From NCBI GenBank assembly GCA_026388765.1, contig JAPLJC010000234.1, positions 1-44,389 of the forward strand: a stretch of 44,389 bases of DNA, given 5' to 3'. Numbering within the stretch: the first letter of the stretch is position 1; each line of letters begins with the position of its first letter. The stretch is from Deltaproteobacteria bacterium (GTDB lineage: Bacteria > Desulfobacterota > Desulfobaccia > Desulfobaccales > 0-14-0-80-60-11). The notes below the pieces were generated by a model. That model had not been told where the DNA came from and ran no database searches. It worked only from the letters and a program-made list of their open reading frames with translations. Made by a program: the position numbers and the translations under genes. Positions 1 through 44,389 of the stretch are shown here, piece after piece.

Positions 1-291
1 CTCCACCAGGACGCCCAAGATGAATATCACCACCGTTATGGCGGAGTCAAAGGACCCATCATGCCGGTGCACACCCGCAACGATATCGAAAATATCGCGG
101 TCCTGGGTTGCGAGAATTTCAACAAATTCTGCTGGTGGCCTGATTATCCCGAAACCGCTTGCGGGCTGGGGCAATATTGGGCCTTCATGAAACTGGCTCA
201 GTATCATCTCGTCAGTGGGGATGAACAGACCTGGGGAGTCCTGGACAACTGGCTTAATTGGCTCGACACCTACGGGGTGGAAGACAACTAA
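1..291 (+). CDS. C-terminal part of a tail-like helical-repeat protein (partial)
   Basis: The reading frame is open from base 1 and ends at TAA 289-291, so the start lies outside the window. The ATG at 61 is internal: codons before it read on in frame. The visible end is rich in Trp and aromatic residues and contains a helical-hairpin pattern with a 'SGDEQTW' turn. That turn resembles 'TGDERAGTW' near the start of the protein at 2646-3770. This suggests the two are halves of one ancestral gene, or tandem paralogues, now separated by the gene at 303-2603. I do not recognise a named family. Its neighbours are phage-structural in character, so a tail or baseplate role is inferred, not shown. Confidence 0.6.
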   Translation, partial: LHQDAQDEYHHRYGGVKGPIMPVHTRNDIENIAVLGCENFNKFCWWPDYPETACGLGQYWAFMKLAQYHLVSGDEQTWGVLDNWLNWLDTYGVEDN

Positions 292-302
292 GGAGTAAGA
301 AC

Positions 303-2603
303 ATGAAGAAGGTCAGCTATTTTTTGATTGTCTTTCTGCTGGTTATCTTTCTCGGCCAGGTGTGGGCCGATACTGGGGCCACCTCCTCCCACGGTTTCCT
401 ATATAAGCCGCCCCTGGGGGCCCGAGGGCAAACAGAAAAAAATCTCTTTGATGCCGGTTTGGACCGGGTAGATATACGACTGGGCAAAGAAATATGGGCC
501 GGTGATCCTGCCATTGCTGCAGCCTTGGGTAGTCCGATTGAATATGCCTCAGCCTTGACCGCGGCCCTGACAACTCTCGGTTCTACCCCCTGTACTCTGC
601 ATATCCCCCGGGGAACCTATACAATTCCATCGGATCAAGCCATTCTGGCCAACGTCAACCTGAAGCCGGAGCGGGGCGCAGTTTTCGCCGTCGCCACTGG
701 CAAGACCCTGACCATCAAGGGCACCATCGAGGCTGGCAATTACCAAATCTTCTCCTGCACCGGCACCGGGCGGGTCTATTTCAACAACGGCAGCGGCAGT
801 GGCTTCCCGGAAGGCAAGCGGCTTAACGCCATATGGTGGGGGGCTGATCCCTCGGGAGTAGCGGATAGCGCCCCGGCGTTTAATAAGATGTTCGACAGCG
901 TCCGACCCGTAGTGGGAACTGCAATCGCGGAACCAAAAGCAAACTTCTACCTGCCGGCCGGGAAGTATCTCATCCGAACGACTCTCAACGCTACCAACCT
1001 ATATTACTGGGGCATGAGTGGGGATGAAAGTTACGCTGCCATGCTCTACTTCCAAACCAACGGAACTCCCGGTCTGGACTTAAGTGGGGCAGGATATTTC
1101 AACCTTGCCAATATCAGGTTTTTCGGAGCGGAGACTAACCCGCCCAACGTCCTGGTACTGCAACGCCGTTCTGTAGTGGGCGGAACTACCCATATTGAAG
1201 GCGGGTCCGGAGTCATTAAAGATTGCTTCTTCGATGGCTGGTTTACCAAGTTCGCCCTGGTCAACATTAGCCAGGAGAGCAACAGCATTTTCCGGTCCAA
1301 ATTTTATTGCCAGGGCGGGAACCCTAAGGCAATGACCTACATCACCGGCTACGATCAGGAAAGTCTCACCAGTCCTTACCAAACCAACGAAGACTTGGGC
1401 CTCCTGGGAATGTGGTTTAAGGAATGCAACATTAATGCAGGAGGGGGAGTCTGCCCTGCCATGTATTTCACCGGGGGTTTCGGCCTGGTCTCGGTACGGG
1501 ATAGTTTTCTATCGGCGTATGGCAACGACTCCGTGGTGAAGTTCTACAAACCTACGGCTTGTGACGCAGCGGGTAAAACCGGCTACGGCGTCACCTTTGA
1601 AGATACCTTATGCGAAGGCAATGTCACCAAGGGTACCTACTACGTGGCTTTTGAGAACGCCGCGGCTGATACCCTGGGAGTGAACGGAATCACCGTCAAG
1701 AAAAGCAATGCCAACCTGCAAAGGCCAAGCGATGGGGCCTTAATGCCTGGTTTTCTCTTTGAAGGAGGCGGGGTAGCCCAGGCCATTAACTTCGACATCG
1801 AAGACCTGGTCCCGAATCCTGGCGGGCAGGCGGTGAAGATTGACGGACAACTGACAGCTTCCCGCATCCTGCAAAGGGTTTATGCCTCGGGGGGTTACGG
1901 CAATCAACACGTGGGTTTACAGGTAACAAGCTATTCTGAGCGCAATTTTATCCATATGGGGCCAGGAGCCTCGTTGTCATTAATGGGACCGCAATATAAC
2001 AATACCGTCATTCAGCAAAGAGCTTATGGAGTCGGGGAAGACCCTGCCCTGGCCGTGGACAAACTCCTGGTCAACGGCGGCGCCATCTATGTCGCCAATG
2101 GCAAGCCCACCATAGGTGATTGGCAGAAGGGCAGCCTCATCCTGAACCAGAATAACTACGCCTATACTGACTCTGACCCAGTTATCGGGGGCTGGATGTG
2201 TACCGGGAAAGGCACCCTTGGCACCCTGAACAGCGGCGGCACTATGGGGACCATCACCAACGGCACCAATGCCCTGACGGTGAACGACATCACCGGCCTC
2301 TACGTGGGCAACTGGATTGACATCGCCACCGTGAGCAACGGCACGTTCCTGGTGACGCACGTCGATGAGGCCGGGAAGATAGCCTACTTGGACCACAACG
2401 TCGGCTCCGGGGCCATCACTCAGGCGGTGTCGTTTCATGCCCCCTTGCTGCGGGCTATGAACACCGGAGGGTGGGTCTATAGCTCCAACCGCCCGGCCCT
2501 GACCGGCGACGATGCGGGGTATATGGTTTGGGATGTGAACCTTGGCAAGATCATCGTCTGGAATGGGTCGGCCTGGAAGCTGGCGGATGGTGGGACGCCA
2601 TAA
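303..2603 (+). CDS. Secreted right-handed beta-helix (pectate-lyase-like) protein
   Basis: About 766 residues. I chose ATG 303, not the upstream in-frame ATG 258, because 303 has AGGAG at 291-295 and begins a clear Sec signal peptide (MKK, then a hydrophobic run ending near VWA). The mature N-terminal region has the pectate-lyase-3 entry pattern: 'WWGADPSGVADSAPAF' corresponds to the usual 'FGAKGDGVTDDTAAI'. Gly- and Asn-rich strand repeats typical of a parallel beta-helix follow. The last ~120 residues form a separate module ending 'MVWDVNLGKIIVWNGSAWK', a pattern common at the C-termini of phage tail fibres and spikes. No catalytic residues can be assigned by eye. A signal peptide is odd for a virion tail spike. 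It could be a polysaccharide depolymerase, a spike-like adhesin, or a secreted cargo gene. Confidence 0.65.
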   Translation: MKKVSYFLIVFLLVIFLGQVWADTGATSSHGFLYKPPLGARGQTEKNLFDAGLDRVDIRLGKEIWAGDPAIAAALGSPIEYASALTAALTTLGSTPCTLHIPRGTYTIPSDQAILANVNLKPERGAVFAVATGKTLTIKGTIEAGNYQIFSCTGTGRVYFNNGSGSGFPEGKRLNAIWWGADPSGVADSAPAFNKMFDSVRPVVGTAIAEPKANFYLPAGKYLIRTTLNATNLYYWGMSGDESYAAMLYFQTNGTPGLDLSGAGYFNLANIRFFGAETNPPNVLVLQRRSVVGGTTHIEGGSGVIKDCFFDGWFTKFALVNISQESNSIFRSKFYCQGGNPKAMTYITGYDQESLTSPYQTNEDLGLLGMWFKECNINAGGGVCPAMYFTGGFGLVSVRDSFLSAYGNDSVVKFYKPTACDAAGKTGYGVTFEDTLCEGNVTKGTYYVAFENAAADTLGVNGITVKKSNANLQRPSDGALMPGFLFEGGGVAQAINFDIEDLVPNPGGQAVKIDGQLTASRILQRVYASGGYGNQHVGLQVTSYSERNFIHMGPGASLSLMGPQYNNTVIQQRAYGVGEDPALAVDKLLVNGGAIYVANGKPTIGDWQKGSLILNQNNYAYTDSDPVIGGWMCTGKGTLGTLNSGGTMGTITNGTNALTVNDITGLYVGNWIDIATVSNGTFLVTHVDEAGKIAYLDHNVGSGAITQAVSFHAPLLRAMNTGGWVYSSNRPALTGDDAGYMVWDVNLGKIIVWNGSAWKLADGGTP

Positions 2604-2645
2604 GTACAGACCTAAAATTGATGAAAAGATAAGAGGGTTTATGGC

Positions 2646-3770
2646 ATGGGCAAATGGAAATTTCCCACTCTCTTTTCCGACTCCGGTTTCCAGTATGGCG
2701 ACTATGACCCGGGGCAAGCGGCGGCCATCGCCATCGGCTGCCTGCATATCTATATGAAAACCGGGGATGAACGCGCCGGGACCTGGGCCAGAAGGATTCT
2801 GGATGATCTAAGGGTTAACCGGCGGGACCAGGATTATGGCGGCTATATGAGCGACCGCCATTATGGCTGGCTGAACGCCCTGGTGCTGCAGACCTTCGGG
2901 CTGGGGGTCAGCGGGGTGCCCGGCCAATCGTATCGCTTTCCGGCCATTCCCGAGGATAAGGCTCATTTTGACGCCTTGATTTCCTGGATCATGGCTCGAG
3001 CCGGAGACGAAAAGCCCAACGTGCTCAATAGCGACCTGATTCCCTTTACCTTTAGTGAGGCCGGGGATATGTGGAGCTATGCTCCCAATTATCTCGCCAT
3101 GGCCCAGATGGGCAGCCTGGAGGCGGTGGTGCTCATGCTGGGCGGGGCCCTGGAGCACGGCAAGATCCAGGGAGACTGGGACTGGTTTAACCGCCTCCTG
3201 GCCTTTATGGTCCGGGATAACCTGGTGGTCCTTTCTCCGGCGCAAATCCGCACCGTCACCGCGGCCTGCGACCAGGCCGGAGCCGCCAACCTGGTGCGGC
3301 TGCGCTATGCCGACTACGACCAGGATAGCAGCAAATATTTTGAGGCTCGGGACCAGGCGGCCATCGACAACTGGGGGGAGCAGGCCTTGGACCTTGATTT
3401 CCGTTACGGCTCCACGGTAATCATGGAGGACCCCGGATTGGCCCGGCTCCTGTGCACCCGCTTACTACAGCGCCTGGCGCCGCCACTGGAAGCGGCCGAA
3501 GTGGAGACCTGGCTGGAGGGGGTGAGGATTGAATTGGGGGATACCGTGGCCGTATCTTCAGATTTCCATGGCTGGGACCGGGAGGAGTTCACCGTGCTGG
3601 GCAAAAACTTGGACTTGGGACGCCGCCGGGTGCAACTGAAACTGAGCCGAACCATGGACTGCGCCGATTCCTGGGCCGTGGCCGCGGCCGGCAGCGCCTT
3701 TGACGCCTGGGCCATCGACCTAAATAGCTCCTGGGACGACCACTGGGATTCCCGGGCCTATGTTTATTAA
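2646..3770 (+). CDS. Phage tail-like protein, N-terminal helical repeats plus tail-hub-like C-terminus
   Basis: 374 residues. The first ~200 are alpha-helical and Trp/Tyr-rich, with pairs such as 'HIYMKTGDER' and 'RHYGWLNALVL', reminiscent of alpha/alpha-barrel repeats. The last ~150 look like the end of a phage tail-hub or host-specificity protein: 'RYGSTVIMEDPGLARLLCTRLL' is followed by 'EVETWLEGVRIELGDTVAVSS' and 'VLGKNLDLGRRRVQLKLS', the usual 'mutable beta-domain then basic strand' ending. The ATG at 2646 is preceded in frame by a stop at 2622. Similarity of its N-terminus to the protein ending at 291 suggests it was once continuous with that gene. Function is inferred from context only. 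Confidence 0.55.
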   Translation: MGKWKFPTLFSDSGFQYGDYDPGQAAAIAIGCLHIYMKTGDERAGTWARRILDDLRVNRRDQDYGGYMSDRHYGWLNALVLQTFGLGVSGVPGQSYRFPAIPEDKAHFDALISWIMARAGDEKPNVLNSDLIPFTFSEAGDMWSYAPNYLAMAQMGSLEAVVLMLGGALEHGKIQGDWDWFNRLLAFMVRDNLVVLSPAQIRTVTAACDQAGAANLVRLRYADYDQDSSKYFEARDQAAIDNWGEQALDLDFRYGSTVIMEDPGLARLLCTRLLQRLAPPLEAAEVETWLEGVRIELGDTVAVSSDFHGWDREEFTVLGKNLDLGRRRVQLKLSRTMDCADSWAVAAAGSAFDAWAIDLNSSWDDHWDSRAYVY

Positions 3771-3784
3771 TTCGGCCCTACGGA

Positions 3785-3807
3785 TTTTAACCGAAAACCG
3801 AAAACTG
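3785..3807 (+). repeat. 23-bp direct repeat, copy 1
   Basis: TTTTAACCGAAAA, one variable base, then CGAAAACTG; matches 5106-5128 with a single C/T difference. Both copies lie less than 60 bases upstream of a gene start in the phage-like block (3826 and 5160). This could be a shared regulatory site or a dispersed short repeat. Confidence 0.6.
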
Positions 3808-3825
3808 CATTAAAGGGGACGATCT

Positions 3826-4775
3826 ATGGGATTGATTCACCTTCCCCAGTCCAAATGGGGCAGCGGCACGGGCCGTCAGGTTATCTTGAAGAGCGATTTC
3901 GACAAGATTGAGCAGGGCCTGCTGGAGAGTTTCGAGATCTCCGGGGCCCCGACTTTGGAGTACGTCGATGGGGCCACTTTAAGGGTCCAGGCCACTCCGG
4001 ACTGCAAGGCTCGTCTGATGCTAAACGGCTTGCCGTCGCCCCTTAACCCGGGGCAATGGGTGGACGCCGGCTTAAGCGACGGCCGTTATCGGGAGAACGC
4101 GGCCCCGGCCACCCTGAACTTTCCCACTACCGGGAGTCTCTGGGGCAGCGAAACGGCCTGCGCAACACCGGCAACACCGCCAACATCGGCTACGGCTTTG
4201 CCGCGGGGGAACTCACCGACGGGCAGATCCTGGTGCTCAGCGGCGGCTCCCGGGGGCTGGCCCGCCCCCTCACCGGCCACAATACCGACAACGGCACCGG
4301 GGGTATGGTAACTTACGGCGGTAACGCCTTGAGCCTGGCCCAGGGGGATTGGTTCGTGGTGCTGCCCCCCAACACCAACTTCCGTTATCTCGGCATGGTC
4401 TTTAATGATGCTGCCGGCAACCTGGCTCCTTTTTACCGGGAGAGGGGCCTCACCACCTGGCGCAACCCGGCGCCGCTGGCCTCGGGAGCCATCAACGGCT
4501 ACACCCTGGTGGATCTGGGGCTGGTGGCGCCGCCCACGGCCCGGCAGCTCATGGGATTTGCCGCGGCGGTTTCAGGCTATGACCTGAAGCTGGCCGTCTC
4601 CTATGATGGGAGCTCGCCGGCTCTGCTTCTCCATGGGACCCCGCCCGCCAATGACTTTCAAGGGGTGCGGGGGGCCATGCCCTTTGCCTGCCGGGTGCTG
4701 GAGGGCCATAAGCTCTATTTGAATAACGACAATACCGCCAATCAGGCGGTGAACATCACGGGTTGGAGGGAGTAA
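3826..4775 (+). pseudogene. Phage structural protein gene broken by a frameshift
   Basis: Two overlapping frames make one sensible protein of about 315 residues. Frame 1 from ATG 3826 (MGLIHLPQSKWG...) reads well to about base 4140, around 'LNFPTTGSLWG', then turns into Thr/Pro/Ser-rich nonsense and stops at 4311. The other frame is nonsense at its start (4056) but reads well from about 4165 ('NTGNTANIGYGFAAGEL') to its stop at 4775. A one-base loss, or a two-base gain, near 4135-4185 would explain it. The product is probably a tail or baseplate decoration protein: the N-terminus is typical of proteins just downstream of phage tail genes, and a holin-sized gene follows 3 bases later. I see no slippery heptamer with a sensible frame, so programmed frameshifting is unlikely; sequencing error is possible. 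Confidence 0.6.
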
Positions 4776-4777
4776 CG

Positions 4778-4939
4778 ATGCTGGAAGGGAAAAAGACCTA
4801 TATCTCCGCCGCGGTCCTGGCCCTGGCGACCTGCATTCGGGGCCTGGGCTGGGTCACCCAGGAGCAGTATGAACTCATTTTGGGGCTGGCCAGCTCCCTG
4901 GGCCTGGCGGCCCTGCGGGCCGGGGTGGATAAGTCCTGA
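4778..4939 (+). CDS. Small holin-like membrane protein
   Basis: 53 residues beginning MLEGKKTYI, with an Ala/Leu-rich membrane segment, a short 'WVTQEQYE' turn and a second hydrophobic stretch ending 'GLAALRAGVDKS'. This two-helix layout with a charged N-terminus is common in very short phage proteins located at the holin position. The ATG follows GGAGGGAG at 4765-4772 and sits 2 bases after the upstream stop, so it is likely translationally coupled. A lysis role is inferred from size, topology and position only. Confidence 0.6.
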   Translation: MLEGKKTYISAAVLALATCIRGLGWVTQEQYELILGLASSLGLAALRAGVDKS

Positions 4940-4948
4940 AAAAGGAAT

Positions 4949-4992
4949 TTGGGAGAGGGGGCCAGGGCCGACGGCCCTGCCCCCTCTCCCAA
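4949..4992. repeat. Palindromic intergenic repeat (GGGAGAGGGGGC type)
   Basis: Near-perfect inverted repeat: left arm TTGGGAGAGGGGGC then AGGGCC, right arm its complement, with one bulged C and a tiny loop. It begins just after the stop at 4939. A related palindrome built on GGGGAGGGG and CAGGGGTC lies at 27028-27085. Confidence 0.7.
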
Positions 4993-5004
4993 CCCCTGTA
5001 AGAA

Positions 5005-5042
5005 GGCTGGGGAAGCGGGCCTGCGGCCCACCTTCCCCAGCC
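5005..5042. repeat. Palindromic intergenic repeat (GGCTGGGGAAG type)
   Basis: Left arm GGCTGGGGAAG then GGGCC, loop TGC, right arm GGCCC then CTTCCCCAGCC. It is the second of three adjacent palindromes in 4949-5077, a layout like the clustered REP units of other bacteria. Confidence 0.65.
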
Positions 5043-5051
5043 AAAAAGATT

Positions 5052-5077
5052 TAGGGGCGGCTCGCGAGCCGCCCCTA
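5052..5077. repeat. REP-like perfect palindrome, copy 1
   Basis: Perfect 26-bp palindrome TAGGGGCGGCTCG followed by its exact complement. Copies with the same core occur at 29247-29274 and 35908-35935, and a variant at 26932-26959, always between genes. Confidence 0.8.
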
Positions 5078-5105
5078 CGCCGCCAAGCTAGGAGCCTCCG
5101 GCAAC

Positions 5106-5128
5106 TTTTAACCGAAAATCGAAAACTG
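5106..5128 (+). repeat. 23-bp direct repeat, copy 2
   Basis: Matches 3785-3807 except one base. It is followed by a second partial unit (AAAACCGAAAAT) just before the gene at 5160. Confidence 0.6.
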
Positions 5129-5159
5129 AAAACCGAAAATGGTATTAAATGGTATTAAT

Positions 5160-5423
5160 ATGAACTACCAAGACCTGGGAGAACACGCCACGACCCTGGT
5201 CACCCTGGTGGGGGTGTTTGCCGGGGTGAGCGGCCTGCTGCTCTGGCGCATGCTGGTGCGCCTGGAAAAGAAGATTGACGAGATGTCCCAGCACTTTTGC
5301 GCCTGCCGGGAGGAACTGCCGGAGCGCTTCGTGGCCCGCTTCGAACACGAAGTGGAGCACCAGGGCCTCTGGGAGGCCCTCAATTACCACCAGCACAGCC
5401 TCAGGGGCCGGGTGGTGCGCTGA
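5160..5423 (+). CDS. Small single-span membrane protein of the phage block
   Basis: 87 residues from ATG 5160 (an upstream in-frame ATG at 5139 would add 7 residues; neither has a strong ribosome site). A short N-terminal segment is followed by one membrane helix (about residues 13-33, 'TLVTLVGVFAGVSGLLLW') and then a charged, coiled-coil-prone tail with Cys-x-Cys-like 'FCAC'. The layout resembles small phage lysis accessory proteins (Rz-like or holin-associated) found after a holin. It is the last gene before the host gene cvpA and probably marks the end of the prophage-like block. Function unproven. Confidence 0.5.
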   Translation: MNYQDLGEHATTLVTLVGVFAGVSGLLLWRMLVRLEKKIDEMSQHFCACREELPERFVARFEHEVEHQGLWEALNYHQHSLRGRVVR

Positions 5424-5608
5424 ATGGCCGGGTAGGGGCGGGTTAAAAACGCGCCCCCACCGCGCCCGCGAGACCCAGATTTGGTTACTTAAATACTTTT
5501 TTCCTCAGGGAATTATTAGTTGTCGCCCCCGCCCCCCACGAACCACGCTAGATTGACTGTTGCCGCTTTTTTTGATAGGCATGTCGTAATCAAGGAACGG
5601 CGGCGTCC

Positions 5609-6217
5609 ATGAACCTGTTAGACCTGGGGATCCTGATCCTGCTCGGTTTGGTAACCGTGCGGGGCTATTTTCGGGGCCTGTTTCAAGAACTGGCGGTTTT
5701 GGTGGGGCTGGTGGGGGGAGTGGTGGTCGCGGCCCATACCTACCTGCGGCTGGCGGAACTCCTGGCGCCCTGGATTACCGATCCCCAATACGCCCGGATT
5801 GTCGCCTTTGCCGTGGTCCTGGTGGCCGTCTACTGGCTCGCCCGCCTGGTGGCCCATTTTCTCCAGCGGCTCCTCTACCACCTCTACCTCGATTTTTTCG
5901 ATAGGCTGCTGGGGGGGGCTTTTGCCTTGGCCAAGGGGGCGCTGCTGGTCGGCTTCGGCCTGATGTTACTCGGCATGGTCCTGCCAAAAGATTCCCGCCT
6001 CATTAAAGAATCCCACACCGCCCCGCAGCTCATCCATCTGGCCCGCCAATCCCTGGAACTGCTGCCCCCGGACTTTAAACAACAGTTCAACGGCTACCTG
6101 CAGAAATGGCAGAAGCAGGGCACCCAGAAAAAAACCCAGGACCGGGAGGCGCCAGGAGGAGTCCGGCAGGAGCTCGAGAACCTCGGTCGCAGCCTGGATG
6201 CCATTAAGCGGAACTAG
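5609..6217 (+). CDS. cvpA: CvpA family membrane protein
   Basis: 202 residues, with four hydrophobic segments in the first ~125: 'LLDLGILILLGLVTVRGYFRG', 'ELAVLVGLVGGVVVA', 'IVAFAVVLVAVYWLARLV' and 'LAKGALLVGFGLMLLGMV'. The motif 'RGYFRGLFQELA' near residue 20 is the hallmark of the CvpA family (RGxxxGxxxE). The C-terminal ~70 residues are charged and probably cytoplasmic. CvpA proteins are inner-membrane proteins linked to envelope stress tolerance and colicin V export; the exact job here is unknown. It starts the run cvpA-mazG-kinase-ntrY-ntrX, all on the plus strand. Confidence 0.85.
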   Translation: MNLLDLGILILLGLVTVRGYFRGLFQELAVLVGLVGGVVVAAHTYLRLAELLAPWITDPQYARIVAFAVVLVAVYWLARLVAHFLQRLLYHLYLDFFDRLLGGAFALAKGALLVGFGLMLLGMVLPKDSRLIKESHTAPQLIHLARQSLELLPPDFKQQFNGYLQKWQKQGTQKKTQDREAPGGVRQELENLGRSLDAIKRN

Positions 6218-6323
6218 GCCGGGCGGTTCGCCCGCCTTATCAGCCAATTTTGAAAATTCGACGGCGCCCCGCGGGCAGTGCCCTTAGAATAACTTAGGTT
6301 AACCATCGGAGGGTTTCTTCCAG

Positions 6324-7127
6324 ATGCACCAAGACAGTGGCGACCCGGGAGCGAGGCTCAATGAATTCACCGCCATCGTCCGGCGCTTGCGCGGCCCCGG
6401 CGGTTGCCCCTGGGATGCCAAGCAGACCCCGGAGACTTTAAAGACTTACGTTTTGGAAGAGACCTATGAACTGGTCGAGGCCCTGGACAGCGGCGACCCC
6501 GAGAAAATCAAAGAGGAATTGGGCGACCTGCTGCTGCACCTGGTGTTCTTAAGCGACCTCTATGAGGAGCGGGGTCATTTTTCTCTGGTCGAGGTGGTGG
6601 CCGGCATCGCCGCCAAGATGATCCACCGGCACCCCCATGTCTTTGAAGGGGATGAGGCTCGGACCCAAGAGGATTTGCGGCGCCTCTGGCAACAGGCCAA
6701 GGCCCGGGAGGGGAAAGCCCCGGCCGGCGCCTTGGGCAAGGTCTCGCCGGCGCTGCCCGCCCTGGTCCAGGCCCAGCGCCTGGGGGAGGCCGCCGCCCGT
6801 TTGGGCTTCGACTGGCCCCATGTCCAGGGGGCCCTGGACAAGGTGGAGGAAGAGTGGCACGAGTTCCGCCAGGCCCTGGAGGCCCCGCCCAATCCGGCCC
6901 GGGAGGAGGAACTGGGGGACCTCCTCTTTGCCCTGGTGAACGTGGGCCGCTTCCTGAACATCGATTCCGAGGGGGCCCTCCGACGCACCATCTATAAATT
7001 CATCAAACGCTTCAACGTGGTGGAGCGCACCCTGGCCAAACAGGGCAAAACCCCGGAGACCTCCACCCTGGAAGAGATGGAGGCCATCTGGGTGGCCAGT
7101 AAAAAGACCAAGGCCGCCTCCACTTAA
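6324..7127 (+). CDS. mazG: Nucleoside triphosphate pyrophosphohydrolase MazG
   Basis: 267 residues, the usual length. It has two MazG domains. The first carries 'GGCPWDAKQTPETLKTYVLEE' and the metal-binding pattern EExxE...ExxD in 'EETYELVEAL' and 'EELGDLLLHLVF'. The second carries 'VEEEWHEFRQAL' and 'REEELGDLLFALVNVGR'. 'INRHPHVFE'-type sequence is present as 'MIHRHPHVFEG'. The enzyme hydrolyses NTPs and dNTPs to monophosphates plus pyrophosphate; family roles include removal of abnormal nucleotides and lowering of (p)ppGpp signalling. ATG 6324 follows GGAGGG at 6309-6314. Confidence 0.93.
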   Translation: MHQDSGDPGARLNEFTAIVRRLRGPGGCPWDAKQTPETLKTYVLEETYELVEALDSGDPEKIKEELGDLLLHLVFLSDLYEERGHFSLVEVVAGIAAKMIHRHPHVFEGDEARTQEDLRRLWQQAKAREGKAPAGALGKVSPALPALVQAQRLGEAAARLGFDWPHVQGALDKVEEEWHEFRQALEAPPNPAREEELGDLLFALVNVGRFLNIDSEGALRRTIYKFIKRFNVVERTLAKQGKTPETSTLEEMEAIWVASKKTKAAST

Positions 7128-7200
7128 TGAGAGCCCGCCGTTCCCGCCTGTACCCTGAGCCCTTTTAACCGCAGTCGATGCTTGCCAAGGCCCCGAAAGG

Positions 7201-9054
7201 ATGATAAATATAAATGGATTAAGGGGTTATGCCAAGATGAGACCAAGCCGGATGCGGGGAGCTGTGCCCCTGCCATTGATTATTGCCTTAATCCTGGCCG
7301 GCGCCATGGTTATTTCCCTTCTCTTCTATTCCTTCTGGCAGAAGCTCAATCATAACGTCGAAGTCATCCTGAAGGACCAGTTCAATCAGCAGCAATTGAT
7401 GCTGGCCCGGAAGATCGGCGACAATATTGAATCCTATTTCGACTTTCTGGAAAATGCCCTCATGGGTTATGCCGGGTTGTTTCAAACCGCTTCGCCCCAG
7501 GAGCGGGAACTGGACGCGGCCCTGGCGGAGAGGTTTGCCCGGCACAAGCGCTTCGGCGTCCTGGCCGTTGTGCGCTACAATCCGGCCGGAACCGGGGTGC
7601 AGGTCTTCAGCACCGCGGCCGCGTCGCCGCCGGTCCGCAGCCTGACCCTACCGGCTCCCTATCTCCAGTGGGCCCGGGACCCGGCCCATCGCGGCCGCCT
7701 GTTTTTGAGCAAGACCTTCGATTACCCCGATGCCCCCTGGCAGGGACGCCGGCTCATGCGCTTTCTAACGCCGCTTTATTGGGGCGCGGACCAGGTGTTT
7801 TCCGGGGTGGTGGAATTTCTCGTCGACCCCTTCTTCATCTGCGCCAAAGTCACCGACGGCGTGCGCTCCGGCCAGACGGGCTATGCCTGGATCATCGACC
7901 AGGACGAAATCATGCTGGCCCATTATGAGAAAGACTTCGTGGGCCATAAGGCCCTGGAAATCCGCATCGCCCGCAACCCCCAGATTGTCTTCCGGGGATT
8001 AAAGGAACTCCATGTCTCCTTGTTGGCGGGCCAAGAGGGGATGACGGAGTACGACTCCGGCTGGCACCGGCAAAAATTGGGGCAGATGCCCAAGCTGGCG
8101 GCCTTCACCCCCGTCTCGTTTAGCAAAGGACTGATCACGGGGGTGACCGACTTGGAGGAGCCGGCCCACAATCTCTGGGGCGTCGCCGTCGTGGCCCCCG
8201 TGGAGGAAGTCTCCGGCCAGGTCAGGGGAGTCTTGCATCAGGAGTTATTTCTGGCCGGGCTCTTCTTTGCAGTGGTGGTGGTGGCCAGCATCGCTTTGAT
8301 TGTCACCGCCCTGGCCTTTAACAAAACCCTGGCGCGCCAGGTGGAACTCAAGACCAGGGAACTGTTGGACTCACAGGAGCGCCTGATGCATTCGGAGCGT
8401 TTCGCCGCGGTGGGCGAGGCCGCGGCTTATGTCAGTCATGAAATCAAGAATCCCCTGATGGTCATCGGCGGCCTGGCCAGCCAGGTGTTAAGGCATCTAA
8501 CCAGCGATCCCACGGCCCAAGAAAAACTCCGCATCATCCAGGGGGAAGTCAAGCGCCTGGAGTCCTTCCTGGGCGATCTGCGGGATTTTCTAAGGCCGGT
8601 GCATCCCGTCAAGCAAGAAATCAACCTGAATGACATTATCCTGGAAGTCGAGACCTTGATGGCCCCGGCCACTGAAGAGAAGGGCATCGTCCTGGAAGAT
8701 CGGCTGGATCCCCGCCTGCCGCGGCTGCCGGCCGATCCTAACCAGCTCAACCAGGTGCTGGTCAACCTTCTCAAGAACGCCATGGAGGCCAGCGAAACCG
8801 GTGACCGCATTATCCTGGCCAGCGGCTCCCAGGACAACCAGGTGTGGTTTTCCATCCAGGACAACGGCCGGGGGATGACTCCGGAGGTCAGGGAAAAGAT
8901 CTTCCACCCCTTTTTCACCACCAAGGAAAAAGGCACCGGTCTGGGACTGGCAGTGATCCACAAGATTATCACCGACCACCAAGGCACCATCGATTTGGAT
9001 ACCACCCCTGGGGGAGGCAGCACCTTCACCATAAGGCTACCGCTGAAAGGCTGA
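7201..9054 (+). CDS. Membrane sensor histidine kinase with extracytoplasmic sensor
   Basis: 617 residues from ATG 7201; ATG 7237 is a good alternative because AAGGGG lies 10 bases before it, whereas the upstream start has AAGG directly abutting it. Membrane helix 1 is at about 22-46 and helix 2 at about 348-373, enclosing a large periplasmic domain of dCache type. The cytoplasmic part holds a short coiled linker, the phosphoacceptor motif 'SHEIKNPLMVIGG' (His 413), and a HATPase domain with N-box 'NLLKNAMEA', 'DNGRGMT' and 'GTGLGLA'. Its stop overlaps the ntrY start (TGATG), so translation is coupled. It may feed NtrX alongside NtrY; this is inference. Confidence 0.88.
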   Translation: MININGLRGYAKMRPSRMRGAVPLPLIIALILAGAMVISLLFYSFWQKLNHNVEVILKDQFNQQQLMLARKIGDNIESYFDFLENALMGYAGLFQTASPQERELDAALAERFARHKRFGVLAVVRYNPAGTGVQVFSTAAASPPVRSLTLPAPYLQWARDPAHRGRLFLSKTFDYPDAPWQGRRLMRFLTPLYWGADQVFSGVVEFLVDPFFICAKVTDGVRSGQTGYAWIIDQDEIMLAHYEKDFVGHKALEIRIARNPQIVFRGLKELHVSLLAGQEGMTEYDSGWHRQKLGQMPKLAAFTPVSFSKGLITGVTDLEEPAHNLWGVAVVAPVEEVSGQVRGVLHQELFLAGLFFAVVVVASIALIVTALAFNKTLARQVELKTRELLDSQERLMHSERFAAVGEAAAYVSHEIKNPLMVIGGLASQVLRHLTSDPTAQEKLRIIQGEVKRLESFLGDLRDFLRPVHPVKQEINLNDIILEVETLMAPATEEKGIVLEDRLDPRLPRLPADPNQLNQVLVNLLKNAMEASETGDRIILASGSQDNQVWFSIQDNGRGMTPEVREKIFHPFFTTKEKGTGLGLAVIHKIITDHQGTIDLDTTPGGGSTFTIRLPLKG

Positions 9055-11300
9055 TGCAAGCAAACCGCCCTGAGACGCCGGAACAACTCAAGGAGCAGCG
9101 GAAGCGCCGCCGGGAACGCGCCCTCATCGCCATCACCCTGGTGCTGGTGGTGGCTATCACCTCCCTGGAAGTACACCTGGTGCACCAGGGCGGCCAGCCG
9201 GTGACCGGCAGCCTCCTGGCCTTCGGGCTCTTGAATATCAACACCTTCCTGCTACTGCTCTTCACCTTCCTCATCTTCCGTCATCTGTCGAAACTCTTCC
9301 TGGAGCGGCGCCGCAAGGTCTTCGGTTCCCGGCTGCGCACCCGTCTGGTCCTCAGCTTCATTAGCCTGACCCTGCTGCCCACCCTGTTCCTCTTTTTCAT
9401 GGCCTGGCAGTTGATCGGCAGCAGAGTAGACCATTCCTGGGACCGGCAGGTGGAGGAATCCCTGGACAAGGCCATTGATCTGACCCGCACCTTCTCCCTG
9501 GACCTGGAGGATAACCTCAGGGCCTATGGCCGGATGTTCGGCCAGGAGTTGCAGGAACAGGACCACTGGACCACTGGCGACCGGGATTTTTTCCAGTCCT
9601 TTGCCGACCGCAATCGCTCGGCTTATCACCTCAGCGGCCTGGAGGTCTTCGATGTCCACCAGACGCCCCTGGCCACCAGCTACGATCCCCGCTTGGGGCA
9701 GCTGCCGGGACTGCCGGCGCCGGAGCCCGGGGCGGCTTTGCCACCGGATGCGGTGATCCGGCAGAAGGTCGGCGCCGATGAAGTTTTGAGCCTCCAGGTG
9801 CCGGTGAACGACACCGCCGGCGACCTCAAGGGTTACCTGCTGGTGCGCAAACGCCTCCCCAAGACCCACCTGCTGCGCATCGCCGAGGCCACCCGTAACC
9901 TCCAGGAGTTGCGCCAGCGCCAGCTCCAGCTTAGCCCCGTCAAGGTGAGCCATTACCTGGCCCTGATCATCGTCACCCTCATTGCCATGATGGCCGCCAT
10001 CTGGCTGGGGTTTTACATGGCCCGGGAGATCACCACCCCGATCCGGCAGTTGGCCGAGGGCACGGTTAAGGTGGCGGGGGGCAACTACGATATCCACATC
10101 GACCAGGAAGGGCGGGACGAAATCGGTTTCCTGGTACAGTCCTTCAACAAAATGACCCAGGACTTGCAGCAAAGCCAGGCCCAGCTGGCCGCAGCCTACC
10201 GGCAGTTGAGCCAGTCCCACGAACTCATTTCCACCCAGAAACGGGACATGGAGATCCTGTTGAAGAACGTGGCCGCCGGGGTCATCGGCCTGGACGCCGC
10301 CGGCCGGGTCACCCTCATCAACGACTCCGCCGCCCAGATGCTGCACCTCAACCGGGAGGACGTGTTGGGCCGGGAGGCTAAGGTTTTGCTGCCCCCGGCG
10401 GAATATAGCCGCATGGCCGAAGTGGTGGCCGCGGCCCGCCGTGCGGCCAGGGGTACGGTGGAGAGGCCCCTGCACCTGGTCCTGCCCAATCAGACCCTCT
10501 ATCTGTTGCTCAAAACCACGGTGCTCAAGGATGAAGCCGGAGGCGACCTGGGCGTGGTCATCGTCTTTGAAGACCTGACCGAGCTGGAGCGAGCCCAGCG
10601 CCTGGCGGCCTGGCGGGAGGTGGCCCGGCGGATCGCCCATGAAGTGAAAAATCCCCTGACGCCCATCAAGTTGGCGGCCCAGCGGCTGCAGCGGCGTTAC
10701 GCCGAACGCCTGGGCGAGGACGACCAGGTTTTCCAGGAATGCACCCAGATCATCGTCAATCAGGTGGATGAACTCAAGAACCTGGTGAATGCCTTCTCCC
10801 GATTCGCCAAGCTGCCCCAGCTCACCCTGATGCCCCAGGACCTCAACGCCCTGGTCCAGGAGACGGTGCTCCTGTACCAGGAACTCCAACCCCGGGTGGC
10901 CCTGGAGTTTCACCCCGATCCCCAGTTGCCGCCCCTGCTTCTGGACCGGGAGCAGGTCAAAAGGCTGCTCCTCAATTTGCTGGACAACGCCCTGGCCTCC
11001 ATTGACGGGGCCGGCAAGATTACGGTTTCTCTGCGGCGACATCCGGCCGACGGCAGAGTGGAACTCACCGTGGCCGACACCGGGCGAGGCGTCCCGGACC
11101 GGGACAAGGTGCGGATCTTCGAGCCCTACTTCTCCACCAAGCGGGGCGGCACCGGCCTGGGCCTGGCCATCGTCAATTCCATTGTGGCGGAGCATCAGGG
11201 CCATATCCGGGTGGAAAACAACCTTCCCCGGGGGGCCAAATTTATTATCGACCTCCCTTTGCACAGGGCTGAATATGCCGGGAAACTTGCTGGTAGTTGA
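9054..11300 (+). CDS. ntrY: NtrY-type nitrogen-sensing histidine kinase
   Basis: 748 residues from ATG 9054, which overlaps the previous stop; the open frame extends further upstream to 8844 but that part is antisense-like Arg/His-rich sequence inside the preceding gene. N-terminal membrane helices occur at about 24-42, 52-75 and 97-120, and a further one at about 306-326, followed by HAMP ('REITTPIRQLAEGTVKV'), PAS (about 400-500), HisKA with the NtrY-type box 'ARRIAHEVKNPLTPIKL' (His 529), and HATPase with 'DTGRGVP' and 'GTGLGLAIV'. NtrY with NtrX controls nitrogen metabolism and, in several lineages, redox or envelope responses. It overlaps ntrX by 26 bases. Confidence 0.92.
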   Translation: MQANRPETPEQLKEQRKRRRERALIAITLVLVVAITSLEVHLVHQGGQPVTGSLLAFGLLNINTFLLLLFTFLIFRHLSKLFLERRRKVFGSRLRTRLVLSFISLTLLPTLFLFFMAWQLIGSRVDHSWDRQVEESLDKAIDLTRTFSLDLEDNLRAYGRMFGQELQEQDHWTTGDRDFFQSFADRNRSAYHLSGLEVFDVHQTPLATSYDPRLGQLPGLPAPEPGAALPPDAVIRQKVGADEVLSLQVPVNDTAGDLKGYLLVRKRLPKTHLLRIAEATRNLQELRQRQLQLSPVKVSHYLALIIVTLIAMMAAIWLGFYMAREITTPIRQLAEGTVKVAGGNYDIHIDQEGRDEIGFLVQSFNKMTQDLQQSQAQLAAAYRQLSQSHELISTQKRDMEILLKNVAAGVIGLDAAGRVTLINDSAAQMLHLNREDVLGREAKVLLPPAEYSRMAEVVAAARRAARGTVERPLHLVLPNQTLYLLLKTTVLKDEAGGDLGVVIVFEDLTELERAQRLAAWREVARRIAHEVKNPLTPIKLAAQRLQRRYAERLGEDDQVFQECTQIIVNQVDELKNLVNAFSRFAKLPQLTLMPQDLNALVQETVLLYQELQPRVALEFHPDPQLPPLLLDREQVKRLLLNLLDNALASIDGAGKITVSLRRHPADGRVELTVADTGRGVPDRDKVRIFEPYFSTKRGGTGLGLAIVNSIVAEHQGHIRVENNLPRGAKFIIDLPLHRAEYAGKLAGS

Positions 11301-12690
11301 CGACGAGCCCCAGATTCTCCAGGTGGTGGCGGGCATCCTCCAGGACGAGGGCTTTGAGGTGCTCACCGCCCCGGATGGCGAGACCGCCCTTAAAATGGTG
11401 GCGGGAGCGGCCCCGGAACTGGTGCTCCTGGACATCTCCCTGCCGGGCCTGGACGGCCTGGAGGTGCTCACCGAACTGAAGCGCCAGTACCCCTTTCTGC
11501 CGGTGATCATCATCTCCGCCTATGGGTCGGTGGAGAACGCCATCAAGGCCACCCGCCTGGGGGCCTACGACTTCATCGAAAAACCCCCCAACGCCGACAA
11601 GATTCTGCTGTCGGTGCGCAATGCCCTGGAACTGGCCCGGCTCTCCGAAGAGAACCGGCGCCTCCGGCAGCAGACCGCCCCGGTCAAGGAGATTATCGGC
11701 GTAAGCTCCGCCATCCGCCGTCTGCGAGAGAAATTGGACCTGGTCGCCCCCACCAACGCCTCGGTGCTCATCACCGGGGAGAACGGCACCGGCAAGGAAT
11801 TGGTGGCCCGGGCCCTGCACGCCCAGAGCCGCCGGGCGAACTACCCCTTCGTGGAGGTGAATTGCGCCGCCATCCCGGAAGATCTCATCGAAAGCGAGCT
11901 CTTTGGCCATGAAAAGGGCGCCTTCACCGGGGCCTCCGCCCGGCACCGGGGCAAATTCGACCTGGCCCACGAAGGCACCCTGTTCCTGGATGAGATCGGC
12001 GACATGAGCCTCAAGACCCAGGCCAAGATCCTGCGCATCCTGGAGGAACAGCGCTTCGAGCGGGTGGGGGGCAGCCGCCCCATCCAGGTGGACGTCCGGG
12101 TGGTGGCCGCCACCAATAAGAACCTGGAGGAGGAGATCATTCGGGGAACCTTCCGGGAAGATCTCTATCACCGCATCAACGTCATCCCCCTCAGCGTCCC
12201 GCCCCTCCGGGAGCGCCGGGAGGACATCCCCCTGCTGGCGGCCTATTTCCTCCAGGAGCTCTCCCAGGCGGGCGACGCCCCGGCCAAGACCTTCTCGGCC
12301 GCGGCCCTCAAGGCCCTGGCCACCATGCCCTGGCCGGGGAACGTCCGGGAACTGAAAAATTTCGTCTTCCGCCTGGCCATCCTCAGCCCCGGCTCCGTCA
12401 TTGACCTGGCCGAGCTGCCCCTGGCCGCCTCGGCCCAGGAAGCGGCTGCGGCTCTGGCCGAGGCCGCCGCCGGGGCGGAGGGCGCGCCAGACTTGGACAT
12501 CGACCCCTTCCTGCAGGTGCCGTCCTTCCGTGAGGCCCGGGCCCTGTTTGAAAAACAATTCCTGCGGCGCAAACTGACGGAATGCCGGGGCAACGTCAGC
12601 CTCCTGGCCGAGCAGGTCGGCCTGGACCGCTCCAACCTGTACAAGAAGCTGAAGGCCTATGGCTTAGAGCCGGGGAAGGAAGAGGGGTAA
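11275..12690 (+). CDS. ntrX: Sigma-54-dependent response regulator NtrX
   Basis: 471 residues from ATG 11275. The receiver domain has the acidic pair 'VDDEP', phosphoacceptor Asp 53 in 'LLDISLPGLDG' and Lys in 'FIEKPP'. The AAA+ domain has Walker A 'GENGTGKE' (168-175), the sigma-54 contact loop GAFTGA (215-220), Walker B 'TLFLDEIGDM' and the arginine-finger region. A C-terminal Fis-type helix-turn-helix ends 'LLAEQVGLDRSNLYKKLKAYGL', as in NtrX/NtrC. It activates RNA polymerase holding sigma-54 at nitrogen-related and other promoters. I saw no -24/-12 site nearby, so its targets lie elsewhere. The open frame runs upstream to 11002, but 11275 starts the conserved receiver. Confidence 0.93.
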   Translation: MPGNLLVVDDEPQILQVVAGILQDEGFEVLTAPDGETALKMVAGAAPELVLLDISLPGLDGLEVLTELKRQYPFLPVIIISAYGSVENAIKATRLGAYDFIEKPPNADKILLSVRNALELARLSEENRRLRQQTAPVKEIIGVSSAIRRLREKLDLVAPTNASVLITGENGTGKELVARALHAQSRRANYPFVEVNCAAIPEDLIESELFGHEKGAFTGASARHRGKFDLAHEGTLFLDEIGDMSLKTQAKILRILEEQRFERVGGSRPIQVDVRVVAATNKNLEEEIIRGTFREDLYHRINVIPLSVPPLRERREDIPLLAAYFLQELSQAGDAPAKTFSAAALKALATMPWPGNVRELKNFVFRLAILSPGSVIDLAELPLAASAQEAAAALAEAAAGAEGAPDLDIDPFLQVPSFREARALFEKQFLRRKLTECRGNVSLLAEQVGLDRSNLYKKLKAYGLEPGKEEG

Positions 12691-12731
12691 AAGGGGAAAA
12701 GGTTAAAAGGGAAAGAGGGAAAGAGGGAAAG
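12691..12731 (+). repeat. Purine tract with GGTTAAAAGGG core, copy 1
   Basis: A run of only purines apart from one TT, starting right after the ntrX stop and containing AAGGTTAAAAGGGAAAG. Similar tracts occur at 15211-15250 (same orientation) and 15666-15705 (reverse orientation). Confidence 0.55.
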
Positions 12732-12845
12732 AAATCGCGGCAGGTTTCTTTTTTGGAACGCCGATTTCAGCTAAGCTAAATATGCCTTTCGTTTCCTTGG
12801 TAAAAAGTTAAAAGTTATGATTCATCATCATTGTGACTATCATTA

Positions 12846-13181
12846 TTATCTTCCTCTGGCCTTCTCTATTGCGTCAGCCATGATGTCCAAGACTTTATCC
12901 TCATTTCCTTCATCTTCGCCATATTGCCATCTGTGGACGGCTTCCAGCGCCCTTAGCATATCCGGGGCCGCCTGGATCAACCGGCGGTTGCCCTCATCGT
13001 GTAAAGAGGCGATTTCATTTCGGCGCTTACCTTCAGCCTTTTCCGCGTCGGTTTCCTTCTGGCCATAACCTTCTAATGCCCACTCATTCTGTTCTCTGGC
13101 GGCCTCGTGAATCCTGTAGGTGCCATAGTCATCGGTCAAATCAACATTCCAAGGTCCTGGCGTATGTTCGTTCTCTGCCAT
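12846..13181 (-). CDS. Phage-type small protein with HTPGPW motif
   Basis: 111 residues. It begins MAENEHTPGPW and later has 'NRRLIQAAPDMLRALEAV', the two signatures of a widespread family of small proteins in phage and prophage early regions (usual pattern HTPGPW ... ANARLIAAAPELLEAL). No biochemical role is known to me. The start is secure: AAGGAGG lies 8 bases before the ATG at 13181. It is in the AT-rich accessory segment, downstream of the restriction gene on the same strand, which points to phage-derived acquisition. Confidence 0.75.
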   Translation of the reverse strand: MAENEHTPGPWNVDLTDDYGTYRIHEAAREQNEWALEGYGQKETDAEKAEGKRRNEIASLHDEGNRRLIQAAPDMLRALEAVHRWQYGEDEGNEDKVLDIMADAIEKARGR

Positions 13182-13282
13182 GTGATCAATCCTCCTTAAG
13201 CCATTCCGCCTCTTCGTACACTTCGGCTTCAGCGTGCATCCGTGACAAATGATATAGTGATTATCTTTCGCCTTTAAATAGG

Positions 13283-14290
13283 TTAATAGTAATTTCCAAT
13301 ATCCAAATTAGATTTAATAATCATTCTAGATAGTCTTTTGCCATCAATAAGCGTAATGCACGGTTTCAGATTATGATTTGCTTCCACGATAGATGCTCTG
13401 GTATAGTGGCTTGTAGTAATAAAAACACCTTTGGCTGTTGCGCTCAATGCACCTCGAAATTTATTAATTTCTACACTACCCACGGCATGTCTCCAGCGCT
13501 TAATTTGTGCTTGAACATGTGTGCCGCCAAAAAAATCATTTACAATATTGACATATGCGTTAATGTCAATTCCACCGTCGCCAGATGCCGAAGTTACGCA
13601 AACATCTGAAAAACCGCTTTCCTCCATAAGCTTTTTAATTAGATGCTCAAAATTATAGGGCGGAATTTTTAACAAGCAGCCTCTTAAATCTTCAATTTCA
13701 TAAGATATTTCTGGATTATCGGGCTGTTTTTCCTCCCCAGGAAGGTCGGTTACTTCTCTTTCATTGTATGCTAAAGGATTTTGATTAAGTGACTCACTTA
13801 AAATTGTCGCTGAAATAATACTGGCTTGATCTATTGGCACGACATCAGGTAGTTGGTGAATTTTAAATTCAAAAAGCCATACCTTGCGTAAGGTTCTTCG
13901 CCTATCCGCTTGTAATTCTTGATAGTGACGCAGAAGTTCAAGGAGACCTAAAAAACGGTATGTTTGGTTGCCCTCATTGATAAATCCATAGAATGGAATT
14001 GGGCGCACATATTGTTCTATTAAACGCTTATTTCTTCCACTTAGTTGCTGATCCCCTTCTCGCCCTTGAGCTGTAAAAATAAGTACATTATCCTCAATGC
14101 GATCACGATAAGGATTCTCGCAAATTAATTTCCTGGATTCCTCAGCGGCTGTCATAATAGCAATAAGCCGCAGTGTTTTGTCTGGGGAAATAGAAGGGCG
14201 TATTCCTCCAAGGTTCTCCAATTTTAAAGAAAATCTTATTTGGTCATTTGTATAATGTTCTCCTACACGGAATTCAGACACAATGTTCAT
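13283..14290 (-). CDS. Modification-dependent (type IV-like) restriction endonuclease, Mrr fold
   Basis: 335 residues from ATG 14290 (AGGA 8 bases upstream); a TTG at 14296 is also possible. The C-terminal ~120 residues are an Mrr-type PD-(D/E)XK nuclease: 'FEHLIKKLMEESGF', then 'ASGDGGIDI' (Asp 242) and 'QAQIKRW' (Gln 262, Lys 264), the D...QxK active site typical of Mrr. The N-terminal half has 'FTAQGREGDQQLSGRNKRL' and 'IPFYGFINEGNQTYRFLGLLEL', resembling the SRA-like modified-base reader of ScoMcrA-type enzymes. Together this suggests cleavage of DNA with modified bases, as phage defence. The DNA is visibly AT-rich against its neighbours, a sign of transfer. The start overlaps the ancestral end of vsr. 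The N-terminal domain assignment is less certain than the nuclease. Confidence 0.75.
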   Translation of the reverse strand: MNIVSEFRVGEHYTNDQIRFSLKLENLGGIRPSISPDKTLRLIAIMTAAEESRKLICENPYRDRIEDNVLIFTAQGREGDQQLSGRNKRLIEQYVRPIPFYGFINEGNQTYRFLGLLELLRHYQELQADRRRTLRKVWLFEFKIHQLPDVVPIDQASIISATILSESLNQNPLAYNEREVTDLPGEEKQPDNPEISYEIEDLRGCLLKIPPYNFEHLIKKLMEESGFSDVCVTSASGDGGIDINAYVNIVNDFFGGTHVQAQIKRWRHAVGSVEINKFRGALSATAKGVFITTSHYTRASIVEANHNLKPCITLIDGKRLSRMIIKSNLDIGNYY

Positions 14291-14688
14291 TATCAAATTC
14301 CTGAGTTAATATATCTAATATCGCCTCGTTTCTAAGCTGACACTACCACAATATTAATAAAATCCCAGCTTTCCCTGAGCTTCTCCTGATTGGCAGCGTC
14401 ACGCACTCTGGTTTTGCTCAATTTTGGCAACCAATAGTCTTCATTAGTCTTTGGGCGCTTTCTACCAGAATGACAATCATGCCCATGCCAGAAACAACCA
14501 TGAACGAAAATGACTTTCCTACGCCCTCGAAAAACTATGTCTGGATTTCCAGGAAGATCGCGTCCTTGAAGTCGATACCGGAAACCCAATCCATGAATTA
14601 ACCTGCGAACGCGCATCTCTGCGCTTGTGTTCTTCCCCCGCACACGTGACATGGTAAAGCTTCGTTGCTCTGGGGAAAGTGGGTCCAT
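14274..14688 (-). pseudogene. vsr: Very short patch repair endonuclease, decayed
   Basis: The open part (14332-14688, 118 residues) is clearly Vsr: it begins 'MDPLSPEQRSFTMSRVRGKNT', then has 'GNPDIVFRGRRKVIFVHGCFWHGHDC', carrying the catalytic Asp and His and zinc ligands. Vsr nicks 5' of T in T:G mismatches left by 5-methylcytosine deamination. The C-terminus is lost: after 'NQEKLRE' the frame leaves the family and stops. Removing one G from the GGG at 14373-14375 restores 'KLRKAGILLILW', but the conserved Glu of the WEC motif is then TAG (14343-14345), followed by 'CQLRNEAILDIL' to a TGA at 14274-14276. So there are two independent lesions. No dcm-type methylase is present in the window. 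Confidence 0.8.
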
Positions 14689-15255
14689 GTGGCAACTCAG
14701 ATACCTTTCCTGAATATTGCCCTAAAATTTCTTTTTTGACAACCTGAAAGGGGAATGAACGGAATTAATCTTCATCGCTGGATAAATTTTTACCCAGCTG
14801 GTCAGGACATTTTTTCACAAAGAAAGCCGGGGCTTCCAGCTCCTCTTCTCTGAGAGGAGGGGTTTCTGGAAGGTCCCCGGCTTCCTTAAGGCCACGACGC
14901 CGCGTCCTGTGCTCCCTCGGGAGCAGGCGCCTCGGAAACGTCCGAGATGGCGCGGCCTTTGATAACTACTTGGCCGGTAGAGCGGGCCTTTGCCGCCGCG
15001 TCCGGCAGCAACGCCCAGGCGCCCGTACTGCTTGCTAATCTAAAAGGGCTGCCTTTGCCCGGCGGCGAAAGCAGTTACCCGGCAGATCCGCCTGGAGGAT
15101 CATCCTCAAAACGTCCGGCCCCAAGAACTTTTCACCAGCCGGCCGCTACTCAGGCTGACCTGTCAATTATTAATTAATCACTCCCGGAGAAAAAACAAGG
15201 GAGCAGACAAGAAAGGGGGGAAAGGTTAAAAGGTTAAGAGGGGAAGGTGGGGCTA
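14689..15255. other. Gene-free stretch with strong RNA-like folds
   Basis: No convincing gene; the small plus-strand frame at 14947-15177 and the opposite frames lack family features. It holds a 60-nt hairpin at 14824-14883 (AAGCCGGGG/CCCCGGCTT, CTTCCAG/CTGGAAG, CTCCTCT/AGAGGAG) and, right after it, a possible three-way junction at 14890-14957. In the junction, an outer stem pairs GGCC...CGCC with GGCGCGGCC around two tight hairpins (GCTCCC/GGGAGC at 14911-14924; CTCGGA/TCCGAG at 14931-14946). I could not match it to a known riboswitch, 6S, SRP, RNase P or tmRNA. Read on the minus strand the long hairpin is followed by a T-rich stretch, as in a terminator. Confidence 0.5.
15211..15250 (+). 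repeat. Purine tract with GGTTAAAAGG core, copy 2
   Basis: GAAAGGGGGGAAAGGTTAAAAGG followed by more purines, directly downstream of the S23-type gene stop at 15256. The inverse copy at 15666-15705 flanks the other side of that gene. Confidence 0.5.
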
Positions 15256-15630
15256 TTACATAGATTGTTTCAATGATTTTATAAGGTTAGATAGATAGCG
15301 GCTCAATTCCAAAACTGCATTTCTCAACTCAGCGTGAGGGGCAGCCTCCAGGAAGCCGACTTCCGTGGTCACATGTAAAAGGCTCCTCAGTTCGCCGGCC
15401 GAACCTTTGGCGATATTTAAAAAATTCAGGTATTCTTTGGTAGAGGCCCGCTCAAATCCTTCGGCAATATTGGTGGGAATTGACAGGGCAGCCCCACGCA
15501 GCTGGTTGCGCAAAGCAAAGTCCTTGTCCAGTTTCCCTTCTTGGCTAATAAGATAGATTTGTTTAACCAATTCTATGGCCTTCTGCCAGACCACAAGGTC
15601 CTCGAAGGTCTCTATCCTTTTCTTAGCCAA
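15256..15630 (-). CDS. Four-helix-bundle protein (S23 / 23S rRNA intervening-sequence family)
   Basis: 124 residues starting at TTG 15630, with AGGA about 8 bases upstream. Family marks: 'FEDLVVWQKAIELVKQIY' at the start, 'LRGAALSIPTNIAEGFER' in the middle, and 'SAGELRSLLHVTTEVGFL' before the last helix. The fold is an antiparallel four-helix bundle that assembles into pentamers. Members are found inside 23S rRNA intervening sequences, and as free genes, sometimes beside reverse transcriptases of diversity-generating elements; neither context is visible here. Function unknown. Inverted purine-rich tracts (15211-15250 and 15666-15705) bracket the gene, suggesting it arrived as a unit. Confidence 0.85.
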   Translation of the reverse strand: MAKKRIETFEDLVVWQKAIELVKQIYLISQEGKLDKDFALRNQLRGAALSIPTNIAEGFERASTKEYLNFLNIAKGSAGELRSLLHVTTEVGFLEAAPHAELRNAVLELSRYLSNLIKSLKQSM

Positions 15631-15665
15631 ATCAAATCCTCGACCCTTATGACTCGATTGTCGAT

Positions 15666-15705
15666 TTTCCCCTTTTAACCGCTTTCCCCTTTCCCCTTTT
15701 CCCCC
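15666..15705 (-). repeat. Purine tract, inverted copy 3
   Basis: Pyrimidine-rich on the plus strand (CCCCTTTTAACCGCTTTCCCC...); its complement contains GGTTAAAAGGGG, the same core as at 12691-12731 and 15211-15250. Confidence 0.5.
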
Positions 15706-15709
15706 TGCC

Positions 15710-17563
15710 TTAAATCTGCCCGCCCACCTCCGCCAGGGTCTTGAAATAGATGCGGCGGATGCGTTTCAGGCGCTTCTTGAAGCACAGCCCCAGTTCCATG
15801 CAGGCGGTGTAAAAAGAGACGGGGCTGAATTCGAGGGCCATGAGCCGAGCCATGGTCTCCTGGGCCAACTCCTGGGGCAGGTCCTTGATCTTTTGGGCCG
15901 CGTCCCCCAATCCCTGCCACAAAGGCAGCAGCACCAGGTCGGCCTTTTCCTGGAGTTTGGCGATTTCGCCCTTCACCGCGGCCAGGGGACCGGCGTCGCA
16001 CTTCACATCGCAGCCTTCCTGCACCACCTCCACTCCCAGGCGTCTCAGGAAGCGCAGCAGGAATTCCCGGGGAGCCTTTTCCCAGGGTCCCAGGTTCCAG
16101 ATATCCGCCGGGATCCCCACCCGGGGCACCTCGTTGCCGCCCGGGAGATGCTGGCGCAGTCGCCGGGCCTGGACGAACAGGCGTTCTTTGAGCTGGCGAA
16201 AGTATTGGGTTTTCCTGGAGTTGGACTTCCACAAGAGGATGCGGGCGTAGGCCCTGATATAGGCGAAAAACAGGTCCCGGGCCAAGAGGCGCTTGACCAC
16301 CGAGGGCCAGGAGTAAAACTTCTTATGCGCCCGGTTGGTTTCCATCTGCAGCTCATAGGGGGTGAATTGGCGGGGCTGGAACACGGTGTGGTGGCCATCG
16401 TATTGGCTCCAGTCGCGGCAGATGATGCGATTTTGGGCCTCCATCTCCTTATAGCACACGGTGCCCGGCATCGGCGTCAGGATCAAATATTGCAAGGAGT
16501 CCAGGTCCATCTGCCGGGAAACCTTGACGGTATCCCGGATTACCTGGTAATGGTCTTCTTCGGAGCCGAAGACGAACATGCCGTGGACCTTGATGCCGTG
16601 ACGGTGGAAATTGACCACGCCCTCCTTGATGCCTTCCACCGTTTGGGACTTATTATAGGCCTTCAGAGTGGCCGGGTTGATGGATTCCAGGCCCACGAAG
16701 ACCGCAAAACAGCCACTCTTGGCCATCAGGTCCAGGAGTTCCGGGTCCTTGGCGGCCTCCACCCGCACCTGGGCGCTCCATTCGAGCTTCAAGCCTGCCT
16801 CGATGATACGTTCGCATAATTCCTTGGTACGGGCCCGGTTGGCCGTAAAGTTGTCGTCGCAGAAGAAGATGTGGTTGGCTTGGAGGCCGTTTTGGCGAAT
16901 CTCCGCCATGACGCGGTCCACCGAGTTGACGCGGTGTTTGCGTCCGAACAGGATGATCACCGAACAGAAGCTGCAATTGAAGGGACAGCCTCGGGAGGTG
17001 GCAATGGAGACGACGCCTTTGCCCCGCTTGGCCTTCCAGCCGTGGATCAGGCCATAATTGGGGATGGGCAGGACATCCAGGTCCTCCACCAAAGGGCGCC
17101 AGGGATTTTGTTGGATGGTGTCTCCCCGGCGAAAACAGAGGTTCTGGATGCCGCTGACGTCGCCGCCACTTTCCAGGGCGCTCACCAGCTCCGGCAAGGC
17201 CCCTTCGCCTTCGCCGCAGATGACGTAGTCGGCGTGCTCCAGGCCTTCCCGGGGCAGGAAACTGGCATGGGCGCCGCCCAACACCACCGGGAGGCCCTGG
17301 TCCCGATAGAAATCCGCCAACTCATAGGCCCGGGGGGCCGTGGAAGAAATGCTGGAGATGCAGACCAGGTCCGGTTTAAAATCCAGGGAAGCATAATCCG
17401 GGGCGAACATCTCTTCGATGATCACCTTGACCTCCAGCCCCTGGCGTTGCAGGATGGTGCCCAGCAGGAGCGACCCCAGGCGCGGAATGGCCACCCGGCT
17501 GAAAATATGCTCCTGAGGGGCCCGAGGTTCGATGAATAGAATCTTGTTCATGGGTCGCGCCAT
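15710..17563 (-). CDS. B12-binding-domain radical SAM protein
   Basis: 617 residues. Residues ~1-150 form a cobalamin-binding-like Rossmann domain ('LFIEPRAP', 'VVLGGAHASFLP', 'YVICGEGEGALPELV'). The radical SAM domain carries the cluster-binding Cys 193, Cys 197 and Cys 200 in 'SRGCPFNCSFCS', then 'FFCDDNFTANRART' and 'VFVGLESINPATLKAYNK'. The C-terminal ~200 residues are specific to this subgroup. Such proteins (BchE and hopanoid or lipid methylase relatives) use a 5'-deoxyadenosyl radical, often for C-methylation or ring chemistry; the substrate cannot be told. ATG 17563 has AAGGAG about 9 bases upstream; the internal Met at residue 5 (MNKILF) is the alternative start. Confidence 0.85.
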   Translation of the reverse strand: MARPMNKILFIEPRAPQEHIFSRVAIPRLGSLLLGTILQRQGLEVKVIIEEMFAPDYASLDFKPDLVCISSISSTAPRAYELADFYRDQGLPVVLGGAHASFLPREGLEHADYVICGEGEGALPELVSALESGGDVSGIQNLCFRRGDTIQQNPWRPLVEDLDVLPIPNYGLIHGWKAKRGKGVVSIATSRGCPFNCSFCSVIILFGRKHRVNSVDRVMAEIRQNGLQANHIFFCDDNFTANRARTKELCERIIEAGLKLEWSAQVRVEAAKDPELLDLMAKSGCFAVFVGLESINPATLKAYNKSQTVEGIKEGVVNFHRHGIKVHGMFVFGSEEDHYQVIRDTVKVSRQMDLDSLQYLILTPMPGTVCYKEMEAQNRIICRDWSQYDGHHTVFQPRQFTPYELQMETNRAHKKFYSWPSVVKRLLARDLFFAYIRAYARILLWKSNSRKTQYFRQLKERLFVQARRLRQHLPGGNEVPRVGIPADIWNLGPWEKAPREFLLRFLRRLGVEVVQEGCDVKCDAGPLAAVKGEIAKLQEKADLVLLPLWQGLGDAAQKIKDLPQELAQETMARLMALEFSPVSFYTACMELGLCFKKRLKRIRRIYFKTLAEVGGQI

Positions 17564-17755
17564 GGGTCTAACTCCTTAGGTTGAATCATTCTGAGGCCGG
17601 CCGGAAGATCAAGGGCTCAAGCCACTCCGGCAGTCTTCTCCGGACCGCTGGCGTGACCATCTGGTGCGCTGGAAAGGGGTAATCCTATTGTGGCAATGTA
17701 ACGGGAAGAATGGGAAAAGTCAAATGAATCTTTTGGTCTAACAATACCTTAACAC

Positions 17756-17793
17756 ATAGAGCAGATTCCCCTGGCACAGGGAATCTGCTCTAT
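17756..17793 (-). terminator. Perfect 15-bp hairpin downstream of dsrC
   Basis: ATAGAGCAGATTCCC, loop of 8, then its exact complement. It lies 35 bases beyond the dsrC stop, where a terminator or 3' stabiliser would be expected. No long T tract follows on the minus strand, so intrinsic termination is uncertain. Confidence 0.45.
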
Positions 17794-17828
17794 GGTCATT
17801 GCCTCTTATGTAAAAAGGAGGAACGGGT

Positions 17829-18146
17829 TTAGACGCAACCGGTGGGTTTGGCCAATCCTGCCATTTTGCAGGCGCCTTTCCCCGGTCCGGAGGGAAATAG
17901 CTCGTAAATGTGTTTCAGCTTGAAGCCCGTCACCTTGGAGAGGATTCGCACCATGGGGGCGATGCCGTTCTTCTTGTAGTAATCCTGGAGCATGTGGATG
18001 ACTTTCCAATGCTCTTCAGAAAGCTCCGTGATGCCTTCGGACTCTTTTACGTAATCCACCCATTCGTTGTTCCACTGGTCCAGATTCTCCAGGAAGCCGT
18101 CTTCGTCTACCGTGAAAGTTTTGCCTTTGAATTCTACAGTGGCCAT
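17829..18146 (-). CDS. dsrC: DsrC, sulfur-carrier substrate of dissimilatory sulfite reductase
   Basis: 105 residues, the normal DsrC length. The swinging C-terminal arm is complete, with both conserved cysteines: Cys 93 ('GKGACKMAG') and Cys 104, the penultimate residue ('KPTGCV'), 11 apart. This distinguishes true DsrC from TusE-like or single-Cys homologues. DsrC carries sulfur from sulfite as a trisulfide between its two Cys after reaction with DsrAB, to be reduced by the DsrMKJOP complex. The gene stands alone, as is usual, with its own promoter (18204-18232) and AAGGAGG just before the ATG. It is the strongest sign that the organism respires sulfur compounds. Confidence 0.95.
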   Translation of the reverse strand: MATVEFKGKTFTVDEDGFLENLDQWNNEWVDYVKESEGITELSEEHWKVIHMLQDYYKKNGIAPMVRILSKVTGFKLKHIYELFPSGPGKGACKMAGLAKPTGCV

Positions 18147-18203
18147 GCCGCAATATCCTCCTTCAATATTTGGTCCACGGGGTTTTTGATTTCAACGTAT
18201 TAA

Positions 18204-18232
18204 AACGTAAGCGATTGTGAAAATTTTGTCAA
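18204..18232 (-). promoter_or_regulatory. Sigma-70-type promoter of dsrC
   Basis: On the minus strand: -35 TTGACA (18227-18232), 17-base spacer, -10 TACGTT (18204-18209), about 55 bases before the dsrC ATG. The leader is AT-rich. Confidence 0.65.
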
Positions 18233-18312
18233 GCATTAAAAATTTCTAAACCTGCCCATTTTATTCCATTATACCCCAAAATAAGCCGAGGTGCCAGGAA
18301 ATCCGGCCTCCT

Positions 18313-19704
18313 TCATCTGGCCCGGAGACCGGGGAAGATCTTCCCGGGATTCATGATCCGGTTGGGGTCGAAGGCCCGCTTCAGGCGCTGCTGCAAGGCC
18401 ATGGCCGCCTCGGAGAGTTCCATCTTAAGGTACGGGGCCTTGGTGAGGCCGATGCCGTGCTCCCCCGACAGGGTGCCGCGCAGCTCCCGGGTCAAGGCAA
18501 AGATATCCACCACGGTGGGGTTCACCGCCTCCCGTTCCCGTTCCACCTTGCGGTCATAAAGGACGTTGACGTGGATGTTGCCGTCCCCGGCGTGGCCGTA
18601 ACAGGGGATGAGCAGGCCCCGGCGGCGGGAGATTGCTTGCAAGCCGTCAATCAAGGCAGGAATTTCCCCCAGCGGCACCACCACGTCTTCGCTGACTTTG
18701 TTGGGCTTCACCTTGAGCAGGGCCGGAGAAATGACCTTGCGGGCCTTCCAGAGGTCTTCCGCCTCGGCCGCAGTTCGGGCCCGGAGAACGGGGGTTGCCC
18801 CCTGCTCCTCGCAAAACCGGGCGATGGCTGCGGCCCGCTCCTCCACGTCGTGGGGATGGCCGTCAACCGCCACCAGCAGCAGGGCCGCGGCCGCTTCGGG
18901 CACCTTAAAGGGCAGCAGCTCCCGGACGCAGCCCAAGGTGACCCGGTCCATGAATTCCAGGGCAGTGGGGGCGAGGCCCGCGGTGAGGATTTGGCCCACC
19001 GCCTGCGCCGCGGCCGCCAATGTCCCGAAGGCCGCCGCCAGGGTCTGCCGGGCCGCGGGCTTGGGCGCCAGCTTCAGGATAATGCGGGTGATCACCCCCA
19101 GGGTGCCCTCCGACCCCAGAAACAGCCGGGTGAGGTCGTAGCCCACCACCCCCTTCATGGTGCGGCTGCCGGCGTCGATGATTTCGCCGGTGGGCAAGAC
19201 CACGGTGAGCCCCAGGACGTAGTCCCGGGTGACGCCGTATTGCACCGCCACCGCGCCGCCGGCGCACTCGGCCACGTTGCCGCCGATGGTGCAGAACTCG
19301 GCGCTGGCCGGGTCCGGCGGATAGTAAAGGCCCCGGTCTTCCACCTCTCTTTTCAACCGGCCCAGGATGACTCCCGGCTCCACCACCGCCACCAGGTCGG
19401 CGGGGTTGATTTCCAGGATACGGTTCATCCTGGTCAACACCAGGACCACCCCACCCTCAATGGGCACGGCGCCACCGCTGCGGCCGGTGCCCGCCCCCCG
19501 CGGGGTGACGGGGAAGCGGTGCTCATTGGCCAGCCGCACAATCCGGGCAATTTCCTCCGCCGAACCCGGAAAAACCACCGCCTCCGGCGCGTGCGCCTGG
19601 TCGGTGGCATCATAGGCATAGGTCCAGCATTCCTCCGGCGAGGTGAGGACCTGCTCCGGGCCGACAATAGCCTCAATTTGACGAATGACGTTTTCGGGAA
19701 TCAT
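18313..19704 (-). CDS. glcD: FAD-linked 2-hydroxyacid dehydrogenase (glycolate/D-lactate type, GlcD family)
   Basis: 463 residues. The FAD-binding PCMH domain carries 'VTPRGAGTGRSGGAVP' and 'GGNVAECAGGAVAVQYG'; the C-terminal oxidase domain has 'PCYGHAGDGNIHVNVLYD' and 'LSGEHGIGLTKAPYL', with His residues that typically bind the catalytic metal and substrate. The enzyme oxidises glycolate or D-lactate and passes electrons to a partner Fe-S protein (GlcF or similar); no glcF is in the window, though it may lie elsewhere. A broken copy of its first ~50 codons lies upstream at 20820-20976 on the same strand. Confidence 0.88.
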   Translation of the reverse strand: MIPENVIRQIEAIVGPEQVLTSPEECWTYAYDATDQAHAPEAVVFPGSAEEIARIVRLANEHRFPVTPRGAGTGRSGGAVPIEGGVVLVLTRMNRILEINPADLVAVVEPGVILGRLKREVEDRGLYYPPDPASAEFCTIGGNVAECAGGAVAVQYGVTRDYVLGLTVVLPTGEIIDAGSRTMKGVVGYDLTRLFLGSEGTLGVITRIILKLAPKPAARQTLAAAFGTLAAAAQAVGQILTAGLAPTALEFMDRVTLGCVRELLPFKVPEAAAALLLVAVDGHPHDVEERAAAIARFCEEQGATPVLRARTAAEAEDLWKARKVISPALLKVKPNKVSEDVVVPLGEIPALIDGLQAISRRRGLLIPCYGHAGDGNIHVNVLYDRKVEREREAVNPTVVDIFALTRELRGTLSGEHGIGLTKAPYLKMELSEAAMALQQRLKRAFDPNRIMNPGKIFPGLRAR

Positions 19705-19754
19705 GAAGTCAAATTGACTGAAAGCTTCCGAACTCCCAACTGTGACCTCTCAGG

Positions 19755-20636
19755 TCATTTTTTGATTACTTCCGCGCCGCCCGACGAGCCGCCCATCTTG
19801 CCCAATTCGATGAAGGGGACGGCTCCGCCGGAGACTTGAGGTAAAATCCCGTTCCATTTCTCAATACCTTTGTACTGCACCAGGATCGGGGTGATCGACC
19901 GGGATAGGGCATCATTGGCTTGGGCCTGTCCCTGAGCCACCACCAGAATGGATTGAGCCTCTCCTTTGGCCGTGGCCACCTTTTGCTGAGCTTCAATCTC
20001 GCGTTGGGCCAAAACCTGTTTCTGGGTTTCGACCTGCTGCTGGGCCACCTGCTTGGCCTCGATGGCCCCTTCATATTCGGGAGAGAAGCGGATATTGGCA
20101 AAGTAGATGTCGTCGACGATGATGTGATATCTTTGGAGATTATCTCCCAATTTGGTCATGGCCCGCTTCCGGATCTCCTCCCGTTTGGGAAGAATCTCCC
20201 CGATCGGGTAGGTCGGCACAACCTCTTTGACAAAGTCGTTGAAAGCCGGGTCGATCACCTTGTCAGCAAAATCGAGCCCCACTTTCTGGTAAAGGTCGTT
20301 GACATAAGCCGGGTCGATGTGGAAGTTCATCATGCCCGTCATTTTCACATTCTGGTATTCCTTGGAAGAGGCGTCGATCTCCCTGAAGGGATGGGGTTGC
20401 ACCTTGACATCCACCTTGATGACTCTTTCGGCAATGGGCACTATGAAGTTGAGCCCCTCCCCCATGATTCTATTCTCGACACTCCCCCACCAGAGGACCA
20501 CCCCCCGGTGGCCGGCCGGGACGATGACAAAGGTGCCCCAAGCAATGATCAGGGCGACGATGATCCCAACGATAATTAAAACATTGCGTGGATTCGGCTT
20601 TTTGAAATCAGCCAGGTTTATTACTCTTTCCGGCAT
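19755..20636 (-). CDS. SPFH/prohibitin-family membrane protein
   Basis: 293 residues from ATG 20636, chosen over the upstream ATG 20666 because GGGAGGGG lies 7 bases before it. One membrane helix at about 19-40 ('VLIIVGIIVALIIAWGTFVI') is followed by the SPFH domain ('VPAGHRGVVLWWGSV' to 'DDIYFANIRFSP') and a long coiled coil ('AKQVAQQQVETQKQVLAQ', 'EIEAQQKVATAKGEA'), the standard prohibitin or HflK/HflC layout. Such proteins form large membrane-bound rings, often regulating FtsH; an ftsH gene is further along at 38815-40713 but not adjacent. The gene sits between intact glcD and a glcD remnant, so it may occupy the place of a lost second glcD. Confidence 0.85.
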   Translation of the reverse strand: MPERVINLADFKKPNPRNVLIIVGIIVALIIAWGTFVIVPAGHRGVVLWWGSVENRIMGEGLNFIVPIAERVIKVDVKVQPHPFREIDASSKEYQNVKMTGMMNFHIDPAYVNDLYQKVGLDFADKVIDPAFNDFVKEVVPTYPIGEILPKREEIRKRAMTKLGDNLQRYHIIVDDIYFANIRFSPEYEGAIEAKQVAQQQVETQKQVLAQREIEAQQKVATAKGEAQSILVVAQGQAQANDALSRSITPILVQYKGIEKWNGILPQVSGGAVPFIELGKMGGSSGGAEVIKK

Positions 20637-20819
20637 TGTTTCACCCCTCCCGGGTGTCTTAACCAAGATTATTTGCTATCTATCTGCGTCTGTCCCCAAG
20701 CGGGACCCCGAACCTTTTTGCCCGAAGTTAAACCCGCCAACGACTCGCTGATCGGGGCAACCCTGCTCCTGGAAAGTATAATAGCATAAGTCTCTGAAAA
20801 AAAATCAATTTTCACCAGA

Positions 20820-20976
20820 ATCGGCAGAGCCGACCAGCGGCAGGACCACCGCCTCCGGCGCCTGGGCCTGGTCGGTGGCATCATAGGCCTAGGTCCAGCA
20901 GTCCTTGGGGGCTGGTGAGGATGTGATTGGGGCCGACTATGGCCTCAATTTTACGAATTACGTTTTCGGGAATCAT
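20820..20976 (-). pseudogene. Remnant of the 5' end of a second glcD
   Basis: From ATG 20976, 19 of the first 23 residues match the glcD at 19704 (MIPENVIR-IEAIVGP...LTSP). The match continues, after a frame change near 20900, as 'CWT', 'AYDATDQAQAPEAVV' and then fades about 20820. Eleven bases before the ATG are also alike. It is a truncated, frameshifted duplicate with no functional coding capacity. Confidence 0.85.
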
Positions 20977-21085
20977 GAAGGCAAATTGTAATTCAAGCTG
21001 AACATATCTACAAAAAATTAGCAGTCAAAAAGTTGAACATAAATAGCAGTTCTACTGGTGGTATATGCAGGTGACCTCAGCTTTT

Positions 21086-21123
21086 CCCCAGGCGCACCAT
21101 TACCGGGCGGTAATGGCCTGGGG
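21086..21123. repeat. Strong hairpin upstream of the NarL-type kinase
   Basis: CCCCAGG, bulge CGCA, CCATTACC, loop GGGC, GGTAATGG, CCTGGGG. It lies in the otherwise gene-free 20977-21259, about 137 bases before the kinase start. No T tract follows, so it is probably not a terminator. It may be an inverted-repeat operator or a leader structure. Confidence 0.5.
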
Positions 21124-21259
21124 TCCTTAAACTCCACAGCAATGAGGTGTCTTGGTTCTGAGGGGAAGGCTAGGCCCAAAATTCAGGGAAAACTTATTTT
21201 TTTAAGGAAACTTGTGCTATCACATTATCTCGGTTAAACCAAGTTTATTGTAGGCCAAG

Positions 21260-22567
21260 ATGCTTAAACGTCAATACAAGGTTATCGTCATCGCCGTGGC
21301 CCTGGGTTTGGCAGTGGTGGTGGTCATTAGTATCTTCGATTACTATTTTTTTTACGAGCCGAAGACTTTTCTAGATTTGCTGCTTTTCGATATTCCACCT
21401 CGCGAAGTTTATAACCGCAGCATATTTATGGCATTTTCGGTTATCCTGGGAATCTTGGCGTTTCATTATTTCACCAGGATGACAGAAAGTGAGGGACGCT
21501 ACCGGCAGTTGTTCGACAATGTTAACGATGCTATCTTCGTGGTGTCTCCCGAAGGGGAAGGACGGGGGAAATTCATTGAAGCCAACGCGGTGGCCTACAA
21601 GAACCTGGGTTATGGCAAAGAAGAACTATTGCGCCTCACTCCCGCAGACCTGGCGGCGCCAGGCACGAATGAGCAGTACGCCTTGGACCAAAAGAGTGCC
21701 GACAACGCCCCGCTCCTTTTTGAGACCGTTATCCAGGACAAGAATGGCCTCAAAATCCCGGTAGAAGTCCATTCCCACTACTTTCAGCTCTCCGGTCGGC
21801 CCACCATTCTTTCCATCGTTCGGGATATCACGGTTCGCAAGCAGAGTGAGCTCAAACTCCTGGAATCGGAGCAGCGGTTGCGGAAGCTGGCGGCGCAGCT
21901 CCTCAATATCCAGGAAATCGAGCGCAGCCGGATTTCCAAGGAGCTGCATGACGAACTGGGCCAGGCCATGATGTTGCTGAAATTCCAGGTGAGCGCCATC
22001 CATGAGAAGTTGACCGACCCTGCCATCCGGAAGGATAGCGGCGAAGTCCTGGAAAATATCAACGAGGCCATCGAGAACATCCGACGCCTGGCCAAAGATT
22101 TGAGTCCCACCGTCCTGGAAAACCTCGGCCTTTCCGCGGCGGTCCGGTTTCTGCTGGAAGAATTCGGGAAGAGCTCCAATATCGCAGTTGCGGCAGACAT
22201 CGATGAAGTCAACGATCTGTTGGCGCCGCAGGTGCAGCGCCATATCTATCGGATTTTCCAGGAAGCCCTGACCAATATCGGGCGCCATGCCCAGGCCCGG
22301 CAAGTCAAAGCGATGATTAAAGGGTCAGAGCCATGCATCTCTGTGCTGATCCAGGACGACGGCAAAGGCTTCGAGGTTGATGAGGTCTTGGCCGATCGCC
22401 CCAAAGCCAGAAGATTCGGCCTGGCCACCATCAAAGAACGCGTCCAATTAATCGGCGGCTCGCTTGACCTGAAAAGTGAATTGGGCTCAGGCACCAAGAT
22501 AACCTTTACTGTTCCCGTGGGCAGAGGAGAAGGCGATGGAACCATATCGCATCTTGCTGGCGGATGA
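21260..22567 (+). CDS. PAS-domain histidine kinase, NarX/DegS type
   Basis: 435 residues. Two membrane helices at about 9-28 and 52-70, a PAS domain at about 77-190 ('YRQLFDNVNDAIFVV', 'GKFIEANAVAYKNLGYG'), HisKA_3 with the 'SKELHDELGQAMMLL' box (phosphorylated His 230), and a short HATPase domain ('FQEALTNIGRHAQA', 'DDGKGFE', 'GLATIKERVQLIGG'). This is the NarX/DegS/UhpB class, which pairs with NarL-type regulators; one follows with a 32-base overlap. The PAS domain suggests a cytoplasmic redox or ligand signal. The start has only a weak ribosome site (TAGG). Confidence 0.9.
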   Translation: MLKRQYKVIVIAVALGLAVVVVISIFDYYFFYEPKTFLDLLLFDIPPREVYNRSIFMAFSVILGILAFHYFTRMTESEGRYRQLFDNVNDAIFVVSPEGEGRGKFIEANAVAYKNLGYGKEELLRLTPADLAAPGTNEQYALDQKSADNAPLLFETVIQDKNGLKIPVEVHSHYFQLSGRPTILSIVRDITVRKQSELKLLESEQRLRKLAAQLLNIQEIERSRISKELHDELGQAMMLLKFQVSAIHEKLTDPAIRKDSGEVLENINEAIENIRRLAKDLSPTVLENLGLSAAVRFLLEEFGKSSNIAVAADIDEVNDLLAPQVQRHIYRIFQEALTNIGRHAQARQVKAMIKGSEPCISVLIQDDGKGFEVDEVLADRPKARRFGLATIKERVQLIGGSLDLKSELGSGTKITFTVPVGRGEGDGTISHLAGG

Positions 22568-23165
22568 TCACGTCTTGTTTCGCGAGGCCATGCGCAAGGC
22601 CATTGGGGACACCGAAGGATTGGCAGTGGTGGGGGGAGTGGGTGATGGCCTCGAACTCATGGAGTTCCTGCAACATACCCGCCCGGATCTGATTATTCTG
22701 GACCTGACCATGCCGAACCTTTCCGGTCTGGAGGCGGCCAGGGAAATCAAGAAACTCTATCCGGAAGTTAAGATCTTGATTCTGAGCATGCACAAATCCA
22801 CGGGTTGCCTGAAGGGGGCCTTTTTGGTCGGCGTTAACGGGTATCTGCTCAAGGAGGACGCCTTTCACGACCTCATGTCGGCCATCGACACCATCCGGAG
22901 CGGCAAAGAATATATCTCTCCCCGCCTTGCGGGCCAGATGAGCGATATTTATTTGCAACAGAAGACTGAGGAGAGGTTGAGCCGGCAGGAAACCATGGTA
23001 TTATCCCTGATTGCCGACTACTTGACCGACGAAGAGATTTGCGACCGCCTGTTCATTTCCAATAAGACCTTCCAAAACCACCTATGCAGCATCAAAAATA
23101 AGTTAAACATCAAAACCAGACCCCATCTGACCAAATACGGCCGGGAGATAAAAGGTGCCGATTAA
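22536..23165 (+). CDS. LuxR/NarL-type response regulator
   Basis: 209 residues. Receiver domain: acidic pocket 'LADDHVLFREA', phosphoacceptor Asp 56 in 'ILDLTMPNLSG', Ser in 'ILSMH', Lys in 'GYLLKED'. C-terminal LuxR-type helix-turn-helix: 'LSRQETMVLSLIADYLTDEEI', 'ISNKTFQNHLCSIKNKL'. GGAGAAGG lies a few bases before the ATG, inside the kinase gene, so it is coupled. Targets are unknown; no nearby gene shows an obvious site. Confidence 0.9.
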   Translation: MEPYRILLADDHVLFREAMRKAIGDTEGLAVVGGVGDGLELMEFLQHTRPDLIILDLTMPNLSGLEAAREIKKLYPEVKILILSMHKSTGCLKGAFLVGVNGYLLKEDAFHDLMSAIDTIRSGKEYISPRLAGQMSDIYLQQKTEERLSRQETMVLSLIADYLTDEEICDRLFISNKTFQNHLCSIKNKLNIKTRPHLTKYGREIKGAD

Positions 23166-23272
23166 CTCGGTTAAGACATTAGGATCTAGGGTATTACAGG
23201 TCTATACATGTCCGGCGGGTCATAAATAATGGTACAAATTGGGAGGGGCGTCACCACCACCGTTCCGGCTCC

Positions 23273-23284
23273 GGGGGGGGGGGG
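23273..23284 (+). repeat. Run of 12 G
   Basis: Twelve consecutive G in the gap between the response regulator and the radC remnant. No gene reads through it convincingly, so it cannot be assigned a phase-variation role. Confidence 0.6.
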
Positions 23285-23388
23285 AGCCCCCATCTCTCGT
23301 GCAGTTGCGCACGCCTTCCCTATAACACCAAGCGCGCTTGTGGCGCACTATCTTGCCATTATTGATACTTGTCAGGAACTTTTGATAC

Positions 23389-23487
23389 CTACAACATATT
23401 CTTCTCCGCCAAACTAAAATAGCCGTGGCGACTGATGATCAGGTGGTCGTGGACCGTCAGGTTCAGGGCATGGGAGACCTTCACCGG
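23389..23487 (-). pseudogene. Duplicate of the radC 3' end
   Basis: About nine in ten bases match the 3' end of radC at 26191-26287, including the codons for 'HALNLTVHDHLIISRHGYFS' and the terminal TAG. No upstream radC sequence can be followed with confidence past about 23490. Together with intact radC it forms a ~100-bp direct repeat bracketing the autotransporter. Confidence 0.85.
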
Positions 23488-23560
23488 CCAGAGGCCAGCG
23501 CCACCAAGCGTCTCGCCGGTGCCCCCCGAGTGGTGCCCCGCCGCAGCCGATTACGACCGC

Positions 23561-24457
23561 TCAGAACGCCCAGCGCAGGCCGGCGTTGATGGCATGGGCG
23601 GTGGTGGTGCTCCGCCCCACCTCGGCGTTATAATCCAAATAGAGTGAATAATTCTGCTTGAGCAGGGTGACGCTGGTCCCCACCACCGCAAAGTCGCGTT
23701 GGGGCTTGTCGGTCTGAAAATTAAAGGTGCTGCCCACCTGGCTGAGGCGGGCGTCCAGGCCCCGGGCGTCGTTGGAGAACTCGTGCTGGTAGGTGGCGTA
23801 GACTTGGGGCACCACCTTGACCGGGCCCCGCTGGAGGGGGACGGCGGCCTTGGCGCCCACCCCGGTTTGCAGTGATTCGGCGTTCTGGGGTGAGACCTTC
23901 AGGTCCAGGGCTCCGGCCCCGCTCTCCGTAAAACCGTCCACCCAGAGGCGGGAGTAGGCCAGGGAAGCCACCGGGGTCAGAACCAGCCCACCGGCCTTCA
24001 GATCGTAGCCCGTCTCGCCGTAAGCGTTGAACTGGTTGCCGGTGGGCGAGCTCTTGGCATTGCGGCTAAGGCTGCCGAAAGAAATATCTCGCCCCAGGTC
24101 GTAAAGATTCAGGGCATAGCCCAGGGAGCCGAAGGCGTAAAAGGACTCGGGCAGGTAGGCGACGTAGGCTGTGAGGGGCCAGGTGTTAGCTTCCACATTG
24201 CCCCCGGAGCCGTGAAAAGCGGCCCCGGTGTGGCTATAGCCGGTGGCCAGGCCCACCAGGAGGTGGTCCCGCACCCGGTAGTCAGCCCCGGTGGTGAAGC
24301 CCGCCAGGGTGAAGTCAAAGCCCGTCTGGTTCAGCGAGGACTTCTGGGACCCGAGGATGAGGCCCGGGTCGAGATAAAGGCCCCAGCGGGTTTCGGGGGC
24401 TGCCTCTTTCCTGGCGGCGATCAGCCCGGTAAGGCTGGAGGAATTGTAGGCCAGCAT
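23561..24457 (-). CDS. Autotransporter beta-barrel domain (separated by a stop from its passenger)
   Basis: The reading frame is 298 residues from ATG 24457, and in frame it continues upstream to 24505, directly after the TGA that ends the passenger. It starts near the linker ('MLAYNSSSLTGLIAARKE') and consists of alternating amphipathic strands, ending 'NAGLRWAF' with the C-terminal Phe recognised by the Bam machinery, as in type V secretion barrels. A barrel alone has no signal peptide here, so it probably needs readthrough of the stop or is non-functional. Length (~270 strands region) fits the usual autotransporter domain. It would insert in the outer membrane and let the passenger cross. 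Confidence 0.8.
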   Translation of the reverse strand: MLAYNSSSLTGLIAARKEAAPETRWGLYLDPGLILGSQKSSLNQTGFDFTLAGFTTGADYRVRDHLLVGLATGYSHTGAAFHGSGGNVEANTWPLTAYVAYLPESFYAFGSLGYALNLYDLGRDISFGSLSRNAKSSPTGNQFNAYGETGYDLKAGGLVLTPVASLAYSRLWVDGFTESGAGALDLKVSPQNAESLQTGVGAKAAVPLQRGPVKVVPQVYATYQHEFSNDARGLDARLSQVGSTFNFQTDKPQRDFAVVGTSVTLLKQNYSLYLDYNAEVGRSTTTAHAINAGLRWAF

Positions 24458-24505
24458 CAGCCCCGCGGTCCGGGAGTAACTGGGGTTGAAGGAGCCGGGC
24501 CAGCC

Positions 24506-26092
24506 TCACGCGCTGTCCATTTCCGAGCCGCCGAACCGGAGGTTGGTGACCCGGCGGGAAAGGTTGCGCATTTGCAGGTTGGCCCCGGCCAAGGCCAGGG
24601 CGGGGAGGGCGGTCGCCTTATCCGGGGAGATCTGCTGGAAGGCGTTGGCCACCAAGCTGCTGCTGGAGAGACCGTCGATGGCATTTAAAGCGGTATTCAG
24701 ATCCCCGGCGGCACTGGTGGCCACGCTGTTGAGGATGGCGCCCACGTTCGACTGGTTGCGGGTCAGGGTAAGCGCGGGGTTGGTGTAGCTGCGCAGAACC
24801 AGGAGATCGAAAGTATTAGGGGTGTATAGCGGCTGCCAGTACAGAGTGGGGGTAATAAATTGGTTACCCATGGTGCCGAAGGTTCCGCTGATGCCCTGCG
24901 CCGCGCTGATGACCCCGTGAAAGAGCTGGTTGCCGAGAGGCAGGTAACCGCCTTGCAGCACCGGGATGAAGGCGCCATTGAGGCTGGCGGTCCCCCCGAC
25001 CTCGATCTTGGGGAAATTTGCCGAGGAGGAGAGCCCTACGGCCAGGGTGCCGGCGGCGGTCTGAATGTAGTTGCCGCCCACGGAAATGCCGCCCCCCAAT
25101 AACGCCAAAGTGCCGCGGCTGCCGGGACTGGCCGCCAGCACCAGGTCACCGGTTATGGTGTGGGTGCCGCCAGTCTGGATGAAGGTGCCGTTGCCGCTAG
25201 CGCCGATAACTTCGTTCTCGACTGAGAGGTCGCCGCCGCTCAGGTTATAAGTGCCGCTACTGTTGCGCCCATCACCCAGACTGAGGTCGCCGTTTATTTT
25301 ATTAACGCCGTTGCTCTGGTTGAAGACGCCGGTCCCGAAGACGCCGACGATCTCAAAGGGGGCCGTGAGACTACCGTTGCTCAGGTTATAGGCGCCCCTG
25401 GCATCGCCCCAATAGCCCAGATAGAGTCCTGAATAAATATCGATCAATTGCACCGTATTGCTGCCGCCGGTCTGATTGAAAATGCCGCTGCCGTATAAGC
25501 CCACATATTGACGGACCTGAGAGAGGCTGCCGCCGCTCAGGTTATAGACGCCGCTGCTGCCGGGAGAAAATCCCAGATAGGTGTAGCTGTTAACGCTCGC
25601 GGTACCGCCGCTCTGGTTGAAGACACCTTGTCCGGAGAAGCCAATGAACTCAACACCGGTCGAGAGGCTGCCGCCACTTAGGTTATAAGTGCCGCTGCCG
25701 CCCGGGTCGTAGCCCAGCTGGAGATTGCCAATCATTGTATTGTCGCCGTTGCTTTGGGTGAAGACACCGCTGCCGGTAAGGCCGATAACTTCATTGCTGG
25801 CTGAGAGGCTGCCGCCACTCAGGTTATAGGCGCCGCTGCTGCCGGCAGAATAGCCCAGATAGAGGTTGCCGGTCAATGTATTGGTGAAACCGCTCTGGTT
25901 CAAGTTGCCGGTGGATAAGTTACCGACATAGATATTATTAAAGGTGACGTCGTTGCTGACTGCATAAGTGTCGCCGCCATCGACGACGAGATCCGCGCCC
26001 CGTGACCAACACGTGGTCAGAAAGACCGTCAGCGCCAGGGCCGTCCCTATTAACCACCAATGTTGGCCGTTAGGTCTTTTTATCCGGCTCAT
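24506..26092 (-). CDS. Autotransporter passenger with T5SS/PEP-CTERM-type repeats
   Basis: 528 residues. An N-terminal signal peptide (charged start, hydrophobic 'LIGTALALTVFLTTC') is followed by about five repeats of ~47 residues, each containing 'YNLSGGSLS', then 'EVIGLTGSGVFTQS' and a 'GNLQLGY' strand; one repeat is 5 residues longer. This is the beta-strand repeat typical of T5SS/PEP-CTERM-associated passengers, folding as a beta-helix. The end ('LQMRNLSRRVTNLRFGG') is the junction normally leading straight into a barrel, but a TGA (24506-24508) ends it. The barrel continues in the same frame. Likely a surface adhesin-like protein. Confidence 0.8.
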   Translation of the reverse strand: MSRIKRPNGQHWWLIGTALALTVFLTTCWSRGADLVVDGGDTYAVSNDVTFNNIYVGNLSTGNLNQSGFTNTLTGNLYLGYSAGSSGAYNLSGGSLSASNEVIGLTGSGVFTQSNGDNTMIGNLQLGYDPGGSGTYNLSGGSLSTGVEFIGFSGQGVFNQSGGTASVNSYTYLGFSPGSSGVYNLSGGSLSQVRQYVGLYGSGIFNQTGGSNTVQLIDIYSGLYLGYWGDARGAYNLSNGSLTAPFEIVGVFGTGVFNQSNGVNKINGDLSLGDGRNSSGTYNLSGGDLSVENEVIGASGNGTFIQTGGTHTITGDLVLAASPGSRGTLALLGGGISVGGNYIQTAAGTLAVGLSSSANFPKIEVGGTASLNGAFIPVLQGGYLPLGNQLFHGVISAAQGISGTFGTMGNQFITPTLYWQPLYTPNTFDLLVLRSYTNPALTLTRNQSNVGAILNSVATSAAGDLNTALNAIDGLSSSSLVANAFQQISPDKATALPALALAGANLQMRNLSRRVTNLRFGGSEMDSA

Positions 26093-26190
26093 AACTCATC
26101 TCGTTCTGTAAGAAGTCGGCGCATGAATGTCAGCCCTCCGTCTAAGAAGATCTGGGTCCATGATAAAAACTTTTCGAAAAGTTGCTAGAC

Positions 26191-26880
26191 CTACAACAGA
26201 TTCTTCTCCGCCAGGCTGAAGTAACCGTGGCGGCTGATGATCAGGTGGTCGTGGACCGTCAGGTTGAGGGCGTGGGAGGCCTTCACCAGGGAGCGGGTCA
26301 GTTCCAGGTCGGCGGTCGAGGGGGTGAGGTTGCCGCTCGGGTGGTTGTGCACCAGGATGAGGCCGGTGGCCTTGTGCTTCAGGGCCAGTTCCAGGACCTT
26401 GCGGGGGTAGACCACCGTCTGGTTGACCGTGCCCTCCTGGACGATCTCTTCGGCCATGATTTCGTTCTGGCTGTTGAGGAAGATCACCCGGAACTGCTCA
26501 TCGGCCAGGCCGCCCATGGCGGTGCGGCAGTAATCCACCAGGGCGCTCAGGGATCCGATCTTTTCCCGAGCCAGGATCCCGTCCTTCAAATAGTATTCGG
26601 CGCAGGCCTTCACCAGGCGGATGAGCACCGCGGAGTATTCCCGGATGCCGGGAACTTCCAGCAAGGCCTCGGGAGTGGCGTCCAAGACCCGGGGAAAGGA
26701 GCCGAAGTGGGCGATCACCTGCTTGGCCAGGGGCTTGACGTCGGAGTAGGGAATGGCAAAGGTAAGCAGCAGCTCCAGCAGCTCGTAATCTTGCAAGGCC
26801 CCGGGCCCGCCCTGGAGGAAGCGCTGCCGGAGGCGGGCGCGGTGGCCGTGATAGTGGGGTTTTTCTGGTTTTCCGGCCAT
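26191..26880 (-). CDS. radC: RadC family JAB/MPN-domain protein
   Basis: 229 residues, the usual length. An N-terminal HhH-like part ('LQDYELLELLLTFAIP', 'LEVPGIREYSAVLIRLVKAC') precedes the JAB/MPN domain with the metal motif 'HNHPSG' (His 178, His 180) and Asp 191. It was named for DNA repair, but its enzymatic role is unsettled; it is often carried on mobile DNA. Its 3' end is duplicated at 23389-23487. Confidence 0.93.
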   Translation of the reverse strand: MAGKPEKPHYHGHRARLRQRFLQGGPGALQDYELLELLLTFAIPYSDVKPLAKQVIAHFGSFPRVLDATPEALLEVPGIREYSAVLIRLVKACAEYYLKDGILAREKIGSLSALVDYCRTAMGGLADEQFRVIFLNSQNEIMAEEIVQEGTVNQTVVYPRKVLELALKHKATGLILVHNHPSGNLTPSTADLELTRSLVKASHALNLTVHDHLIISRHGYFSLAEKNLL

Positions 26881-26931
26881 CTCCCCTTTCTTTTACTCTG
26901 GTGGTTGGCTAATTGCAACTATGAAAAAGGC

Positions 26932-26959
26932 TAGGGGCGGACACTTAGGTCCGCCCCTA
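26932..26959. repeat. REP-like palindrome, variant copy
   Basis: TAGGGGCGGAC, loop ACTTAG, GTCCGCCCCTA; same outer arm as the perfect palindromes at 5052, 29247 and 35908. Confidence 0.7.
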
Positions 26960-26978
26960 CAAGTAGTTTAATCCACTG

Positions 26979-27011
26979 AAAAAGCCGGGGCCTTCTGGGT
27001 CCCGGCTTTTT
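26979..27011 (-). terminator. Intrinsic terminator downstream of cooS
   Basis: AAAAAGCCGGG, 11-base loop, CCCGGCTTTTT. The A and T runs on both sides allow termination on either strand; cooS ends at 27101, so it is probably the cooS terminator. Confidence 0.8.
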
Positions 27012-27027
27012 GTTATTTATATAAGGG

Positions 27028-27085
27028 GTTGGGGAGGGGGTTTGGTTGAGGGGCAGGGGTCCTCGACCCCTGGCCCCTCCCCCAA
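27028..27085. repeat. Palindromic intergenic repeat (GGGGCAGGGGTC type)
   Basis: Inner stem GAGGGGCAGGGGTC / GACCCCTGGCCCCTC with an outer TTGGGG/CCCCAA arm. Related in composition to 4949-4992. Confidence 0.6.
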
Positions 27086-27100
27086 GGTCCTATGACATTT

Positions 27101-29119
27101 TTAATGCTCTTCGCCGGCGGCGGCGGCGTCCATGGTGCGGCGCATTTCCATATCCATGAGCACCCGCTCCCGGGCCTTGTCGATGCCCAGCGCCTTCCGT
27201 TTCAGGTCGATGTGGGCGATCATCTTCTTGGCCATGAGCTCCGGATCCTGCTCGAAGTCCCACTTGCCGCCCAGTTCTTCTTCGATCCCCTTGAACAGGT
27301 AGTCGGTGAGGATCTCGGACCCGGTAGTGGGCCAGGTGACGCCGAACAGGGTGTAGACGCCGGAGGCCACGAAGTACTGGCCGATGGCGATGGCCTTCTC
27401 ACTCATCCACTCCGGCGCGGCGCCCGCCGCGGGGAGGTCGCTGATATCAGTGCCCAGGCCGCCGGCCTTGACGCAGGCGGTGGCCGCCATCAGGATGCGG
27501 GAATTGTCCACGCAGGCCCCCATGTGCAGGACCGGCGGGATGCCCACGGTCTCGCAGACCTCGGCCAGGCCCGCGCCGCAGTACTTGGAGGCCGCTTCCG
27601 GGGTCATGAGGCCATATTTGCCCGCCGCCATGGCGGCGCAGCCCGTGGACAGGACGATGACGTCGTTCTTAATCAGTTCCTTGATCAACACCATGTGAGA
27701 GGTGTCCTGGGCGGTGCGACAGTTGTTGCAGCCCACCACGCCGGCCACGCCCCGGATGCGCCCGTTGATGATGTTGTCGTTCAGGGTGTAGTACGAGCCG
27801 CGGATGGAGCCGCCCAGCAGGTACTGGATGGTCTCGTACGAGAAGCCCACGACGGTGGGGGAGCTATGCGACGGGATCAGCACCGGCGCCTTGCGGTTGG
27901 GATAGTTGTCGATGGCCATCATGATGATCTTCTTGGCCACGTCCAGGGCATGGTGCTCGTCGAAGGCCACGTGCTCCGCCAGCGGCATCTTGGCCCGGTC
28001 GTCGGTGGTGATCAGCTTGGTGTGGTAGCACTTGACCACATTTTCCAGGGCCTGCATCTCGCACTGCACGTCCACCACCAACGCGTCCACGGCGCCGGTG
28101 ATCACCGCCAGTTCCTGGTGCAGGTAGTTGCCCACCACCGGCACGCCGTGGCGCATCAGGACTTCGTTGGCCGAGCAGCACATGCCGCCCAGCTGGATGC
28201 CCTTGGCGCCTTTGCTCTGGGCGGCCTTGATGAGCTCCGGGTCCATGGAGGCGACGTAGAGCATCTCGGGCAACAGCGGCTCATGGCCGTGCATCACGAT
28301 GTTGACATGGTCTTCTTTCAGCACGCCCAGGTTGATCTCGCCGGCCACCGGGGTGGGGCAGCCGAACATGATGTCCTGCAGGTCGGTGGAGATCATGGAG
28401 CCGGCCCAGCCGTCCGCCAGGGCGCAGCGGGAGGACTGCTTCATCAGGTTGTGGTAGTCCTGGTCCACGCCCATGTGGGTGCGGTGCATCAGTTCCACTA
28501 CCTCGATGTCGACGCCCCGGGGCACAATGCCCAGCTTCCGCCAGATTTCCTGGCGCTTCTTGGGGGCCCGACGCACGTAGTTGATCTCGCCGGTCTGCTG
28601 GCCGAACTCCGCCAGGACCTTGGGGCCCAACTCTATGGCAATGGCTTCGGCCGAGCGGGGCTTGGCGTCGTCGCCTTCACCTTCGGTGATGGCCACGTCC
28701 CAATCCCTGGCCACTCGTTTCAGCTTGGTCACGTCCTTGATCTTGTAACCCTGGGTCCGGCCGTTGGCCACTTCGATGAACAACTTGGCTACGCCCCGGG
28801 CGTGGTCGCTGTGGGCCGCGGTGCCGGCGGCCACCATGCGGGCGAAGTTCCGGGCCACAATGGTCTCGGCGGTGGCCCCGCACAGACCCATGCGCTGTTT
28901 CTTCTCTTCCCCGGTCTCACCTTCCTTCTTCTTGGGCGGCGGCACCCGGCAGGGACCCTGAGCGCAAATCCGGCAGCAGGCGCCTTCGGCCCCGATGGGG
29001 CAGGGCTTCATGGTTTTGGCGCGGTCAAAAATCGTCTCGACGCCCTCGGCCGCCGCCTTCTTGAGCATCTCCTGGGCCGCCGGATCCATGGATAGTTTGT
29101 CAAAGTCGATCTCGGCCAT
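27101..29119 (-). CDS. cooS: Anaerobic carbon monoxide dehydrogenase catalytic subunit CooS
   Basis: 672 residues, near the usual ~630-670. The N-terminal cluster-binding region shows 'CPIGAEGACCRICAQGPC' (Cys 40, 48, 49, 52, 57), for the B and D clusters. Other ligands for the Ni-Fe C-cluster fall in 'GGMCCSANEVLMRHG', 'NNCRTAQDTSH', 'LSTGCAAMAAGKYG' and 'HMGACVDNSR' (residues ~532-541). It catalyses CO + H2O to CO2 with two electrons, as a homodimer. ATG 29119 has AAGGAGT 7 bases upstream, and a TTGACA-type promoter is present. No cooF (ferredoxin), cooC (Ni insertion) or acs gene is in the window, so electron partner and maturation factors must lie elsewhere. Confidence 0.95.
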   Translation of the reverse strand: MAEIDFDKLSMDPAAQEMLKKAAAEGVETIFDRAKTMKPCPIGAEGACCRICAQGPCRVPPPKKKEGETGEEKKQRMGLCGATAETIVARNFARMVAAGTAAHSDHARGVAKLFIEVANGRTQGYKIKDVTKLKRVARDWDVAITEGEGDDAKPRSAEAIAIELGPKVLAEFGQQTGEINYVRRAPKKRQEIWRKLGIVPRGVDIEVVELMHRTHMGVDQDYHNLMKQSSRCALADGWAGSMISTDLQDIMFGCPTPVAGEINLGVLKEDHVNIVMHGHEPLLPEMLYVASMDPELIKAAQSKGAKGIQLGGMCCSANEVLMRHGVPVVGNYLHQELAVITGAVDALVVDVQCEMQALENVVKCYHTKLITTDDRAKMPLAEHVAFDEHHALDVAKKIIMMAIDNYPNRKAPVLIPSHSSPTVVGFSYETIQYLLGGSIRGSYYTLNDNIINGRIRGVAGVVGCNNCRTAQDTSHMVLIKELIKNDVIVLSTGCAAMAAGKYGLMTPEAASKYCGAGLAEVCETVGIPPVLHMGACVDNSRILMAATACVKAGGLGTDISDLPAAGAAPEWMSEKAIAIGQYFVASGVYTLFGVTWPTTGSEILTDYLFKGIEEELGGKWDFEQDPELMAKKMIAHIDLKRKALGIDKARERVLMDMEMRRTMDAAAAGEEH

Positions 29120-29178
29120 TTTATACTCCTTGTTTCAATAGGTTATCGCCAAAGTAATTGCCACGCTTCTACTTATCC

Positions 29179-29207
29179 TTATTATCATCTATACATTATC
29201 ATGTCAA
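29179..29207 (-). promoter_or_regulatory. Likely sigma-70 promoter of cooS
   Basis: On the minus strand: -35 TTGACA (29202-29207), 17-base spacer, -10 TAATAA (29179-29184), or GATAAT with a 15-base spacer. About 60 bases before the cooS ATG. Confidence 0.55.
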
Positions 29208-29246
29208 GCAAAATAAAAGAATGATATTCTCTTGTCAGGCGGCTCT

Positions 29247-29274
29247 GTAGGGGCGGCTCGCGAGCCGCCCCTAC
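29247..29274. repeat. REP-like perfect palindrome, copy 2
   Basis: Perfect 28-bp palindrome, GTAGGGGCGGCTCG then its exact complement, between cooS and the formylglycine-enzyme-like gene. Confidence 0.8.
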
Positions 29275-29298
29275 GTTGGATTTTCACAGGGAAAAAGA

Positions 29299-30171
29299 TT
29301 ACTTGGCAGAATTCGCCTGGCGCACCACCCGGAAGCCGATATAGCCGTCGGCATAGCCGGGCGGGGCGGATTGGCGGGCGGCACCGCGCAGGTCCCGGGC
29401 CTGGGAGAACCAGGAGCCGCCTTTCAGCAGGCGCAGCAACCCCGGTTTGAAAGGACCGGAGCCCGTCGGCGTATATTGGTCCAGGCACCATTCCGAGACG
29501 TTGCCGGCCATATCGAACAGGCCGTAACCATTGGCCGGGAAGGAACCCACCGGGGCGGTGAAGAGGTAACCGTCTTTGGCGGTCCGGTCATGGCGCAAAT
29601 TGGCCCGATAAATCCCGCCCGCGTCCGGGGCCTCGGCGCCCCAAGGGTAGGGCTGGCCGGTGAGGCCGCCCCGGGCCGCGGCCTCCCACTGGGCCTCACT
29701 GGGCAAATTATGGCTGACGCCGGTCACCTGGGTGAGCCAGCGGCAAAAAGCCATGGCGTCATCCCAGGTCACCCCCACCACCGGCTGGTTGGGACCGTTG
29801 AGGTTCTTATCCTCCCAATAGAGGGGCGGCTGCTGGCCGGTGGCCTTGAGAAAGCCCTGATACTGGGCGTTGGTGGTCTCGGTGACCGCCAGGTAAAAGC
29901 TAACCACCCGCACCCGGTGGGGCGTGTCTTCGTCGGCGTAGCGCCCCGGCTCGCTGAGGGGCGAACCCAGGAGATAATACCCGGCAGGGATGAGGCGGAA
30001 GCGGATGGACTGGGCCTCCAGGGTTTCGTGAGCCAGGGCGGAGCAGACGAGCGCGAGTAGCCAGCACAGCGACGGGAACAGGAGTCCCAGGGTGCCGCGG
30101 TCAGTTTTCCGGTCGCCGGCCCTGGGTTTGTTCCGCCACATTTTTTTGACGGTGCGATGGGCTCGATCCAT
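29299..30171 (-). CDS. Formylglycine-generating-enzyme-fold (SUMF1-like) protein, non-catalytic
   Basis: 290 residues. A basic N-terminal segment then one hydrophobic anchor or signal segment ('LGLLFPSLCWLLALVCSALA') precedes the FGE-sulfatase fold: 'PAGYYLLGSPLSE', 'VTETTNAQYQGFL', 'PVVGVTWDDAMAFCRWL', 'LPSEAQWEAAARGG', 'YGLFDMAGNVSEWC', 'LKGGSWFSQARDLRGAAR', 'GFRVVR'. The catalytic cysteine pair of true formylglycine enzymes, after 'RGGSF', is absent ('SQARDLRG'), so modification of sulfatases is unlikely. The family also serves as a binding or scaffold domain, as in PvdO-like proteins. It starts 9 bases after the adenylate cyclase, so the two are probably co-transcribed. Confidence 0.82.
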   Translation of the reverse strand: MDRAHRTVKKMWRNKPRAGDRKTDRGTLGLLFPSLCWLLALVCSALAHETLEAQSIRFRLIPAGYYLLGSPLSEPGRYADEDTPHRVRVVSFYLAVTETTNAQYQGFLKATGQQPPLYWEDKNLNGPNQPVVGVTWDDAMAFCRWLTQVTGVSHNLPSEAQWEAAARGGLTGQPYPWGAEAPDAGGIYRANLRHDRTAKDGYLFTAPVGSFPANGYGLFDMAGNVSEWCLDQYTPTGSGPFKPGLLRLLKGGSWFSQARDLRGAARQSAPPGYADGYIGFRVVRQANSAK

Positions 30172-30179
30172 ATTGGGCT

Positions 30180-32354
30180 TTACTTAGTAGTCATTTTCGA
30201 AGTTCCGTCCCAGCCGTCTTCCGGTGGGGACTTACGGTATTCCTCGCACCTCTCCCGCAGTAATTGTACCGCCAGCTCCGGTCCGAACTCCGACTCAAAA
30301 CCCTGAAGTGCTTTCAACGCCTGGTGAAAATCCCCCGACCGGTATTGGTCCCAGGCCGCTTCATATCTCCTGGCGCCGGCCAGCACCTTTTCGGCAACCG
30401 TACCCGCCAGACCCAGAACTTCGAAAATCTCGGTGGGCTCCGTTTTGCCCAGGACGATAATACGGTCCAGGTGGCGCCACTCGTAGTTGTCACCACCGGC
30501 CTGGCGAGTTGCTTCGTCCACCAATATCGACGAGCCGTAAATCTTATTCAGGCCTTCCAGGCGGCTGGCCAGATTCACGGGGTCACCGAGGACCGTGTAG
30601 GCCAGTCGTGTGCGAGCCCCAATATTGCCGACGACCACGGGTCCGGTTGCCAGGCCAAACCGGGTGGGCAAGGGCGGCAGACCCCTGGCAAGCCATTGCT
30701 CATTCAAGGCTTTAAGTCGGGCCTGGCAGGCGAGCACGGCTTGAATCGCCTGGTCCGCCGGTTCTGCCACGGGCGTGGGCGCCCCCCAGAAGGCCACAAT
30801 GGCGTCACCGACAAACTTGTCCACGGTGGCCGAGTATTGGTGCAGGGTATCGATCATGGTTTGAAAGTATTCGGCCATGTGATTCGTCAAGGCTTCCGGC
30901 GACATGGACTCCGAGATCTTGGTAAAACCGGCGATATCGGTAAACAGGACCGGCAGCGTTTCCATCCGGCCGCCGATACGGGCCACTTCGCCCTTACGCA
31001 CCAACTCCTTCACCACTTCTATGGGCACATAGTGCGCAAATGATTGCAGGGCCGCCAGGGATTGCGCCTGGGCCTCCGCCAATTGCTTAAACTCACGAAG
31101 TTTTGCTTCGATCTTTTGGTCGGCGCGAAAATCCAGATCGCGAATGGCCCGGCTCTGGGCCGCCAGGGCCTCCAGGGGTTTGCTGTAAGATCGGGCCAGG
31201 AGAATGGCATAGGCCAGAGCCGCCGCCAGGGCCAATAGAGTTGCAGCCAGCAGATAGACACGTAGTTGAGTGATCCCTTCCAGCAGATCATTATTGGGTA
31301 CGAGGATGCCGACCCACAGGTGGCGCATTTTCCCCAAGGGATATGAAGTTACTCCGGCCCACCAGGTTTCATCCCGGCTCTCGTAACTGAACCTGGCTTG
31401 GCCGGATTCTTTTATCTTCTTGCCAATCGCCTCATTGTCACGCGCCTCGTGCACTGCGGCCAGCAATTCCGGAATCTGAATTTCATCGACGGTGAGGAGA
31501 AAAGATCGGCGTATCGCCTCCGGGTTCTGAAACTTCGGGTAACGAGGCAATCCCACCGCCCGCCAGTCCTGGGTATAGACCGCGGTCTGAGAATGTTTGG
31601 TAAGCTGGGTGCTATCCCGCTGGGTAAAGTCCGTGATGGCCGCCAGCAGGATATCCGCGGCAAACACATAATCCCTGCCCCGATCCTTCCACTTGACCGA
31701 GGCGGTAATCCCCAGGTCTTTGGTGGTGAAGAAGAGATAAGGGTCAGTCCAAAAGACTTCCAGATCCGGTAGCGATTGCAGCCCGACATACCAGGCCCGA
31801 TCTCTGGGTTCGTAGTCAACCTTTTTCCATTCCGGGGATTTCGGCCGGCCCAATGGGTCGATGTCAAACCAGAGGGTCTGGGTCCCCCATCGTTCCCGGG
31901 ATACCACCCGGTTCTTCAGGCGGCCGTGTTCCAGACGGATGATGAGAAAACCATCCCCCCGGGCATTGGCCACCTGGAGAGAAGACATATCAGGGAAAAG
32001 CTGCATGAGCGGCGCCAAGAGCAAATCGATTTGGGTAGCAGCCTTGAGCTGGCCCTGGGTGAGCTTCCCGGGTGCGCCGGCAACGACTTCATCCAGATTA
32101 AGCTTGCCTCCGAGTCCCCAGGCAGCCGCCAACAGGACATTCTTCTGTACCGGCTGAAAGAAATTGTTCAACTCCTGGTCAGCTTGCACCATCCCTTTAC
32201 TGATTAGCTGTTCGGACAATTCAACTTCGGTCTTATGGGCCCGGATGCTCATCAGGATCAGGACGGTTAAGGAACTGATGAGGATGAGGACCATAAAGCT
32301 GCGCAGCAGACTGAAGCGAATGGAAACGGCTTTTTTGGTTGGAGACCTTCTCAT
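30180..32354 (-). CDS. Membrane-bound class III adenylate cyclase with dCache-type sensor
   Basis: 724 residues. Membrane helix at about 16-37, a ~320-residue extracytoplasmic sensor (dCache-like), a second helix at about 363-388, then a class III cyclase domain. Metal-binding Asp 473 ('LFTDIAGFT') and Asp 517 ('FVGDAIVAFWG') are present; substrate-specifying Lys 513 and Asp 591 ('LGDPVNLASR') favour ATP over GTP, and the Asn 594 and Arg 598 transition-state residues are there. So the product is likely cAMP, made in response to an extracellular signal. It is the first gene of a two-gene unit with 29299-30171. Confidence 0.9.
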   Translation of the reverse strand: MRRSPTKKAVSIRFSLLRSFMVLILISSLTVLILMSIRAHKTEVELSEQLISKGMVQADQELNNFFQPVQKNVLLAAAWGLGGKLNLDEVVAGAPGKLTQGQLKAATQIDLLLAPLMQLFPDMSSLQVANARGDGFLIIRLEHGRLKNRVVSRERWGTQTLWFDIDPLGRPKSPEWKKVDYEPRDRAWYVGLQSLPDLEVFWTDPYLFFTTKDLGITASVKWKDRGRDYVFAADILLAAITDFTQRDSTQLTKHSQTAVYTQDWRAVGLPRYPKFQNPEAIRRSFLLTVDEIQIPELLAAVHEARDNEAIGKKIKESGQARFSYESRDETWWAGVTSYPLGKMRHLWVGILVPNNDLLEGITQLRVYLLAATLLALAAALAYAILLARSYSKPLEALAAQSRAIRDLDFRADQKIEAKLREFKQLAEAQAQSLAALQSFAHYVPIEVVKELVRKGEVARIGGRMETLPVLFTDIAGFTKISESMSPEALTNHMAEYFQTMIDTLHQYSATVDKFVGDAIVAFWGAPTPVAEPADQAIQAVLACQARLKALNEQWLARGLPPLPTRFGLATGPVVVGNIGARTRLAYTVLGDPVNLASRLEGLNKIYGSSILVDEATRQAGGDNYEWRHLDRIIVLGKTEPTEIFEVLGLAGTVAEKVLAGARRYEAAWDQYRSGDFHQALKALQGFESEFGPELAVQLLRERCEEYRKSPPEDGWDGTSKMTTK

Positions 32355-32512
32355 TTCTGCAGATAGATTTGTCCAAGTGCAAGATGGAGAGGAATCTGGC
32401 CACCTTTCAGGGGCGCCAGCCTGAGAGCAAGATATAAGTTTGGGGAAAGAAAGGCAATCAATTCCCTAAGGCCTACAGGCTTAGTCCTGAAACTCCGATT
32501 CCACGCGAAAGT

Positions 32513-33961
32513 TCAAATCTCCCCCACTTTCCGGCAGGCGGTGAAATAAAGAACCAGCCGAATATCCTCTGGCCGCAGCCCCTTGGCCCTGGCCGTCATC
32601 TCCCGGTAGGCCAGGAGCTGGGGCCGGTATTTTTCGGTTTCCCGAGCGATGAAATCCTCCCAATCCTCCGGCTTCTCGGGCCGGGAGGTTTTATAATCCA
32701 GCAGCCACCAACTCTCGCCATCAAAGGCCAGGCGGTCGATCTGGCCCCGGCGCAGGGTGTCCGGCGCGGCCAGGTCTTCCAGGAGCCACTCGCTCACCGC
32801 GCCGGGCAGACCAGGGTCAAGGAGGCGCAGCAACCAGGGGTCGCGGCGGCAGGCCTCCAGTTCCTCCAGAAGCTCCGGGGCTAACTTTTGCGCGGTCTCC
32901 GGGTCCAGGCCCGCCTGGCGCAAGGCCGCGGCCAGGCCGGCCACCCCCGGGAACTCGCCCCCTCGGGCCAGGGTCTCCAGGCCTCGATGAATGATCTCCC
33001 CCCGGAGCCGGGGGAGATCCCCGTCCTCGGCGGCCGACGCGGCTGCGGCCATTATTTCGGCCTCCGCCAGTTGGGAGGGAGAGATTTTCCGATAGGGTGC
33101 GGCCTCCGGGGCAAAGCTCAGCGGCGCCGGCAGGTCTGGGGTTATCCTGGCCCAAGGGCTGGGGGGCGGCAGTTCCGTCAGCAGTTCCACCCGGAGTTCC
33201 GGCCCCGGCCAGGTTACTGTGGTCCCGGGCGGGGGCAGTTCGGCCCGGTAATGCTCCTGGAGCCAGCCCAGGGGGCTTTCCTTGGGAATGGTCCATTCCC
33301 CTTTGCTGTTTCGTTTCACTGCGGCGCTGAGCGTCAGTTGCTGCCGGGCCCGGGTCACCGCCACGTAGAAGACCCGCCGGGCTTCCTCCAGGATACGGCG
33401 GTCTTTCAAATCTTTTAATAACAGGTAAAGGGAACTCTGCTTTTCCTGGACGTAGGGCCGGGCCAGGGCCAGGCCCTGAACCCGGCTGTCGGGAATCTCC
33501 TCCAGCAGGAAGGGAGGTATTTTGTCCTCGCCCGTCAAAGGCTGCCAATCCAGGCAGGGCAGAAACACCCGGGTGAACTCCAACCCCTTGGCGCCGTGCA
33601 CCGTCAGTATTTCCACCGGCGAATCCTGGGCCCTGGGGTCCGGTGGCTGAAAGGCCTCCGGCAAGTTGAAGTCGGCCTGGGAAAAAGTGGCCTCCGGCAG
33701 GCCGGACTCCGCCTGGGCCAGGAGTTCCAGGTAAGCCCGCGCGCAGGCCACCCCCATGGGGCCTTCCCAGGCGGTTATTCCCGTCCAGGCCTCCGTCTCA
33801 GCTAACCATTGTCCGACTATTTCCCTTAGAGGCCGGCGCCCCACCCGGGCCAGGGCCGCCAACAGGCTTTTAGTCAGGCTCGCTAAATCCCCCGGGCGCC
33901 CCTCACTTTCGGCAGAATGCCGCAGCTTCTCCGGCCAAAGCTCTCCCGGCGCCGCGGCCAC
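32513..33961 (-). CDS. addA: AddA-type helicase-nuclease, C-terminal part (frameshifted gene)
   Basis: This frame (GTG at 33961 is probably not a real start) carries helicase motif V 'EILTVHGAKGLEFTRVFLP', motif VI 'RVFYVAVTRARQQLTL' and, at the end, a RecB-family PD-(D/E)XK nuclease ('RRGQIDRLAF', 'WWLLDYKTSRPEKPEDW'). It follows the N-terminal part at 33903-35876 in a different frame, with a 59-base overlap. The N part reads sensibly to '...DGLAWAAL' and this part resumes at 'VAAAPGELWPEKL', with perhaps ten residues of the normal join missing. The sequence as given cannot make an intact AddA unless there is a sequencing error or a coupled reinitiation. Confidence 0.75.
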   Translation of the reverse strand: MAAAPGELWPEKLRHSAESEGRPGDLASLTKSLLAALARVGRRPLREIVGQWLAETEAWTGITAWEGPMGVACARAYLELLAQAESGLPEATFSQADFNLPEAFQPPDPRAQDSPVEILTVHGAKGLEFTRVFLPCLDWQPLTGEDKIPPFLLEEIPDSRVQGLALARPYVQEKQSSLYLLLKDLKDRRILEEARRVFYVAVTRARQQLTLSAAVKRNSKGEWTIPKESPLGWLQEHYRAELPPPGTTVTWPGPELRVELLTELPPPSPWARITPDLPAPLSFAPEAAPYRKISPSQLAEAEIMAAAASAAEDGDLPRLRGEIIHRGLETLARGGEFPGVAGLAAALRQAGLDPETAQKLAPELLEELEACRRDPWLLRLLDPGLPGAVSEWLLEDLAAPDTLRRGQIDRLAFDGESWWLLDYKTSRPEKPEDWEDFIARETEKYRPQLLAYREMTARAKGLRPEDIRLVLYFTACRKVGEI

Positions 33962-35876
33962 CTGGGTAAGGACGCAGGGCGGCCCAGGCCAGCCCGTCCT
34001 GGGGCCGGGTGAGGGCCCGGGCCAGGTTGTGGAGATGCCGCACCACCCGGCTGTCTGCCAGCTTCAAACCTTCCCGGACTTTAGGCGTCAGGCCGGCCGC
34101 CGCCAGGGCCTGGAGATAGAGCGGCAAATGCCGCCGGGTGAACAGCAGGATGCCGATGGTCTCGTCTTTTTTGAGATCAGGCAAGGCCTCGGCCACCTGC
34201 CGGGCCAGCCAGCGGGCCTCGGCCTCCCGGGGAGAGAGCTGTTCATTGCCGGAAAACAGCGCCAGCTTGGGAACGGGTCCAGCCGTGGCCCCGGGGCGCG
34301 GGTCCGCGGCATGGAAACTCAAACTCGGGACCCGATCCAGGACGTCGGCAAAGACGGCGTTGGCCCAGTCGATCAAGGTCCGGGTGGCCCGGAAGTTGGT
34401 GGTGAGCAGTAGGGAATCCAGGGGAAAACGCTCCTCCGGGCAGGGGAGGCCCTGGGAAGAGGCCGCAAAAAGCCGCGGTTTGGCCTGGCGCCAGCCGTAA
34501 ATGGACTGCTTGGGATCCCCCACCACCATCAGGCTGCGCCCCTCTCCGGCCTGCCAGCCCGCCATGAGGCGGCACAGCAACTCCATCTGGTTCTGGCTGG
34601 TATCCTGGAATTCGTCCACCAACAGGTGCTGCAGCTTGAGGTCCAAACGCAGCAGGATCTCGCCGGGGTCTTCATGGGAGAGCAACCGCAGGGTGGCCTG
34701 CTCCAGGGCGATGAAGTCCAAGGCCTGACGCTGGGCGCAGAGTCTTTCGTAAGTGTCCAGCGCCTCTCCGAGGAGAATCACTAAATCCTGCAGGGCCTGG
34801 GCTTCCTCCGGCTGGACGCCGAAAGACTGCAACTGCCGGCATCGTTTCAGATGCTGCACCAGAGAGTCGGGCAGTTCCTGGATCATAAAGGCCCAGGGGC
34901 CTTTATTGAAGCCGGCCGGGAATCCCACCTTCTCGCTCAGTTGCTTGCGGCGCTCCCCGCCCTTGGTCAGCAGCACCTGGGAGATGGCCTGCCAGTGCGG
35001 CACGTCCAGGGGGGCGCTCCCGGGGATTTCCGGGGGCAGGGGCGCGTCCAGAAAAACCCCGCCAAGTTCCCCCCTAAGGCGGGGCCACTCCCGGCCCAGT
35101 TCGGTCGCCCCGAAGCCGTCCACCAGGCTTTGCAGTACCGGGGCCAGCAACAGCCGGAAACGCTCCTCCAATAACCGGTGGTAGGCCGCCGGTTCCCGGC
35201 TATGGCGGGCCAGATCCAGAAAATCTCCCAGGCTGTCCCGGCGGGCCAGCAGGGTGCGCAGTTCCCCGGCCAGTCGGCCCCAGTCGTTGTTGAGGCGCAC
35301 CAGACGCCGCACCAGGGCCCGGCGCACCGGGTCCTGGGCGGGCCGGGCCGAAAGGCGCCGGCGCAGATCTTCCAGGGCCTCCTCCTTCAGGCGGCGGGCC
35401 TCGTCCTCCTCCAAGAGGCGAAATTCCAGGGGCGCCTCCGCCTCCTGGGGTGCCAGCCTCAGGAGCTGGGCGCAAAAGCTGTGAAAGGTCATGACCGGCA
35501 GGCGTTCCGCCGCCAGCATATCCTGGAGGGCTCCCGACTGGCGGCCGAAGTGTCGCAGGACTTCCTGGGCCAGGTCCGCCAGGCGTTGTTCCCAGGGGTG
35601 TTCAAAGGAAGGCTCGGCCCGGGGCCAGAGAAGTTCCATGATCCGGGTGCGCAGCTCACCCGCGGCCTTGCGGGTAAAGGTCAGGGCCAGGAGTTCTTCC
35701 GGCGCCGTAACATTGGCCAGCAGGGTAAGAAAGCGGGCCAGGAGCACCGAAGTCTTGCCGGAGCCCGCCGGGGCTTCCAGGTGAAAGCTCCCCCGGGGGC
35801 TTAAGGCCCGGTCCCGGGCATCTTGATCGGCGGGCAGGGCGGTCATGGCATTTTTCTGGCTCTGGTCATGGGACAT
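33903..35876 (-). CDS. addA: AddA-type UvrD helicase, N-terminal part (frameshifted gene)
   Basis: 657 residues. UvrD/RecB-type motor: motif I 'LEAPAGSGKTSVLLARF' (Walker A 35-42), 'LLALTFTRKAAGELRTRI', DExx motif 'LLVDEFQDTSQNQMELL', motif III 'MVVGDPKQSIYGWRQA', motif IV 'LTTNFRATRTLIDWAN'. The end after 'GLAWAAL' is Arg/Gly/Ala-rich read-out in the wrong frame, stopping at 33903. AddA with AddB processes double-strand ends for recombination. The gene lies 144 bases beyond addB (36021-38741), separated by two palindromic repeats. The start ATG 35876 has only a weak ribosome site (GGGA). Confidence 0.8.
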   Translation of the reverse strand: MSHDQSQKNAMTALPADQDARDRALSPRGSFHLEAPAGSGKTSVLLARFLTLLANVTAPEELLALTFTRKAAGELRTRIMELLWPRAEPSFEHPWEQRLADLAQEVLRHFGRQSGALQDMLAAERLPVMTFHSFCAQLLRLAPQEAEAPLEFRLLEEDEARRLKEEALEDLRRRLSARPAQDPVRRALVRRLVRLNNDWGRLAGELRTLLARRDSLGDFLDLARHSREPAAYHRLLEERFRLLLAPVLQSLVDGFGATELGREWPRLRGELGGVFLDAPLPPEIPGSAPLDVPHWQAISQVLLTKGGERRKQLSEKVGFPAGFNKGPWAFMIQELPDSLVQHLKRCRQLQSFGVQPEEAQALQDLVILLGEALDTYERLCAQRQALDFIALEQATLRLLSHEDPGEILLRLDLKLQHLLVDEFQDTSQNQMELLCRLMAGWQAGEGRSLMVVGDPKQSIYGWRQAKPRLFAASSQGLPCPEERFPLDSLLLTTNFRATRTLIDWANAVFADVLDRVPSLSFHAADPRPGATAGPVPKLALFSGNEQLSPREAEARWLARQVAEALPDLKKDETIGILLFTRRHLPLYLQALAAAGLTPKVREGLKLADSRVVRHLHNLARALTRPQDGLAWAALRPYPGGRGAGRALAGEAAAFCRK

Positions 35877-35907
35877 AATGAAATCCCGTCAATGGATCGC
35901 CGCGGTG

Positions 35908-35935
35908 GTAGGGGCGGCTCGCGAGCCGCCCCTAC
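35908..35935. repeat. REP-like perfect palindrome, copy 3
   Basis: Same 28-bp palindrome as at 29247-29274, between addB and addA. Confidence 0.8.
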
Positions 35936-35956
35936 AGCCCCGCAGATGTATTAAAA

Positions 35957-36007
35957 AGTGGCACAGGCCTCCGGCCTGTGAGGCACAGACTGAAAGCCTG
36001 TGCCACT
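35957..36007. repeat. Nested inverted repeat, CACAGGC type
   Basis: Outer arms AGTGGCACAGGC / GCCTGTGCCACT enclose an inner palindrome (CACAGGC...GCCTGTG). It follows the REP-like element by 21 bases, making a paired intergenic unit just after the addB stop. Confidence 0.7.
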
Positions 36008-36020
36008 AAACCAAACAATC

Positions 36021-38741
36021 TTAATCCGTTTCCCCTTCGTCATTGTCCGCTACGGTCTTAATGGTGAATCCGCAAAGCAGCGTGAAGGGGCAATACTTAC
36101 AGGCTCCCAAATTTTTCCCCTCCGGCGCCGGGGTGGGGTTCGGCCGAAAATCACCGGCGGCCAGGCGCCGCCCCAGGTCTTGCAGTTTGGCCACCAGGGC
36201 CGCGGCCACCTGGGGCCATTCCCCGGCGCGGGCGGCAAAATCCTCATGCTTCAGGTGCTTTTCCCGGATTGATTTGAGGCCGATAAACCCGGCCCGGAGC
36301 CCTTGCCGCTCCTGTGGCGCGTTAGTGAGGCCGCGCTCCACCGCCAGTAGATAGCAGGGGAGCTGGAATTCCTGCAGCTCGTCAAATACCTGTTTGGCGC
36401 CGGGAACTTCGCCACTCTTATAGTCCCAGACCATGGCCTGCCGGTCTTCCGGGTGATAGTCCAGGCGGTCGAGGCGGCCTTTCAAGGCAAAGGGCCAACC
36501 CGCCTCCTTGAGCCCGGCGAATTCCGCTTCCATGAGCTGCCAGCGCCAGCCCTGTTCATAACGCTCCCGCTCCAGGCGCAACCAATCCAGGAGCAGACTC
36601 CGCCCGGTTTCCGTCTCCCCCAGCCAGCGCTCCAGTTCCGCCTGCCAGTGCAGATCTTCCAGGAGATCTCCCAGGACCTGGCGGGCGGCGGCGGCAAGCC
36701 TTGCCTGGGCCTGCTCGTGGTCCCAACCGTGCTCCTCCAGGAATCCTTTAAAATCGGAGGTGAACCGGGCCAGAACCTTATGGAGACGGTCGCCCCGCTC
36801 CCGGGGGTCCAAACCGGCCTCGATCTCCGGCAGTTCCTTGAGCTTCAGGATGATCTCAAGCAGAAACCGGCAGGGGCAGCCCAGGGCGGTGGCGGCCTTG
36901 CTCAAGGAGAGCTGGGGGTCAAGATTTAGGGATAGCGGACCGTCGGGGTAACCTGGAAAGGTGGTCCCGCCGCCGGCAAAGGCCGCCCGGATGGCCGGAC
37001 TCCGCAGCCAGGCCGAATGGGGCCGGCTCAGCACCGTCATCTCCTGCGGCTCCCAGGGGCCCAGGTACATGGGGCTGCCCACCCGCTCTTCGTCTTCGGT
37101 TACCTTTGGCCGAGTGAGGACCAGGTCCGGGGCGGCGCCCAACAGGGTATCGTAAAGTTCCCGGGAAAATTGATGCTGGCTCTGGTAAGTACCCCCGAGA
37201 ACGGCGCGCCTTTCGGCGGCGGTGAGCAGGGGCAGGGAGCGGGGCGGCGGGGGGAAGGACCCGGAGTTCATGCCCAGGCAAAAGACCCGGGAAAATTCCA
37301 GACCCCGCATCTCCAAGAGTCCCAAGATTTGGAGGCCGGCTTCCTGGACCCCGGGTCCGGGCAACCGCACCTTGCCGGCCCCATGCTCCAGCCAGGCCAG
37401 GAATTCCCCAGCCTCCAGGGGTTCAGACGACAGGCCGGCACCCAGTTCTTGTAACAGGGCCTTGAGACTGCCCCACTGAATCATTTCCGCCTCAGAAGCC
37501 GGCGCAAATTCCAGCTCTTGCCAGGCCCGCGCCAACCTCTGACGCCACTGCTCCCCGGTGCCGGCAGTCCGTAGTGAGTCCCAGAGTCTCGCCAGCCGCG
37601 ACAACAGCTGTATCCCCCGGTCCCCCCTGGAGAACTGGGCTACCGCCTTCTGAAAGAAATGCCAGCCCTGGTCAAGGCGGCGCTCCCGGAAGATCCGGTC
37701 CCACAGAGCCGTCTGGTCCCGGTCCCGGCTGAGGCCGCGATAAAAGGGCGACAGCAGGAGCGACATCAGGTCGCACCTATGCTCCCCGGCGGCGACGAAC
37801 TTCAGGGGCAGGGTGGCGGCCAGGAAGAGTGGGGTTTCCACCAGGCGCGGCCCCTGGGAAAAGTTGTAGGCCCAGCCGCCGGCGGCCTGCGGCGGCCCCA
37901 GTAATTCTGCCAAAACCGCCTGCAAACGCGGGCCATATTGTTCCATATCCATGGCGGTCACCGCCAGCCGGTGCAGGGGAATGCCGGCAGCGGCCGACTC
38001 CAACAGCCGGGCGGCCACCCAAGCCCCCTCCTGGCTCCGGTCGGGCAGGACCACCGCGGCCTGCACTGCCTGGGGATCGCCCCGCACCTGGAGGTGTAGC
38101 AGTCGGGTGCGCCGGGCCACGGCCATAAGGAAGGCGCTCTCCGCCGGGGCGGCGCTCTCCAGGCCCACCACCATGATCTTCCCGGGCACGGGGAGCTTCC
38201 CATCAGCCAAACGGGCCGAGAGATAGGCCGGCAGCTCTCCCGGGGCCAGCCAGCCGCCTGCCGCCAGTAGGTGCCTGAAGGTTCGGGTAACCTGGCGCCG
38301 CCAGGCGATCAGGGGCCCATCGTCCGTGGGGCGGGCGTCCCCGGTGGGGCGGGCGTCCCCGCCCGCCAATTGATGGCGGCAGAGGATATTATCGGTCTCG
38401 TCCAGGGCCTGGGCCCAGGGGAGATCAGCCTTGGTGCCGGACAACACCGGCGTGGCCTTGATGGCCTGGAGCCACAGGGACAGGCGCCGCAAGTCGGGAG
38501 CTAAGACAAGCTCGGACCATTGGTGGAGGTCGTGCAACCAGCCTTGCAAGGTGACCAGGGGCAGGGGTTCCCAGGCGGGGCGGCCGGCCTGGAGTTGACC
38601 CTGGCGCTGCCGCTGCCAGAGCTGCTGCGCCAGCCGCTGGTGCGGCACCACCACCAGGGTGCCGGGGCCGGCCTCCTTCAGGAGAAAATCTTGGAGGGCC
38701 GCGGCAGTGGAGAACAGCTTAAGGGGCGAAACGCCAAGCAT
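36021..38741 (-). CDS. addB: AddB-like nuclease subunit (PD-(D/E)XK, Fe-S)
   Basis: 906 residues. The long N-terminal part is an inactive-helicase-like region with no Walker A: 'TLVVVPHQRLAQQLW'. The C-terminal nuclease has 'GRLDRLDYH' and 'VWDYKSGEVP', flanked by four iron-sulfur cysteines: Cys 622 (with Cys 624 as an alternative), then Cys 881, Cys 884 and Cys 890 in 'CKYCPFTLLC'. This is the AddB layout, where the cluster staples the nuclease domain. It would act with AddA in end resection. Some branches lack helicase motor function in AddB, which fits here. It lies 73 bases downstream of ftsH; co-transcription is possible. Confidence 0.8.
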   Translation of the reverse strand: MLGVSPLKLFSTAAALQDFLLKEAGPGTLVVVPHQRLAQQLWQRQRQGQLQAGRPAWEPLPLVTLQGWLHDLHQWSELVLAPDLRRLSLWLQAIKATPVLSGTKADLPWAQALDETDNILCRHQLAGGDARPTGDARPTDDGPLIAWRRQVTRTFRHLLAAGGWLAPGELPAYLSARLADGKLPVPGKIMVVGLESAAPAESAFLMAVARRTRLLHLQVRGDPQAVQAAVVLPDRSQEGAWVAARLLESAAAGIPLHRLAVTAMDMEQYGPRLQAVLAELLGPPQAAGGWAYNFSQGPRLVETPLFLAATLPLKFVAAGEHRCDLMSLLLSPFYRGLSRDRDQTALWDRIFRERRLDQGWHFFQKAVAQFSRGDRGIQLLSRLARLWDSLRTAGTGEQWRQRLARAWQELEFAPASEAEMIQWGSLKALLQELGAGLSSEPLEAGEFLAWLEHGAGKVRLPGPGVQEAGLQILGLLEMRGLEFSRVFCLGMNSGSFPPPPRSLPLLTAAERRAVLGGTYQSQHQFSRELYDTLLGAAPDLVLTRPKVTEDEERVGSPMYLGPWEPQEMTVLSRPHSAWLRSPAIRAAFAGGGTTFPGYPDGPLSLNLDPQLSLSKAATALGCPCRFLLEIILKLKELPEIEAGLDPRERGDRLHKVLARFTSDFKGFLEEHGWDHEQAQARLAAAARQVLGDLLEDLHWQAELERWLGETETGRSLLLDWLRLERERYEQGWRWQLMEAEFAGLKEAGWPFALKGRLDRLDYHPEDRQAMVWDYKSGEVPGAKQVFDELQEFQLPCYLLAVERGLTNAPQERQGLRAGFIGLKSIREKHLKHEDFAARAGEWPQVAAALVAKLQDLGRRLAAGDFRPNPTPAPEGKNLGACKYCPFTLLCGFTIKTVADNDEGETD

Positions 38742-38814
38742 GGTCAGATCTCTTGGAGATTAATGGCCGATTCTTGTGAAGATACATCAGCTATGCCTTT
38801 TTGAGGAAGCTATT

Positions 38815-40713
38815 TTAAGCCTTTTCCTGCGGCGCGGTGGAATTCAAAATCTCCCGCAGTTCCTCCCCTTCCAGGACCTCTTTTTCCAGGAGAATCCTGG
38901 CCGCCTTTTCCAGGATGGGCCGCTGCGCTTCCAGCACCTCCTTGGCCCGCTGGTGGGCCCGGTTCATCAGCTCCGCCACCTCCTGGTCGATCTCCTGGGC
39001 CGTGGCCTCGCTGTAATCTTTAGTGCCCTGCGGCATGAGGCCTTCCAGAAACATGGCCCGGCGTTCACGTTCGAAGGTCATGGGACCCAGCTTCTCGCTC
39101 ATGCCGTACTCCCGGACCATGGAGCGGGCGATATCCGTGGCCCGATAGAGGTCGTTCTGGGCCCCGGTGGAAATCTCCTGGAAGACCAGTTCCTCGGCCG
39201 CCCGGCCGCCCATCATCACGGCCATGCGATCTTCCAGCTCCGTCTTGGTCATCAAATAGCGGTCCTCGGTGGGCAGTTGCATGGTGTAGCCCAGGGCGCC
39301 GATGCCCCGGGGGATGATGGAGACCCGATGCACCCTGTCGGTGGTGGGCAGGGCCTCGGCCACCAGGGCGTGGCCGGTTTCATGGTAGGCGACGATTTCC
39401 TTCTCCCGGGGGTTCATGACCCGGTTGCGCTTTTCCAGCCCGGCCACCACCCGGTCGATGGCCTCCTCGAAATCGTCCTTCTCCACCGCGGTCTTGTTCT
39501 TCCGGGCGGCCAGCAGGGCTGCTTCGTTGACGATGTTGGCCAGGTCCGACCCCACCATGCCGGGGGTGCGGGCCGCCAGGGTGGTCAGGTTGACCTCGGG
39601 TGAAAGCTTGATCTGCTGGGCATGAATCTTCAAAATCTCTTCCCGTCCCTTGAGGGAGGGGCGGTCCACCAGGATGTGCCGGTCGAAGCGCCCCGGGCGG
39701 ATCAGGGCCGGGTCCAGGATCTCCGGGCGGTTGGTGGCCGCCATGATGATCACGCCCTTGCGGGTGTCGAAGCCGTCCATCTCCGAAAGGAGCTGGTTTA
39801 GGGTGTTTTCCCGTTCTTCGGGGCCGGCCATGGGGCTCATGCCCCGGGCCTTGCCGATGGCGTCCAGTTCGTCGATGAAGATGATGCAGGGGGCCTTCTC
39901 CTGGGCGGTGGCGAACAGGTCCCGCACCCGGGCGGCCCCCACCCCCACGAACATCTCCACGAAATCCGAGCCGGTGAGGCTCATGAAGGGCACCCCCGCC
40001 TCCCCGGCCACGGCCCGGGCCAGCAGGGTCTTGCCGGTCCCCGGCGGGCCCACCAGCAGCACCCCTTTGGGGATCTTGCCTCCCAGCGTCTGGAATTTGG
40101 CGGGATTTCTCAAAAATTCGATGATCTCTTTGAGCTCCTCGATGGCTTCATCCACCCCGGCCACGTCCTGAAAGGTAACCTTGGTTTCGTCCTGAACGTA
40201 AACCTTGGCCTTACTTTTGCCCACGGTCATCAAGCCGCCGGCGCCACCGCCGATCTTCCGGAAGAAGTAAATCCAGATGCCCACCAGCAGCACCATCGGC
40301 AGGACCCAGGAAATCAGCGAGTTAATCAGGGTCTTTTCCGGGATGGCCTTGTACTTGATGCCATGCGTGGCCAGTAATTGTACCAGGTCCTTGTCTTCCA
40401 TCTTGACCGCGGTAAAGGTGGGTTCCTTTTTGTCAAACATCTGGGCTAACTTCTGGGGCAGATCCGGTTCTTTGCGCTCCTTGGCCAGTTCCTCGACGCC
40501 TTTGGGCAGCAGCGTGCCGGTGATGGTCTCGGGACCGATGGTCAGGTCGTTGACCCCTTTGGTTTCGATCAGATGGCGAAGTTCACTGTAGCCGATCTCC
40601 GGGATCTGTTTGGCGGCGCTATAAAATTGAAAAACCAGTAAGCCCAGGAGGATGGCCAGCACGTACCAGATGGAATAACGGGCCGGGGAGCTGGCTTTGG
40701 GTTCATCGGCCAT
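38815..40713 (-). CDS. ftsH: ATP-dependent zinc metalloprotease FtsH
   Basis: 632 residues, the usual length. Membrane helices at about 14-32 and 134-153 flank the periplasmic domain. AAA+ ATPase: Walker A 'GPPGTGKT' (222-229), Walker B 'IIFIDELDAIG', SRH 'ATNRPEILDPALIRPGRFDR', pore 'FVEMF'. Peptidase M41: zinc site 'HETGH' (His 444, Glu 445, His 448) and a downstream Asp. It degrades unfolded membrane and short-lived cytosolic proteins. The N-terminal region of an unusually long linker before the second helix is ordinary for the family. Confidence 0.97.
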   Translation of the reverse strand: MADEPKASSPARYSIWYVLAILLGLLVFQFYSAAKQIPEIGYSELRHLIETKGVNDLTIGPETITGTLLPKGVEELAKERKEPDLPQKLAQMFDKKEPTFTAVKMEDKDLVQLLATHGIKYKAIPEKTLINSLISWVLPMVLLVGIWIYFFRKIGGGAGGLMTVGKSKAKVYVQDETKVTFQDVAGVDEAIEELKEIIEFLRNPAKFQTLGGKIPKGVLLVGPPGTGKTLLARAVAGEAGVPFMSLTGSDFVEMFVGVGAARVRDLFATAQEKAPCIIFIDELDAIGKARGMSPMAGPEERENTLNQLLSEMDGFDTRKGVIIMAATNRPEILDPALIRPGRFDRHILVDRPSLKGREEILKIHAQQIKLSPEVNLTTLAARTPGMVGSDLANIVNEAALLAARKNKTAVEKDDFEEAIDRVVAGLEKRNRVMNPREKEIVAYHETGHALVAEALPTTDRVHRVSIIPRGIGALGYTMQLPTEDRYLMTKTELEDRMAVMMGGRAAEELVFQEISTGAQNDLYRATDIARSMVREYGMSEKLGPMTFERERRAMFLEGLMPQGTKDYSEATAQEIDQEVAELMNRAHQRAKEVLEAQRPILEKAARILLEKEVLEGEELREILNSTAPQEKA

Positions 40714-40829
40714 GATTGCCTCGAAAAGACGGATTTGCCAAAAGTCTTAATGAATAATAATATAATGATTAAGCGGGTATTGGCAACCATTCAACCTTTG
40801 GGGATCGGCGCCGACGCCGGGGAGGAACA

Positions 40830-41546
40830 ATGAGACGACCTCTGCTCAGCAACCTGCTGCTGTTGGCCTTATGGTTTAGCTGCCTGGCTGCCACCGGACA
40901 AACCGCCGAACCGCCCGCCACTTTTCCCACCATCGCGGTGGAGGCCGAAGGCAAGGTAACCGCCGTGCCGGACCTGGCCCTGCTGACCCTGGAGGTGGAG
41001 ACTAAGGCGCCCCAGGCCGAGGCCGCGGCCCAGGAGAACAGCCGCCGGGCCGACGGCCTCCTGAAGGCTCTCAAACAGGGGTTTCCCGAGGATCAGGTGA
41101 AGACCCTGGGCTACCGCCTCTCGCCGGTTTACGCGGCCAATGACAAATCAAGCCCCCCGGAAATCAAAGGCTATCAAGCGGTGCACCGTTTTCAGGTCAA
41201 GGTCAAGGGACCGGCCCGGCTGGGTGCGATCATCGATCTCGCCCTGAAAAGCGGCGCCTCTGGGGTCAGTGGCCCGGTTTGGCCCCACTCCCGTCTGGAG
41301 GACTTACAACGGGAAGCCGCGGTGGCGGCTCTGGAACGGGCCCGGCGCCTGGCCGAAGCCCTGGCCCAGGCCCAGGGCCTCAAGATCAAAGGGGTGGAAA
41401 AGATCTCCACCGGTCTGCAGTATCATCCTTACCGGGCCGGGGGAGAGGCTATGCGGATGGGTGCCGCCGCCCCTCCTACCCCCATCGAGGTGGGGGAAGA
41501 GGAGATCAAGGCCAGCGTTCAGGTGGTATTCCAGTTGACACCGTAA
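40830..41546 (+). CDS. SIMPL-domain (DUF541) periplasmic protein
   Basis: 238 residues with a signal peptide ('LLSNLLLLALWFSCLAATGQTA'-type, cleavage about residue 25). The SIMPL domain begins 'FPTIAVEAEGKVTAVPDLALL' and has 'VKTLGYRLSPVY' and 'YQAVHRFQVKVKG', ending in 'IKASVQVVFQL'. Members (e.g. BP26 relatives) form channel-like oligomers in the envelope; function is not established. It is divergent from ftsH, with about 116 bases between the two starts, so promoters for both probably lie in 40714-40829. Confidence 0.85.
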   Translation: MRRPLLSNLLLLALWFSCLAATGQTAEPPATFPTIAVEAEGKVTAVPDLALLTLEVETKAPQAEAAAQENSRRADGLLKALKQGFPEDQVKTLGYRLSPVYAANDKSSPPEIKGYQAVHRFQVKVKGPARLGAIIDLALKSGASGVSGPVWPHSRLEDLQREAAVAALERARRLAEALAQAQGLKIKGVEKISTGLQYHPYRAGGEAMRMGAAAPPTPIEVGEEEIKASVQVVFQLTP

Positions 41547-41635
41547 CCCTCCCGGCCCGTGGTCTATTGGAGCCGTCCTTTACAACCTCCCGCGGCCGGG
41601 TTATTATTAAGTATATTGCGTAATGGAGGACGTCC

Positions 41636-41863
41636 GTGGAAGATTTGAAGAAATCGGTGGAACAAGCCCTGGCCAAGATCCGCCCCATGCTGCAACGGGA
41701 CGGCGGGGATATTGAACTCGTCGAAGTGACCGACGGCATCGTCAAGGTCCGGCTCACCGGCGCCTGCAAGGGCTGCCCCATGTCCCAGATGACCCTGAAG
41801 CAGGGGGTGGAAAAGATGCTGCTGAAGGAAGTTCCGGGACTCAAGGAAGTCCAGGCCGTGTAA
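41636..41863 (+). CDS. NifU-like Fe-S scaffold protein
   Basis: 75 residues from GTG 41636, with GGAGGA 5 bases upstream. It is the NifU C-terminal (Nfu) domain alone: 'LQRDGGDIELVEV' and the cluster-binding 'GACKGCPMS' (Cys 44, Cys 47). Such proteins assemble and hand over [4Fe-4S] clusters as dimers. This fits an organism rich in Fe-S enzymes such as CooS and the radical SAM protein, but no direct partner is adjacent. Confidence 0.92.
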   Translation: MEDLKKSVEQALAKIRPMLQRDGGDIELVEVTDGIVKVRLTGACKGCPMSQMTLKQGVEKMLLKEVPGLKEVQAV

Positions 41864-42002
41864 GTTGGCAGGGGAGAGGGTTTGGCGATCCCTGGGTCGC
41901 TAACCTCTGCTCTCCAGAAAGCGGCCGGCCGCGGTCGGCTCCGGGCAACGTTTTCCGGCCGATCTGGGCTTCCAGGGCCCCAGGCCGCCGGCGCAATTCT
42001 GC

Positions 42003-42030
42003 TTGACATCACTCGTTAAGCCGACATAAT
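42003..42030 (+). promoter_or_regulatory. Promoter of tRNA-Ala
   Basis: TTGACA (42003-42008), 16-base spacer, CATAAT (42025-42030), ten bases before the tRNA. Confidence 0.7.
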
Positions 42031-42040
42031 AACAGCACGT

Positions 42041-42116
42041 GGGGATGTAGCTCAGCTGGAAGAGCGCCTGCTTCGCATGTAGGAGGTCAGGGGTTCAAGT
42101 CCCCTCATCTCCACCA
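42041..42116 (+). tRNA. tRNA-Ala, anticodon CGC
   Basis: Full cloverleaf: acceptor GGGGATG / CATCTCC, D arm GCTC/GAGC, anticodon stem CCTGC/GTAGG with loop TTCGCAT (anticodon CGC at 42074-42076), T arm with GTTCAAGTC, and encoded CCA at 42114-42116. One G-U pair each in the acceptor and anticodon stems. Confidence 0.95.
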
Positions 42117-42125
42117 CGAATTAAA

Positions 42126-42392
42126 TTACTTGCGGTTCATGGCCTCCATGGACCGCTTTTTTGTGTGTGACTCCGTATGTGACTCTTCTTCCAGGCTCGC
42201 CATTACATCCCGCAGTTGCGGATCAACCACCTGCAGGTATCTTTCTGTAGTGGCCTTGCTTTGGTGCCTCAGCAGACGGCTGACCTGGGTTAGCGAAAAT
42301 ATCTGTTTGTCAGCCAGGTAGCTGGCCACGTAATGCCGGATCGCCTGAAACCCAAAATGCCTGACGCCGGCCTGCTTACCTATGGTGATCAT
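42126..42392 (-). pseudogene. Integrase (tyrosine recombinase) C-terminal remnant at the tRNA
   Basis: 88 residues. Only the end of the catalytic domain remains: 'RHFGFQAIRHYVASYLAD' (the HxxR box with the first His as Gln), 'LTQVSRLLRHQSKATTERYLQ' (second box His as written and the nucleophile Tyr), and a charged tail. The N-terminal DNA-binding domains and first catalytic Arg are lost; no continuation is visible upstream. The stop is 10 bases from the tRNA-Ala 3' end, the usual place for an integrase beside its attachment site. So a genomic island once entered at this tRNA and has largely been lost or scrambled. Confidence 0.8.
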
Positions 42393-42776
42393 GGCAAGTT
42401 ATCGCTCAGAGACCCCCACGATCTATCGTCTTACCTTTCCGCAAGCTATTACGGAGAAATTAGTGATTCCCTCCTTCCTAATTCGGGGTATCTCCCGGTG
42501 TCTTTAGCAAATTCTCCGCTCTATGATTAACTCAACAATTTTCGAATTAAAACAGAGGGATGATTAGTGAGCGCTTTTGATTACACAATTATCTTTAGTG
42601 GTCTTTTTGGTGCTCTAATGAGGGTTCCCTGGCTGATTATCCGACCATTAATTAGCAATAAAGTTTAAGGAAGATGACTGACTAACCGAAAAAGTTATTG
42701 ATATTTTTCCAGGTGCGGTTGGGCAACTGGTTCGGTTGGTTTCTCCCAGAACCATAAAAGGAGTCGCGGTCCTTAA
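42393..42776. other. AT-rich gap after the integrase remnant
   Basis: No convincing gene and no further integrase sequence. It looks like leftover island DNA. The only candidate frame is the short one at 42567-42668. Confidence 0.5.
42567..42668 (+). CDS. Possible very small membrane peptide
   Basis: 33 residues from GTG 42567, with AGAGGGA 7 bases upstream: a hydrophobic stretch 'TIIFSGLFGALMRVPWLII' and a short basic end. It could be real or chance. No family recognised. Confidence 0.25.
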   Translation: MSAFDYTIIFSGLFGALMRVPWLIIRPLISNKV

Positions 42777-44389
42777 ATGAGCTTTGTGGAATTATTCCCG
42801 TATTTGTTGGTGATGGCTAAAGTCCTCCTGTATGGGGTGGCTGTGGTCTTTTTTATCAGCGGCGTTGATGACATATTCATCGATATCTACTATGGCATCC
42901 GCAGTCTGTACCGCCGCCTCTTCATCCTCTCCAAATACCGCCCCCTGACCGAAGAGTCGCTCCACCAAGTCTCGGAACAGCCCATTGCGGTCTTGATCCC
43001 TGCCTGGGATGAAGCTTCGGTGATCCGCCACATGTTGGAAAACACAATGCGCGCGGTGCATTATGCCAACTATCATATCTTTGTGGGCACCTATCCCAAT
43101 GACCCGGGCACTCAAAGGGAGGTGGAGATCGTCCGGGAAAAAGTTGATAACGTGCACCGCATCGTCTGCCCCAAAGACGGGCCTACCAATAAAGCCGATT
43201 GTCTGAACTGGATCTACCAGGGGATAAAGCTCTTCGAAGAGGAGAACCACGTCCGGTTCGCCATCTTCGTCATGGAAGACTCCGAGGATATCATTCACCC
43301 CTTAACCCTCAAGTTGTTCAATTACCTGATTCCCCGGAAAGACATGGTCCAGCTGACGGTGTTACCCTTGCCCGCCAAATGGTATCGCTTCACCGAGGGC
43401 CATTACGCCGATGAATTCTCTGAGAACCACTATAAGAACCTGGTAGTGCGAGAATTCCTGAGTGGCAACGTCCCGTCGGCAGGGGTGGGCTGCGCCTTCA
43501 GTCGCCGGGCCATCGAATTGACCGCCAGCCTCAATCATAACCAGTTGTTCAACATCGACTCGCTTACGGAAGATTATGATATCGGGTTGAGGCTCCAGCC
43601 CTACGGCCTGAAACAGATTTTTGTCAAGCAAGCCATCGAGCGCACCACCCTCAGGACCGGCTGGTTCAGCCGCAAACAACGAGAGGTCAAGGTCAAGGAG
43701 TATATTGCCATCCGGGAGCACTTTCCCAAAACCTTCCCGGCCGCCATGCGGCAGAAATCCCGGTGGATCGTGGGGATTTGCCTCCAAGGGTGGGCCAACC
43801 TGGGGTGGCCGGGGAACCTGGCCACCAAGTATATGCTCTACCGGGACCGCAAGGCCCTGGTCAACAACTACATCAACATGTTGGGGTACCTGGTGTTGAC
43901 CGTAGTGCTGTCCTACTGGCTCTGCCTCTGGCTGATTCCGGACTCCTACCGCTACCCGCCGCTGGTGCGACAGGGGTCGTGGATCTGGTACCTGATTTGG
44001 GCGGATACTGCGTTTATGTTGGTGCGCATCTGTGAGCGCTGCTTCTGCGTCTACCGTTTTTACGATCTGCCCCAGGCCCTACTTTCCATTCCCCGGTTTT
44101 TCTGGGGCAATGTCATCAACTTTGTGGCCGGCTCCCGTGCCCTTTACCTGTATGGGAAATATCTCGTCACCGGGAAATTCATTCCCTGGGACAAGACCAG
44201 CCATATCTTTCCCTCCGATGCCGAGCTCAAGTCTTATCGCCGCAAATTAGGGGATCTGCTGCTGGATCGGCGCTTCATCACGGTAAAGCAACTGGATGAA
44301 GCCCTGATGCGGCAGAAACAGGACCCCCGTCCCCTGGGGACCATTCTCCTGGATATGGGTCTGGTGAAGGAAGAAGAGCTGATCCAGGT
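42777..44389 (+). CDS. Membrane glycosyltransferase (N4 adsorption protein B type) with MshEN tail, partial
   Basis: The frame is open from ATG 42777 to the window end: 537 codons, no stop. An N-terminal membrane helix precedes a GT2-type domain: 'IAVLIPAWDEASVIRHML', 'MEDSEDIIHP' (166-175, the DxD-like site), 'LTEDYDIGLRL' (Glu 265, Asp 266) and 'QKSRWIVG' (Gln 326, Arg 329, Trp 330, the QxxRW motif). Further membrane helices lie at ~355-440. The last ~55 residues are a MshEN domain ('LGDLLLDRRFITVKQLDEAL', 'LGTILLDMGLVKEEEL'), known to bind c-di-GMP. The whole resembles NfrB, the phage N4 adsorption protein B family. It probably extrudes a surface polysaccharide under c-di-GMP control. AAGGAG is 13 bases upstream, rather far. 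Confidence 0.85.
   Translation, partial: MSFVELFPYLLVMAKVLLYGVAVVFFISGVDDIFIDIYYGIRSLYRRLFILSKYRPLTEESLHQVSEQPIAVLIPAWDEASVIRHMLENTMRAVHYANYHIFVGTYPNDPGTQREVEIVREKVDNVHRIVCPKDGPTNKADCLNWIYQGIKLFEEENHVRFAIFVMEDSEDIIHPLTLKLFNYLIPRKDMVQLTVLPLPAKWYRFTEGHYADEFSENHYKNLVVREFLSGNVPSAGVGCAFSRRAIELTASLNHNQLFNIDSLTEDYDIGLRLQPYGLKQIFVKQAIERTTLRTGWFSRKQREVKVKEYIAIREHFPKTFPAAMRQKSRWIVGICLQGWANLGWPGNLATKYMLYRDRKALVNNYINMLGYLVLTVVLSYWLCLWLIPDSYRYPPLVRQGSWIWYLIWADTAFMLVRICERCFCVYRFYDLPQALLSIPRFFWGNVINFVAGSRALYLYGKYLVTGKFIPWDKTSHIFPSDAELKSYRRKLGDLLLDRRFITVKQLDEALMRQKQDPRPLGTILLDMGLVKEEELIQ

Follow-up and report, generated by a model that had tools for sequence, protein, structure and literature searches.

An in-frame TGA in the passenger/barrel linker of a deltaproteobacterial autotransporter gene with an undecayed β-barrel

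Introduction

Classical (type Va) autotransporters have a signal peptide, a passenger and a C-terminal β-barrel in one polypeptide, and members of this class that are split by stop codons are already known as pseudogenes. In Brucella, the bmaA, bmaB and bmaC loci are reported to be split by stops such that no ORF has both a signal peptide and a barrel, and they are counted as pseudogenes (PMC8111173). A study of Campylobacter describes capC and capD as present in intact or inactive copies depending on the lineage, the inactive copies being pseudogenes split by nonsense changes (PMC7168839). In-frame TGA codons are also found in bacterial selenoproteins, and new selenoproteins are, according to one report, usually found via TGA/Cys pairs in homologues together with a stem-loop right after the TGA (PMC1088965).

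The locus described here lies in a stretch of 44,389 nucleotides (the window), which makes up the entire contig C254 in a 263-contig draft genome that is 93.48% complete. The locus shares with the Brucella and Campylobacter genes that a premature stop leaves no ORF having both a signal peptide and a barrel. Unlike in those pseudogenes, there is here one stop and no further decay, and the stop is known from one assembly, so that no sharing of the stop across a lineage is claimed.

Results

The interrupted frame and its domains

On the minus strand, positions 23561-26092 translate as a single frame that is interrupted by one internal TGA (24506-24508) and closed by another (23561-23563). The upstream ORF (24506-26092) encodes 528 residues, and behind the internal TGA 314 codons are open in the same frame, giving 528 + 1 + 314 = 843 for the interrupted frame; translation thereby confirms the claim, made in an earlier note on this DNA, that one frame of ~843 residues is split by a single TGA. 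The downstream ORF (23561-24457) has 298 residues when counted from its first ATG, at 24457. The ORF list, the translation and a repeat search show that the upstream part starts with a hydrophobic, signal-like N terminus (judged by eye), continues with a repetitive passenger, in which repeats of families D1 and D2 are spaced ~141 nt (47 residues) apart between 25224 and 25916, and has a conserved stretch before the linker in which it ends at the TGA. The part behind the stop (23561-24505) consists of the rest of the linker and a β-barrel, which matches the Pfam family PF03797 (Autotransporter beta-domain) over profile positions 10-255 of 255 with an E-value of 6e-57, its score of 193.7 bits against a cut-off of 26 identifying it as the C-terminal barrel of a classical autotransporter. 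The nearest solved sequence is the esterase EstA (Protein Data Bank entry: 3kvn; E-value 6e-11), and a phage collection gave two weak barrel matches only. The signal-like N terminus, the repetitive passenger and the C-terminal PF03797 barrel are shared with the type Va autotransporters; unlike in these, the frame is split by a TGA ahead of the barrel, and as sequenced no one polypeptide contains all three parts.

The earlier note had placed the junction exactly at the passenger/barrel linker. This needs correction in detail: the TGA is in a variable linker behind a better conserved stretch, and it precedes the PF03797 match, which begins at residue 52 of the fragment behind the stop, by about 50 residues. 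In a predicted structure that covers the 150 residues preceding the stop, the stop position itself and the barrel (five sequences; mean pLDDT 40.5), the TGA position is assigned, with low confidence, to a coil that follows helices and precedes the first strand.

The stop position in relatives

A query made of the 149 residues preceding the stop, the stop itself and the barrel was searched against 29 genomes from the order, of which 14, the window's own included, have a match, as 13 of the 28 relatives do. All 20 matches that span the TGA point (from 11 relative genomes) are without a stop, and the window copy alone has the TGA; the passenger end and the barrel are joined in one frame in these relatives. 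Among the 29 relative loci, the TGA position is aligned with a sense codon in 16, falls in a gap in four and is not reached in nine. The aligned sense codons encode Gly in 7 of the 16 cases and Ala, Ser, Thr, Asn, Phe or Leu in the others, and none of the 16 is TGA or a Cys or Trp codon, which answers the question of the homologues' residue at this position. As in nonsense pseudogenes, homologues thus carry a sense codon where the window copy has a stop. The linker varies in length and sequence, and conservation is higher in the stretch that precedes it and in the block GLMLAYN that follows it. The barrel of the nearest relative (in G021) is 70% identical. A scan of named genomes gave six loci, the best of them 64% identical; the relatives found include Desulfobacca sp. 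and further draft genomes of deltaproteobacteria, and another assembly of the same species was not among them. From these relatives and from the presence of cooS beside radC, the host is probably a Desulfobacca-like relative of sulfate reducers. When the assembly was searched with a pattern of 30 bases surrounding the TGA, in which the stop's first base was given as N, there was one occurrence, so that there is no second copy of the junction.

The split frame is more than a chance arrangement, as its two halves can be aligned to single uninterrupted frames in the relatives. Because the spanning matches in relatives lack the stop and align sense codons with it, the locus is one interrupted gene and not two. 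It could be argued that two functional genes encode a secreted passenger and a separate barrel acting in trans, and two ORFs are present in the sequence; this reading was rejected as very improbable, since all spanning matches of relatives are single frames (20/20), and the start of the barrel ORF is also without a signal peptide when judged by eye. Homologues with truly separate genes at this boundary, which would have overturned the one-gene claim of the earlier note, were sought in the order and not found.

Constraint on the barrel

An alignment of 18 sequences was made from the window copy and 17 loci that could be aligned along almost the entire query; the remaining 12 of the 29 loci were left out. 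The window barrel agrees with the other 17 members at all 44 positions that do not vary among them (0 departures) and departs at 2 of the 95 positions that are shared by at least 15 of the 17, which is as low as for any member, the departures of the other members in these two sets ranging from 0 to 11 and from 2 to 36, respectively. When the barrel is compared with that of the nearest relative, 73, 49 and 115 of the 314 codons differ at codon positions 1, 2 and 3, respectively. Relaxed constraint behind the stop, as is expected of a pseudogene, is therefore not seen, and the barrel has thus been translated up to a recent time or still is. Such an undecayed barrel would fit a pseudogene only if the lesion is very recent.

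Since the barrel is without decay, the stop either arose very recently, is an error of the consensus or is read through, which bears out the view of the earlier note that the gene is broken, mis-sequenced or subject to read-through: one undecayed frame carries a stop that is absent from relatives. The undecayed barrel is predicted by all three explanations, and it counts against a fresh mutation that it suits an error or read-through equally well.

A second frame break in the same contig

It is possible, and we would put it at somewhat less than even odds, that a wrong base has entered this contig of a draft assembly and that the real autotransporter gene is whole. In addition to the lack of decay behind the stop, a second undecayed frame break, which affects addA at a distance of about 9 kb on this contig, speaks for such an error, and so does the observation that the interrupted gene is the sole PF03797 gene found in its genome. 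The addA gene (32513-35876) is split by a frameshift into a part of 657 residues, which matches the start of AddA, and a part of 482 residues in another frame, which carries the UvrD C-terminal and PD-(D/E)XK domains. Comparison with six whole-length relatives places the break at about 33954-33988, with both sides well conserved. A strong match to addA is present in 25 of the 28 relatives, with a frame of at least 948 residues in 23 of these 25, and the two remaining ones (686 and 732 residues) are near contig ends. That one contig has two breaks without decay points to consensus errors.

On the other side, only 1 of 45 places tested outside the window is broken, so the sampled assembly is not generally error-ridden, and members of the autotransporter family elsewhere are truly decayed, so that loss of the gene is plausible biology. 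With 2 of 18 places broken in the window there is no clear excess over the 1 of 45 outside (p about 0.19), the denominators being rough, as some places rest on antisense frames. These counts come from a survey in which a mechanical rule flagged 8 of 63 places, three of them real breaks: the autotransporter, addA and a short gene with a frameshift elsewhere in the same genome (locus L177, 16043-16481), which we take to be transposase-like from its type of sequence. The other five flagged places were rejected as breaks, three because antisense or overlapping frames are involved (17826-18200; 29182-30144, judged from the strand; and 36024-38747) and two because the matches run into sequence before the start codon (26191-26934 and locus L169). 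A smaller survey of 15 genes flagged addA alone.

Selenocysteine and other read-through

The TGA might instead be decoded part of the time, by selenocysteine or by a near-cognate tRNA, such that most of the passenger is made without a barrel and some with it. The intact constraint on the barrel would agree with this, and the genome has both tRNA-Sec (75.7 bits; cut-off 47) and selB (346.1 bits; cut-off 242.25); since both are above their cut-offs, selenocysteine could be inserted somewhere in this genome. A hairpin of 5 bp, with a 5-nt loop starting with G, is also found 36 nt after the TGA. The in-frame TGA and the presence of tRNA-Sec and selB are what the locus shares with bacterial selenoproteins; unlike in these, there are no Cys homologues (no TGA, TGC or TGT among the 16 aligned codons) and no distinctive SECIS-like structure. 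The site is in an unconserved linker and not in a redox motif, and in no relative is TGA, Cys or Trp found at this position. The 69 nt from the TGA fold no more stably than shuffled sequences (z = -0.34; 64 of 200 shuffles as good), and the downstream SECIS search, made with assumed spacing limits, gave this loose hairpin only, one at least as good following 33% of the 4171 codons of nine window ORFs. No literature on such read-through was found, judging by title. Selenocysteine is thus not supported in spite of the machinery, as the earlier note had expected for this protein, and part-time decoding in general is considered improbable.

General reassignment of UGA was also rejected, since TGA is an ordinary stop in the window, where it ends 5 of the 15 other ORFs looked at; an ORF list made with translation table 4 contains mostly frames that run on through TGA.

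The radC-glcD junction

The autotransporter is situated between a full radC (26191-26880), its upstream neighbour, which cooS adjoins, and a duplicate of the final 31 codons of radC (codons 199-229; 23392-23484), both likewise on the minus strand, the duplicate being found just past the barrel by a repeat search and by comparison with radC. The two radC tails agree at 83 of 93 bases, the codon differences being synonymous in eight cases and non-synonymous in two, and they are part of a longer direct repeat (23356-23494 and 26158-26296; 81%). A run of about eleven G (23276-23286) is present in the intergenic region between the response regulator and the end of the autotransporter. In six loci of relatives (L080, L081, L082, L084, L087 and L092), radC is succeeded by glcD either immediately or after no more than about 0.8 kb. 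In the window these two genes are separated by the autotransporter, the radC tail, a two-component pair encoded on the opposite strand, a further copy of the glcD start and a band-7 gene. The 5' end of glcD is duplicated (about 20829-20999 versus 19559-19726), and the second copy is frame-broken by three one-base insertions.

The radC tail and the glcD 5' duplicate mark both ends of an ancestral radC-glcD junction, and because radC and glcD are adjacent or near each other in relatives, the autotransporter probably belongs to a block that was gained at this junction. The largely synonymous difference between the two radC tails suggests that each once belonged to a functional radC gene, as would be the case if an incoming segment had carried a tail of its own. 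An accessory gene gained at such a junction is likely to be lost again.

Discussion

The reading that we favour, with a rough probability of 0.5, is that this is one type Va autotransporter gene, which a single nonsense change, creating a TGA within the passenger/barrel linker, has inactivated very recently. The stop would then be real: the ribosome would terminate at the TGA at 24506-24508, the passenger of 528 residues would reach the periplasm by export but have no pore of its own, and the barrel, if made at all from the internal ATG, would have no signal peptide and would remain inside the cell.

Breakage is common in this autotransporter family. Barrel remnants are present in three frames in one contig of a relative (G022:C14), and barrel fragments with one TAG each are present in two others (G022:C7 and G019:C717). 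In G022 and G019, these decayed remnants, which have frame changes or TAG, were located at L073 (8146-8965), L028 (1507-1836) and L031 (1495-1710). The interruption is thus ordinary in kind, and the rearranged radC-glcD junction that brackets the gene is more unusual than the split itself.

Were the TGA instead a switch, with read-through supplying a small amount of complete autotransporter, enough to keep the barrel constrained, while much of the passenger is left untethered in the periplasm, it would be a new way for type V secretion to set how much passenger is made relative to barrel; this is about as improbable as part-time decoding as such. As found, the split matters little: the gene encodes an accessory surface protein of a family that often decays, and it has one nonsense change that is either fresh or only apparent. 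It carries a lesson for annotation, in that gene callers will list the passenger and the barrel as two genes here.
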